Positions 1-64,000 of a DNA stretch of 64,000 bases are shown here, piece by piece. Position 1 is the first letter of the stretch, and each line of letters begins with the position of its first letter. The position numbers and the translations under genes are program-made. The stretch is from contig JAIVFH010000151.1 of assembly GCA_025765595.1 (NCBI GenBank), positions 1 through 64,000 on the forward strand, given 5' to 3'. The DNA is from Obelidium mucronatum. Lineage: Eukaryota > Chytridiomycota > Chytridiomycetes > Chytridiales > Chytriomycetaceae. Below the pieces are notes generated by a model. It saw only the letters and a program-made list of their open reading frames with translations. It did not search any database and was not told where the DNA came from.

Positions 1-1032
1 AGAAAAACAGTTACACAAGCAACCCGGAATGAAGCTGCATTATTAGTGAGAAACGATGGAACTTTCTACATATTGGATGGTCGTACAACCGAATGGCTTT
101 CGTCATCATGTATCACATTGTTCATTGCATCGCCACGATCAGAGCTCTACAAAGACTTTGTAAAACAAAAAAAGGCCCGGGAGTGGTATTTTCCAGTTTG
201 GTCGTCTGTTGAATTGATTTCTTGTCGGAACAGTTGTTACTCTGGTTTACCTATGACTGAGCTCTGTGAAAGATTGCGCATCTATGGCGGTATTGCACGG
301 TACATATTTGATCCAGACTACTCCAAAATTCCTAATGGTGTAGTACCGGCTTTGGCGGACCTGAATGCCGTCCAAAGTGTTCGCAGCCTTGGCGCTTCAA
401 CTTCAGTCTTCCAAACAACACATACACTGATTCATATCATTGTTTCCGACGATGGCCTTTATCAATTCAAATGTGTGGACATTGCTTCAAAGTATATTGG
501 CGAGCAACTCTGGGAGAAACACGCGGCGCAAATGATACTGAATCTTCAAGAGATGTTTGGAGGAAGTCCCAATGAGATATCAAGATCTTTGTTTGAAATC
601 TATGGACATCGTGTTTTTTCTGTGGGTGGGAAAACGTTGGATTGCAGGAACTTGACAAATGGAACTACTTCAAAGTTGACCTTAGATGGTTTTGGAGGAC
701 AGCGGATGTCTCTAGAAAGGAAGTCTCTTCCATCAAAGCCTCTCACCCAAAACTACTTTGAGCCATCTGATGATGACAACTTTCCTGCGATTGACTCATT
801 AAGCCCGCAGGGAATGTTTCAGTTTACTGTCGGAGCAGATCATCCGATTCGAGGGGTGACAGTTTTGAAGGAAATATGTGCATTGTATGATACTCCTCCA
901 AAGTTGTACTTTGTTGTGCCTCCCCATCGCTTCAAGCAATTTACAAAGCAAAAATTCATTGCAACGACAGGGCAGGCTGGTGTGGCTGAAATTGTTAACT
1001 TGGAGCAGTACGTTTTGGAATTACCAATTTGA
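1..1032 (+). CDS. CRN/RHS-like (Crinkler-type) protein, C-terminal part, 5' truncated by window edge
   Basis: The reading frame is open from base 1, so the gene begins upstream. The visible part starts with a typical RHS/CRN stretch (ATRNEAALLVRNDGTFYILDG-like, the segment that normally follows the NTPase module) and ends with the conserved family tail: ADHPIRG, then PPKLYFVVPPHRF, then EQYVLELPI just before the stop. The Walker A region would lie outside the window. In the family, an N-terminal header is followed by a P-loop NTPase and a nuclease-like C-terminus; several oomycete and chytrid members act in host nuclei. A second, complete member lies 2 kb downstream on the same strand, so this is a small CRN cluster. 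No intron is needed in the visible part. The function of this copy is inferred from family only. Confidence 0.75.
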   Translation, partial: RKTVTQATRNEAALLVRNDGTFYILDGRTTEWLSSSCITLFIASPRSELYKDFVKQKKAREWYFPVWSSVELISCRNSCYSGLPMTELCERLRIYGGIARYIFDPDYSKIPNGVVPALADLNAVQSVRSLGASTSVFQTTHTLIHIIVSDDGLYQFKCVDIASKYIGEQLWEKHAAQMILNLQEMFGGSPNEISRSLFEIYGHRVFSVGGKTLDCRNLTNGTTSKLTLDGFGGQRMSLERKSLPSKPLTQNYFEPSDDDNFPAIDSLSPQGMFQFTVGADHPIRGVTVLKEICALYDTPPKLYFVVPPHRFKQFTKQKFIATTGQAGVAEIVNLEQYVLELPI

Positions 1033-1182
1033 TGTTTGCTGTCTTTATAACAGTTGGTGTTTTGAATACATGTGTTTTGCGAAATATAAAAAGTGTCAAT
1101 TACCTTTATTACATCTGTCCCACAAATTTTCCTATTTATTCAAGCCAGAAAATCAAAACAGAAAAGAAAACAAGCACAAAAC

Positions 1183-1662
1183 ATGGAAACCGTTAAAGAA
1201 CTCCAAGCTGAACAAGAGCGAATTGCTGCCGAAATCCAACTCCGCCGCGACGCCATCAACGCTGCAAACAACCGCCGCAATGCACAACGTTTACAGGGAG
1301 AACAACTCGCAACACGCAAACTCCAAGCAGACGAAGCGTTTACTCTTTGGACCACAGCCCAAGATGAACTCAACACAATTGCGAAGACTCCACCGCACCG
1401 AAAACCAACAACAACCATTTCCGCAAGCCCTACCACCACCGCGGCCACAGAAAATCCGTGGGACCGTGACCCCCCCGCAAAACTCCCGAAATTCCCAACA
1501 ACTACAGCCACCAAAGATGAAATTCTTATCTGGGCAGAAGACACCCAGACCATGGTAAGAACCCACCAAGCTACTCCACAAGAACTCCCTGCAATAACAG
1601 ACACCCCATGCAACACTGACGTTTCTTCTGAACGCTTGCCGCGCAACCATGGCCGCCGCTGA
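1183..1662 (+). pseudogene. Gag-like fragment, probable retrotransposon relic
   Basis: From the ATG at 1183 the frame encodes a charged coiled-coil (METVKELQAEQERIAAEIQLR) followed by a Pro/Thr-rich linker and KLPKFPTTTATKDEILIWAED, which resembles the start of the gag region in Ty3/gypsy elements. It ends soon after with no nucleocapsid, protease or RT, and no LTRs were found nearby. I read it as a decayed gag piece. It could instead be a small lineage-specific coiled-coil protein; homology is weak by eye. Confidence 0.35.
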
Positions 1663-2744
1663 GCGTATATCTATTCTGCTGGGGTTTTGCCAGTTCTCAC
1701 CTTCGTATCAACGTCGGCGACGATGTGCTGAATGCGCCTCCGAGGGGGTGCTGCATTCCGTTTGATACCCTCTTGCGGAACAACTTCCGATTTAACATTC
1801 TGGATTGCCAGTTGCTTCCGTTTTCGGCCGGAAACGGTGGCGATTCCTTGCGACATCGCTAACCGGTCGGATATCGGCAGCAAATGGTTCTAGGGGTGAA
1901 GTATGTTCTCCTTATGGGCAACGAGAGACAGGAAAAGTTCTTGTCTCGATTCCCACTCTTGTCAACTTTTTCAACAAGTCAGGTTTGGGTGACCCACAGG
2001 GAGTGGGGGGGCACGGGCTTGGGAGGCCATGCTCCTCTGCATGCCGTTTTTTGTGAGTCACCAGTTTTTACAATCTCCTTGGAGATTGATTAAATCTCCA
2101 ACGGCAATCCAGCGGAGATCGCGTTACACCGTCACTAAACATGTCCTTTTTCGGACTTTTCAAGCGAAAACTTAATCAGAAATCAACATGACAATGCTTA
2201 GTACTCGCGAAAGCGTCTCCAAATAAATAATATGCCTTTTTATTAACTTTTCTTTCCCAAACTATCACTCCAACACAGAACAAAGAATAAGTTCCCCAAC
2301 AATTGCGCCAAAAGTCCTGCTAAACAAAACAATGATAATGAAGATAAATCTGATGAATAGAGGATCCCATCAATGCGTCTGAGGGGGGAGAGGATGTAGA
2401 ATTTAGGAAACATGGTGAGCACCATTCGCGCCACGGCCAGGCCCCCACCTCCAACTCTTCAAGGATTGCGAAGATACATCAAATTACTAATATCTTATAC
2501 CTGAAGTCGAGTAATCTGCCCGCTAATGGGTTAGCGAGAGGGTGATCTAAAAATAGAAAATACTTATCTCCTCATAGATCCAGAGGTCCTCATTACATCA
2601 TACCTTTCCAGTGTACTTGAGAGTCTATAAATGTAGGTTTGGTGGCGTTTGGTGCAGGTTGACTGTTGCATGTGTTTGGGGTGATGGTGGCCACATTCCC
2701 TTGCTGGTGGCAGAAAAAATCGAATCTGCCATTACAAGGGGTCT
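1663..2744. other. Gene-free stretch between CRN-like genes
   Basis: About 1.1 kb with only short frames. A 70-residue minus-strand frame at 1671-1883 is unremarkable and could be part of the gag-like relic. I see no RNA gene, LTR or convincing promoter here. Confidence 0.4.
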
Positions 2745-2767
2745 CCCCCCCCCCCCCCCCCCCCCCC
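2745..2767. repeat. Poly-C tract (23 nt)
   Basis: An uninterrupted run of 23 C, about 220 bp upstream of the CRN-like start codon. A longer 39-nt run of the same kind lies inside an ABCC intron at 14215-14253. Length at such runs is unreliable in most sequencing data. Confidence 0.9.
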
Positions 2768-2988
2768 TGAATGACCCAAAACCAAACCTGGTATGGTCAC
2801 ATGACCAAGTTTTACTAAAGCCTGAATCCCTAATCTCATTGAATCATTCTTTCAATACAGCCTCAACATTCATTCGATCCTCATCACTAATCATAAAAAT
2901 GGTATCTCGAAAAGCATTCATAGCGGCTCCAACAAAAACAAAAACAAAAACAAAAACAAAAAAAAACCAAAAAAAAAAAAAAAAAAAA

Positions 2989-5264
2989 ATGTTGCACCGA
3001 ATTGGATTGCAACTTCTGCCCAAGGTGAGCAAACATTTTCTCTCTTCGGACAGTCCCTTATGCGCCTATCTCGCTACTGCTGCTTCTCTTGGCTTTACTT
3101 CGCAACGACCACAACTAAGACACCCCACCCGCTGCTTCTCTGCGTCCCCAACAAGTCCAGAGACTGAAGAGAGATCCAGAAATAATTTGAAGGATGTCGA
3201 ACTTGGGGCTGTCGGAGTTGCTGGTGCTGAGGGTGCGGTGAGAAAGGCGAACGAGGCGGTCGAGTCTGCAGTGAGTGTGGTGCAGGAGGCCACCCTGAGA
3301 TTCGAAAAATGGCGGAACTGTAAACAAGACGAGCTCACTGGAAGTGAACCGGCATATCTTTTGTTTAAGGAAGAGTTGGATAGTGCGAGGGCTCAACTGA
3401 AGGAGAGCGAGGCTGCGTTGGACAGAGCACGGGTGTATCATCTGAATCGAATAACGGGGGGCCGCTTGAATACCCTACTTCCAAGGCCAGAATCGGTGTT
3501 TAGTAATGACCGTTGGCGGCGGCTCGTGAGGACCAACCCAGGCTTAGAACTGTCAGGTATTTAACTATGGCCTTCTCTAAAACCCTCTCCAGATAGTGAA
3601 TTCTAAAACCCTCTCCAGATAGTGAATTCTTGAAATCTCTTCTCGATGATCGTTACGTTGAAGTCAAAAGCATTCATGAGCTTCCCATCGCCAATCCTCT
3701 CATTGGTTGCATTACTTCTTACACAGATCCAATAACCAAAGTCCAAGTTATTTGCCTTCCACAGCCTTTGCCAAGCCCAACCATGATTGGAAGCCATATT
3801 ATTTTCGTTCGGCCGTTTAATATAACCATGATGAACGCAATGCTCGCATGCAAAACAGATCGCATTCTTGTTGTCGGAAATGTCGGGATTGGAAAGTCGT
3901 ATATGCAGCTCTTGATTCTGCTATGGTGGGCGCGCCGAGACTTGCGACCTGAAGGAACAAATTGGGACCAATTTTTCAATGAAATTCAAGTGGTTGCTCG
4001 TTTGGAAAGGGGTGGCCAGACAGATTTGTTCTTTAAGCGCGATAAGAAGCATTACAAGATGGATTCGACGAATCGTTTACCGGAGCTGCGCCCTTTTGAT
4101 TCAAAATCGACCTTGTTCTTGTATGAACCTCAAGTATCAACAGATGAGATTGCAAATTGTGGTACTGCTTGTCGTTTGTGGGCTACTGTGTCTCCTTTGC
4201 CAAAAAGGTACAAGTATTTTTCGAAGTCGAATTGTGCCTTGAAGTATATGGAATGCGCAAGCGAAGATGAACTCACATTCATGGCTCGTGTCTTGGCATT
4301 GGGAATACCGGAATCTTCTTCACTGGCACCACTTTATGAGCCACATGCAGTGCTTGAACGCATCCGAGTGTTAGGCCCATTCCAACGTGTGGTATTACCA
4401 TCAAGCCGTGAAGGTCTGAACGTCCAGATGCAAGGTCGCCTATCGGCGTTGGACAGCCTATCAGCCGAACTTTTGCTGAAGGCTCGAAACATCTCTGAAG
4501 AAGGGTCCACATCGCAGCTCTCCATCAGTCATCACATTCTTCGTATTTCACCTGCTGATAGTAAATTAGGGACGTATACTCTGAAGGCATCAAGTGAACA
4601 AGTCACGGAGTGGCTATCGGACCGTTTATACGAAACAGAGCTGTCTAACATGAAGCATCGCCTCTCTTGTTACAATGAAGACCCCGACTCACAGACAACC
4701 ACTCCTGCCACTAAAGGGTCCATTTCCACTGTTCTGGAATCGTTTTTTGCCAAAAACGCGGTTTCAAATGACAACACAAAATTCTTGGGTTGGGAGGTCT
4801 CGAAAACAAAGTTCTCAGATGACCCAGACAATAAGGGTTGGAAACCGGAGTGGAGCCCTTTTTCAATGAACCTCGATAAAATGGAGCGCTCAAAGAATCC
4901 TCCAACATTCCAGGAAATTGTGAACTCCCCAGGAACGCTCTTTTGGATGAGAAGCCCAAACTATCCCTTTGTTGACTTCTTTTGTTTTGATGCAGCTACC
5001 GGCACTGTGCAGGCTTTTCAAGCTTCGAAGTCCGAATCTGGCCATGCAAAGAGTATTGAGACGTGGGACCTCATGGTCAAGAGTCTTGAAATGCCCCTTG
5101 ATGGAAAACTGGTTGTGAATATCGTTCCGTTGCCCAGACAGGTGGAGGGGTATGTGTCTGGAGGACGGAGCATGTTTTTCGCGGATGTAAAGAAAAGAAA
5201 GAAGGAAATTGATGAGATTGGAAAGAAGGTTGAATTTCGGGTTATCAAAATGGTTTTGGTGTGA
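2989..5264 (+). CDS. CRN/RHS-like NTPase-nuclease (Crinkler-type effector family)
   Basis: Two coding exons, 2989-3556 and 3619-5264; the 62-nt intron restores frame (phase 1). The N-terminus (MLHRIGLQLLPKVSKHFLSS, rich in Arg, Leu, Ser and nearly free of acids) looks like a mitochondrial-type presequence. An upstream in-frame ATG at 2899 would add a poly-Lys stretch encoded by an A-run, so 2989 is preferred; a GTGAGC at about 3025 could allow one more intron. A coiled-coil follows (about 60-150). The NTPase has the Walker A GNVGIGKS. The C-terminus has the restriction-endonuclease-like core YPFVDFFCFDAATGTVQAFQAS, the family's nuclease signature, and ends RVIKMVLV. Known: CRN/RHS proteins pair such an NTPase with a nuclease domain. 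Whether this one is secreted or intracellular is unknown; no classical signal peptide is seen. Confidence 0.8.
3579..3630 (+). repeat. Exact 26-bp tandem duplication spanning the CRN splice acceptor
   Basis: Positions 3579-3604 and 3605-3630 are identical, each carrying CTCTCCAG followed by ATAGTGAATTCT. Only the second AG (3617-3618) keeps the frame; use of the first AG (3591-3592) reaches TAA four codons later. Confidence 0.9.
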
Positions 5265-5441
5265 GAACAGCGTTTCACTATTTTTAGCTATTTTTACTGA
5301 GTTACAGCAATAAAGAGAGCATGAATGAAATTCTTGCACACGCGATGTCAGACTGGGCAAGTTCCAATAAAAGAAGAGAAACTTTGGTGCATAGAGGAGT
5401 AGAACTGCAGCATTAAATATGAAATATACAATTTGCGAACT

Positions 5442-6476
5442 TTATTGATGCAATTCTCCACCTTCGGTCAATGTTCCAGCAGATGCGGATTGTTCTCTCC
5501 ATGCTTGAATATATCCAAGTTTTTCGCTTGCCAGGACACCAATATCACCGGGATCCTCTTCCAGCTCATCATCTCTGTCAACATCTGCGCCTCCTGCCAT
5601 TTTCCAAATTAAACATGCCGCTTTGTGCAACTGAAGGGCTTTTCGGTTTGGTGCAAGAGAACGGTCGTTTTCAACAAAGTAGATTGTCATTTCTCCATCT
5701 GCGTTTATCACTTCTCTCCCTGCCAACCTTCGAACGTGTACTCTGCGATTAGCCTCAATGGTATCTCTAGCGATAATGTAATCATCGTTGTTCATATCAT
5801 TGGTGGAATTGACAACTTTCGCAACCAGCTGCCCACTGTCATTGACGTCAATATAGCGCTTGAGAATGTCAAATTGGTCATGGCATATTTTACACAACAG
5901 AATCCCGTTTTGCATTTGAAAAATAGATTCAAGATTACAGCGAATAAGTAAGTCATCGATGATTAAGGGAATAGACGATTTTTGAGCAATAATCTGTGCA
6001 GCATCGAGAGATAGATTGACCCAGCAGAAGAGACACGATTGGTCTCGGATGATGAGATTTTGCCTGAGACCCGTTTGTGTGAGCCCATCCAAGTTTATAA
6101 TAAAGCTAGAAACAGATGGATTCGTTGAGGACAGAGGAGTTGACGCCGCACTTCCGTTGGGGCCATACTTTTTGAATGGTTGAAGGTGGCGGTTGTAAAG
6201 GAGATTGATGTAGTTGGCCTCTTCGATCGAACCGGGGCGAGGGAGTGCATCAGAGCCAAATACAGAATAGACATCGGTAATGTATTGGCTTCGGTCAAGA
6301 CTGTATGTGAGTACAACCTTCACGAAGTTGAATTTGTTTGTATTCGTCCAGCTTGACATTGTTGCTTTTATAGGCAGCGCATTGATGTCGTCAATACCAT
6401 AGAATTCCTTCAACCGCTCGATTGCCATTTCAAGTGTTATGGGTGGAGTGCGACCGGTAGTTTGGTGTTCTGTCAT
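5442..6476 (-). CDS. HNH-like nuclease-domain protein
   Basis: 344 codons in a single exon from the first ATG at 6476; the open frame extends further upstream but only from a TTG. The middle carries a zinc-binding HNH-like core: CLFC, then AQIIAQKSSIP where canonical members have AHIIA, then NGILLCKICHDQFD. The Gln at the first histidine position suggests weakened or altered catalysis. The N-terminal about 130 residues are not recognised. It lies convergent to the CRN-like gene with 177 bp between stops, and HNH modules are known partners in CRN-like effector families; that link is inference from position. No signal peptide or membrane segment at the chosen start. Confidence 0.6.
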   Translation of the reverse strand: MTEHQTTGRTPPITLEMAIERLKEFYGIDDINALPIKATMSSWTNTNKFNFVKVVLTYSLDRSQYITDVYSVFGSDALPRPGSIEEANYINLLYNRHLQPFKKYGPNGSAASTPLSSTNPSVSSFIINLDGLTQTGLRQNLIIRDQSCLFCWVNLSLDAAQIIAQKSSIPLIIDDLLIRCNLESIFQMQNGILLCKICHDQFDILKRYIDVNDSGQLVAKVVNSTNDMNNDDYIIARDTIEANRRVHVRRLAGREVINADGEMTIYFVENDRSLAPNRKALQLHKAACLIWKMAGGADVDRDDELEEDPGDIGVLASEKLGYIQAWREQSASAGTLTEGGELHQ

Positions 6477-6572
6477 TCTGAAACAAATGTGGTGACACAA
6501 TAATAATAAAAATGCAGTTGTGATGAATATAAGAAGCAATTCAGGGATTCGTGATGGGTAATCTAATAGTGC

Positions 6573-8642
6573 TCAAAAAGACATGGTTTCTGGAACCTCT
6601 TCAAGCAAAACCTCCAACACGTCTACATCCCCACCCAACTTCCTCGCAATCCCTTCCACAAGAACAGCCGCTACAAATAACCCCACCCAATCCCCTTCCA
6701 AGCCAATACGATGATATCGGAAGAAATCTGCCGCCCTCCTCAAAACTTCCGCACTCTTCAACTTGCTCAATGGCAAAACGGCACCGCCTTTTGATCCGCC
6801 GCGCATACTCTCATCCATTACAATATCTTGAATCATTTTCCGCATCGTCGCGCGCGCAAGATCGTGATGAACAACGGCCTCTGGATTCCGACACCGCGTC
6901 ATAAACAGATCCGCCATCTGCGATCCATTCCCTTCCAATGCAGCCGCAACAACCACCTGAATGTTTTCCAGGTTTTTCGCGGATAGACTGGACGTGAGTC
7001 CGACATCTAGGAACACGCAGTGCGGAGTGAATCCTTGGGTTTTTAAATCTTGCAGGATTTGTTTTCGTTCTGAAACTGTACTTGTGGACAGAGTTTGGTA
7101 TATGCTTGGGTCAATCCAGGTTATTGGCGCTTGGTCCTTTTGGTTGCGGTTTTTTGGGCTGGACTTCTTGAATGTTAGGAGAATGTTGCCAGCATGGAGA
7201 TCGGCTGATTTTGGGATGTGTTTTTGTAAGTTGAAGTACTCAAATCATTTAAATGCACCAACCATGTACAAAGTTGTGCTTCATAATCATGCGCTATCAA
7301 ACAAAAAGATATCAGGGAAAATTCACAGTGGCATACAAAAACAAGTCTTACCACAAAGGCAGGCAGACCAATCATAACCAATTCGTCATCAAAAGCGCAG
7401 TTTCCCAGCTCAGTGATTTTAGTAAACGCGATTCCTTCACAATACTGCTCGACAGGAACATTGGCGTTTCCAAAAAGAGGAGTAGGGAACGAGACAGGCA
7501 ACATGACTTCTCCAGGTTTGGTTTCTTCATTCTTCTTGAATTGCACCTATACAATCACGTCATCGTGTTTAAAAAGAAGCTTCACTTTTTTTCGTTTCAG
7601 TTACCAGATTATCAAACTCCAAAGTCAAATCCGTCTGTCTCCGCATCATATCCGCAAATGTCACCAGTTCCTCGTTTACGGCAAGATATCGCGAACCAGG
7701 AAGAATCCAAGAAATCAATTTTCCCCATGCTTGCAAAAGGATTAAATCCATTTCAATCAGTGGTTTGATGTGTGGGTGCAGGACCTTGACGGCAACATCT
7801 GTCTTGTTTGTGCTGAACGTTGCGATGAATTCCGATTTGAGAGTGGCCCGATGCACTTGCTAATCGAATTCAAAATATATTTGATACGTTAGAGGAATTC
7901 AAATGGAAACAAAATCATACGCGTACCGCAACCGCGCCGACTCCCACAGGCACCGAATCAAAAGAGTCGAAAACATCGCCAATCGACAACTTTGCAGCTT
8001 TTCCGCTGTTGCTATCAACAAACCCATTTTTGGGATCATTCAACATTTCCTCTACAGTTTCTACAGTTTGCTTGAAGGAATGCGCCGGCGAATGGCTTTG
8101 CAAACGAGCAAACGCAGTGCAAACCGAAACCGGGAATAAATCTTGTCTCATTGACGCCCATTGACATACTTTGATGAAGATTGGACCTGCGTTCGGGAAT
8201 CCGTTAAACCGATTTTCGAGTTTTCACACACCACTCTCCACATACCACCAACTTCACAGGTTTTCGTGGCCAACACAAGAAACCAGTTTCCTCCAAACAG
8301 AAATCAAATAGGGAAAAGAGAGACTAAAGGAGTCAGGAGGAGTCCGAGGCTGATTGCTCTGAAGCCTAAACGAATCAGTCCAAAGGGACCAGACACTTCC
8401 CACAGGACCGGAACATGGTTTGATTTGAGAGTTACTGGTTTTGATTCGATTGGAGGCAGTTTACAAGTGATGCTGTTGTTGTTGACGTCCAACTGAAGTG
8501 GATTTGACCGTTGGTTCCAGACAACGAAAGAACCAAGAGTCAATCCAACTGCAACTGCATTGAATGTTCTTGGCGAAAAATGTTTGAGTCTCAGCGGGTT
8601 GAAGGAGAGCTTAAACGGGCGACATCCAGCTCTGGGAAACAT
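6573..8642 (-). CDS. ADCK2/Cqd1-like mitochondrial UbiB-family kinase (contains in-frame TGA)
   Basis: Five exons on the minus strand: 8246-8642, 7927-8186, 7605-7859, 7352-7546, 6573-7238, all phases consistent, about 590 codons. The N-terminus is Arg-rich and mitochondrial-like, followed by a hydrophobic segment. UbiB/ABC1 motifs: FIKVCQWASMR (the KxGQ motif, with Cys for Gly), GVGAVAQVHRA, the Lys of VAVKVLHP, QTDLTLEFDNL, ADLHAGN and FLDVGL. The order and the C-terminal region fit ADCK2/Cqd1, which affects mitochondrial lipid and coenzyme Q distribution. Oddity: the reading frame is interrupted by TGA at 8304-8306 between FPI and FLFGGNW, in a region that is otherwise in frame and aligns with the family; no GT-AG intron of suitable length removes it. 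It may be a point mutation, a sequencing error or readthrough. Confidence 0.8.
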
Positions 8643-8744
8643 TCTTCTCTGCAATATTTACTATTTTATTTCAAGCGGATTTGTCGAATTATTCAAAACA
8701 GTACCAGATTTTTGGTCCTTTTTGAATTTCTATTCTTGGAAAAC

Positions 8745-9297
8745 ATGGAGTTCGTATCGCCACAACTTGCAAGATTTTGCGAACAAAAGATGAGTGAGGT
8801 GGGTGCTGTTGTCCACTGCCGCCGGTTTCGTGTTGACACTAGAAGCAACACAAGTAACTTACGCGACGTCCTTTTTACCTGAATAGACAGAAGGCAAGCG
8901 CCTCGGGACTCCTGTTGCTAATAATACCGATAATACGACCTGCACCCTCCAACCTCCGCAGCAAATCATTATGGCACTGAACCAAAAAGAGAGTTTTTGT
9001 GTTGCGAAAAGAAACTTTGCATCTCAAGAGATTTCTACATGCTCGATTCCACGAAACCCACCACCCAGCATAGCGGAACTTGAGGCGTGGTCATGGAATA
9101 CTTCAAGAGCAAGCAGTCTGAAGAATCAATCCGACACCATCAAGAAAGATTCTGAGAACGAGCTCGCTTGTTCTGATGAAACGCTTATTGAACCCGTTAC
9201 GACAGATTCAAAACCCAACGTCAAAAAGCGCTGGACGATTTGGGTTTTTTTAATCAGGGTCTGGTACCTTTTTATAAGAAAACAAACTGCGAATTGA
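8745..9297 (+). CDS. Small hypothetical protein
   Basis: Two exons, 8745-8798 and 8887-9297 (88-nt intron, phase 0), 154 residues, divergent from the ADCK2-like gene with about 100 bp between starts. The second exon is open from just after the splice acceptor AATAG. The protein is polar (many Ser, Thr, Asn) with a C-terminal hydrophobic Trp-rich stretch WTIWVFLIRVWYLFI after a basic patch, perhaps a tail anchor. AT-rich sequence with AATAAA follows. I do not recognise the family. Support is the open exon 2 plus a phase-compatible exon 1; a non-coding transcript is possible. Confidence 0.45.
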
Positions 9298-9364
9298 TAT
9301 AATATTATTTTGTATGTTCAATATTAATAAATCTTCTTTTTTTATTTTTAATAAATAATACCAA

Positions 9365-9980
9365 ATGTTTGCTCGAACAAAACTACCACTTCAACAGCAA
9401 CGGGTTCAGACGATCGCAAGCCTTTTTGCATTCAATGCGTCTGTAACGCCAGTGAGAACGCTGGTGGTAACATCTATGGACAAGTGGAAGGACTGCAAGT
9501 CGTATATGCAGCTCGATGATAAGACAAAGGCAAAGCTAGTTCCAAAGCCGCGAGGTAGAGATTTTTCTTTTCACTGAAGGCGAACCTGTTATTGGAAACA
9601 AGTCGGGTGTTTCATGCAGTTTTGCGACAGAACGTTTACATCTCGGCAATATATTACCTCAATTCTAATCCATATGTCCAACTTTTCAAATAGATGGAGT
9701 ATCAACACCGAAGGAGTTTCTCTCAAAGATTGGACGAGGCTGTGGAGACGTTAGCGAAAAGTTCAAGTCATGGGACCACTTATTCCAGGCAACGAGTGAG
9801 GAAATGGCAGATTCTCTTGCTATTCCAGTGAGGAAGCGAAAGTATATTTTGCAGTGGCGGGAGTGGTTTAAGCGGGGTTTGGAGTTGAGAGCAATCGAGT
9901 TGCCTGAAAGGAGTAAGAAGCATTTGAGAGTGAAGAAGCAAGTCGAACTGTTGAGATTGAAGAAGCAAGGTCTCGCATGA
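9365..9980 (+). CDS. FYV4: Mitochondrial small-subunit ribosomal protein mS41 (IGR-motif protein, Fyv4-like)
   Basis: Exons 9365-9554 and 9694-9980 with a 139-nt intron (phase 1), 158 residues. The N-terminus (MFARTKLPLQQQRVQTIASL) is a mitochondrial presequence. Exon 2 encodes the IGR motif: GVSTPKEFLSKIGRGCGD, then WDHLFQATSEEM and RKRKYILQWREWFKRG, followed by a basic tail. Known: this domain is shared by yeast Fyv4, a component of the mitoribosomal small subunit. Length fits. The spacing to the preceding gene is 67 bp and AT-rich. Confidence 0.9.
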
Positions 9981-10230
9981 GCAGGGTTGAAGCTCTGAGA
10001 AGCATGATTAATGTATCGATGGATTCTTTTCATGCCTGAATAATGAGGAGTAAACATCTCTGTTTGCTACTTTCCATTCCTTCGTTTTATTCACCAAATC
10101 GTACGTGTCACTGCCACCCATCCCCACCACACCCAGCCATCACATCAGCCATCGAATGACTGCAGATGCTTCGTTAGAACATCCTCTCTCGACTAACATC
10201 TCCTGACATCCTCTTAGAAACTAGCCAAAG

Positions 10231-11326
10231 ATGGGTCGTATGCATGCTCCAGGAAAGGGTATCTCCTCCAGTGCCCTCCCATACCGTCGCACTCCAGCCT
10301 CCTGGGTTAAGACCACCCCAGAGGAAGTCGTTGAGTCCATCTGCAAGGTACGAGTTGCTTGGCCAAATCCAAATCTTGTCTAATCCAACTCCCCCAATAC
10401 AGCTTGCCAAGAAGGGTCTCACTCCTTCCCAGATCGGTGTTATCCTCAGAGACTCCCACGGAGTTGCCCAGGTCCGCTTCGTGACTGGTAACAAGATCTT
10501 GCGTATCCTCAAGTCCAACGGTCTCGGCCCAGAGCTCCCAGAAGATCTCTACCACTTGATCAAGAAGGCTGTCGCTGTCCGCAAGCACTTGGAGAAGTTC
10601 CGCAAGGACGCTGACTCCAAGTTCCGTTTGATTCTCATCGAGTCCCGTATCCACCGTTTGGCCCGTTACTACAAGACTGCTGGTCAATTGGCTCCAAACT
10701 GGAAGTAGTGAGTATTCTTTTTTTGTTTGTTGTTCCTTAGCTGGGCTGCGCCCTTCTGCCTCTTTGCCTCCATGTGGCTTGTTTAAGTGGAAGCGGGTGC
10801 AGAGAAGGAGTTTAAACTGTGGCGTGATTGCCCACCTCTTTGTTATGCCTCGAATCGCTTTGCTGAAGTGGTGATTTTGGAGGTCAATCGGAATATTGAG
10901 AACTCAGAACGGTGATTCGTTCTGATGAACTCTGCTTTCGTTGAAAATCCAACACATCATCTTCCACTTGACAATTATGGCTGCAGCGCGTTGTTTGGTG
11001 GCCCCGTGGCAAATGGGAAGAGGTTCTCTGGCTGTTATTCATCGTTAGTCTCTTCCAATCACAAACAATTTGTTTATTGGAACAGATGTATGTTGAGATG
11101 AACTTGGCAGAGAATTTGTTCTTGTTTCAGGCCCGACCAACAAGCGTTTACAATAATATGGACAGTGCTTTGTGGCTTTATTTGTCTTCAAGGAGATTTT
11201 GTTTCCTTGTTGGCTTGTTTTGCTCTGCTCTCGTCGTCATTTTGTTTGTGATGTTAATTATTCTCTCTTCTCTTCCTCTTTGGAAAAAATAGCGAGGCTG
11301 CCACTGCCTCTACTCTCGTCGCCTAA
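10231..11326 (+). CDS. RPS13: 40S ribosomal protein uS15 (RPS13)
   Basis: Three exons: 10231-10347, 10403-10707 and 11293-11326. Start [20 protein letters not shown] and body [20 protein letters not shown] are diagnostic. The C-terminus is completed by the last exon, giving [14 protein letters not shown], the conserved RPS13 end. Length about 151 residues as usual. It binds 18S rRNA in the small subunit. The second intron is 585 nt, by far the longest seen in this window, and may host a small RNA (see separate entry). An AATAAA follows the stop. Confidence 0.97.
11016..11063 (+). ncRNA. Candidate 3' hairpin of an H/ACA snoRNA inside the RPS13 intron
   Basis: In the 585-nt intron, GGAAGAG (11016-11022) pairs with CTCTTCC (11050-11056), and an ACA trinucleotide follows at 11061-11063, the arrangement of an H/ACA 3' hairpin. 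I could not identify a convincing H box or 5' hairpin. Ribosomal-protein introns commonly host snoRNAs. Tentative. Confidence 0.25.
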
Positions 11327-11507
11327 GTATCTTGGGTGCCTTGTGACTTGGATGTTGGGTCATTGTCCGCGTTATATGATCTTTTCGTTGTTGTATTCTG
11401 TCAAGAATAAAATTAATGGATAGACTCATATGTAAATTCTTTTGGCTCGGGTACTGTTTTGACAAAATAATATGATAATTTTGTGATGGAATGAATTTAT
11501 TCTCAGT

Positions 11508-12566
11508 TTACATCACTATAACACTGGCCAACACTGCAGCAAAAGCGCCCAATAAAACACCCTTCGAAGCAGCTGCACTTCCGATAATATTTCCCTTGGT
11601 CGTGGTTTTCGAAGCCGTTGGCACAACGGTCTGAATATAAGTGCCTGACGCACTTTGTGCAACTGTTGTAGTAGCAGGACAGCCGATACCAGTCTGTAAC
11701 GCGACCAATGCCTTGTATGAAGTACCCCAAGCACTTTCAGGATCGCTAGCACACGTAGCCTTGAAACTCGACGCCGACAAGGCACAAATGCAATCCTTTG
11801 GCGAAGCAGAGTTGGAACAAGTCCATTGCGATTTGCCCATCCCAGAGATGGAAGCCGAGCAGGCAGAAGAAACCTTGACAGATCCCGAAGCAACACAACC
11901 TTGACCTTGCGACAGAGTAGCGTTGAGGTAAAACAGGTTCCACGTCGCGTCATCTTTGGCACAAGCATTTGCAATGGAGGATGGAGTCACGTTGTTACAG
12001 AAACACGCATCGTTGGTCTTGTCGGTTTTATCCCGACACACATCGCCTTGCATGGCCACGTCATTGAAAGCAGCTTGACACTGTGTAGACCAGATAGGAG
12101 TCGTGCAGACTTTGTCTTGGTACGAAAGAGTAGCGTCATAGACATTTTTCCACACATTCGGAGAGTCAGCGGCACAAGCTTTCTGAATGAAGGACGCAGG
12201 GTAGATGCACATGCAATTTGGAATCCATGGGGTAGTGGCACATGCATTCTGTGCCTGCTCGAGAGCATCGAGAGCAGTCATGCACTGGAGTGAAATGCTG
12301 GCTTTGGTTGATGACGTGCAACCCTCAGTCTGCTTGAGGACTTGGAACACGTTGTAGAGACCCCAGGAGGCATCATCGTTGGCACATTGAGTTGCAATGA
12401 TTGAAGGGGTGAGGTAGTTGCAGAAGCAGGCGTCGTTGGTTTTGTCGGTTTTGGCGTTGCAAACGTCACCTTGTTCGGCTACTTTGTTGAGGGCCGATTG
12501 GCATTGGGTGCTAAAGGCGGACGCAGTTTGAAGCAAAGCAAGAGCGGTAATGAGAATGTGATTCAT
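11508..12566 (-). CDS. Secreted Cys-rich GPI-anchored protein with internal duplication
   Basis: 352 residues, one exon. A signal peptide (MNHILITALALLQTASAFS) is followed by two long related halves. Each contains CQxAxNxVAxQGDVCxxKTDKTNDACFCN and xSIAxxCAxDDAxWxL, then a less similar Cys-rich segment ending in CxC(I/A). A Thr/Ser-rich linker and a hydrophobic C-terminus (GVLLGAFAAVLASVIVM) indicate a GPI anchor. Regular Cys spacing suggests disulfide-bonded modules exposed at the cell surface. I do not recognise a named family. It converges with RPS13 (about 180 bp between stops). Confidence 0.8.
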   Translation of the reverse strand: MNHILITALALLQTASAFSTQCQSALNKVAEQGDVCNAKTDKTNDACFCNYLTPSIIATQCANDDASWGLYNVFQVLKQTEGCTSSTKASISLQCMTALDALEQAQNACATTPWIPNCMCIYPASFIQKACAADSPNVWKNVYDATLSYQDKVCTTPIWSTQCQAAFNDVAMQGDVCRDKTDKTNDACFCNNVTPSSIANACAKDDATWNLFYLNATLSQGQGCVASGSVKVSSACSASISGMGKSQWTCSNSASPKDCICALSASSFKATCASDPESAWGTSYKALVALQTGIGCPATTTVAQSASGTYIQTVVPTASKTTTKGNIIGSAAASKGVLLGAFAAVLASVIVM

Positions 12567-13191
12567 GTTAAGTGTATGGATCAGCGAAAAGAGGCAGCCG
12601 GTTTTATAGGTTTTTTAAAGGGCCAGCCACAAATGTTTCTAATGAGTTCAACAAGGACTAAAAAGGTACAAAAAAGCAATCAAAATGAGTCAGTTGAACA
12701 CACTTTAAATATTGATTGATTACACAAAAAGCGGCAATGGATTCAAGGTTCGTCTATTATTCTTCAGAGCTCTAATATATGTGATGGATGCTATTCCAGT
12801 CGGTATCGATCAAACTGATACTATGGTTGATACTTACAGTGACACCATCCTTCACTTGTTTTATTTTCATCATTTCGACTTACTATGTAATCTCAACGGT
12901 GAAGATGCAGCAAAATGCAGGCGTTCTTAAATGTAAAGCAGTTAAAGTTACATGGTGCTCGCTTGAATAATAGGAATTCCTTGCCTGCGTTGCCTGCCTC
13001 AACGTCTTGATTCAAACTGAAATCCTTTTATATGCAAAACATTAGGGGCCGGCCACACCAATCGCAGCACAGGGCTACATTCATAACTGGTTCAAGATTC
13101 ACGCCCTAAACCTATTCTTCGGTCAGTAGAGGAAAATTAAATTGCCAAATTTAATTTTTCAAATACAAATTAACGCCCGTGGCCGGCAGCA
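12567..13191. other. Gene-free stretch upstream of tRNA-Arg
   Basis: About 620 bp, AT-rich, with only short unremarkable frames. It contains the promoter of the divergent Cys-rich protein and 5' flank of the tRNA. No other feature seen. Confidence 0.5.
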
Positions 13192-13263
13192 GGTCGTATG
13201 GCGAAGTGGTAACGCGTTGCCCTCCGGAGGCAAAGGTCTTGGGTTCAATCCCCAATACGATCG
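13192..13263 (+). tRNA. tRNA-Arg (CCG)
   Basis: Full cloverleaf without intron: acceptor GGTCGTA/TACGATC, D arm GCG/CGC, anticodon stem TTGCC/GGCAA around loop CTCCGGA (anticodon CCG), T arm TTGGG-TTCAATC-CCCAA, discriminator G at 13263. Confidence 0.93.
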
Positions 13264-13336
13264 CTACTGTATCACGTGGCTCATTTTTCGATCATTCAAA
13301 CAGTGATTCCCGTCCGGACATCAGAATATAAGTCCT

Positions 13337-18378
<5,042 letters not shown>

Positions 18379-19162
18379 TATTGTTGATGTGGGAAGTTTG
18401 GAAAATTGAAAGTGTTTTGAAATCGGCATTTGCAATCGAATTCGACAGTCTATTTCTATTCAAGATAAATATTATTATATCAATTCAAAGTAAAATATCT
18501 GAAAAACAAAGAGTAGAGTTTTGAAATGATTGTTGGAAATCCCAATATTGTGTGACTTGCACGTGTACATACTTTATTGATTCATGAGCCATATAAAGAT
18601 GCAGATGTTTGATGAGAAACACCGCCGGTGGCAGTGATAACAAAAAAGCACTGCCTACGGCATGCCTACGGCAGTGATACAGCCTGTGGCATTTCGCCGC
18701 AGGTGACAGCATCACGCCTCCGACGTGCAAAACACCGCCTTCGGCAGTGATACCGCCTACGGTGGCTAACAATGACGGTTTTAAAGTGCATCAAGTGGGA
18801 TAAATGAATCCCTCAGTTGCTGGTGGTTCAAGATGAATTTCATCATCAGAAAAGTCAAAAGAAAAAGAAAATAAAAAAAAATAAAAAAAAAATAGATGAA
18901 TTCGTGAGTGCTCCCAAAAATAAGTAAAAAAGTGAGGCGAATGCCCGAGGTTGTAAGTTGTAAGACTCAACAACTTTCAGTTCAATTGAGAAAGTGTTCA
19001 CATCCAGCCCCAATTCGCCAAGCAACTTTTGTCATTTTGCCCATACGAAATTTTCCATCGAAAAATTTTCGTGCTATTACGTAGTCACGTTTTGTGGTGC
19101 GAAATGACAATTTTCAGGATTTCTTCAAAAAGGGGTGTGAAACAGTTATCGCTTTGAAACAA
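18379..19162. repeat. Intergenic region with a cluster of short GC palindromes
   Basis: No gene seen. Between about 18620 and 18766, variants of CACYGCCTWCGGCAGTGATA occur several times (for example CACTGCCTACGGCATGCCTACGGCAGTGATAC at 18649, CACCGCCTTCGGCAGTGATA at 18733, then CCGCCTACGGTGG), each centred on a GCCTWCGGC or GCCGGTGGC palindrome. Related palindromes occur at 20454 (CGCCGTAGGCG) and 28517-28570. Confidence 0.65.
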
Positions 19163-20425
19163 ATGTTTGTCAAGTTCCTCATTGCGGCGGCCGCTGCCAG
19201 CACACTGGCCCGAGCAGTCATCCCTCGTGACGGTAGCACCTCATCACCATCTCCCGAAGAATACACGGCCGTTGCCCGCATCGAGCCGCTCGCCAACTCG
19301 ACGGTGCAGGGCACAGTCACGTTCACGCAGCGCGCCGACAGCGCCAACGTCACGATCGCCGTGTCGCTGACGGGAGTGCCCCCTGGCACGGCGCACGGAT
19401 TCCACATCCACGCGTTCGGCGACGCGTCGACGCCGCTCACGGGACTCAGCATGGGCGGCCACTTTAACCCTTCGAATGCGCGGCACGGGTGTCCGGCGCC
19501 GGGCGACGCCGGACAAACGACTGTTCTGCCGCCGGACGCAAACCACTTTGGCGACCTGGGCTCCGTCGCCGCCGATTCCGCGGGCGCCGCCGCGCGCACG
19601 TGGGTGTCGCCGCGCCTGAGTCTGCGCGACGCGGGCAGCCCCGGCTTCGTGCTCGGCCGCGGCGTCGTCGTGCACGAGCGCCCTGACGACTGCGCGTCGC
19701 AGCCGACGGGAAACGCGGGCGCGCGCTTAGCCCAGGGCGTCGTGGTCGTGGCGGCAAGTGCGGACTTGCCCGTCGCGTCGCTGCCGCAAAAGAGCGCCCT
19801 GAGCGTCATTGCCGTCTTTGCGTCGAACGGCGCCGTGGCGATCGACCACACTGCCAACACTGTCTCACTGAACCTGACGGGTCTGCTTCCTTCGGAGGAA
19901 TACTCGCTGGAAAGCTTCTACACGGGCGACTCCAGCAAGCTGAAGCTGGCTGACCCAAACGATACCGATTGCGGCGACGACTTTGATGGCACGGAAGTTG
20001 TTACTTTCAGCGCTGATGAGAATGGCAAGGTTGTTCAGTCTTTACCGCTTCCAGAAGGAATCGTTACCAATCAGTTGCTTGGGCGCGGGTTTGTCTTGGT
20101 TTCCGGCGAGAATTGTCCAATTGCAATTGCTCCCATTGGTGCTCAGTTTGTCGCGCCCGCTCCAGTTCCAACAACAGTTGCAACGGGTGTTACTACCGCA
20201 GTTACCGCCGCAAGTGCTTCTACTACCTCTTCTCCTTCTTCTTCTTCTTCTTCTTCTGTTACAGCCAACAATCTCATTGGTACATCATCTTTGACGGCCG
20301 AAACTATTGTTGCATCAAAAACTACTTACACTACTGTTCAAAAACCTGCAAATTTAATCAGTTCAGCTGTACAACATGTTGTTGCCTCACTTTTGCTTGC
20401 TTTCACTTTGTTTTTGATTGTTTAA
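19163..20425 (+). CDS. Secreted GPI-anchored Cu/Zn superoxide dismutase-like protein with second degenerate SOD domain
   Basis: 420 residues, one exon. Start at 19163 gives a signal peptide (MFVKFLIAAAAASTLARA). The first SOD domain keeps the ligand motifs: GFHIHAFGD, GGHFNPSNARHGCP, HFGDLGS and GRGVVVHERPDDC. A second repeat (from about residue 210) reproduces the scaffold (AVFASNGAVAIDH, LNLTGLLPSEEYSLESFYTGD, GRGFVLVSGENC) but has lost the histidines. A Ser/Thr-rich stalk and a hydrophobic tail (VASLLLAFTLFLIV) fit a GPI anchor. Likely detoxifies extracellular superoxide at the wall. The 5' two thirds (to about 19990) are strikingly GC-rich (19561-19620 has 49 G/C in 60), then composition drops sharply inside the gene. 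Confidence 0.88.
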   Translation: MFVKFLIAAAAASTLARAVIPRDGSTSSPSPEEYTAVARIEPLANSTVQGTVTFTQRADSANVTIAVSLTGVPPGTAHGFHIHAFGDASTPLTGLSMGGHFNPSNARHGCPAPGDAGQTTVLPPDANHFGDLGSVAADSAGAAARTWVSPRLSLRDAGSPGFVLGRGVVVHERPDDCASQPTGNAGARLAQGVVVVAASADLPVASLPQKSALSVIAVFASNGAVAIDHTANTVSLNLTGLLPSEEYSLESFYTGDSSKLKLADPNDTDCGDDFDGTEVVTFSADENGKVVQSLPLPEGIVTNQLLGRGFVLVSGENCPIAIAPIGAQFVAPAPVPTTVATGVTTAVTAASASTTSSPSSSSSSSVTANNLIGTSSLTAETIVASKTTYTTVQKPANLISSAVQHVVASLLLAFTLFLIV

Positions 20426-20686
20426 AATAAAATTGCGGTTCTTTATAACTTAGTACGCCGTAGGCGTGATATTCGTGCATACCTTGGAGTGGAATTCCTC
20501 CTTCAAAAAAAATGCTATCAATCGCAAAACAACTTTCAAGTTACTTTCGCCACGTTTCTTGTTTCTTTTTATAACATTAATTTTAATACGCCACAAAAAA
20601 AGTCTATTCTTGGAATCAAACCAACTGCTAAAATAAGAAAACCTGTTTTCCCTGCTTCACGAATCACTTTCCCAAAAAAAAAAAGC

Positions 20687-22665
20687 ATGCTCCTTCACAC
20701 TCTCCTCGCCATCATAGCAACAACAACAGTCAGCGCAGCCACGTGGGGATCCCCACAGGGTCCGGTCATAATGTATTCTGTAGTTAATAACATTTTAAAT
20801 ACATTTATATTTATAATATAATATATTTATTTATTGGCTGGCAAGAATATAATATATTGATTTTCTTGGCAGGGATAATACAATATTTGTAGCACTGCTA
20901 TTCGTATTTAATCTGAATCACATACGCCAATATGGACAATGGTTTTATTTGATACTGACCAAGTCAGCGCAGCAGCGCCTTTTCTTCTCTATTGAAGCCT
21001 TGGTATACTGCCAGGATTCCTTGGCCAGAATTCTTGCCAACTTGAAGGCTACGGCCCGATGGGTTTCCGTCCACTGCTACATCGGAATAGAATTTATTAA
21101 TCGAATTTCAAATGAAGTTGTGCACTTTTTCTCCCTTGTGAAGCGTGTATTCTCGACATCGTCGTGGAATGCTGCCTGTCACTCTTGAACAATTGGTTTT
21201 CCTTGATGCAATTTTACATTTGGAATGTGTAGACGGCTCAAGAGGTATTGAATACAATAGCAAAAGAGGCAAGAGAGAAGAAGGAGAGAAAGACCAAGGG
21301 TGAAGTGGTTCCAGTTAAGCATGACGAGGAAGATATTGAATGAGGTGAATGAAATGCAAAATAACGTGGTTTTTGATCAAAGATTTTATTCATCAGAAAG
21401 TTTGTGAGGTTTTGTGTGTGTGGCCTTTGTCAACTATACAAGAGAATGCTGGTTTGACGCACTTAGCAGCAAGCATTTTCTGAAAGATGCAGAGCTTCCA
21501 AAATTTGAAATATAGTTGGAAGCCACTTTCTTACATCATTGATAAGTTTGGAAGTGTTGGCGATGAGCCCTTGTCCTTCTGGTGCGACTTGAATAAATTG
21601 AAAAGGTTGACGAAATCCATTCCATTAACCTTTTCAATTTAAATCATATTTTTTACCTTTCTGGTAGCTGAGCAACTTTGAATCCGATACTGCTTTAAAA
21701 CACTAATGATAATCAGTGACGTAAGTGTTTTGGATTGGAAACAGCAGCCTGTGGACGCGTTGGTGGTCAAAAGCACCCGGCGTAACGTGGCGATTGATGA
21801 GACATGGCCGACAAACAGTCACCCAACAAGACCAGCATAAAATCCACCAATTCTTCTCTTTCTTATGTATAGTAAAGCTGTTACTCAATAAAAATGTAAT
21901 ATATTTATTTACATTCATTTAAAATATATTAATTGTGCCCAAATACTTAAAGAATATTATTATTAACTCTCTTGCATTATATAGAATGAATACTTAATAT
22001 AATATCACCGGACCCTGGATCCCCAAAACAAAACCCCTCCAAATACACTGCCACCGCCAACATTGCTCCCATCAACGGCTCCACCATCCAAGGAACCTTA
22101 ACTCTCACACAAGAAGCCGAAAGCCCCAACGTCTCCATCTCCGTTTCCTTGAAAGGAATCCCCGCCAACACTGTCCACGGATTCCACATCCACGCGTTCG
22201 GCGACGCGTCCACGCCACTCACAGGACTCAACATGGGCGGCCACTTTAATCCTTCGAATGCGAGCCACGGGTGTCCCAACACGCCTGGCTCGAAATCTGA
22301 TTCTTCAGGTGTGTTGACGCTTCCAGCGCCATCCATTTCGGCGATTTGGGGTCCGTTACGGCGGATAAAGATGGAAACGCGGCTCATTCTTGGGTTTCTG
22401 CTCAGCTAAGTTTGTTTGATCCGACTAAGCCTGGTTTTGTTTTGGGGCGTGGTGTGATTGTTCATGCACTTGCAGATGACTGTGTTACTCAGGTATATAA
22501 TTAAATTCCAAATTTTCAAATTTATTTTTACTAATATACATTTCAAAAAGCCAACCGGTAACTCTTCATCACGTCTCGCACAAGGCGTCATCACAACCAC
22601 CACCGACTTCTCAATCTCAACGTTCCCAAAAACAAGCACCTTGAACGCCATCGCCGTGTTCCAAG

Positions 22666-22697
<32 letters not shown>

Positions 22698-23294
22698 GGA
22701 GTCAAAGGCCTCGTCACACTTGACCGCGAGAAATCATCCCTTTTATTCAACATAACCGGCCTCTCCCCTTCCAAAAAATACAGCCTCCAAAGCTATTACA
22801 CCGGTGACACCACCAAAATCAAAACTTTCAGCGTCAAGGAAACGAAATGCGATGCCTTTGATGATGGCCATGTGCTTGTTGATTCCGTCGCCGCAGATGA
22901 CAAGGGAGAACTTGTGACAACCTCGAAAATCGCGTTGGAGGGCTGGAGTACGCAGAAATTGTTTGGGAGGGGTTTCGTTCTTGTTGGGGTGGATGGGAAG
23001 TGTCCTGTTGCTGCGGCTGCTGTTGGGGTTCAGTTTGTGGCGCCGCTAGTGACTAGCACTACTACAACTACGACTACAACTACTACAACTGCTACTGCAA
23101 CTGCAACTGCTACGGCTACCACTACTAAAAAGGCTACTGACATGTACACTATAGTCTCGACGAGCACCAGCTACGTTGCCAAAACCACCACCACCACCAC
23201 CACAACGACAAAACCCAACTTGATTGCATCTTCAGCCCAACAATTAACCGCGATTGCTTCGATTGCTCTTTTGTTCTTGAGTCTTATCGTTTGA
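20687..23294 (+). pseudogene. SOD paralogue split by a hAT element and carrying a frameshift
   Basis: The signal-peptide start (MLLHTLLAIIATTTVSAATW) lies at 20687-20755, and the frame resumes at 22026 immediately after the inserted element; removing the element and one target-site copy rejoins TWGSP with KQNPSK in frame. SOD motifs GFHIHAFGD and GGHFNPSNASHGCP follow. A one-base loss near 22331 breaks the frame before HFGDLGSV; GRGVIVHALADDC is intact in the shifted frame. Intron 22493-22550 is phase-consistent, then the second SOD-like domain with a (CAA)n-encoded poly-Gln, Thr-rich stalk and hydrophobic tail to the stop. Paralogous to the gene at 19163 (tandem duplication); the intron is absent from that copy. 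Confidence 0.85.
20756..22017. mobile_element. hAT-superfamily DNA transposon remnant (1262 bp)
   Basis: Ends are inverted: CAGGGTCCGGT at 20756-20766 and ACCGGACCCTG at 22007-22017. An 8-bp direct duplication GATCCCCA flanks it (20748-20755 and 22018-22025). Eight-bp duplications plus a CAGGG terminus are hallmarks of hAT. Inside, on the + strand, a decayed transposase C-terminus is visible across frameshifts: RVFSTSS at about 21146, then MLPVTLEQLVFLDAILHLE, then a Lys/Glu-rich end finishing near 21343. The rest (21344-22000) holds no gene. It is non-autonomous and inserted into a SOD paralogue. Confidence 0.88.
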
Positions 23295-23399
23295 TCAACG
23301 AAAGAAAAAATAATAGTTTAAATATTTTTACTTATTTGACAAAGTCTTCGAAATAAGGGATCAAAATAAAAAAAAAATAATAAAATGAAACCCTAAGAC

Positions 23400-25368
23400 T
23401 CATAAATCTTCCATTCCAGCAGGAATGTATCCAGCAAATTCAAGCTGCAATACAACACGCAAGATGAATGCCAAGAATGTTGTGGCTTTGACGTGTTTAT
23501 AATAATAAGCCATATTTAACTATTTTTTTCTCGTTGCAAAGAAAAGGAGAGAAAAAAAAGCAGCTTGTATTTACCTCCTGCTACAAGACAAAGTCGTATT
23601 TGTGGGTAATTCCGTGACTCGTTCGCATATACAAATGAGAGTACGAATAAAGATATCGCCGTACAATGAAGGAACTGACAAAAGAAACAGATTAAAATGA
23701 TGAAACTCCAAAAAAAATATAAACCACTCTGCTCAGTGCTCACCAACAACGAAATCAACCACCTCATTGTCACGGGCGCAAACTCAAACACAAGCAAACA
23801 CAGATAATCATACACAACAACAGCCAACAAGAAAACCCCAAAAATCAAACTCAACTGCAAATAGATATCCTTCAAAAGAGCCTTCTTTTTAGCTTTCGTA
23901 ATCTGTACGCCGCCGCCGCCGCCGCGACCACCACCACCACCACCACCTTCACCACCAGCTTCAACCCCATTCCTCTCAAACACGGACCCCACTTTCTCAA
24001 CTTGCGACACGTTCCCCACATGAATCAACAACGGATCTTCATCGTCATTATATTGCAACAACTCTCCAGTACTCCCACCGCCGCCACCACCACTTTGCAA
24101 AGATTGCTGCCGATGCGCCATCACCATACCTAAACTCGTCATGCTTTCCATCAACCCAGCATCACCACCACCACCACCACCACCACCAACGTCCCCAAAT
24201 TCCCCATTCACACCATACATTGTTGGATCTTCTTCAGCAGTGGCTCCTCCGGGATACCGACTTGCTCCATTATATTGACCACCACCGGTACTACCTTGCA
24301 AACTCCCGCGTCGAGAATAACTCCCAGGAACACCTTGTGGGATTTGCGTGTGCGTGATATATCGATTCGGCGGCGGGGGAGGCCCTGTATTGTTGTATAC
24401 GGCTGCAGTGGGATTTGTGTTTGTGGGGAGATCATGATTTGTTGTTGCTGGGGCATTGTTGGCGGTGGTGGCAGCGGTGGTAGTAGTAGTAGCAGCAGCA
24501 GTAGTAGTAGTAGTCGTAGATATAGTAGCGGGAGGAGGAGGAAGAATGGCATCAAAGAAAGATGGAATAGAGCTACTACTACCACCCCAAACACTCCCCG
24601 CAGACTTATCCGCTGCTGATAAATTCGCATTTGATCCTCGGAATTGTACCGTCGGTGTTTGTTTCTGTGTTCCGGATTTCGCTATCCCTTTTGGTCCAAT
24701 TGTTGTTGATTGAAGACGCGGTTGCTGCATTGATGCCAGAGACGGAGAAATCAAGGACGTGATGGGTGGGAGTGGGGCCCCGCCGGCAAGTGGAGGGCCA
24801 CCGAGAGGCGGAAGATGGCTTGGACCATTCATGGGTGTATACGTGTTTAGTTTTTGTGACAGTGGGGGGATCGTGGATTGCAGTTTTTGAGCTTTTCGAA
24901 GCGCGGCGGGCATGTACTGTTGAATAAAAAAGGAAACAGTTAAAAAAAGTTTTTTTTAAAGGAGAACAGGGGTATAAAAAACAGTTTTTTTTTACATTGC
25001 TGTTCACGGCCAAAGACGCGTTTCTCGCACCCGCTGTCGACAGAAACGGGGTTGTCGGGTTCACGCCAGTCACAACGCGCATCATCCCCACCAAATCATC
25101 TCCATCGTCTTCATACTGTTTAGATCCACCTTGGGAATGAGGGCCTTGCATGAATCGCGCAAACGTTGTTTCATCGTATTCTGTTTTACTGGTTGTGTTA
25201 ACAAAAAAAAATATGAGAGTGATGTCAAATAACCCCAGACTGATCTATACCATCTGATTCGTTGCTTTCAGTATCCGAGTTGGAATCTTCAGGGTCATTG
25301 GCTCCTTTTTCGAAAGTAGCGGCGATCGCGTTTTCGTCGCTGAAGGGATCTTTGACTTGTTCACTCAT
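23400..25368 (-). CDS. Low-complexity protein with C-terminal membrane segments, function unknown
   Basis: Five exons: 25251-25368, 24996-25180, 23744-24916, 23585-23674, 23400-23519 (phases agree; the donor of exon 4 is a less usual GTAGCA). Start MSEQVKDPFSDENAIAATF. The middle is low-complexity with poly-Thr/Ala, poly-Pro and several poly-Gly runs plus two Gln-rich bits. The C-terminal about 130 residues carry hydrophobic helices beginning LQLSLIFGVFLLAVVVYDYL, with GYIPAGMEDL at the end. It is likely a multi-pass membrane protein with a long disordered cytosolic N-terminus. I do not recognise it. The gly/thr runs are mirrored as spurious frames on the other strand. Confidence 0.65.
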
Positions 25369-25445
25369 TATTATTTATTCTTATTTTTTTATTTTGATCT
25401 TGCTTGATCGACTTTTCTAAATTACAAAAAAAAAAAAAATAAGAA

Positions 25446-26377
25446 ATGACACACAAAGGAACAGACTGGAACCGTCATCACGGAGTCGGGTATAAAAAAC
25501 CTTCGAGCCCTTTCAAACCCCCACACACTCTAACCACTATCCTTAAAAAAAAACCACAACAAAACAAGTGAAACTCTACTTGAAAACTGGGTCGAAGAAC
25601 GCGCTGTAAGCGACAAGATCTTGGAAGAACGTAAACAGTTTGCAGGCGTTAGTAAACGCGGTCACAAGGTGAAAAACCTTAGATTGTTTGGGGGGTTTTC
25701 TCCCCCCCATTTCATTTGATCCCCCACTTCAAAGTTCCGAACGACTAACCTCCAACAACAACTTTGTTTATTTAGGATATTCTGATCCATGATCCAAACT
25801 TGCGTGAAATCAGTACAACAAGTAAACTCGCATTTGCAATCTCTGCATCTCGATCAGATCCAAACAAGATTGAACGTGGAAAGAGAAGACAGCTTGTAGA
25901 AGCCGAGTTGATGAAACGTGCAGTGTGAGTAGTGTTGTTTTTTGTATGTAGTGTGTGTGTAAATCTTCAAATATCTGACCCTTTCCAATAGTCAAGAGTC
26001 CATGGAACCACCTGTAGACAGATCAGCCAAAGATTGGATTTCAACAAACCATAACGATTTCTCGACTCAGGCACCATTGTGCACGCTTGGTAAAAAAAAA
26101 AAAATGATTCACATACATGGCACACAAATAATCCTCTTTAAAACTCCTCAAATACAAAGGAGTGCAACCACCACCTTTAGATAAAACCGCTAAATACAGT
26201 CATCCCATCACGTTCTGGTCTGATCACGCGACGAAAGGATGTGGGACTGTGATTTGTTCGACATCCTTCACCGGAAAAGAAGAGCAATTCAATTCTGAGA
26301 CTGGGATTCAGTTTGGTAAACACGCTGCCTTCTCGACTCCAATCAAGGAATTCAATAAGGGTGCTGTGAAGGAATAA
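25446..26377 (+). CDS. SPAG8-like flagellar microtubule inner protein
   Basis: Five exons: 25446-25489, 25569-25668, 25776-25924, 25992-26089, 26160-26377; phases agree, CTAAC/ACTAACC branch sites visible, 202 residues. Pattern shared with animal SPAG8: an N-terminal GETLLENWVEERA (SPAG8: xxLLHQWQEERA), GHKDILI, a GKRRQLVEAELMK block, and a C-terminal SETGIQFGKHAAFSTPI resembling the FRKNCSFSTP segment. Known: SPAG8 lies in the lumen of axonemal doublet microtubules. Presence here implies a zoospore flagellum. Divergent from the neighbour at 25368 with 77 bp between starts. Identification is by motif recall; alignment needed. Confidence 0.62.
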
Positions 26378-26430
26378 AATTAAAAGAAAAATAAATTTGA
26401 GAAAATAAAAAATAAACTTAAAAAAAAAAA

Positions 26431-27424
26431 ATGAAGCTTGATTATGATGTTCTCAACAATGCCACATCCTTCATTGATGCCGTAAAAGACCGATGCTTGG
26501 ACCTTCGATGTAAAGTTTTGTTGCTTCTGGTTGTTTTCTGATGGAGTGATGTGTTTGTTGTGTGTATGGTGTTGGAGAACTACGCAAATGTTACAACCAT
26601 CACTGACGAAACAAACTACAAAAAAAAAACAGCCCTCAAAATCCCAAAGATTGAAAACATTGCAGTAACAAGAGTAAGTCATTGAACTTCAGTTTTGGAT
26701 AGAACTCTATTATAGACTTAAAAACTAAAAACTAAAACACTCACTCACTAGGACCTCAACGATACCATCGATCTCACAGACAATGACCTCACTGTACTCA
26801 CCGACTTTCCGCCAATGACTCGTTTGCGGTCATTACTTGTCTCAAACAACCGAATTTCAACAATCTCGGAAACACTGCCGAAACAGATTCCCAATCTTGA
26901 AAACTTGATTGCAAGCAACAACCAAATCATGGAGCTGGGAGATTTAAATGTATTGGCAGAATTCAAGGGGTTGATTCGGGTTGCATTTCTGGGGAATCCA
27001 GTATGTACAAGAAAGAATTACCGGGCATGGATTATTTTCAAGTGTCCTACAGTGAGAGTGATTGATTTCAGGAAAGTGAAGGATGTGGTGAGTATCCATG
27101 TTGTATATGTCTTTTCAATAACCAATCAAACACAAAAACAAAAAACCAATGGAGCGCGTCGATGCCAAAGCACTGTTTTCTGGCTCGACGCAGGCGCACG
27201 CGCTCGCGTCTGAAACGGCAGCCAGAGTGACGACTTTCACGCCTGGCGACGGCGTCCCGGCGGCCGCGGCCAAGCCTGCTCTCAAGCCGCACGCGGGCCC
27301 GTCGCCCGACGAGGCGCAGCGCATCAAGGCCGCAATCGAGTCCGCCGCGTCGCTGGAGGACGTTGCGCGTCTGAAGCGCCAGCTGGACGGCGGCAGCGTG
27401 CCGGCGGCGAAGAAGGCAAAGTGA
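26431..27424 (+). CDS. LEA1: U2 snRNP component A' (Lea1/SNRPA1-like)
   Basis: Four exons: 26431-26509, 26633-26673, 26752-27087, 27155-27424, phases consistent. The LRR body matches U2A': LDLR...KIPKIENIAVTRDLND, LTVLTDFPPMTRLRSLLVSNNRI, NLIASNNQIMELGDLN, and the cap YRAWIIFKCPTVRVIDFRKVK. The tail has FSGSTQAHALA..TFTPG and GPSPDEAQRIKAAIESA..LEDVARLKRQL, the expected order. It binds U2B'' and helps branch-site recognition. The last exon is strongly GC-rich, unlike exons 1-3. Confidence 0.92.
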
Positions 27425-27466
27425 AAAACAAAACAAAATAAAATAAAATAAAAGAAATTAAAAGAA

Positions 27467-28485
27467 ATGCGATTGAAACCCCGCCAGCAGTTCCTCGCCG
27501 CGCTTGCGCTCCTCGCAACGCTGCCGCTGCTCTACTTTTTCCTCGGACGAAAGATGGGCGAGAAGCCCGGCGAAGGCAAAGTCGACGCAGCGAAGCTCCA
27601 AGTGACTTCGACCCAGCGGGTTGTCGTCTCGCTGACTTCGTTCCCCGGCCGCCTGCACCGCATCAACCAAACAATCCACTCGCTCGGCATGCAGACACTC
27701 ACGCCTGACCGCATCGTGCTGGCGATTCCAAAGGACGGCGTGGTGCGCTTCAAGAACAACTCAGAGACTACAACGCTAAACAGCGCAGATGCGGATCTGC
27801 TCAGGGATCTGCAGAGGCGCTTTCCGTTCCTGTTTGTGCACAAAACAACAGACTACGGATCGGCAACGAAGCTGCTGGGCGCGCTCGAGGTGGGTCGATG
27901 ACGTGTGTTCATATTCGGGATTTCACCAACTTGAGCCAGCTCGAAACAGATCCAGATACAATCATCGTGACCGTCGACGACGACACAATCTACCACCCTT
28001 CCACTGTGCATGCCCTCGTGTCTGCATTGGAGGCACAGAAACATTCTCCCTCTCGCATCAAAGGACCAGTCTGTTTCGTGTGCCAATACTGGCCCAAATG
28101 GTGGTTTGCTGTGTTGCGGCAACAACAGCCTGGAATGTGTAAAGGATTCCTCAACGCTTATGCTGGTGCTGCATACAGAGTTTCCCACTTTACAACACTC
28201 TTTGAAGCTGGAGGCGATGATGGAGAAACTGCCTTGAAACATGCATTCAACCACTCTTCTTGGCCAGGTGTTCCTGAACGTGAATGTCGTTTACATGATG
28301 ATGTTTGGTTGTCTGGTGTCTTGTTCAAGACGAGTCGTGGTCTGATTCGGCCTCATGTCATTTCTCCTGGTTTTGATTCGATTATTGGAGAAATGGGGAA
28401 TACTCAGTTTTCAATCAATAGTGTAAAGAATACTGAGAAGGAATACAGGGATCCTTGTTTAAAGTTTTTTGGTTATCTACAATAA
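27467..28485 (+). CDS. Type II membrane glycosyltransferase-like protein (GT-A, DxD)
   Basis: Exons 27467-27889 and 27940-28485 (50-nt intron, phase 0), 322 residues. One membrane anchor near the N-terminus (FLAALALLATLPLLYFFLG) predicts a Golgi type II topology. The catalytic region has VVVSLTSFPGRLHRINQTI, the metal-binding IIVTVDDDTIYHPS and a later HDDVWLSGVL, a pattern found in fungal and protist GT2-like transferases. Donor and acceptor are unknown. The first exon is GC-rich, continuous with the GC-rich last exon of the preceding gene (43 bp upstream). Confidence 0.75.
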
Positions 28486-28754
28486 AGTGTTTTCTTTGTA
28501 TTTAAATATGCTCATTGCCGAAGGCGATGTATTCATTTTGATGGCTCTCATTATCGCCGAAAGGCGATAAATAGATGTTTTTTTTTTCTTGTCGTATTCT
28601 AGCTTATTCTTGAATTTCTTGTCTAATTGGTACCATATCTTGTGCCTTTTTCGGTTGAGCTTGGGTCTGAGCTTGGGGTTTTATAAATGACGCAGAATCG
28701 ATTGGTTATTGCTCATTCGAAATCAATAGCATAAAAAGGACAACCACAAAACAG
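28486..28754. other. Intergenic stretch with GCCGAAGGC palindromes
   Basis: Contains TTGCCGAAGGCGATG near 28516 and TATCGCCGAAAGGCGATAAA near 28553, two small hairpins akin to those at 18620-18766. The unresolved 5' exon of the downstream dioxygenase gene probably lies here. Confidence 0.5.
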
Positions 28755-29690
28755 ACAACCAACCTACTTCCTCGCCCACGGAAACCCCTTCTGGCTCGTC
28801 GAAAAGAACGGCGCCGGCCCCACATTCCTCAAGAAACTCGGCAAACAAATCCTAAGCAGTCCTTCACCACCTACCTCCGTCTTGATCGTCAGTGCTCACT
28901 GGGAAACACATGATGGCGTCAAAGTGACCACCAATGAGACGCACTCGCTTCTGTTTGATTATTACGGGTTCCCAAAGAACTTTTATGATATTAAATACCC
29001 GGCCAAAGGGGATCCCGCAATGGATAAAGAAACAATCGAGTTGTTGAAAAGGGCTGGATTCAAGGCCCAGCCAGAGACAGATCGCGGTTTAGATCACGGT
29101 GCATTCACTCCACTACTATACATGTACGTTTATCCAACACCATGAATCGCCAACTCATTTGCTGCATTTCCTTTCCTCTTTTCAGGTTCCCCCAACAACA
29201 ACTACCCATCGTACAACTCTCGTTACCTGTCACAAGCTCCCCCACAGAATACTACCGCCTCGGGGAATCCCTCCGCCCGCTCCGTTCACAAGGAGTCCTC
29301 ATCCTCGGCGCGGGGTACCTTCTCCATAACCTCAGAATCATGATCCCGAAAATGTCGCAGAACCCCAAAGAAACGGACCCGATTCTCCCGTGGGCGCAAG
29401 AGTTTATTAATGCGACACGGAACGCTGTTTTGGAAGAACGGCAGGGGAATGGACGACGCGATGCGGTTGTTGGGTTGTTTGGGAATGAACACTTTAGGAT
29501 GGCGCATCCGACGCCAGAGCATTTTGCTCCTTTCGTTGTTGCGGCTGGCGCGGGTAGCAGTGGTGGTGTTGGTGGTGGCGGTGACGATACTGTCGAGTTG
29601 GTGCATGAATACTGGTTTGCGGGGTGCGAGAGTCAGGATTCTTACCGTTTCGGGAGCGTTCCTTTAGGAGGAGGATCAGATGAACTATAA
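28755..29690 (+). CDS. LigB/DODA-type extradiol dioxygenase (start exon unresolved)
   Basis: Exons about 28755-29123 and 29186-29690 (62-nt intron, phase 2). The protein opens with PTYFLAHGNPFWLVE and continues LIVSAHWETHDG, TDRGLDHGAFTPLLYM, LPIVQLSL and GVLILGAGYLLHNL, the metal-site and core motifs of the 4,5-DOPA dioxygenase/YgiD branch of the LigB family (His of AHG, SAHW, DHG). No in-frame ATG precedes the first conserved motif; a short upstream exon is expected, ATG at 28687 being one candidate but its phase does not fit. Probably opens aromatic rings of catechol-type substrates with Fe(II) or Zn(II). A Gly-rich insert sits near the C-terminus. Confidence 0.82.
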
Positions 29691-29779
29691 TATATATCTT
29701 TTGCATTAAATTTAAAATAAACCCAATTGTTTAAAAACTCTTTCTGCTTTCTTTGTCTTTTTTTTTACTCTTTATAAAA

Positions 29780-31244
29780 ATGGACCCTTCAACTGTCACA
29801 CAACCTGTCAAAGAATACGAGAATATTGAGATTCAAGATGCCTCCGACCCTCGCGATTCCACAGGAACACTTGTCGTTGATGCTAGTTCTTTTCCTTTTT
29901 CGAAAGTATCCGATTCAGCAGAGATCGCAGAAACGCGTCGAGGAGGTGATTGTGTGGGAACAGGCCTACCTTCAACATATCGCCTTTTGAAACGTGAAGC
30001 CATGCCGGATTGGTACCAGGTAAATAATAAAAAATATATATATTTGATGAATACATTCCGCCCGCATGTGTTTTTCTTTCTAAACGTTTGCTCCTCCAAA
30101 CTCCAAAGCATGAGAAGTTTATCTGGTCAGGCTACAGACCAATCAATCCATCCATCAAAGCCTGTATTCTTTCCCTCTTTACACACGTTCACAACGAAAC
30201 CGGGAATATATGGACACATCTGATCGGCTCGATCCTGTTTATTGCTCTGACTGGATACACATGGGGCTATTTGTTTCGGAAACAAGGACTTGTCGGGGTC
30301 GACTGGCGCGATCATTTGATTGCCGCTGAACTGTAAGAATTGAAAACTTAATCATTACGTGGCTATTAATTCCCTTAACATCTTTTGATGAACAAAAAAG
30401 GCATTTAAGCGTGATTTCGTGCTTCACATTCTCTACTCTATTCCACACAATGTGTTGTCACTCGCAAACCGTGCATCGATCGTGTTTGAAGGCGGATTAC
30501 GTGGGGATTGTTTTTCATATCGGTGGTTGCTTCTTGGCAAGCGTCTATTATTTGTTCTATTGCAACGAAACTCTACGGATAGTGTACATGAGTTTGATTT
30601 TTGGAACAGGCCTGGCTGTCGTTGAGTGTTTCTTTGTTTTTGCTTCATTTTCTTGGGCTAAAACCTGTTCAATCGAACACACACAATTAATCATGAAAAA
30701 AAAGACTGTTACAAACGTGTCAAAACGGTTCTTGAAGCGTGAATACGCGAAATTACGATTAGGCCTCTTTATTGCGTTTGGAATGATTGGGATAGTCCCG
30801 ATTGCTCATGCTTGTGTCTTGCACGGGGTGAGTCATCAATCTCTTAAATAGTTATGAAAACCGACGCGTTTCCCATTCCAAGTTTTCATTCACCCAACGC
30901 GCTATTGGTCTCAACTACATCTTCCTGGTGGCGCTTTCGAATCTTGGTGGATCCATGATTTTCAACTTTCGTATTCCAGAGAGGTTTGCGCCTGGCGCAT
31001 TTGATTATTGGGTAACCCTTATTGAGCTATATTGTTTTGCACAAAAAAAAATGTTTAAAAAAATACGCTTATATTTGTGCAGGGGCAATCACATCAAATT
31101 ATGCACGTGTGTATTGTAATGGGGGCTATATCGCATTACCTTGGGTTTATCCAAGCGTTCCAGTTTTGGCATTTCCGAAACGGAGACTGTATGATTCCGT
31201 TGATTGAAATGGATCTTCAAGCAGCAAGTACATCTGGATGGTAG
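29780..31244 (+). CDS. PAQR-family receptor (AdipoR/Izh-like, hemolysin III superfamily)
   Basis: Five exons: 29780-30019, 30109-30332, 30401-30827, 30883-31011, 31083-31244, all phase-consistent, 393 residues. Family signatures: HVHNETGNIWTHLIG, the SxxxHxxxxHS motif as STLFHTMCCHS, and the C-terminal HQIMHVCIVMG. These give the Asp/His zinc site of AdipoR-type ceramidases. The region between helices has an extra basic loop (MKKKTVTNVSKRFLKREY). The N-terminus (about 75 residues) is polar and cytosolic. In fungi such proteins influence zinc and lipid homeostasis. Confidence 0.9.
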
Positions 31245-31245
31245 T

Positions 31246-32256
31246 AGCATTTTCAAAAAAAAAATTAAAATAATTCCTATGTTCAATTCATTAAAATGTG
31301 TTAAACTGTTGTTGAGTCTGGCCATTACCCATTTTGATCACCCTAAATTCAACACTCTCTTTACAATCTTCTCGATAATCTCCTTTTTTTTTTTTTTGCA
31401 TATTTTCCCAGGTCCAAATACTGAGTAAAATGGATAAGTTGATGCAGACGGCACTTGGACAAGAGGTGGTGCAAAGGCAGACAGTATCCACCTTCCAAAA
31501 CAAAACTTTCCTGTCAAGCCCTCTAGGGCCCCTGAGATCTCAAATGATGGCGCAGCATTCCATCTGAAGTATTGATTGCCGACCTGCTGGGCAGAGAAGC
31601 AGGTGTGTCAGAAATTTGTGTATTCCTGCCGCCAAACCAACGTGGTGGGTCTGACCAACCGCCCCCAGAATCAACGCAACTGTCAATAACAGGCAAAACT
31701 GTTTCAAAGACTTCTGCGACTTGAACTGTAGCACTGCAGGTTTCCTAGGTCTCACACAAAGCTTGAGTTTGGCTTGCAAAGTTTGTCAAAATCATTGATA
31801 AAAACCAATTGGTTAATCGCACCATCCTTGCTCAGTTTGTGAAAAATACTTGGCCGCGGTGGGGGCAACCAACTCCAAACATTTGAGCTATGAATACGAG
31901 TACGTTGCAGTCTGTCACAACCAACAACAAACAATCTGAAAAAAAATCTACACCATCAAAAACTTCAATAAGATCTTTCACAATTCAACATGCAGGCATC
32001 AACTTCATTTTTAGATTTAGAAAATATTTGGCAAATCAGAGTCTCTCCTGGACCAAAAAGTAATAATCGTTTGAGTTGGATAAGTTTGGAGCTGTTCTTG
32101 CTCTGAAGTCTTTTTCTTTTATCAGGTGTGTCCAGTATGTGGTTATTTGATTACAAAGCAAGGATAAACTAAATACCGATGGCAAAATAACTCTATTCCC
32201 CTTTCTTTTACTCTACATGAAAATACCAAAAAATTAAAATTATAGCGGCCTTTTTT
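31246..32256. other. Gene-poor region with a possible CRN C-terminal relic
   Basis: About 1 kb without a clear gene. On the minus strand at about 31323-31400 a frame reads QKKKKGDYREDCKESVEFRV then IKMG, closely like the end of the CRN-like protein at 2989-5264 (KKRKKEIDEIGKKVEFRVIK). Upstream in that direction (to about 31930) frames are broken and not recognisable. A decayed CRN fragment is possible. Confidence 0.35.
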
Positions 32257-33912
32257 TTAAGCCTTTGGAGCAACCGTGAAGGATGGAACGTTAGTCAACA
32301 ACCAGAAGAGACCACCAGCAGTGATAGAAGCCACTGGCAGAGTTAAAGCCCATGAGAGAGCAATCCAACCAAACATCTTCCAGTTAATCGCCTTGTAGTT
32401 ACCCCCCACAATACCAACTCCAAGAGTGGCACCGACAATGCATTGGGAAGTAGAAACTGGAAGAGCCAAGAAAGCGGCAGTAATAACAGTCAACGCGGCA
32501 CCCAGTTCCATAGCGAATCCACGCGATGGGGAGTGGTATGTCAAGTTGTTACCCAAGTTACGCATGATATTGTATCCATAGAAGGCAAGACCAAAGTTGA
32601 TGGCAACACCACCGAACGCCAACATCCAAACTGGAACTGGAGCCTTGGCGTTGGAAGCAAGCTGACCATTCGCCCAGATACTATACACACCCGCGAAAGG
32701 ACCCACAGAGTTGGCCACATCGTTGGAACCGTGAGAGAAGGACGCGAAGGAAGCAGTCATGACTTGGAGGAACGAGAACAAGTATTCAGTCTTGTTGTCG
32801 TACAAGTGAACGTTTTGGTGCAAGTGCTTGGCAGAGTCGTATTGGTCCTTGGCAATGTCATTGTAGAAACCTTTCAAGGCAACCTTCTTGAACTTGATCC
32901 AAGCTGGGTGTCCCTTCTCTTCAACAACCTCGGCGTCAGCGGCGGCGGCCTCCTTGACTTCTTCAACGACTTCAGTAGTAGTTTCAACGCCTTCAAGCTT
33001 AATATGTGGGGTCATGGCTTCGTTCAAGGTAGCAGCCAAGTTCTCATCACGTGGTTGAGTAGGGACAAACCAAATGTAAAAGATGTGGTACCACTTCAAG
33101 TTCTCTTCCTTAACCAACCGTCTCATGAAGAATGGAATAGCGAACGCGACACAGAACAGCAAAATAACACCAGTCATGGACCCGATAATCGTGAACGCCT
33201 TGGCAAGGTCTCCATTGAGCGTAACAGCACCACCTGGATTGTTCCCACCGACAGCGATACCCCAATCACCACGCCCGTTCTTCATGATAACAAAGAAGGA
33301 GACAATGAACCCAGTCAATGTAAAGTACACGGGGATAGAGTAGATACCACGGGTAAGTGAGTGCTCAGGGTTGGAAAAGACAATGAAACGAGTGAGTCCG
33401 TAAATGGTACCAGCGAGAATCGCAGACAAGGTTGGCGCGAGAACCCATCCAGAGACAACGTACGCGACACCACGACCGTTCCAGCCCCAGTTGACGGCTT
33501 CAGTACCGTAGGCGGCAACACCGACACCGACCAAGGCGCAGACAATAGAGTGGGTGGTGGATGGGTGCATACCGATACGGATACAACCCATAATCCAGAG
33601 CGAGGATGCAATCAAGGCACACATGAATGCAGTCATGAGCAAATCTTGACGAGCGGCAAAGTAGGCAGAGTTGACAATGTTGTCCTTGATGGTTCCAGTG
33701 TTGGCAGCTCCCAAAAGAACAGCACCTCCGAATTCAGTGAACAAGGCAATGCAGACGGCTTGGGTGTAAGTCAAGGATCGGGATCCGACAGAGGTGGCGA
33801 AGGAGTTGGCCACATCGTTGGCTCCGATAGAGTAACCGTCGAGGAACGCAAAGAGAAGCGTGATCACAAAGATCCCAGTGTATGAGTTGATTGGGAGGGG
33901 GACGATGGCCAT
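32257..33912 (-). CDS. PHO89: PiT/PHO89-type inorganic phosphate transporter
   Basis: 551 residues, one exon. Two copies of the PiT signature: GANDVANSFATSVGSRSLT near the N-terminus and SHGSNDVANSVGPFAGVY in the second half, each starting a membrane block, with a large cytosolic loop rich in Glu/Ala between (VEEVKEAAAADAEVVEEKG). About 11-12 membrane segments. Na+- or H+-coupled phosphate uptake at the plasma membrane by family. Codon use is strongly biased (few rare codons), suggesting high expression. A hairpin lies about 70-100 bp upstream of the start. Confidence 0.95.
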   Translation of the reverse strand: MAIVPLPINSYTGIFVITLLFAFLDGYSIGANDVANSFATSVGSRSLTYTQAVCIALFTEFGGAVLLGAANTGTIKDNIVNSAYFAARQDLLMTAFMCALIASSLWIMGCIRIGMHPSTTHSIVCALVGVGVAAYGTEAVNWGWNGRGVAYVVSGWVLAPTLSAILAGTIYGLTRFIVFSNPEHSLTRGIYSIPVYFTLTGFIVSFFVIMKNGRGDWGIAVGGNNPGGAVTLNGDLAKAFTIIGSMTGVILLFCVAFAIPFFMRRLVKEENLKWYHIFYIWFVPTQPRDENLAATLNEAMTPHIKLEGVETTTEVVEEVKEAAAADAEVVEEKGHPAWIKFKKVALKGFYNDIAKDQYDSAKHLHQNVHLYDNKTEYLFSFLQVMTASFASFSHGSNDVANSVGPFAGVYSIWANGQLASNAKAPVPVWMLAFGGVAINFGLAFYGYNIMRNLGNNLTYHSPSRGFAMELGAALTVITAAFLALPVSTSQCIVGATLGVGIVGGNYKAINWKMFGWIALSWALTLPVASITAGGLFWLLTNVPSFTVAPKA

Positions 33913-34339
33913 TTTTGCGTGTGTGATTTCAGAAGCGAAGTTATCTTCGCGGCTTTTATCCGGTTTTCAGTTTGATTTAATCAGGCGTGCCCGTGTAGGC
34001 ACGCGCCTGAAAAAACATGGAATTTTGATATGGATACAATGGATATGATCCATTCAATATAGGGGAGGCAACGGTAGATTGTAAACCGATAAAGATTCCA
34101 TCATGATATGCTGCAACGATACTCATCAGTAACGCTTTTGTTCAAACTGTGTCTTTGCTTTTGCATGCTCTACAGGGGGCACGCGCTTTTGAAAAAAAAT
34201 TCTCCATCCTGGAGATTGCTGAACTTGTTATTCCACCCCTAATTTCTATGGATTTTTGATTTCGGTAATTGAAACAGGAGAAAAGACATAAATCGAGTCA
34301 CTTTCCTTCATCGTTGAGGGAGCCATTACTAATTTTATT
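33913..34339. other. Intergenic region with a strong hairpin (33981-34010)
   Basis: TCAGGCGTGCC at 33981-33991 can pair with GGCACGCGCCTGA at 33998-34010 (two extra bases), just upstream of the phosphate transporter start. It could be a regulatory site or another member of the GC-palindrome class. Nothing else seen in this stretch. Confidence 0.45.
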
Positions 34340-36528
34340 TTATTCACTTTTGACTTTTCCACCCTTCCGCTTCTGGATCTCCTTCTTGATTTCTTGTACA
34401 ATCGTTGAAAACAGGGGAACTTGGGGATTTTAAGTTTTTTGTTGAGTTTTTTTAAGTGTTATTTTCAACGAAAAAAAAAAATACCAAAACAGTATGAAAA
34501 ACTAACCCAAGACTGGCAAAAACAAGGGCAAATAAACCGCCAATTTATGTTCATCCGGGAAATACAATAGAGAAACCATGGTTGGATCGAAAAAGGCTCG
34601 TTCTGCGGCCGTGATTGCCGCGATTGACGCCGCCAACGCTACATCATGTTGATTTACGTCACCACCGTCATCCTCTGACACTCCTCCTGCCAAAGGATCA
34701 GATAGTATTTGTTGTACTTTATGAATCGCGTTCAATGAGAGCATAATCTAGTGCAAAGAAATCAAACTATTCGTTTAGTAATCAACTTTAAAAAAAAAGC
34801 ACTCACTTCGTCTCGGATGTGATCCAACACCACCATATTCTCCATAGATTCAATCAAAGTAATCAGAGAATTGAGTGTTGAAATAGCATCGCCGATATTT
34901 TTAACAGTAGTGTATCGTGTCAAGCGATCCAACTCCCATTTTGTGATACCAGCCGTAGATCCAGCATACGTAAATGAGAATCCAGGCTTAAGAAAAAAAA
35001 AAGTAATGAATATCAATGGCATGGAAAAAATTACAGAATCCCTCACACACACATTCAAGACTCACCAACAACTTTTCAGCAGCTGCACCCAATTCCACAG
35101 TCTTGACACCCAATAAACCCCTCATTTGCTCCAAAAACACATTCATGGGCCCTTCAAGCTCTTCTTTTGAATCGAGTTTATATATCCGCACATTTGTTTG
35201 AGAGTTGGTTTGAATCTTGGGAGAGTGTTGATCTGGATTCAATACCACGATTCCTCCCCATTGAGGAATAGAGAATGCATTTGTTTCAACGAGTGGTGCG
35301 TCTTTGGTGTTGGCGGATGCAATGTACAAGGGGCTTTGCGATTGGGTGGGTACGTAAAGAACAAAGTTGATTGGTGGGGATGTGGAAACCGAGGAACCTA
35401 TAATATGTGTTTTTTGTCGTGGTTGAATTTTCTTGGTTGTGCAAGTGGACAGACGGTACCATCGAATCCCCATTCGGCAGAGTTGATAAAGTGGGGAAGG
35501 TGGTGTGGATACAACACATGGTTGGATCCGACTTTTTCTGGTTGAATCGCGAGGGTGGTATAGTATTGAACCTGAGAAGCAACTTTGATGTCAAACAGTT
35601 TCTTCATGATGGCCACAAAGTCTTGGAAATAATCTGATTGGATTCCCATGTTTAGAGTATTATAACATTCGAAAAAAAAAAACCTTGGATGGCATCGTCA
35701 ATATTCCAATCCAGAAGAAGCGATTGGGGATCGGCGTTGAGGAGATTAAACATGAGCTGGTATTCGTTTGCATACTTGATCTTTCGCATACTTCCTGGGT
35801 CCTATTCGATATCAGCCAAACAAAAAAAACACGCAACACATGAGTCCATGGGGATACTGAATAATATCCAAGATTGCAAACATTGCTCGCAGCTTCAGCG
35901 TTGATTGCCCCCAAGTCCCTGTGTTCACTCGCAAACAGGCCGCCCACAACGGCAGCAATCTGGGCACTGATTCCGTCCGCATTCGCACACGGCAAAACCG
36001 TCTGAATGCTGATGATGCGATCTGCGGCCACCGAGACAGCGCCAGCCTTGTTGATGCTCTGCGCGCCGCACCGCACGTTTACCGCGTAGACGCCGTTTGA
36101 CGTCGCTAAAGAGCCAAAGCAGTCAGCGCGCACGCAAAGAAACAGCCAGCCAATCAAAACTCAAACGCACCAGTCTCTGTGCGGCCGTCGACGGCAAAGC
36201 GCAGTGCGCCAAAGGCCGCGTTGAGTTGGCTTTGCACGGCCGCCGCCACGGCGCCAGCGTCGACCACCGCCGCGTCTTCGGCGGCGAAGCGCAGCGAGAG
36301 GCGCGTGGAAAAGCGCTGTTTGGCGCAGTGAGTCATCGGCCAGCAACGCAGCGAAACACAAACCAGCGCCAGGGGCGACTCAGCCAGCGCGCGCACCGCG
36401 TCGCCCGGGACGCTCGCGCGGTGCACCTGCGTCGTGTGCCACCACACGGGCACAAAGAGTGCAATCACCACACACAGACTGAGCACTGTCTGCACTTTGA
36501 CCAGCTCGTGCAGCGAGGTGCTCGACAT
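34340..36528 (-). CDS. GPI17: GPI transamidase subunit PIG-S/Gpi17
   Basis: Eight exons: 36171-36528, 35858-36105, 35684-35801, 35460-35633, 35066-35397, 34807-34986, 34507-34747, 34340-34419; phases agree, 576 residues. Matches PIG-S landmarks in order: N-terminal membrane anchor then VPVWWHTTQVHRASVP, EYQLMFNLLNADPQ, GSSVSTSPPINFVLYVP, TNAFSIPQWGGIVVLN, TKWELDRLTRYTTVKNI, AFFDPTMVSLLYFPDEHKLA and the C-terminal membrane anchor VYLPLFLPVLVPLF. An ER-lumen core subunit of the complex that attaches GPI anchors; several predicted GPI proteins lie in this same window. The first two exons are GC-rich with Ala/Val-rich coding, unlike the AT-richer later exons. Confidence 0.93.
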
Positions 36529-36579
36529 TTTCTCTTTATTGAATAAACACGGACTCAAGCTTTATTATTATATCTTTTA

Positions 36580-37791
36580 TTATTGGATATTCATTGCCGC
36601 TGAAATGGATCCGTCTCGGTCCTCGTTGCAACTCCAAAGGCCAAGAAACGTCACCCAGTCGTGTTCCGCTGCCCACACAGACAACTCCAACGCATCGGAT
36701 TCCTGGAACGGTAAAGACACAATCGTCGACGAGAGTTTTCCCACAGCTTGAACGGCAGCAACAATTCCAACCCCAAGAATCCGTGGCGAAGCTTTCACTT
36801 GATTCCTGATTGTCTTTAACGCGTGGATTGCGTAACCTGACGCCATCAATTCTCCGGTTTGTGGGGAAATGCCTTCGACAACCGTGATTCCCAGGCCAGC
36901 TTTCTTTCCCGCTCGTGCATGATTACGAGCGCTCATTCGGTTGCTACTTGTCACAACATCTATCGGATTCAAAAGATCTTCCATCTTGTTGCTTCCGGGC
37001 TCCATCGCAAGATCTCGTCTCTCAACAGTATTGCTGCTTCCACGCACAGACCTTGCCATCAACCCAACAACAGAATCTACTACAACACCCTTCCCGACAA
37101 TCAAATCCAAAGATTCAACAGCAGTACCATCAAGACCTCCCGTCACTCCATCAAGATCAAAGCTTAACGTTACAAGCAATGAGTCTTCTTGCTTGTCCTT
37201 CCTTGAACTTTGCAAGACAGCCAAAGCACCCCCCACTATTTCAACTTTCGTCTGATTTGCCAACAACACGGGAGACATGTATATATCGATCCAAGTCGCG
37301 TTGAGCTGCTCCAAAACGTTGTTGTAAATCTCTGCAAGAGTTGTAGATGCTCCTTCAGAAAGATCAGCTCCATCCTTCACAGTTCCAAAAGAAATCCCAA
37401 TACGGCGTCCATCACGAGATAAGCGGTTGATTTCATCGCGGTAATAAGGCGTTTTTCCTGTCCCTTCTTTCTCGCCGCGGGGTGATCCGTAAAACGAGGG
37501 TACACCATCATCCACAGTGAGCGTCGTGATTCCTGGAAACATGAACCAAGATATTCGGCCAAGAGGAAGCGGTGTGTGAGAAGACGCGATCCAGTTGGAT
37601 ATGGAAAACTCTTGTTCACTGCTGGTGGTGGTCATGTCAATGTAAGGTGCAAACCATTGAAATGGTTTCCGAGGCGTCTCATTTTCTAGTACTGCGTTTG
37701 GTATGCTATCTTTTTGCTGGTGCACTGGGAGTGGAAGCGCGGTCACGACGGCAAGAAGGCCTGGTAAAAGTAGAGCAGGAATCATCATCAT
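36580..37791 (-). CDS. Secreted GH18-like protein lacking the catalytic DxxDxDxE motif
   Basis: 403 residues, one exon, signal peptide MMMIPALLLPGLLAVVTALP. Fold markers of bacterial-type GH18 chitinases are present: FAPYIDMT, a DGRRIGISFGTV strand and C-terminal WVTFLGLWSCNEDRDG. At the place where GH18 enzymes have D-x-D-x-E the sequence reads ATWIDIYMSPV, so the proton-donor Glu is missing. It is probably a chitin- or glycan-binding lectin-like pseudoenzyme rather than a hydrolase. It faces PIG-S head to tail with only 51 bp between its stop and the PIG-S start. Family call is by motif memory. Confidence 0.68.
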   Translation of the reverse strand: MMMIPALLLPGLLAVVTALPLPVHQQKDSIPNAVLENETPRKPFQWFAPYIDMTTTSSEQEFSISNWIASSHTPLPLGRISWFMFPGITTLTVDDGVPSFYGSPRGEKEGTGKTPYYRDEINRLSRDGRRIGISFGTVKDGADLSEGASTTLAEIYNNVLEQLNATWIDIYMSPVLLANQTKVEIVGGALAVLQSSRKDKQEDSLLVTLSFDLDGVTGGLDGTAVESLDLIVGKGVVVDSVVGLMARSVRGSSNTVERRDLAMEPGSNKMEDLLNPIDVVTSSNRMSARNHARAGKKAGLGITVVEGISPQTGELMASGYAIHALKTIRNQVKASPRILGVGIVAAVQAVGKLSSTIVSLPFQESDALELSVWAAEHDWVTFLGLWSCNEDRDGSISAAMNIQ

Positions 37792-38004
37792 AAAAAAAAA
37801 GACAAGTCTTTTGAAGAGAGAAAAGAGCAGTCAATTGAAAATGAAAAGATAATTATGCAGCTGTCGTAACTAAACATGCTACATTAGAAAATTAAAGCTG
37901 GTTGGGTCCATTTTTAGGGATAAAGTTAATGGGACATTTGCTAAAGCATCTGGGACATTTGAGATGCTTGACTTTATGTAGCTACAAGATTTGTTCGCTA
38001 CCAG

Positions 38005-38076
38005 GCACTGGTAGCTCAGTGGTAGAGCGTAGGACTGCAAATCCCGAGGTCATGGGATCAACCCCCATCCGGTGCT
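38005..38076 (+). tRNA. tRNA-Cys (GCA)
   Basis: Acceptor GCACTGG/CCGGTGC, D arm GCTC/GAGC, anticodon loop CTGCAAA (GCA), T arm ATGGG-ATCAACC-CCCAT, discriminator T. Unusual points: a mismatch (A-C) and a G-T pair at the outer end of the anticodon stem, and A instead of T at T-loop position 54, so this copy may be divergent. Confidence 0.82.
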
Positions 38077-38411
38077 GTTTTTTCTTAATTCACTTTTGGC
38101 CGGCCTGCTGATACTGTAAAATCATGTCACAGAATTCACGATTGATCATCCGTACAAATATTATATCGGCAGTTGGAATCATATTTTTGGTCAGAGCGGG
38201 TTTGTATACATTGTTCCATTACTGTAGTAGCGGCGGAGCGGATCAACAGCAAAGCGAGAATCGACCTCTTCCTTATCTGTTTGACGCTAGTGTTAAATTA
38301 TAAATTAATGTGCATAAAGTATCAAAAAATGGGTTCAAGCAAGACAAGCTTGAACACAAAACGGCGAACCTAATATTTCATTACTAAAACATCCTTGCCG
38401 AAATCTATTCA
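38077..38411. other. Short intergenic region
   Basis: 335 bp between tRNA-Cys and the Kre9-like gene; no feature seen beyond the presumed promoter. Confidence 0.5.
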
Positions 38412-39260
38412 ATGCCATCCCGCTGTATTTCCACCATTGCAATCATAAGCGTCATTGCGTCGATTTCCACAGTTTCTGCATCCTTCTTTGGAGACATGAA
38501 CAAGTTGCTTCAAGCAGAAAACCGACAACTTCAACAACACCCATTTGCGAAATCAAGCAAAACCAACAACCACGCACCAAGCACCGGCTCATACATCTCA
38601 GGCGTAGTATACCCTGGCATCTCACAAGGAACAACATTTGGCCAAAGCCAAACAAACGCAATCCCTTGGACATACTCTCAAAAACCAGAATCGATTACAT
38701 CCCTTCAGTTATGGCTTGGAACAGGTTCAGCATCTGCTGTGGTTGAATTGTACTCGCTGGGCACTGTTGCCTTCCCCAACGTGACTTGTTACACGTTTGT
38801 CCCTGGTTCGGAGTTGGATGCAACGCAAAAGTACACGATTGTTTTTAAAGGCGTGGATTCGAATGGTACTTTGGTTTCGATTGATTGGGTGACTTGGTTT
38901 GGTATTGGTGCGGGAAGTAAAGATGGGAAGGAGGGAATCAAGCCGACGGCTTGTCCAGGTGAAACCGCTAAAGTCGTTCCTGCCACCCGTGGTTCCACTT
39001 CGGCTTCCAAGACTACGGAAATCGAGAGTGAATCTACTTTTGAAACTACTGAAACGGAAGAGCTTTTGTCAACTACGACAAGGGCTCGGCGCACAACGAC
39101 AACAAAGACAGTTAAAGCTACGAAAACAAGCCAAGTAGTAGAAACTGGTTTGACAACGGCTGGAAGCTTTGATGCAAGCAGCAACAGCAGCGGCGTAGTC
39201 GTTTCCAAATCGTTTACTATTTGGCTCCTGTGTTTTGTACTTGTTTCTATATTTTGTTGA
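38412..39260 (+). CDS. Secreted Ser/Thr-rich GPI-anchored protein, Kre9/Knh-like domain
   Basis: 282 residues, one exon. Signal peptide (IAIISVIASISTVSASFFG), then a beta-rich domain with VYPGISQGTTFGQSQTNAIP followed by WTYSQKPESITSLQLWLGTG, which resembles the Ig-like Kre9/Knh1 domain (start with a wall-protein G-x-x-x-x-I-x-W pattern). A long Thr/Ser/Glu stalk and a hydrophobic C-terminus (FTIWLLCFVLVSIFC) predict a GPI anchor. Likely a cell-wall or surface protein. Family assignment moderate. Confidence 0.65.
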   Translation: MPSRCISTIAIISVIASISTVSASFFGDMNKLLQAENRQLQQHPFAKSSKTNNHAPSTGSYISGVVYPGISQGTTFGQSQTNAIPWTYSQKPESITSLQLWLGTGSASAVVELYSLGTVAFPNVTCYTFVPGSELDATQKYTIVFKGVDSNGTLVSIDWVTWFGIGAGSKDGKEGIKPTACPGETAKVVPATRGSTSASKTTEIESESTFETTETEELLSTTTRARRTTTTKTVKATKTSQVVETGLTTAGSFDASSNSSGVVVSKSFTIWLLCFVLVSIFC

Positions 39261-39351
39261 ACATGTCATAAAAGTGCCTCAAAGAAAGTCTCTATTTTTT
39301 CCATTACAATTCATAGCAAACTATTTGGTTGAAAGATTGCGGGCCTAGTTA

Positions 39352-41825
39352 TCAACGCCTTCGCTGGCCTTCGTTACCGCCGTACCGCTCGTTGCTACGG
39401 TCGCGTCCGCCACCTCCACGGCCACCACTACCATTTGTACCACGCTGATCACCTCTAGGGAGAGAATTGGCTCTGGCGTTCACTGGACTTGCGGCATTGG
39501 CTCCAGGGCGGCTACGACCATCTGGAGTACGCATACCAGAGTTTCCCGCTCCGACCGCATTTGGATTTCTTGGAGGTCCGTTGTAATAATCGCCCCGATT
39601 TCCTGCGCTATCTCCTCTACGGGGACCGCTACCATATTCGCCGGCACGTGGCCCGCTGCCGAAATTATCGGGCCGAGAACCACCACCACCAGCCGCATTT
39701 CGAACAGGAATTCTCGGAGAGTCCCCAGAATTGCTGCCCCCAGTGTTATTTCTACCTTGTCTAAACGCTGCCGAGGCATCACCACGACCACTTGCTCCCA
39801 TCTTTTTCTGTTCCTCTCTATTGTTTGCCAAATCGAAAGGTGAGGTATATCCAGGACGGGTAGGAGCCGGAACAACGGCTTTACCACCAACACCAGCACC
39901 AACCCGCTGCCGCTGCTGTTGCTGCTGCTGCTGCTCCAAATCATTCCCAGCACCTTTCCGCAACAACCGATCGGGAGTCCTCAAATCCCCACGTCCATCA
40001 AAATTATCATAAGACCTCTTATCATGCAACTCGAAATCCTTATTCCCCTTCACATGATGCGAAGCACCCCCAAACACATACTGCCCAACCCCAAGCACAA
40101 CAAACATGACAACAACCCACCCAATATACACACCAACCCACACCATCCCAGCCTCATACGCCGTAATCCCCAAATAGCAATTCACAAGCGCCGCCAAAAT
40201 CACCAATCTACCTACCCACCAATGCATCTGGTCCCACCACGGAACCCTCTCTCTCTCTGGGGAAAACAAGTGATTCGCAATGAACCCAAGCGCCGTTTGT
40301 AACGGCAAGAACCCAAAGGTAATCACGGTTCCCAGGATCCCATGCGGGGTCGTGATGAACCGTTGTCCACCAGTCACTGTCAATTCAATCACAACCATTC
40401 CAATAATACTGAGGAGGAGACAACCTCCAATCATGCTGCATAGATGGAGTATGTACCACGTGTGGCCTAGTTTGGCTTTCATGTATCGCGCGACAAAGAC
40501 TCCGAGGAAGGGGAAGACTCCCCACGCGAGGAACATGCAGATCCCATGGATTAGTTTGAAGAGACGGGTATCGATTTTGGAAGGAGATGTGGATCCTTCC
40601 GTTTTGCCGGACTTGGTCAGGTCTAATGAAAAAGAACCGTATTGGGAGCCTCCGTGTTGAGCAATGGAGGAGGCGGCGTCGGCAGGGGTGCTTGGGGGGG
40701 AGTTGCTGAGGCCGTAAATGAAGGTTGTTGGACCCGTTGTTGAGATTTGGGAGACTGGAATTGCGAAAGAGAATGTGATTTTGGCGCCAGTAAGAACTGA
40801 GACTGTTGATGGGATTGTGGGGACAGCGTTTGTGGCATCCAATGGGGCGCTTACGACTGTGGGAGTGACATGACCCGCTGCGGTTCTTTGAGAGAGGACC
40901 ACTTTTCCTGCGTTTATCCACCCGACGTACATGTTTGACCCAGCCATTGTACTAGCCCCAAGACCCACGGATATGTACCCTTGAGCAGTCGACTGAAGGG
41001 AAATCGTAACAAATTGGGTCGTCGGATCTCTCGTCGCGGTAATTGAAAAATCATTTGATGGAGACGTGAAACTAGCCGTAGAAGGCCCAGTCAAAGAACT
41101 ATTGGATGGAGGTGGTGGGATCACTGTCATGTCCAGCTTGACAGTGCTTTGCAAAGTATGGGGATGATAATCAACTGTTGCCAAATCATCTGGATTCGAT
41201 ACTGGCATCAGATGTGCTGTTGCCCAAATGTAGTTTGTAGTTGGTGAAATTGCCACGTCCAATGGATCTGTTGTCACAGAAAGGGGCCGCCAAAAAGTTG
41301 CCGTTATCGCCGTTGCATTGTTTTTGCAGGTTCCACACAGAATGGCTTCCGCTGGCGTAGGAACAATCACAGCATCATTTGCGGGAGGAGTGAACGAGGG
41401 ATCCAAATCATCCTTCATTCCCTTTCGAATGGACAAAATCGGAGTACCCGTAGAAGATAGATGAACAATGTACCTGGGCAATCAGAGTCATTGTTGAGTC
41501 CCCAAATTTGATTGAATGTGATTGAGTAATTTGCAACTTACAATTTGGTATTTGGCATATCGGTCCCGCCAATGCCAACTCCAATATAATACGCAACAGG
41601 AGAAGAAAGTGTTATCTGTACACCTTTGATGCTATTGACAGTCTGTGGGATCCAGGACATGCAGAAGTTTTCTGCCTTTGAGTCACACCAGACGCCTAAG
41701 AACATTGTCAGACCAGTTATCGCCAAAGACTTGTATCCCACAGTACCTGCCGAGCTTGTACTTGTAGCTGCATGCGCTACTCCGGCGAGAAGGCCCGCAA
41801 GTGTCCATTGTTGGACAAGTTTCAT
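39352..41825 (-). CDS. DOMON (x2)-cytochrome b561 membrane protein with RG-rich tail
   Basis: Exons 41542-41825 and 39352-41473 (68-nt intron, phase 2), 801 residues. Signal peptide MKLVQQWTLAGLLAGVAHA. Two DOMON modules: one spans the intron (FCMSWIPQTV ... YYIGVGIGG), the second reads GYISVGLGASTMAGSNMYVG then RTAAGHVTP. The b561 core keeps four candidate haem histidines: IHGICMF, LHLCSM, TPHGILGT and MHWWVGR. A long C-terminal tail after the last helix is rich in Arg-Gly and Gln (QQQQQQQ; GRGGGGRDR). Known: DOMON-b561 proteins move electrons across membranes to extracellular acceptors such as ferric iron. The RG tail is cytosolic and not typical. Confidence 0.9.
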
Positions 41826-42025
41826 ATGAGTTCGAATGCAAATTGAAATCTATTTTTAGGACGAAACAGGCTTGATTGGCAAAAGACACCAAAACAGAAC
41901 ATCGCGGTCAAAGAGATGTGTTCGATGTTATTGCTCGGATAGAACAGCGATCGAAAATAGCAGCTTATGGCCGACTGCTGCCATCATGTGAATGATGTGA
42001 TTCCGCAAGTTGTTTATTGGATCTC

Positions 42026-42614
42026 TCAAGAAGCAACGGTTTTGACTTTCGAATTTGCTTTCTGTGCCGCCCCAATCAAACTCTGATGCCATATCTCAAA
42101 TACGGCAAACAAAAGAGCGAAGAAAATGAGCCATCCATAATACGCATAAGCATATTCGCTGTACGGTCCAGAATAGTCTCTAACTCCCAAATACAACGCA
42201 CATAAACCCACTGCAAATAATATCCCAAAAATGGATCCGTTTCGCAATCAATCCAATAAAAAGCTGAAGAGGGAGCAAGACAAGTGCCGCAATCGTTCCA
42301 ATCGTTCCATCAGTGGTCGCAAAGAATCTACTTTGGCCCTCTGGCGATATTATTTCAACCAGCGTCAAACCGACAATAGTCAGCAATGGAAATAGTCTAA
42401 GCATGATCCAAACGTGAAGTGAAAACCAGTGGCTGAAAAAGAGAAAATATCGAGCGACAAAGATCCCAAGAATGGGGCATACTCCAAACGCTGCTGCCAT
42501 TATGATTCCGTGCGTTTCAAGCATCAGTTTACGGTCATAAGACCCCATGGATGAACTGTACTGTGTGGCTCGGGATGGTTCAGCAAGTTTAAAATGAAGG
42601 TTTATGTTTCTCAA
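42026..42614 (-). pseudogene. Decayed b561 core, paralogue of the DOMON-b561 gene
   Basis: On the minus strand, frame 1 (to about 42250) encodes ETHGIIMAAAFGVCPILGIF, SLHVWIML and DGTIGTIAALVLLPLQLFIG, aligned with the b561 helices of the gene at 39352; the third haem His is replaced by Asp. A frame change near 42245 continues as FGILFAVGLCALYLGV. There is no DOMON region upstream. About 20 residues around the fourth haem ligand are missing. It lies between the intact DOMON-b561 gene and a seven-helix gene. Confidence 0.7.
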
Positions 42615-42738
42615 TCTATTCTATCCAATTGATAGTAATCAGTCTTTTGGGTCTCCGTCTTGTATTTCGAGCTTACATTTTTCAGGGAGCCTTTGTTTCG
42701 ATAAACCATTGTCCAAACCCCTCAACCATCTTGAAGAT

Positions 42739-43986
42739 ATGGTCTCAGGAAATCAAGCTTTTGTCTTATACGGTCTCATATCGGGTCTCACAGCGGAAAT
42801 CGCGTTCCAAGGCCTGTTTAACACGCTTTACTCCGTGAAACTACAACAAATTCAACAACGAATCACACGGCCGTTGTGCAATGGCATCTCAATCTCGCCA
42901 ATCTCTGCTTTTATGATCGCGTTTAACGCTTGGTGTGTAATTTATATATCCATCAACATGGCGGTGTTGTTTGCGACAGCAAGTACTTGCTATTTCGGGC
43001 AATTCATTGCCAACGGATCAAGCCAAGTGTTTTACATCATGTTTGATGGCTTTATGCTATACAAGACGTATATGCTCTGTACTCAGAAAAGAACTGTTCG
43101 GTTTTGGATTGCAATTATTCTGGTGCATCGCGCCGCGTGGACGATTTCCGATCTCATCTTGTCCAAAGGCTTTTGGGATGCCGATACAGAAACGTGTGTG
43201 TATATGCAGAATCCCATCACGGGATTCGGTAACAATGCTTCTGATATCGTTGCCGACCTGTTTTGCACAATCGTTTCTTTGAAAAAGAATTGGGGGATGT
43301 TGATGACTGGTAGCATTTCTGAGGCTGCGCGAGTAATCGTGAATGAAAACAGTTGAGGCGTTCTTTTTTATTTTGAAAAACACCATCGCCCATGTAACAA
43401 TGGCGTTTATCAGTACTTCGGTCTGTCGTAGTTCTATTTGTCAACTCGTTTGTGAGTTATGTTTTTCTGTGTCTGGGGCCTTCGGATCCGTTTCTGGCTT
43501 GGACCGCTTACTTAATTCAGGTATGAATTTTAACCCCCAAAAAATGTAACCGTTAAAACACTTTCTATCACAAGAATTATTTCTATGCTCGCTGCTTCAA
43601 TGCTGAACTTTTTTGTAGGATTGTTAACTTTGGGTTTTCAATCTAACAACGATTTCTCAGGGCTGCATGTTCGAAAACAGATTTCTACAAGACAAAAGGA
43701 ATCAAGTAACCTTGAATCCGTCCTGCAAGATTCCATCAACAGACTTAAAGCCCACGATACAGAAACCCAACTTGAGCGAGACAGAGCACGCGTAGGCAGC
43801 CTGGACGCCGCAACAGTTCTATCCAATAGCAATCGTGATAAAACGGCTGTAGAGATTGCAAATCGCAGAATAACCACACTCAAAAGATCGAAACAGTTGA
43901 ACCAAACGTTTTCTGTTTCATTGAATGACATTTCATCGATTCCATCCAAGTCCCTTTATCAATCATCTTCCTTGGATCTTAATTAA
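42739..43986 (+). CDS. Seven-helix membrane protein, unrecognised family (intact copy)
   Basis: Four exons: 42739-43351, 43414-43520, 43575-43614, 43661-43986; phases agree, 361 residues. Seven hydrophobic segments: VLYGLISGLTAEIAFQGLF, PISAFMIAFNAWCVIYISI, FYIMFDGFMLYKTYML, VRFWIAIILVHRAAWTISDL, ASDIVADLFCTIVSL, LRSVVVLFVNSFVSYVFL, PFLAWTAYLIQNYFY. Signature: HRxxW, then KGFWDADTETC, then QNPITGFG and DIVADLFCT. A polar cytosolic tail of about 110 residues follows. Topology resembles a GPCR, with a short extracellular N-terminus, but I cannot name the family. Three relatives occur in this window. Confidence 0.75.
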
Positions 43987-44105
43987 TATTTTGTGGGGAA
44001 ATGAAGTCTTAAGAATGGGAATTACAAAAACAATGGTATTTCATTGTGCACCATACATTGTGTTGGTTGCGAATTAAAAAAAAGAGTATATACATCAAAC
44101 TCGAA

Positions 44106-45167
44106 ATGAGTGCTTATACGTGGCAATCTATCGACAGAACTTTAAGCAAACCGTCAGTGCAAGCTTCAAACCTGTGGGGAACAGTTCCTTCGAGCCACAT
44201 TATCTCGTCTGCATCAAACAAGAGTCTGCAACCTTTCTACCCAATTGAAGAAACAATTATACTCGCTATTTTTTGCGGCCTCGTGATTGAAGTTTCATTA
44301 TACGGCCTCATCACGGTAGCATGGCGATATTGCCGACAAGAAAGCCGCGTACGATTGCCAGTGATTACAGTTATCATTGCAGTCTTTAATCTATGGACGA
44401 TAGCAATGCAAAGTGCTCAAATATTCTCCATCTGGCCTGTATTCTTGACGCAGAGCAGTTGCGACGCGTGGAATCTGGTGCATGTATTCTTCTTCCTGTT
44501 TGACTTTTTCTTGCTCACCAAAACATTGGCAATGCGTGGAAGTAACCGAAAGAGTACTGTTCGTGTCATGGGAGGGACCCTTCTGACACTGCATCGCATT
44601 GGGTGGGGTGTTTTCGCTGAAGAAAGATGAAATTATAATCATAATTTGATTAACGGGTTCGGGAGCAACGTTGCTGATATCATATGGGATTTGTATTGCA
44701 CGATATTATCCATAGCAATGAATTGGAGTTTGATGAGGGGCGGCGGTGAAGCAGAAGACCAGGATTCAAAGATCCCATCACCATCACGTTTCAGCAAAAT
44801 AGTGTTTCGAGAGAACGGTACTAAAAACCTTGTTTGTGATGAAACTGATTAACTTTTTTTTTTGGATTACAACAGTCATTCGGTCTGCCATTATTTCATT
44901 TGTCAACACTTATCAAATTATTGCGATTACACTATATCAATGTCAGTTTACTTTACAACTGTCATATATTTGGTTCGGAACTATGCATACACTCGATGTC
45001 TGAATGCCGAGTTGCTGCTCATGTCAGTGCGAAGGCGTGCTTTGCTCGAGGGTGGAGTTGGTGAAGCAAATCTCAAAGCAGTCATTAAAGAGAGTATTGA
45101 CGTTGAGGACTTGAGAACTGAGAATAATTTTTTGCCCAACAATGGAAGCTGTCCAATCAGCGTATGA
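44106..45167 (+). pseudogene. Seven-helix family pseudogene
   Basis: Starts MSAYTWQSIDRTL and retains helices 1-4 (IILAIFCGLVIEVSLYGLI; LTLHRIGWGVF), then hits a stop at 44628-44630. The family segment between HRxxW and PITGFG is shortened by about 18 residues, and reading resumes as LINGFGSNVADIIWDLYCT. The conserved intron (about 44818-44873) can still be traced, followed by IRSAIISFVNTY and, after another frame change, YLVRNYAYTRCLNAEL. The relic overlaps the start of the first parvulin gene. Deletion plus frameshifts argue for a dead copy. Confidence 0.7.
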
Positions 45168-45786
45168 CACTGTCATCGAGTTCTTGTCGACACACGATTT
45201 GAAAAACTTGGGCACAAACTTCTTGCTCAACAAGGCCCAAGATGTGGCCGGATTCGTGCAGTCAACATCAGCAGAGACCCAAACAACTCTTGCCCCGATT
45301 GCCAAACAATCGTTCGAAGCCTTGGAACCAATCAAAAACAAAGCAATCGAGCTGCTTGGGCCTTTTCTTGAAGTATATGCACCCGTTCACAGTGTTCTCT
45401 CGCAGCAAGTCTTCGGTCCCATCTCTTGGTATATGATCATTATCTTGGTTCTCCAGCTTGCAATCAACTTTTGGCCAAACAAACTCAAAGACAAAGTAGT
45501 TGCTCGCCATATTTTGGTCAAGACAGAAGAAAAGGCGAGGGAGATTCAGGCTGAACTTCGATTGCAAAAGACTCTAAATGGATTCAAAGAACTTGCAAAG
45601 AAGCACAGTATCGATCAAATGAGTGCAGGAAAGGGTGGTCTTTTGCCTCCATTTGGCAAGAAGGAATACCCCGAGGAGTTTGAAAAATACTGCTTTGGCT
45701 TCAAGACACGCGAATGGGTCGTTTCACCAATCATCAAGACAGAGAAAGGATTCCACTTAATTATGGTTGAAAAGAAGGCATTGTAA
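45142..45786 (+). CDS. Membrane-anchored parvulin-type PPIase, array copy 1
   Basis: 214 residues. A long N-terminal helical region with one membrane segment (SWYMIIILVLQLAINFW) precedes a C-terminal parvulin domain: ARHILVKTEEKAREIQ, KKHSIDQMSAGKGG, FGKKEYPEEFEKYCFG, VVSPIIKTEKGFHLIMV. Copy 1 has Asp (SIDQ) where copies 2-4 have Cys, the Par14-type versus Pin1-type variation. First of four same-strand copies with 44-130 bp spacing. Catalyses prolyl cis-trans isomerisation by family; the anchor suggests an ER or outer-membrane role (inference). Confidence 0.87.
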   Translation: MEAVQSAYDTVIEFLSTHDLKNLGTNFLLNKAQDVAGFVQSTSAETQTTLAPIAKQSFEALEPIKNKAIELLGPFLEVYAPVHSVLSQQVFGPISWYMIIILVLQLAINFWPNKLKDKVVARHILVKTEEKAREIQAELRLQKTLNGFKELAKKHSIDQMSAGKGGLLPPFGKKEYPEEFEKYCFGFKTREWVVSPIIKTEKGFHLIMVEKKAL

Positions 45787-45830
45787 CCAATAAAGTATCA
45801 TTCTTAATCTTATCAATAATAGCCCAAAAA

Positions 45831-46334
45831 ATGGATGCAGAATTGGTTGAATTTGTTGAACACCTCAAGACCGCTTTTGCGCCTCTGTGGGTCCATCTAG
45901 CTCCAATTCACGAGATTTTACGTCAGCAAGTACTCGGACCTTTGAACGGATACACAGCAATCATCCTTGGTATTCAGTTGCTCTTACAACTCAGAAAACT
46001 GTTTGTTGGCAAAGTGGATGATAGTGAAGATGAAAGCAAAGCCGCCAAAGCAACTGCCAGTCACATTCTCGTGAAGACTGAAGCAAAGATCAAGGAACTT
46101 GAAGCTATTCTGGAGAAGGAACCCGAGCGGTTTGTGCCATTGGCTTTAAACCACTCCATTTGTCCGACGGCAGAGTATGGCGGAGCACTGGGATCTTTTC
46201 CAAAAGGTCTCATGGCCAAGGAGCTTGATGCCTACTGCTTTGACCCAGAAACCAAGGAGAATGTGGTTTCGCCAGTGATCAAAACAAAGTTTGGATACCA
46301 CTTGGTCATCCTCACCAAGAAACCCGAAGTTTAA
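45831..46334 (+). CDS. Membrane-anchored parvulin-type PPIase, array copy 2
   Basis: 167 residues. N-terminal amphipathic part HEILRQQVLGPLNGYTAIIL leads into one membrane segment (AIILGIQLLLQL), then a parvulin domain: ASHILVKTEAKIKELEAILE, NHSICPTAEYGGALGSF, FDPETKENVVSPVIKT, FGYHLVIL. Shares the GPLNGYT-anchor motif with copies 3 and 4. Start at 45831 is 42 bp after the stop of copy 1. Confidence 0.88.
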   Translation: MDAELVEFVEHLKTAFAPLWVHLAPIHEILRQQVLGPLNGYTAIILGIQLLLQLRKLFVGKVDDSEDESKAAKATASHILVKTEAKIKELEAILEKEPERFVPLALNHSICPTAEYGGALGSFPKGLMAKELDAYCFDPETKENVVSPVIKTKFGYHLVILTKKPEV

Positions 46335-46461
46335 ATTCTGATTGTAAAACTATCAAATCGATTGCTGTAATAAATAGTCTTTCTCTGTGTTGCATTATTC
46401 TTCCACTTGTCCCCCAAAACTTGCGCTGTCAAATTGCCACGAACAAAAAACTCAACCAAAA

Positions 46462-46935
46462 ATGGCACAGGAACTCTTGACTCAACTTCAGCCAATTCTC
46501 GATCAAATCAAAGAAGCCTTGGCTCCGCTTGCTCCTATCCATGATATCCTGCGTCAAAAGGTCCTTGGCCCAATCAACGGATACACTTTAATCATTCTTG
46601 CAATCCAACTGCTGCAATTCCTGTGGCCAAAGGGCGGTTCTGGCTCGCAAGTTACTGCATCCCACATTCTGGTGAAGGAAGAGAAGAAGATCAAGGAGCT
46701 CCAGGCTATTCTCGAAAAAGAACCCGAACGATTTGCAGAACTTGCCAAAGCCAACTCTGCGTGTCCGTCTGGAAAGAACGGAGGTTCTCTTGGGTCTTTT
46801 GGAAAGGGCCAAATGGTCAAGGAATTCGAGAGTTACTGCTTCGACCCAGAGACTAAGGAGAATGTTGTTTCTCCAGTAATCAAGACCCAATTTGGTTACC
46901 ACTTGGTTATCGTCACCAAGAAGGCTTCCGCGTAA
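46462..46935 (+). CDS. Membrane-anchored parvulin-type PPIase, array copy 3
   Basis: 157 residues from ATG 46462 (MAQELLTQLQPILDQIKE). Anchor GPINGYTLIILAIQLLQFLW then parvulin motifs ASHILVKEEKKIKELQAILE, ANSACPSGKNGGSLGSFGKG, FDPETKENVVSPVIKT and FGYHLVIVTKKA. The closest relative in the array is copy 2 (shared KELxAILEKEPERF and FDPETKENVVSPVIKT). Confidence 0.88.
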   Translation: MAQELLTQLQPILDQIKEALAPLAPIHDILRQKVLGPINGYTLIILAIQLLQFLWPKGGSGSQVTASHILVKEEKKIKELQAILEKEPERFAELAKANSACPSGKNGGSLGSFGKGQMVKEFESYCFDPETKENVVSPVIKTQFGYHLVIVTKKASA

Positions 46936-47051
46936 ATGGTTTTAACCTTTGTAATCTCCTCTCAGAATAAATAAACTTGTTCCTGAAAAAATTTGAAGTG
47001 TTCAGGTGTCGTCATTGCACGCCTTAACTTTTGACTCAAAAAGATAGAAAA

Positions 47052-47563
47052 ATGGGTCTGCGATTCAAGAAAGATGGGCCTCTGACGAATCAGGAAGCAA
47101 TGATGCTCGCTTCAAAGACGCTGTTGCGCCAATTATTGAGCAGCTGGCCATCCTGCTTGCACCCCTCCACAACTTTCTCTGTCAAAATATCTATGGGGAT
47201 TTCAACGGATACTCTGTGGTCATTATCGTATCCCAGATCATTTACTTCCTGTACCACAAGAACGCATCGAAAAAGAAGGTTACCGCTAGCCACATCCTCG
47301 TCAGAGATGAATCCAAAATCAAGGAGATACAAGATTCTCTTGAAAAAGAGCCTCATCGGTTCGCAGATCTTGCAAAAAGACATTCCGTTTGCGATTCAGC
47401 TTCCAAGGGCGGTGCACTTGGCTCTTTTTCCAGGGGAAAGATGGTGAAGGAGTTTGACGCCTATTGCTTTGATTCTGCGACAAAGGAAAATGTGTTGTCA
47501 CCCGTTATCAAGACGGAATTTGGGTACCATTTGATACTTGTAACAAAAAAGGCAATTGCATAA
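47052..47563 (+). CDS. Membrane-anchored parvulin-type PPIase, array copy 4 (start-frame break)
   Basis: The conserved body lies in one frame from about 47055: KDAVAPIIEQLAILLAPLH, anchor FNGYSVVIIVSQIIYFLY, VTASHILVRDESKIKEIQ, KRHSVCDSASKGGALGSF, FDSATKENVLSPVIKT, FGYHLILVTKKA. The ATG at 47052 is one base out of that frame; a single extra G in the GGG after ATG would join them. So this is either an assembly error at a homopolymer or a copy with a lost start. The most divergent of copies 2-4. Confidence 0.7.
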
Positions 47564-47712
47564 CGTGATTTTATTCCGCAATAAATTCCATTCTGTTAAA
47601 GAATTTCAAACAGCTGATCAACACCGAATAAACGCAGACTTATCGTTCGCTTTTTTCAAGAAATTTTCATGCGAATAGCATTATTCAATTGCGTGGTGAA
47701 TAGTTCTATAGA
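47564..47712. other. Intergenic spacer between parvulin array and the split seven-helix gene
   Basis: About 150 bp, AT-rich; convergent 3' flanks only. No feature seen. Confidence 0.5.
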
Positions 47713-47913
47713 CTACGAAGACAACTGGCTTTTACGGATTGCCAAAGCAGCTGTTTCAGTCGCATTGCTGTCCATCACATGGCTGGCAATAGGAACCGAC
47801 GTTTTGGTAACCATATTCAATCTTCTTGCACGCAGCCAATAATACTCCAAATTTACGCATTTAACATCTTCAATAATGATTTTTTCAGTGTTGTTGTAAG
47901 CAAAACAGTACGT
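47713..47913 (-). pseudogene. 3' coding end of the retrotransposon-split seven-helix gene
   Basis: Minus-strand frame reading TYCFAYNNTEKIIIEDVKC and ending RKSQLSS before a stop at 47713. It continues the frame of the 5' part (56720-57539) exactly when the LTR element and one ACGT copy are removed: 820 + 197 nt = 339 codons including the stop. It matches the family pattern Y-x-x-(A/V)-x-x-x-N after helix 7 and forms the cytosolic tail. Confidence 0.85.
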
Positions 47914-48990
47914 TGTTACTCGCACTCGAGTTTCGCGTCAAATATTTCTTCGCTGATTTTCGAGATTTCCGCGGAACGGCCGACGCTGCTTCAAAACCAA
48001 CACCAAGAACTCTCCTAGAGCGATCGCCCAGTTCTTTGTGGCTGATCGTCTCGGACTTTTTAATTATCATTGTTTTTTTATTTATTGTTTTGCTTTTCCT
48101 ATATAAACTTGATGTTCTTCCCCCACTTTTTATTCTTTATTCGGATTTTTGTGGTTTTAATCTCTTGCATTCTTCTTTTACGCTCTTGAAGGTTTTTATT
48201 CTTTCTTTATCTCCTTTTTTTACTGATGGAGGGATTTTCTTTGTGATCAAGGTTTTTATTCCGCTATTTCGCTATTGCCTATTACTTTGGACGCGTTGGA
48301 ACTGATTGAACGCGTATAAAAGGTTTGGAGGAAGGAGTGTTGTTGGATATGTTAACAATGGTTGGGGAACTCTAGGTATATTGCATTGGAGCGATTGATT
48401 GGGATTTACCACATAAGTTAACGTATCTGAATTATTGCGAAGGTACAAACAAATAAATATTCGGATTTTTGTGGTTTTAATCTCTTGCATTCTTCTTTTA
48501 CGCTCTTGAAGGTTTTTATTCCGCTATTTCGCTATTGCCTATTACTTTGGACGCGTTGGAACTGATTGAACGCGTATAAAAGGTATATTGCATTGGAGCG
48601 ATTGATTGGGATTTACCACATAAGTTAACGTATCTGAATTATTGCGAAGGTTTTTATTCCGCTATTTCGCTATTGCCTATTACTTTGGACGCGTTGGAAC
48701 TGATTGAACGCGTATAAAAGGTTTTTATTCCGCTATTTCGCTATTGCCTATTACTTTGGACGCGTTGGAACTGATTGAACGCGTATAAAAGGTTTTTATT
48801 CCGCTATTTCGCTATTGCCTATTACTTTGGACGCGTTGGAACTGATTGAACGCGTATAAAAGGTTAACTGGTATTATTCTACTGTGCCACATTGACGCCA
48901 ACAATTTCAAGTCTTCGAACTTAATTGCTGGATACTATCACACGAACCAAAAACTATATAAACAAACAAGAATTTATTGTACTTGTAACA
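47914..48990 (+). repeat. 5' LTR (1077 bp, expanded)
   Basis: Twice as long as the 3' LTR. The first about 340 bp and last about 130 bp match the 3' LTR; between them lie five copies of a 71-bp unit (48251-48321, 48511-48581, 48649-48719, 48720-48790, 48791-48861), each ending CGCGTATAAAA, plus unrelated sequence (for example around 48322-48440, a segment of it repeated at 48582-48648) absent from the 3' LTR. Confidence 0.93.
48251..48861 (+). promoter_or_regulatory. Five-copy TATA-bearing 71-bp repeats in the 5' LTR
   Basis: Each unit runs GGTTTTTATTCCGCTATTTC... to GAACGCGTATAAAA; copies 3-5 are strictly head-to-tail. A TATAAAA sits at each unit's end, so the 5' LTR offers five potential core promoters against one in the 3' LTR (56520-56590). 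Confidence 0.75.
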
Positions 48991-48991
48991 G

Positions 48992-49005
48992 TGGCGAGCG
49001 TACCA
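48992..49005 (+). promoter_or_regulatory. Candidate tRNA primer-binding site
   Basis: TGGCGAGCGTACCA starts one base after the 5' LTR end, with the obligatory TGG complementary to a tRNA 3' CCA. The primer tRNA was not identified; it could also be a half-tRNA-type site. Confidence 0.4.
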
Positions 49006-49035
49006 TTTTAAAATCTATTGTGGTAGTCAGTCAAT

Positions 49036-52017
49036 ATGGGCAAAAGGAAGGATTATTTCAAAACACATCAATTTCGAGGACCGAAAGTCACGGAATTTAT
49101 TTACTACATTCTTCAACAAATTGGGAAAAAGGGTCTGGATAGTGATTCAAAACAGATCAATTATTTATTGGCTATGGTCTCTCAAGCAGTCAATAAAGAA
49201 TACGCGGTTTGGGCGGCTGGACAAACTAAAACCATCAACTTCAAAGAATTGACAAATTGGTTTGCAACCAATTATAAAGATCAAGATATCATCTATAGTC
49301 TTGCGGATTTGGACAAAATGGCAAGAAAGCAACGGTCGCGTGGAATTTTTGTTAGCGATGCGGAATATTTAGGAGAATATAATTCGGTCTTAACTGCAAT
49401 GGACGACAACGCGAAGCCAGGAGATGCGGTTGCGGTAAAAACTTTCCTTCGAGGATTACCGGAACGCAAAGTTCGAGCTATTCTGGATAAAATTATTGGA
49501 GCGGATAATGTTCAGAATAATGATTGGAAAAATTTCTGCAAAGTGGTTACTACCTTGGACAAACTGGAAAGATCAACGAAAGCAGTGTCTAAAGGATCCC
49601 GTCGCAAGAAGCGGTCCGATAGTTCTAGTGATGAAAGTTCCAGTGATGCCGAGGAGGATTCTAGTTCGGAGTCTTCGGATAGCGAATCTTCAAGCTCCAG
49701 CAGTTCTGAAAGTGAAAAAGTCAGCAAAAAGAAAAGAAAATCAAAGAAAGTTAAGAAACCTGATCCGCCTAAAGAGGTTGTGGGCAATACCTCTGTGGAT
49801 GAATTGGCGAAACAATTGGCGGAAATGCAGTTAAACCACGCGAAGGCACAAGAAGCCATCTTCGCGGCTATTTCAAAAATTAGTACTCAACCAGCGTCAG
49901 CAGCAGCAGGAACAACTGGTGGGCAGCGGCCGGATTTTCTTTGCGCGTATTGCGGTACCAGCGAAAAGACACATGCCGTGTCGCGCGATCCATCTAAATG
50001 TGAACAATTTATTCAAGATGTGAAGAATGGTTGGCCGGTTACTTACGTGGAGACAAAGTTTGGGAAACATGAATTCCAGTTCCAGGGAGAGAAAGTCCCA
50101 CTCAGCAATCTAAGAAATGGTGGAGTTAGGGCTTTAATTGAAAAAGAGAAGAGTAAAACAGCGGTAGCGTCTTCAAAAACTTTCAAAGCTGTACCCATTT
50201 GGAATGACGTGGACTATGAGTCTGAAGATTCGGACTTTGACGAAAACTATTACTCCGTTCTTGCGTGTTCTCAAAATTGCACTTTGAAAAATGAACCTTG
50301 GATTCCTTCTCTTGTTCCTAAGTCTGATGTCAAGAATGAAAAATGGTCAGAATTAAAAGGGACAGCACATGCGATTAATGTCTCAGTACTTACAGCAAAT
50401 ATAATCTATGAGCCGATGTCGATTCCTGATTTTCATGGTGGTGCTATGTTGTTGGATGACCCAAAAGGACAGACTTTCCTTGCGGTAGATGTCTTCAAAG
50501 TCATGTGTGGCGTCGATGTCACTGAAGAAGAATTAAATGAAACACACAATTCAATGGTTAGTCGCAATGTTGGAAATGGCGGTCCTTACACTGTTGATCA
50601 AGTGGCCGCTGAGTTGTTGGAAATCCGCAGTCATGTCAAGCGTCGAGCCGATGAAGAAGCCGAAGGCGACGCTGATCGTCGAAAGACTCGTTCGATGGGT
50701 CGTGAGGAAGCTCTGAAGCCGTTGGCTAAGTTCCAGGATGTTCCTAACCCGACGTCAATTCCTGCGGTGCCTGCGGTTCCACCTCCGAATTTAAAGCCGA
50801 TTTTTTCTAAGAAACCTATGGAAGATAAGTCTGAGACTCCGCAAAAGAAAACTGTCGAATTTCAAGCGCAATCACCTCCAGCTCAGAAGCGTCCTTATAA
50901 GTTGGTTCGAAAGGGTCCAGTTGGCGACGGCAATCCTGAAGAAGTCGCGAAGAAACTAGTAGCTCAAACCCAACTAAACATTTCGTTGGAAGAGCTTTTA
51001 ATTGTTAGTGAGCCTGTCAGGAAAGTTCTGAACACTTACACGGGTCTGACGCGCGAGTACTCTGACGCTAAGAATTCCAATCCTGGCACTCCAATGCAGT
51101 TGCATTCTGTGGTTTCGCAATACGACTCGGGGACTACAGACTCTTCTGCTCAATATTTCGTAAATTCGGCGCTGTCGGAGGATAATTCAGTTTCAAGTCC
51201 GCCGCCGATGTTGGATCTAAAGCTGAATGAGGAAATTTCAAGACACCTCACATCACAGTACCTGACGAATCCTAGAAATCCTAGCGAAGTTCCAACTTCA
51301 ATGCTCAACATCTTCATTCGTAATTTTGAATCAATCGCACAGACTGGCGAGTATGCGTCATTCATCAAAGATAAGGACGTCGCTCTGTCGAAGATGTCGT
51401 CTAGCCGATTCTATGATGCGAAAGATCCCTATTTGTCTTGTCATTTCTCGTCTGTTGATGTGCCTAAGTCGGATTTAGCCCGTCTAGCCGATCCTAATAC
51501 TCAGCTAGCCCTGTATCCAGCTCCGGCTATACGCAATGTCCTCTTTCAAGATCTTGTCTTGTTGCCAAATTGTCCACTTGATGAGGGCGCCGAGTCGGTT
51601 TTTGCTCAAATGGAGTTAGCGTCTAAATGTCATTCTGTAAATGAGTTAGTAACAGACGTCAAATTATTCATGGTTTCCGCAAATAGCGCTCGAACGGAGA
51701 TCTTTGGATTAATTCGAAACGCGTCAATAGTCGCTGGTGGAATTCAAACGTTTAATCAAGTCTGGATTTTACCTAAGCTGCCACCAAATGTGAAACCTTC
51801 ATTCCAATTACTTCTTGGTATGCCTTGGAAAAAGACTACGCGATGTGTCACTGGCTGGGATGATTATGGTAATGTTTGGGCTAAATTACACTCACCCGAT
51901 GGCAAGAAAACAGTTCAAATGCAAGTCACCAATATTAATGATCCTCGCGTTGTCATTGACTATGAATCGCCGTCGCAACGAAAGCTTGATCGTTCCGAGA
52001 CTGCGGGTTTTCAGTGA
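49036..52017 (+). CDS. Retrotransposon ORF1: gag with zinc-finger-like motif and protease-like C-terminus
   Basis: 993 residues. Starts MGKRKDYFKTHQFRGPKVTE. Residues about 185-240 are a Ser/Asp/Glu-rich then Lys-rich stretch (SSSESSDSESSSSSSSESEK, KKKRKSKKVKK). A zinc-knuckle-like FLCAYCGTSEKTHAVSRDP..C follows near 300. Around 640-660 LNISLEELLIVSEPVRKVLN matches a segment preceding the protease in fungal gypsy elements. The end contains FQLLLGMPWKKTTRC, like the retropepsin LLGxPW strand; the catalytic Asp could be in QYDSGTT (near 690) but this is unsure. The ORF ends in TGA 52015-52017 directly after a slippery heptamer. Confidence 0.85.
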   Translation: MGKRKDYFKTHQFRGPKVTEFIYYILQQIGKKGLDSDSKQINYLLAMVSQAVNKEYAVWAAGQTKTINFKELTNWFATNYKDQDIIYSLADLDKMARKQRSRGIFVSDAEYLGEYNSVLTAMDDNAKPGDAVAVKTFLRGLPERKVRAILDKIIGADNVQNNDWKNFCKVVTTLDKLERSTKAVSKGSRRKKRSDSSSDESSSDAEEDSSSESSDSESSSSSSSESEKVSKKKRKSKKVKKPDPPKEVVGNTSVDELAKQLAEMQLNHAKAQEAIFAAISKISTQPASAAAGTTGGQRPDFLCAYCGTSEKTHAVSRDPSKCEQFIQDVKNGWPVTYVETKFGKHEFQFQGEKVPLSNLRNGGVRALIEKEKSKTAVASSKTFKAVPIWNDVDYESEDSDFDENYYSVLACSQNCTLKNEPWIPSLVPKSDVKNEKWSELKGTAHAINVSVLTANIIYEPMSIPDFHGGAMLLDDPKGQTFLAVDVFKVMCGVDVTEEELNETHNSMVSRNVGNGGPYTVDQVAAELLEIRSHVKRRADEEAEGDADRRKTRSMGREEALKPLAKFQDVPNPTSIPAVPAVPPPNLKPIFSKKPMEDKSETPQKKTVEFQAQSPPAQKRPYKLVRKGPVGDGNPEEVAKKLVAQTQLNISLEELLIVSEPVRKVLNTYTGLTREYSDAKNSNPGTPMQLHSVVSQYDSGTTDSSAQYFVNSALSEDNSVSSPPPMLDLKLNEEISRHLTSQYLTNPRNPSEVPTSMLNIFIRNFESIAQTGEYASFIKDKDVALSKMSSSRFYDAKDPYLSCHFSSVDVPKSDLARLADPNTQLALYPAPAIRNVLFQDLVLLPNCPLDEGAESVFAQMELASKCHSVNELVTDVKLFMVSANSARTEIFGLIRNASIVAGGIQTFNQVWILPKLPPNVKPSFQLLLGMPWKKTTRCVTGWDDYGNVWAKLHSPDGKKTVQMQVTNINDPRVVIDYESPSQRKLDRSETAGFQ
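52005..52011 (+). promoter_or_regulatory. -1 ribosomal frameshift heptamer G GGT TTT
   Basis: GGGTTTT sits exactly in the gag reading frame as G|GGT|TTT (X XXY YYZ), followed by CAG TGA. Slipping back one base continues as TTT TCA GTG AAG into ORF2, which lies in the -1 frame. It would make a Gag-Pol fusion. No downstream structure was assessed. Confidence 0.7.
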
Positions 52018-52025
52018 AGGCTGGA

Positions 52026-55000
52026 ATGCTACCGGCCGTTAAATATGAAATGCTAGAAAATATTACTACCTGTCAGTCTGGATTGGTGCAAGGACAGAGT
52101 TCAAGAATTTCAATTATTTCTTGGAACGTCAATTCAGTTAGAAATGCTGTCAAAATCATGAGTCAGGAGAATAAAGAGGAATTGCTGTCTTACGATGTCG
52201 TGTTGATTCAAGAATCTAAAGTCTCTCAAGATATCTTGTCTAAGTTTTCGACACTTGATTTAAGCAGATTCCATGTCTTCCACTCTGAATTTCCTCATGA
52301 GGAACTTGGTTTTGGAAAATGTCGAAATGGTGTCTTGACGCTGCTGAAAAAGGACAAGTTTGTTTTTCCAACGCGTGTTGTCTGTTGCCCTCCTTCTATG
52401 ACTGTCGCTGAATCCGAGGGGCGATATTTAGAAGTCTGTCTTGGTTCCGTTGTTATTCTGAACGCGTATTGTCCAAACGCGAGTCGCGGAAATATTCATC
52501 GATTACCATACAAGGAGAAATTCAATAACGCTCTTTTATTCAGAATTCGTCAATTAAAAAGTATGGGATTCTCAGTAATTTTGGGAGCCGATGTCAATGT
52601 TGCCCAAGAGCTTTCTGATATACATCCACGTGTTGTTCCCTGGATTACCTCTGGATTCCAGGATTCTGAACGTAATTGGCTTCGTGAATTGACTGGGGAA
52701 TTACAGGATAGTTTTCGCGTCCTGCATCCCAATGATTCGGCATTCACAACTTGGTACTATTATTCGCGGAAGGATAATCTGGGAATGCGTTTTGACGTCG
52801 TGCTGGTTTCAAAGGACATTTCTGTTAGGTCGTGTGTTCATGGCCATCATATGTTGGGATCTGACCACGTACCTGTTATCTGTGTCATCGATTTGCCTAT
52901 TACCGCTATCTCCAACAAGGCAAAGAAAGTTGCTGATAAGATTCGTCCAATTGCTGCCGAAATTCCTGGTGGAAGTCCGTCTTTTATTCTTCCGTCGGTT
53001 CCAGTTGACTTGATTCCTACACCGCGTTTAACAGAAGAACGGCTGGATAAAATGTTTGCTAAGTCAAGAAAAGAAAATCCTGGTTACCTTCGCGACGCTG
53101 AATATGAATTCCTCAAGGAGTCTGTTCGCAAGTATCCTACAGCGTTCTCTTTTAGACTTGCTGAACTAGGTCGCGTGAAGCCTGAGTATAGTCCTCCTGC
53201 GGTTATCCATACTATTCCTCACAAGCCTTGGAATCATAAAGTCCGTCCAGTTCCTCCTGCCATTTTCGATGCCGTTACTGCCTTTTATAAGGAGCGGATT
53301 GATGCGGGTCTTCATGAGTTGTGCAGTTCTCCATATGCTAATCGATGGTGGGCACTGGTTAAGAAAGACGGTAAATTTAGACCTATAATGGATGGACAAG
53401 ATATGAATTCGGTTACCATTCGCGATGCTGGCGGTCTCCCCTTGATTGAAGACATGACCGAGCGCATTGCTGGAAAGAAGTTGGTCTCGGCGTTTGATAT
53501 GATGTCCGCGTTTGACCAGATTCCTCTTGCTGTTCAAAGTCGAGATATGACGGCAATTAATACTCCGATTGGTCAAATAAGAAATACGGGCTTACCTCAA
53601 GGTGGTTGCAATTCGATGGCAATTACTCAAAGAGTCACTACGTCAGTCTTTGTAACTCCTGGAACTGGTAATACTTCCGCGTATGCTGATGATCTTTCTG
53701 CTGCGTCCGGAAGCGGTCCTGTTCGCGATGATGAACCTGAATTCGACGGTATTAGAGACTTTGTTCGAGAGCATGCGGTTGTCATTGAGTGGATGTGTCA
53801 ACAAGCTATCAATTCGGGTCTTACCTTCAGCGGTGCGAAAGTCGATTTAGCGTTGATGAAGACGCTTGTAACTGGCGTTATTTGTGGTCCTGAAGGCCGC
53901 GAGATTAATCCTGTGAAATTGGATGCTATGGTGCGGTTTCCAAGTCCTAACTCACTTGAAAAGCTACGATCCTTCCTGTATCTTTGTTCGTTCTTTCGGC
54001 AGTGGATTCATCGGTTTTCGTTACTCTCGGCTCCGCTGTTTCGTCTCACTCGCAAAGGGATTGGTTGGAGCTGGAGTGATAGCGAATTTGTCGCTTTTGA
54101 AAATTTGAAAAATGCAATGTTGCATGCACCTGTCCGATGCACTCTGGATTATGCCGCTTTTGTAAGTCGTCCACCATATCTTTACTTTGACGCTGCAAAA
54201 GAAGCGGAAGCGCAAGCGTTGGGGCAGAAAGACGATCAAGGTCGTTTAAGGGTATCGCATTTCTTCAGCGGTTTATTTTCCTCGGGTGAACTTGAATGGC
54301 ATATTGTCAAAAAGGAGCTGCGTTCGTTGTCTCTGGGTCTTAAGCGAGCTGAAAGTCATATTCGATTGGCGCCGTGTGTCAAGGTTGTCGGCGATGCACT
54401 CTACTTGAAAGGCATGATCAACGATCCATCAAACTCGGATATGGCTATGCGCCGCTGGATCTCCTATATTCTGACATTTCCGATTGAGTTCGAGGTGGTG
54501 GCTTCAAAGGATAATATAGTCGACGCTTTCACTCGAATGTATGACGAAAAGGACAAGTCTGATGATCTATACGACGGCAATGAACTTGACGATTCTATTG
54601 ATCGAATGTTGAATTCTGTGTCTGTCTGCCGTTTCGCTGGATCACGCGCATATGCGCTTCAAGAGGATTATTCTGCGGACGAAGAATTGAGTCAAGTCGC
54701 ATATTATCTGGATACTCTTGGATTTTCGGAAAGCCTAACGGAGAAAAAGAAGTCTTTTATTCGGCGGAAGGCAACTGGATTCTATTTGCGCGATGGAATC
54801 TTATTTAAACGCTCAAAAGATAATATTCCTAAACGGGTTGTGGTCAAGCGGGATATTCAGTTCCAATTAATCAAAGAAGCACACGCGGGTGTTGGCGGCG
54901 GTCATGCGGCGTTTGAAGCTACTTATCTGACTCTGCGTCTACGGTATTACTGGAGAGCTTTGCGAACTGATGTCAAGGAATTTTGTGAGCGGTGCGATGA

Positions 55001-56288
55001 CTGTCAGCGGATGGCCTTTCAACGTCAGAAGGAAGCGGTGCGGCCATCAAAAACTCCTACAACATTATTCTTGGTTTGGTATGGCGATTGGTGCGAATTT
55101 CCGGAAACTGGGAACGGCTTTCGGCAATTATGGCACTTGACTGAAGGGATCTCTGGACTCAATGAAGCAAAAGCCTTCAAGCGTCAAACTTGGGAAGCTG
55201 CTATGAAATGGACTATTCAGGATGTGTTACATCGTTACGGGTATGCAGCACTATTTTGTTTCGATGCGAGCTCTATGTCTTCAAAGGATGCAAGGGCGAT
55301 TTATGACCTATACAAGATTGAAATCCGTCTCATTGCTCCTCACAATCATAAGGGTCTTGGTCCTGGCGAACGGCGACATACTCCATTAGTGGGCGCGATC
55401 GCAAGGTCTTGTCGAAGCGATCCAAAGAAGTGGGCGGAACGCGTCTCTAATGCCTGTCTTGCTACAAATATTCACACAAACTATCGCGGATATTCAGCAT
55501 ATGAGATTGTTTATTATCAGCAGCCGTTTATGCATCTGGATATTGTTCAAGAATCGTTCTCTATCATCAATTTTCGCGAAGGAATGTCTTTGGTTGACTT
55601 GTTGGCTGGCAGAATGCGCGTCTTGGAGCGTCGTGTTTCGGATCTTGAACATGTGAAACGTCAAATTGAGGAGAATCGAAAGAAAGGCGCGGATTACTAC
55701 AACGAAAAACACAAGAAACAACTGCGGTCTGAGCGCTTGAATATTGGCGATGCGGTTCTTATCTTCGACTCAAACTTGCACGATCATTTTCATCGCAAAT
55801 TGAAAGATGTCTGGTACGGTCCATTTATTATTCACGACGTTCGTGATGGAACCTATGTCTTGAAGGAACTAGACGGAAGAAAACGCAAGCGTCCTGTTTC
55901 TGGTGATCATCTCAAGCTCTGGTATCCTCCAATGGCTTTTAGTTCTACGACGCTGTTTTGGGATGAAGTTGAAGTTTCTAATTCTGATGTCCACCCGTTG
56001 ATTTCTGCTATTCTCTCCAGTACTATCATTGATCCATTTGAAGACCTTGATGAATTGTCTGAGCTTGTTTCGCTTGAAGAAGTATCTGATGCCATCTCTG
56101 TTGGGAATTCTTTCCATGTGGGTCAAGTTTCTGTTTTCTCTGCGTCAAGGGACGACGCATTGCTACCGCTGGGTTCAAAGGACTGTTACTCGCACTCGAG
56201 TTTCGCGTCAAATATTTCTTCGCTGATTTTCGAGATTTCCGCGGAACGGCCGACGCTGCTTCAAAACCAACACCAAGAACTCTCCTAG
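52026..56288 (+). CDS. Retrotransposon ORF2: EEP/APE-type endonuclease + RT + RNase H-like + integrase
   Basis: 1420 residues from the first ATG; reading also possible from upstream by -1 frameshift. Residues about 28-295 form an exonuclease III/APE-type domain with all motifs: SWNVNSVRN, VVLIQESKV, ILNAYCPNA, VILGADVNVA, MRFDVVLVS, LGSDHVPV (catalytic N, E, Y, D/N, D, H). The RT follows with FDMMSAFDQIPL, GLPQGGCNS and YADD (53682-53693), then YLYFDAAKE..ALG and WHIVKKELRSL (RNase H-like, degenerate). Integrase: zinc finger HAGVGGGHAAF..CERCDDCQRM; core Asp in WYGDW, Asp in CFDASS and Glu in GERRH; then a GPF-type module (KLKDVWYGPFIIHDV). The last 34 codons lie in the 3' LTR. Confidence 0.92.
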   Translation: MLPAVKYEMLENITTCQSGLVQGQSSRISIISWNVNSVRNAVKIMSQENKEELLSYDVVLIQESKVSQDILSKFSTLDLSRFHVFHSEFPHEELGFGKCRNGVLTLLKKDKFVFPTRVVCCPPSMTVAESEGRYLEVCLGSVVILNAYCPNASRGNIHRLPYKEKFNNALLFRIRQLKSMGFSVILGADVNVAQELSDIHPRVVPWITSGFQDSERNWLRELTGELQDSFRVLHPNDSAFTTWYYYSRKDNLGMRFDVVLVSKDISVRSCVHGHHMLGSDHVPVICVIDLPITAISNKAKKVADKIRPIAAEIPGGSPSFILPSVPVDLIPTPRLTEERLDKMFAKSRKENPGYLRDAEYEFLKESVRKYPTAFSFRLAELGRVKPEYSPPAVIHTIPHKPWNHKVRPVPPAIFDAVTAFYKERIDAGLHELCSSPYANRWWALVKKDGKFRPIMDGQDMNSVTIRDAGGLPLIEDMTERIAGKKLVSAFDMMSAFDQIPLAVQSRDMTAINTPIGQIRNTGLPQGGCNSMAITQRVTTSVFVTPGTGNTSAYADDLSAASGSGPVRDDEPEFDGIRDFVREHAVVIEWMCQQAINSGLTFSGAKVDLALMKTLVTGVICGPEGREINPVKLDAMVRFPSPNSLEKLRSFLYLCSFFRQWIHRFSLLSAPLFRLTRKGIGWSWSDSEFVAFENLKNAMLHAPVRCTLDYAAFVSRPPYLYFDAAKEAEAQALGQKDDQGRLRVSHFFSGLFSSGELEWHIVKKELRSLSLGLKRAESHIRLAPCVKVVGDALYLKGMINDPSNSDMAMRRWISYILTFPIEFEVVASKDNIVDAFTRMYDEKDKSDDLYDGNELDDSIDRMLNSVSVCRFAGSRAYALQEDYSADEELSQVAYYLDTLGFSESLTEKKKSFIRRKATGFYLRDGILFKRSKDNIPKRVVVKRDIQFQLIKEAHAGVGGGHAAFEATYLTLRLRYYWRALRTDVKEFCERCDDCQRMAFQRQKEAVRPSKTPTTLFLVWYGDWCEFPETGNGFRQLWHLTEGISGLNEAKAFKRQTWEAAMKWTIQDVLHRYGYAALFCFDASSMSSKDARAIYDLYKIEIRLIAPHNHKGLGPGERRHTPLVGAIARSCRSDPKKWAERVSNACLATNIHTNYRGYSAYEIVYYQQPFMHLDIVQESFSIINFREGMSLVDLLAGRMRVLERRVSDLEHVKRQIEENRKKGADYYNEKHKKQLRSERLNIGDAVLIFDSNLHDHFHRKLKDVWYGPFIIHDVRDGTYVLKELDGRKRKRPVSGDHLKLWYPPMAFSSTTLFWDEVEVSNSDVHPLISAILSSTIIDPFEDLDELSELVSLEEVSDAISVGNSFHVGQVSVFSASRDDALLPLGSKDCYSHSSFASNISSLIFEISAERPTLLQNQHQELS

Positions 56289-56719
56289 AGCGATCGCCCA
56301 GTTCTTTGTGGCTGATCGTCTCGGACTTTTTAATTATCATTGTTTTTTTATTTATTGTTTTGCTTTTCCTATATAAACTTGATGTTCTTCCCCCACTTTT
56401 TATTCTTTATTCGGATTTTTGTGGTTTTAATCTCTTGCATTCTTCTTTTACGCTCTTGAAGGTTTTTATTCTTTCTTTATCTCCTTTTTTACTGATGGAG
56501 GGATTTTCTTTGTGATCAAGGTTTTTATTCCGCTATTTCGCTATTGCCTATTACTTTGGACGCGTTGGAACTGATTGAACGCGTATAAAAGGTTAACTGG
56601 TATTATTCTACTGTGCCACATTGACGCCAACAATTTCAAGTCTTCGAACTTAATTGCTGGATACTATCACACGAACCAAAAACTATATAAACAAACAAGA
56701 ATTTATTGTACTTGTAACA
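56184..56719 (+). repeat. 3' LTR (536 bp)
   Basis: Starts TGTTACTCG, ends TTGTAACA followed by ACGT. One copy of the 71-bp TATA unit (56520-56590). The first 105 bp also encode the pol C-terminus. Confidence 0.95.
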
Positions 56720-57539
56720 ACGTACAAGTGAAATTCTGCGTCAAATAGACAAAATAATATATAAACGGCGATGTCACGTCTGCAAAATAGAATATATAGA
56801 GTGCATATGCATTGACGCTGGTTACAACAAGGCTTCGAAAAACTGATGAAAGGAACACATCCGTAAACAGGACTGCAAACAAAATCGGATTATGGCACAT
56901 ACCATTCTCTTGAAGAATCACTTCCCCAATTCTTGTAATATCAGAATTGAGAAGCTCCCACGTAGACGCGATCGAAACCACTGAACAAAACAAGTCGCAA
57001 ACAATATCTGCCAGACTACATCCCAACCCTGTGATAGGGTGCTGGATAAATCCACAAATTTGCGCTTCCGAGTCCCAAAAACCTTGCGAGTAGATAATGT
57101 CCATAATGGACCATAAAGAACGATGTAGTAGCAGGGCGGGAATAACACGAGACACGATCTTGCTGTTTCCGCTGATTATGAAACACTTCAAGATCAGAAA
57201 CGCGTTGAAAACGGCATAGAACGCGTGGGATAAGATATTCGTGGTCATCATGGCTCTACGGCATGCTTGTGAGCCACGGGAGAACCCAGAAAACTCAGAG
57301 ACAAGCGAAAAAGAGATGCAAAGAATATTAAAAAGAGTCATTAGAGCAGGCAATCTATAGTGGCCATATGATTGTTTTTCATTGCTGTTCTTGGAGTGAC
57401 GAGCAGTCTGCCCTGATTTGTTCTTTTTGTAATTTTGAAGCTGAAAGACGACTGCAGACATTATTCCCGAGAGTGAAGTCTCTACAATGATTCCCACGGC
57501 TGCTCCCAATATGACTTGCCTTGCTTTTGGGTTATCCAT
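56720..57539 (-). pseudogene. 5' coding part of the seven-helix gene split by the retrotransposon
   Basis: Start at 57539 (MDNPKARQVILGAAVGIIVE). Family signature present: LLLHRSLWSIMDIIYSQGFW, CGFIQHPITGLG, LADIVCDLFCSVVSI, and helices 6-7 before the insertion at TQNFTC. The insertion truncates the tail, replacing it with LTR-encoded residues LLQVQ before a stop, so all seven helices could still be translated. Divergent from AFG2 with 140 bp between starts. Confidence 0.82.
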
Positions 57540-57679
57540 TGTTGCACTTTTATCGGATGGGAAACAAAGAAATAAAGGCATGATTGAACTACCGGACGAT
57601 AGGCAAAGTACATAATCTAATATGTAGAGTGGACTAGAGACCAACTGAGTAAATGCTAGCGATAAATACCGAATAAAAC

Positions 57680-60707
<3,028 letters not shown>

Positions 60708-60819
60708 TTATGAATAGAGATTTATTTCATTTGTGTTATACCAGCTTTGTTAAGATTTGTTTGTTTGTGATTGGCTGGTATTTTTAAGAACAGGAATCTA
60801 TTCTTCCTTTGTTGGCAAC

Positions 60820-63290
60820 ATGCAGCGACTACTTGCCGTCGCTCTCCTGACTGTGCAGCTGTCACTTTCAGCTTTAGCCCAAAGTACACTTTTAGGTTAT
60901 TTCCCTAAGAAAGGTGTTTCTGACTTTCTCTCTTGACAGGTCGCTTCTGTTCCGACTCTTCAAATACCTTCTGTGCTTCGATAAAAGCAAACAGCGCGTC
61001 CAAATCTTACGAAATAACTGTTCAATCTTCGTTGAGTGGATATGCGGCAATCGGCCTGGGTTCAACGGAAATGGCTGGAACGACAATGGTTGTTGGTTGG
61101 ATGAACTCAAAGAATGAGCCAGTCGTTTCTGTGAGAAAAGCCTCGGGTCATCGTATGCCAACAGCTTCTTCTGACGCAAATATTGCAAGAATATCCGTGG
61201 ACAAAGCATCTCTAATAGGAAGCCCCAAGATTGCGTTCGCCTTCAGCCTATCTTACGCAGGGACAGCTGATCTCTTGAAAACCCAGCCTGGATCAACTGG
61301 AGACTTTATATTTGGTGTTTCGGAATCAAGCCCTAGTTCGCCGGATTCTGCGGATTCTGGATTTGGGTATCACTCCAAGCGAGACGCGTTTAGACTGGCT
61401 GTTCCTGCCAAGGAATCATCGCCCGCAAATCCATCTCCAACGGTAGCGTTCAGTTTGGTTGCAACTTCAGTGACTTCTTCTCGTTCTACGGCGGCCACAA
61501 AAACAACAACGGAGAATCTCGTTTCGACGCATACTCTGGCAACACATATATCGACAACGCAGTCTACTAAAGTACTAGAGACCGAAACTGCAGCTCACCC
61601 TCTTCCTCATTCCGGTAAAGCAACTATCGGGAAGCCAACCCAATACTGCTACAACACGAGAAACACCTTCTGCCTATCAATAACATTTGATAATGCTACA
61701 CTATCGCCCATTTATACAGTTCAATCCACAGCAAAAGGCTGGGTTGGAGTGGGTCTCAACTCCCAGGACATGTACAGCGCCACAATGTTTATTGGTTGGA
61801 AAAACTCGAAAGGCGAATACATCATCTCAAAGCGAGACAGCAAAGACCACGTAGTTCCAACAATCGCGCGGGATCAAACTGCGTTTATTCAGGTGGCAAC
61901 TCCCGCCTCCGTAGTTGTCCCACAAGGTCTTGGCATTGTGTTTTCATTTATGCTGACAGACAAGGTGTTGGCCGCAGCGGCTATCCAAAGCACAAACTAT
62001 ATATTTGGCATTTCTTCCAACACTGTGGATAATGTGGACCAAGCAACGTCGTCGTTTGTGATGCATGATCAGTTTGGGATTTTCAACTTGGCTGCTCCTT
62101 CTTTGACTGGGGCAACCGTCCCCAGTGCGAGCCCTTCTCCGTCTGTTAGCCCCAGCTCAACTGGAGGCAGTGCTACAAATTCTCTCTCCTCTGCAAGCAG
62201 CTTCTGCAGAGAAGGTGGCTCTTTCTGTATCAACGCAATACGAAATCTGACAGATAACACTGTCTCAATCACTGTGCAATCCAGTTACAAAGGATGGGCC
62301 TCGTTTGGTATCGGAACCAGCATGGCCAACTCAAAAATATTTGTCGGTTGGCTCAACTCCAAAGGCCAGCCCATCATCAGTCAGCGAAAGGGTGCAAGCT
62401 ATGTGCAACCCCCTCTATCGCAAACCCAGGAGTTCCAATTTATTGCCAATCCGTCGACAGTCTCGATTCTGTCAACCTCCAACATTGTCTACTCGCTTCA
62501 AATTCCAGCGTCCATGATTGGAACCACAGGCCCAACTGCTTTTGTGTATGCACTTGCTCAAAGTGGACCAAGCGATCCCAACAGTGCTTCATCTTCATTC
62601 AATCAGCATTCCGCAACAGGCAGTTTCACACTGGATGTCTCTAAATCGGGTTCATCAATTGGAACCGACACTGCCAGATCGCCCAACTTTGTTCTATACC
62701 ACGGATTATGCATGTTTTTTGCATGGTGTATCTGTCCATCTGCTGCTATTTTTATTGCGCGATACTTGAAAACGAGACTCGGTCATTTATGGTACAAACT
62801 GCACGTGGGGATAATGTTTGGAGGTGTGGCGCTCCTGATGGCTTTGGGGCTCTTGTTTATTGAACTGAGTCTTCCGGATGGCGTTGCCAGCTTTTCGGGG
62901 CGGACAGTGCATGGGGTAATCGGCATGGTGATTGCATTTGGGCTTTATCCCGTGCAGATTGTGTTGGGGTATGTTGCAAATGCGCTCTTTTCGACAGAGA
63001 GAAAAGAGATTCCTTGGTGGGACAAGCTGCACTGGTATCTGCTATTTTGCCTCTTCTTTTTTTTTGCACGAGCGTTGACTTTTTGTCTTTTTCGTTCGTT
63101 TGGTAGGTGGGTGGGTCGGATTGCTGTGCTCCTTGGACTCGCGAACATCTGCTTGGGGCTGTTACTCTGGAACGCAGGGGCGGCTTATATTGCGGTTTAT
63201 TGGTCTATAGTTGCTATGATTTTGGGAGTATTTGCGTGGATGGAATTCAAGGGTGGAGCTGTGCACCACGTGCAAATGAACGACGCGTAA
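60820..63290 (+). CDS. DOMON (x3)-cytochrome b561 membrane protein
   Basis: Exons 60820-60883, 60940-63034, 63107-63290; 780 residues. Signal peptide MQRLLAVALLTVQLSLSALA. Three DOMON repeats with parallel motifs: RFCSDSSNTFC..SGYAAIGLGSTEM; QYCYNTRNTFC..GWVGVGLNSQDM; SFCREGGSFC..GWASFGIGTSM, each followed by (V/F)xGWxNSKxxPxxS-like strands. b561 core haem histidines: YHGLCMFFAW, LHVGIMF, TVHGVIGM and LHWWVGRIA, the last completed by splicing. Intron 2 (63035-63106, 72 nt) has no stop and is a multiple of three. Same domain plan as the gene at 39352 but lacks the RG tail. A seven-helix gene follows 86 bp later. Confidence 0.92.
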
Positions 63291-63376
63291 AAGAATTAAA
63301 AAGAGAAAGCATGGTTTTATTTCATCTTTTTTTAAGAAAGGTCAATGAAATCAAGATTTTCACTCTCCGTCTTAAG

Positions 63377-64000
63377 ATGCCCAACTCAACTTCGGCCAGC
63401 GACGCAAACAACACTGGCGAAAATCTGATTGGCGGAGCGATGCCTCTCGAGCAACTGATTATTCTCGGGGTAATCTCTGGTCTATCCCTTGAAATCAGCT
63501 TTTCTGGAATTATAAGTGTCACACAACGATTATTGACGCCTACTGCCGAATCATTCCGTCTCTGCGGAACAATCATGATTCTGTTCAATATATTTTGCAT
63601 AGTTTATCAGAGTCTCTTTAACTGGGGCTACTTTTTGAACCAACACAATTGTGAGGTGGGAAATCTGTGGGCGAATATTGCTTCGCACTTGTTTTACTTC
63701 ACATTCGGTGAGGATTCCTTGATTCTGCAGTTTTTAATTAATCGGCATATTGCCATGATGAATCGCGTTCCTGTTTTTTCATCTAAAAGGATGCTTCTTG
63801 TTATTTAAAGCATATTCAGTATCACACGACGCTAAATGGGTCAAGCTATGCAGTTTGCTAATAATTATAAACAGAATCGTTTGGGGTGTTTTGGATATCT
63901 GGAAGAGTTATGGCGCGTGGGATGAATCTTTGGATCAGTGTATTTGTGAGCTGGCTTTTTTTTTAATTTTTCGATTTTCATAGTAATGTTTCCATCATTC
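63377..64000 (+). CDS. Seven-helix family member, 3' truncated by window edge
   Basis: Exons 63377-63707, 63790-63945 and a third starting about 63984. N-terminus MPNSTSASDANNTGEN has several N-glycosylation-type sites. Helix 1 LIILGVISGLSLEISFSGII parallels the copy at 42739 (LYGLISGLTAEIAF). The second exon has LLFKAYSVSHDAKW, LLIIINRIVWGVLDIWKSYG and AWDESLDQC, the family NRxxW..GxWDxxxxxC signature. Intron positions after helix 3 differ from the copy at 42739, whose first exon spans this region. Confidence 0.72.

Follow-up and report, generated by a model that had tools for sequence, protein, structure and literature searches.

Two well-described kinds of retroelement frame the locus reported here: Ty3/gypsy elements (Metaviridae), with LTRs, a primer-binding site (PBS), gag, a −1 frameshift and the order reverse transcriptase (RT)–RNase H–HHCC integrase; and APE-type LINEs, which have neither LTRs nor an integrase and carry a LINE-type EEP endonuclease and an RT in one protein. 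The uptake of cellular enzymes or domains into element proteins has several precedents. Retroviruses, for instance, have captured dUTPase. Retroelements have, according to the accessible text of the respective papers, captured archaeal-type RNase H (PMC5348765), chromodomains (PMC3248453) and DNA methyltransferases (PMC5890265). The element described below resembles these captures and differs from them in that its enzyme belongs to a base-excision-repair nuclease family. The nearest statement in the open-access literature is one sentence, in the accessible part of PMC11673190, on Kuafuorterviruses, LTR elements with sporadic Exo_endo_phos domains that are perhaps host-derived; these belong to another LTR superfamily and occur in animals, and for their domains that part mentions neither position nor type nor selection, whereas the EEP domain is here lineage-wide within one genome. 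Domain capture by an LTR element is a known event; for this captured domain and its lineage-wide presence we found no open-access precedent. No description of an EEP domain in a gypsy pol was found in the open-access literature, fungal gypsy elements included, nor was the architecture met in the accessible parts of PMC9926174, PMC10799480, PMC3391268, PMC6058741, PMC8605555 and PMC5055719.

The window, a stretch of 64,000 nucleotides from the chytrid Obelidium mucronatum, holds a single LTR retrotransposon at 47914-56719, with the following features:

47910..47913, no strand: target-site duplication ACGT, left copy
47914..48990, + strand: left LTR, TGTTAC...GTAACA, 1077 bp, containing an array of 71-bp repeat units
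48992..49005, + strand: primer-binding site TGGCGAGCGTACCA, starting 1 base past the left LTR
49036..52017, + strand: gag ORF, 993 aa, with a Cys/His-rich motif at 49942 picked by eye
51580..51828, + strand: protease-like end of gag, with D-E-G for D-S/T-G (51580) and an LLGMPW motif (51811), both picked by eye
51990..56288, + strand: pol frame, 1432 codons before the stop, in the −1 frame relative to gag
52005..52011, + strand: slippery heptamer G GGT TTT (X XXY YYZ) for −1 frameshifting from gag to pol
52110..52889, + strand: EEP domain of exonuclease III/APE1 type, by Pfam, TIGR00633 and structure model
53361..53852, + strand: RT core, Pfam RVT_1, with YADD at 53682
54072..54473, + strand: RNase H-like domain, by Pfam, with D, E, D, D picked by eye
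54846..55013, + strand: integrase HHCC zinc finger, Pfam Integrase_H2C2
55086..55370, + strand: candidate integrase core, with D, D, E at 55086, 55263 and 55368 picked by eye
56184..56719, + strand: right LTR, 536 bp
56720..56723, no strand: target-site duplication ACGT, right copy

The ends are those of a Ty3/gypsy element: LTRs of the form TG..CA, a PBS and a short target duplication of fixed length. The aligned LTR pair is alike except for one T and some 540 bp of repeats confined to the left copy, where 71-bp units in tandem and a mosaic of units related to them occupy about 48374-48865; one reading that we offer for this extra sequence is expansion after insertion or during strand transfer. 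The PBS TGGCGAGCGTACCA is complementary to CCA together with ...GGTACGCTCG, the closing 3' letters of a tRNA-like sequence; a tRNA-shaped pattern ending in GGTACGCTCG occurs at no fewer than 18 places in the genome, with the 20 letters identical in 18/18, against 7 for a reversed control pattern. Exact 4-bp flanking duplications were found in seven of the nine elements compared (window, ACGT; C93, TTAG; C10a, TGGG; C295, CCCA; C10b, CCAG; C579, ATGG; C196, CTGC) and not at C26 (GCGT vs ACGT, three of four bases alike) or C493 (TTAT vs TGGT), a distribution that favors insertion by an integrase over target priming.

Gag and pol overlap at the slippery heptamer, which is identical, in the gag frame, in all four copies read and is GGATTTT in the relative C493; RNA structure downstream of it does not rise above chance (z 0.81). 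The Pfam protease (retropepsin) model gave no match over cut-off in the window's element, and by eye the protease-like region reads D-E-G, D-D-G or D-K-G where the EEP domain comes first (window, C493, C10b, C26) and D-S-G in C579 and C625. On pol, Pfam recognizes Exo_endo_phos (E=6.8e-12, residues 43-293), RVT_1, two RNase H-like models and Integrase_H2C2, giving the gypsy order RT–RNase H–integrase with the integrase identified by its zinc finger. The best match of the RT among solved structures is 4ol8 (Ty3; 2.3e-14). The initial annotation had taken this for a recent LTR retrotransposon with one open frame, and the 1432-codon pol and the LTRs, near-identical apart from the left-copy repeats and with ACGT on both sides, bear this out; its opening of pol with an APE/ExoIII-type domain is likewise upheld by the profile match. 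As for the gypsy RT and the DDE integrase with HHCC finger that it placed in one ORF, the RT and the finger stand, while the Pfam model of the integrase core (rve) gives no match at E 1 or better on the pol of the window's element and the DDE triad is one picked by eye. The departures from Ty3/gypsy are an RT far from that of Ty3, the D-E-G motif without a Pfam protease match over cut-off, and the ExoIII-type nuclease, which heads pol here and lies between RNase H and integrase in relatives.

Besides the Exo_endo_phos match, which the initial annotation had anticipated, the EEP domain alone scores 130.1 bits on the NCBIfam model TIGR00633, 'exodeoxyribonuclease III' (cut-off 99.05). The catalytic motifs named from the letters are all in place (N 52125, E 52212, Y 52467, D/N 52590/52596, D 52794, DH 52863/52866), so that the ExoIII (xth) set N, E, Y, D, N, D, D, H is complete, and these eight residues are unchanged in 12/12 EEP domains from elements, at 25 to 100% identity to the window's. 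The predicted structure also has the EEP fold that the annotation had expected (pLDDT 82.4, pTM 0.86; closest structures APE1 and ExoIII), though the model rests on an alignment of ExoIII sequences and is thereby biased towards the ExoIII fold; from the single sequence the model has a pLDDT of 36.6 and is of no use. Taking all of this together, we hold it to be all but certain that a nuclease of the cellular exonuclease III/APE1 family here forms part of the pol of a Ty3/gypsy-type LTR retrotransposon.

The combination recurs across the genome, for which the counts are lower bounds. TIGR00633 matches lie at 91 or more places; 20 of them score over cut-off, and all 20 are followed by an integrase finger within 8 kb downstream on the same strand. 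Conversely, the integrase zinc finger occurs at a minimum of 94 places, 33 of which have an EEP domain within 8 kb upstream on the same strand (89 of the 91 EEP matches entered this pairing). The gap between the two is below 600 bases in 20/33, as when the EEP domain lies between RNase H and integrase, and 1.9-3.0 kb in 13/33, as when it lies ahead of the RT. A grouping of 49 RT matches in score order, set against the best 70 of the 91 EEP matches (at most 3.5 kb away on the upstream side of the RT and 2.5 kb on the downstream side), places a domain nearby in 19 of 22 members of the window's lineage, A, in all seven of the Ty3-like lineage, B, and in none of 16 further gypsy RTs; an RT tree of 16 sequences supports A with 99/97 and B with 100/100. 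In lineage A the domain precedes the RT in 16 and follows it in three (C21, C579, C53), while in lineage B it follows in 7/7; Pfam scans of six elements have it before the RT in C10b, C26 and C493 and after RNase H in C625, C601 and C579. C579 has an RT of the window's lineage, yet its EEP domain stands between RNase H and integrase, as in lineage B. At the sequence level, the joining of an EEP domain to a gypsy pol recurs in both lineages, and the domain occupies one of two places within pol, a point beyond the initial annotation. Three lineage A elements, C96, C400 and C595, have no detectable EEP domain (0/91 EEP matches fall on them); they belong to the C10b/C26 type or stand close to it, and the domain may be dispensable or these elements truncated.

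With respect to its affinities, the window's EEP domain has the equivalents T, M and F at F266, W280 and L282, which we take to form the hydrophobic AP-site pocket of APE1. Across the window's lineage F266 is replaced by T and W280 by M or F, while three lineage B sequences keep W280. Owing to this altered pocket the domain is filed as ExoIII-type and not as APE1, and with two pocket residues replaced, we place more confidence in an exonuclease or phosphodiesterase role than in the cutting of abasic sites. From xth enzymes in general it differs both in these F266 and W280 replacements and in being part of a retroelement polyprotein. Beyond the present genome, the genome sets covered are prokaryotic, and identity to 79 aligned prokaryotic relatives is 24-32%. 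Two patterns used on viral contigs returned no relatives; in plasmid and phage records every match is below 60% identity, and the 16 matches listed are at 27-30%. Among the 50 BFVD structural matches listed (10-21% identity), most are EEP proteins of large DNA viruses, two are phage proteins, a few are unnamed and none is named as a retroelement.

The element shares with APE-type LINEs an EEP endonuclease and an RT in one protein, unlike them has LTRs and an integrase, and its EEP domain scores as ExoIII and not as a LINE endonuclease. Two LINE EEP domains of the same genome reach only 91.4 and 63.5 bits on TIGR00633, below 99.05, and are 16 and 19% identical to the window's; for the one of them searched against the PDB, the top match is LINE-1 endonuclease (1.3e-10). 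Both element groups and the cellular sequences retain W267, which three LINE sequences lack. The initial annotation had regarded the domain as a hallmark of LINEs; scores, PDB ranking and signature residues place it instead with the cellular ExoIII/APE1 type and tell against a LINE origin, which was set aside.

Trees of the domain against LINE and cellular relatives, which the annotation had also suggested, have an assumed LINE root and long, unsettled deep branches; in them the three LINE sequences occupy one side of a branch with support of 96/93 (smaller tree) and 95/91 (larger tree). The larger tree, built with 18 of the 79 prokaryotic sequences and with the Azospirillum, zebrafish and host APN2 sequences left out, sets lineage A among cellular ExoIII/APE1 sequences (support 80-91). 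In the smaller tree lineage B lies beside the LINEs (78/75) with the deep order unsupported, and a clade of lineage A with the LINEs is not rejected (p 0.20); nor is a single EEP clade of lineages A and B in either tree (AU p 0.19 and 0.35, smaller and larger). One capture and two captures would both be compatible with these trees. As to a host donor, a search with the mouse APE1 core outside elements and their fragments, which may miss an intron-split APE1-type gene, matched only exons at C51 and C150; those at C51 are read, on their motifs, as putative host APN2.

Selection has acted on the domain, as the initial annotation surmised from its complete motifs: among four intact copies (window, C93, C10a, C295) its dN/dS is 0.06-0.14 in 6/6 pairs, which are not independent, with 33.5-50 synonymous against 10-23 non-synonymous differences per pair. 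Beyond these copies synonymous sites are saturated and give no ratio. Pooled values are 0.13 for the EEP domain, 0.03 for RT, 0.02 for RNase H, 0.04 for integrase and 0.20 for the C-terminus; hence, the EEP domain is kept, less strictly than the RT. LTR pairs are 100% identical in C93 (1007 bp), C10b, C26 and C493, 99.9% in C10a, 99-100% by pieces in C295, 98.9% in C579, 98.5% in C196 and 98.1% in C85 (for the piece found), and were not found for C625 and C601 within the stretches examined; this high identity indicates that several EEP-bearing families inserted recently. Decayed copies are also present (C12, C53, C167).

The reading that we prefer starts from the selection that maintains an intact domain and takes it as a hint that the element may repair or trim the DNA copy of itself prior to insertion. 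Briefly, the Gag-Pol polyprotein would have taken in a cellular exonuclease III/APE1-family nuclease, and −1 frameshifting would deliver it together with the RT into the particle, where cDNA would be its nearest substrate. On this cDNA it might act as a 3'-phosphodiesterase/3'-5' exonuclease or as an abasic-site endonuclease and so clean up 3' ends that are blocked, damaged or mismatched, or clear ribonucleotides left over from the primer, and the DDE integrase would then insert the repaired copy in the usual way. We give just about even chances, at best, to the domain's working on the element's cDNA and not elsewhere, and regard the account as a whole, that a captured nuclease cleans the cDNA which the integrase then inserts, as evenly poised. 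The likeliest task would concern the cDNA's 3' ends or its abasic sites, with the lineage A pocket leaning to 3'-end work. A narrower version, in which the RT-fused ExoIII-type 3'-5' exonuclease/phosphodiesterase is a proofreading or repair module that edits mismatched or blocked cDNA 3' ends ahead of integration, retained throughout one RT lineage and recurring elsewhere in the pol of a second, is advanced tentatively, as rather doubtful. Against cDNA repair we count the replaced pocket residues, the EEP-less C96, C400 and C595, the absence of a duplication at C26 and C493, an EEP dN/dS above that of the RT, and the structure model's dependence on an alignment of ExoIII sequences.

Other roles can be set against cDNA repair. 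LINE EEP domains nick the chromosomal target, and a domain with complete catalytic residues might do likewise, the element inserting by target-primed reverse transcription or at nicks; this role, listed in the initial annotation, is decidedly improbable given the TG..CA LTRs, the tRNA-complementary PBS, the exact duplications in 7/9, the strongly constrained integrase region and an EEP domain that is not LINE-type. ExoIII/APE1 enzymes also have RNase H-like and abasic-RNA activities, and APE1 complexes with abasic ribonucleotide DNA are, by title, among the structure matches; action on RNA or RNA/DNA hybrids, whether to remove the tRNA primer, to assist in the manner of an RNase H or to attack host RNA, nonetheless seems unlikely to us in an element whose own RNase H-like domain has, by eye, the residues D, E, D, D. 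The replaced pocket residues and a constraint weaker than that on the RT would suit a module that is solely structural or binds nucleic acid, an improbable role for a domain whose eight catalytic residues persist unchanged across all 12 element versions despite identities as low as 25%. LTR elements do take up host sequence; a functionless hitchhiking piece of a host gene is nevertheless very hard to reconcile with dN/dS of 0.06-0.14, with an EEP domain in 26/29 elements of two lineages and with the deep divergence of these domains. Finally, the genome does hold other EEP genes and LINEs from which a mis-joined neighboring gene, a LINE fragment or an assembly artefact might arise, but the same 1432-codon frame in four copies on four contigs with different flanks leaves this explanation virtually no credence.

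LTR retroelements are copied by an error-prone RT, and the host mends their cDNA. A lineage with a base-excision-repair-family nuclease in the same polyprotein would let one ask, in a natural setting, whether retrotransposition is limited by damage to the cDNA or by the quality of its 3' ends, and would parallel the retroviral capture of dUTPase. Further, an EEP domain plus an RT is by itself no mark of a LINE, which is of relevance to automatic transposon classification.

Two observations concern the tempo of change within these elements. Between the window and C93 divergence is mosaic, RNase H being identical over 170 codons and the EEP domain having a dS of 0.29, which suggests recombination or gene conversion between copies. 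In C26 and C10b, a fast-evolving linker of about 400 residues with repeated motifs separates the EEP domain from the RT, with a dN between the two elements of 0.44 in the linker vs 0.19 in the EEP domain.
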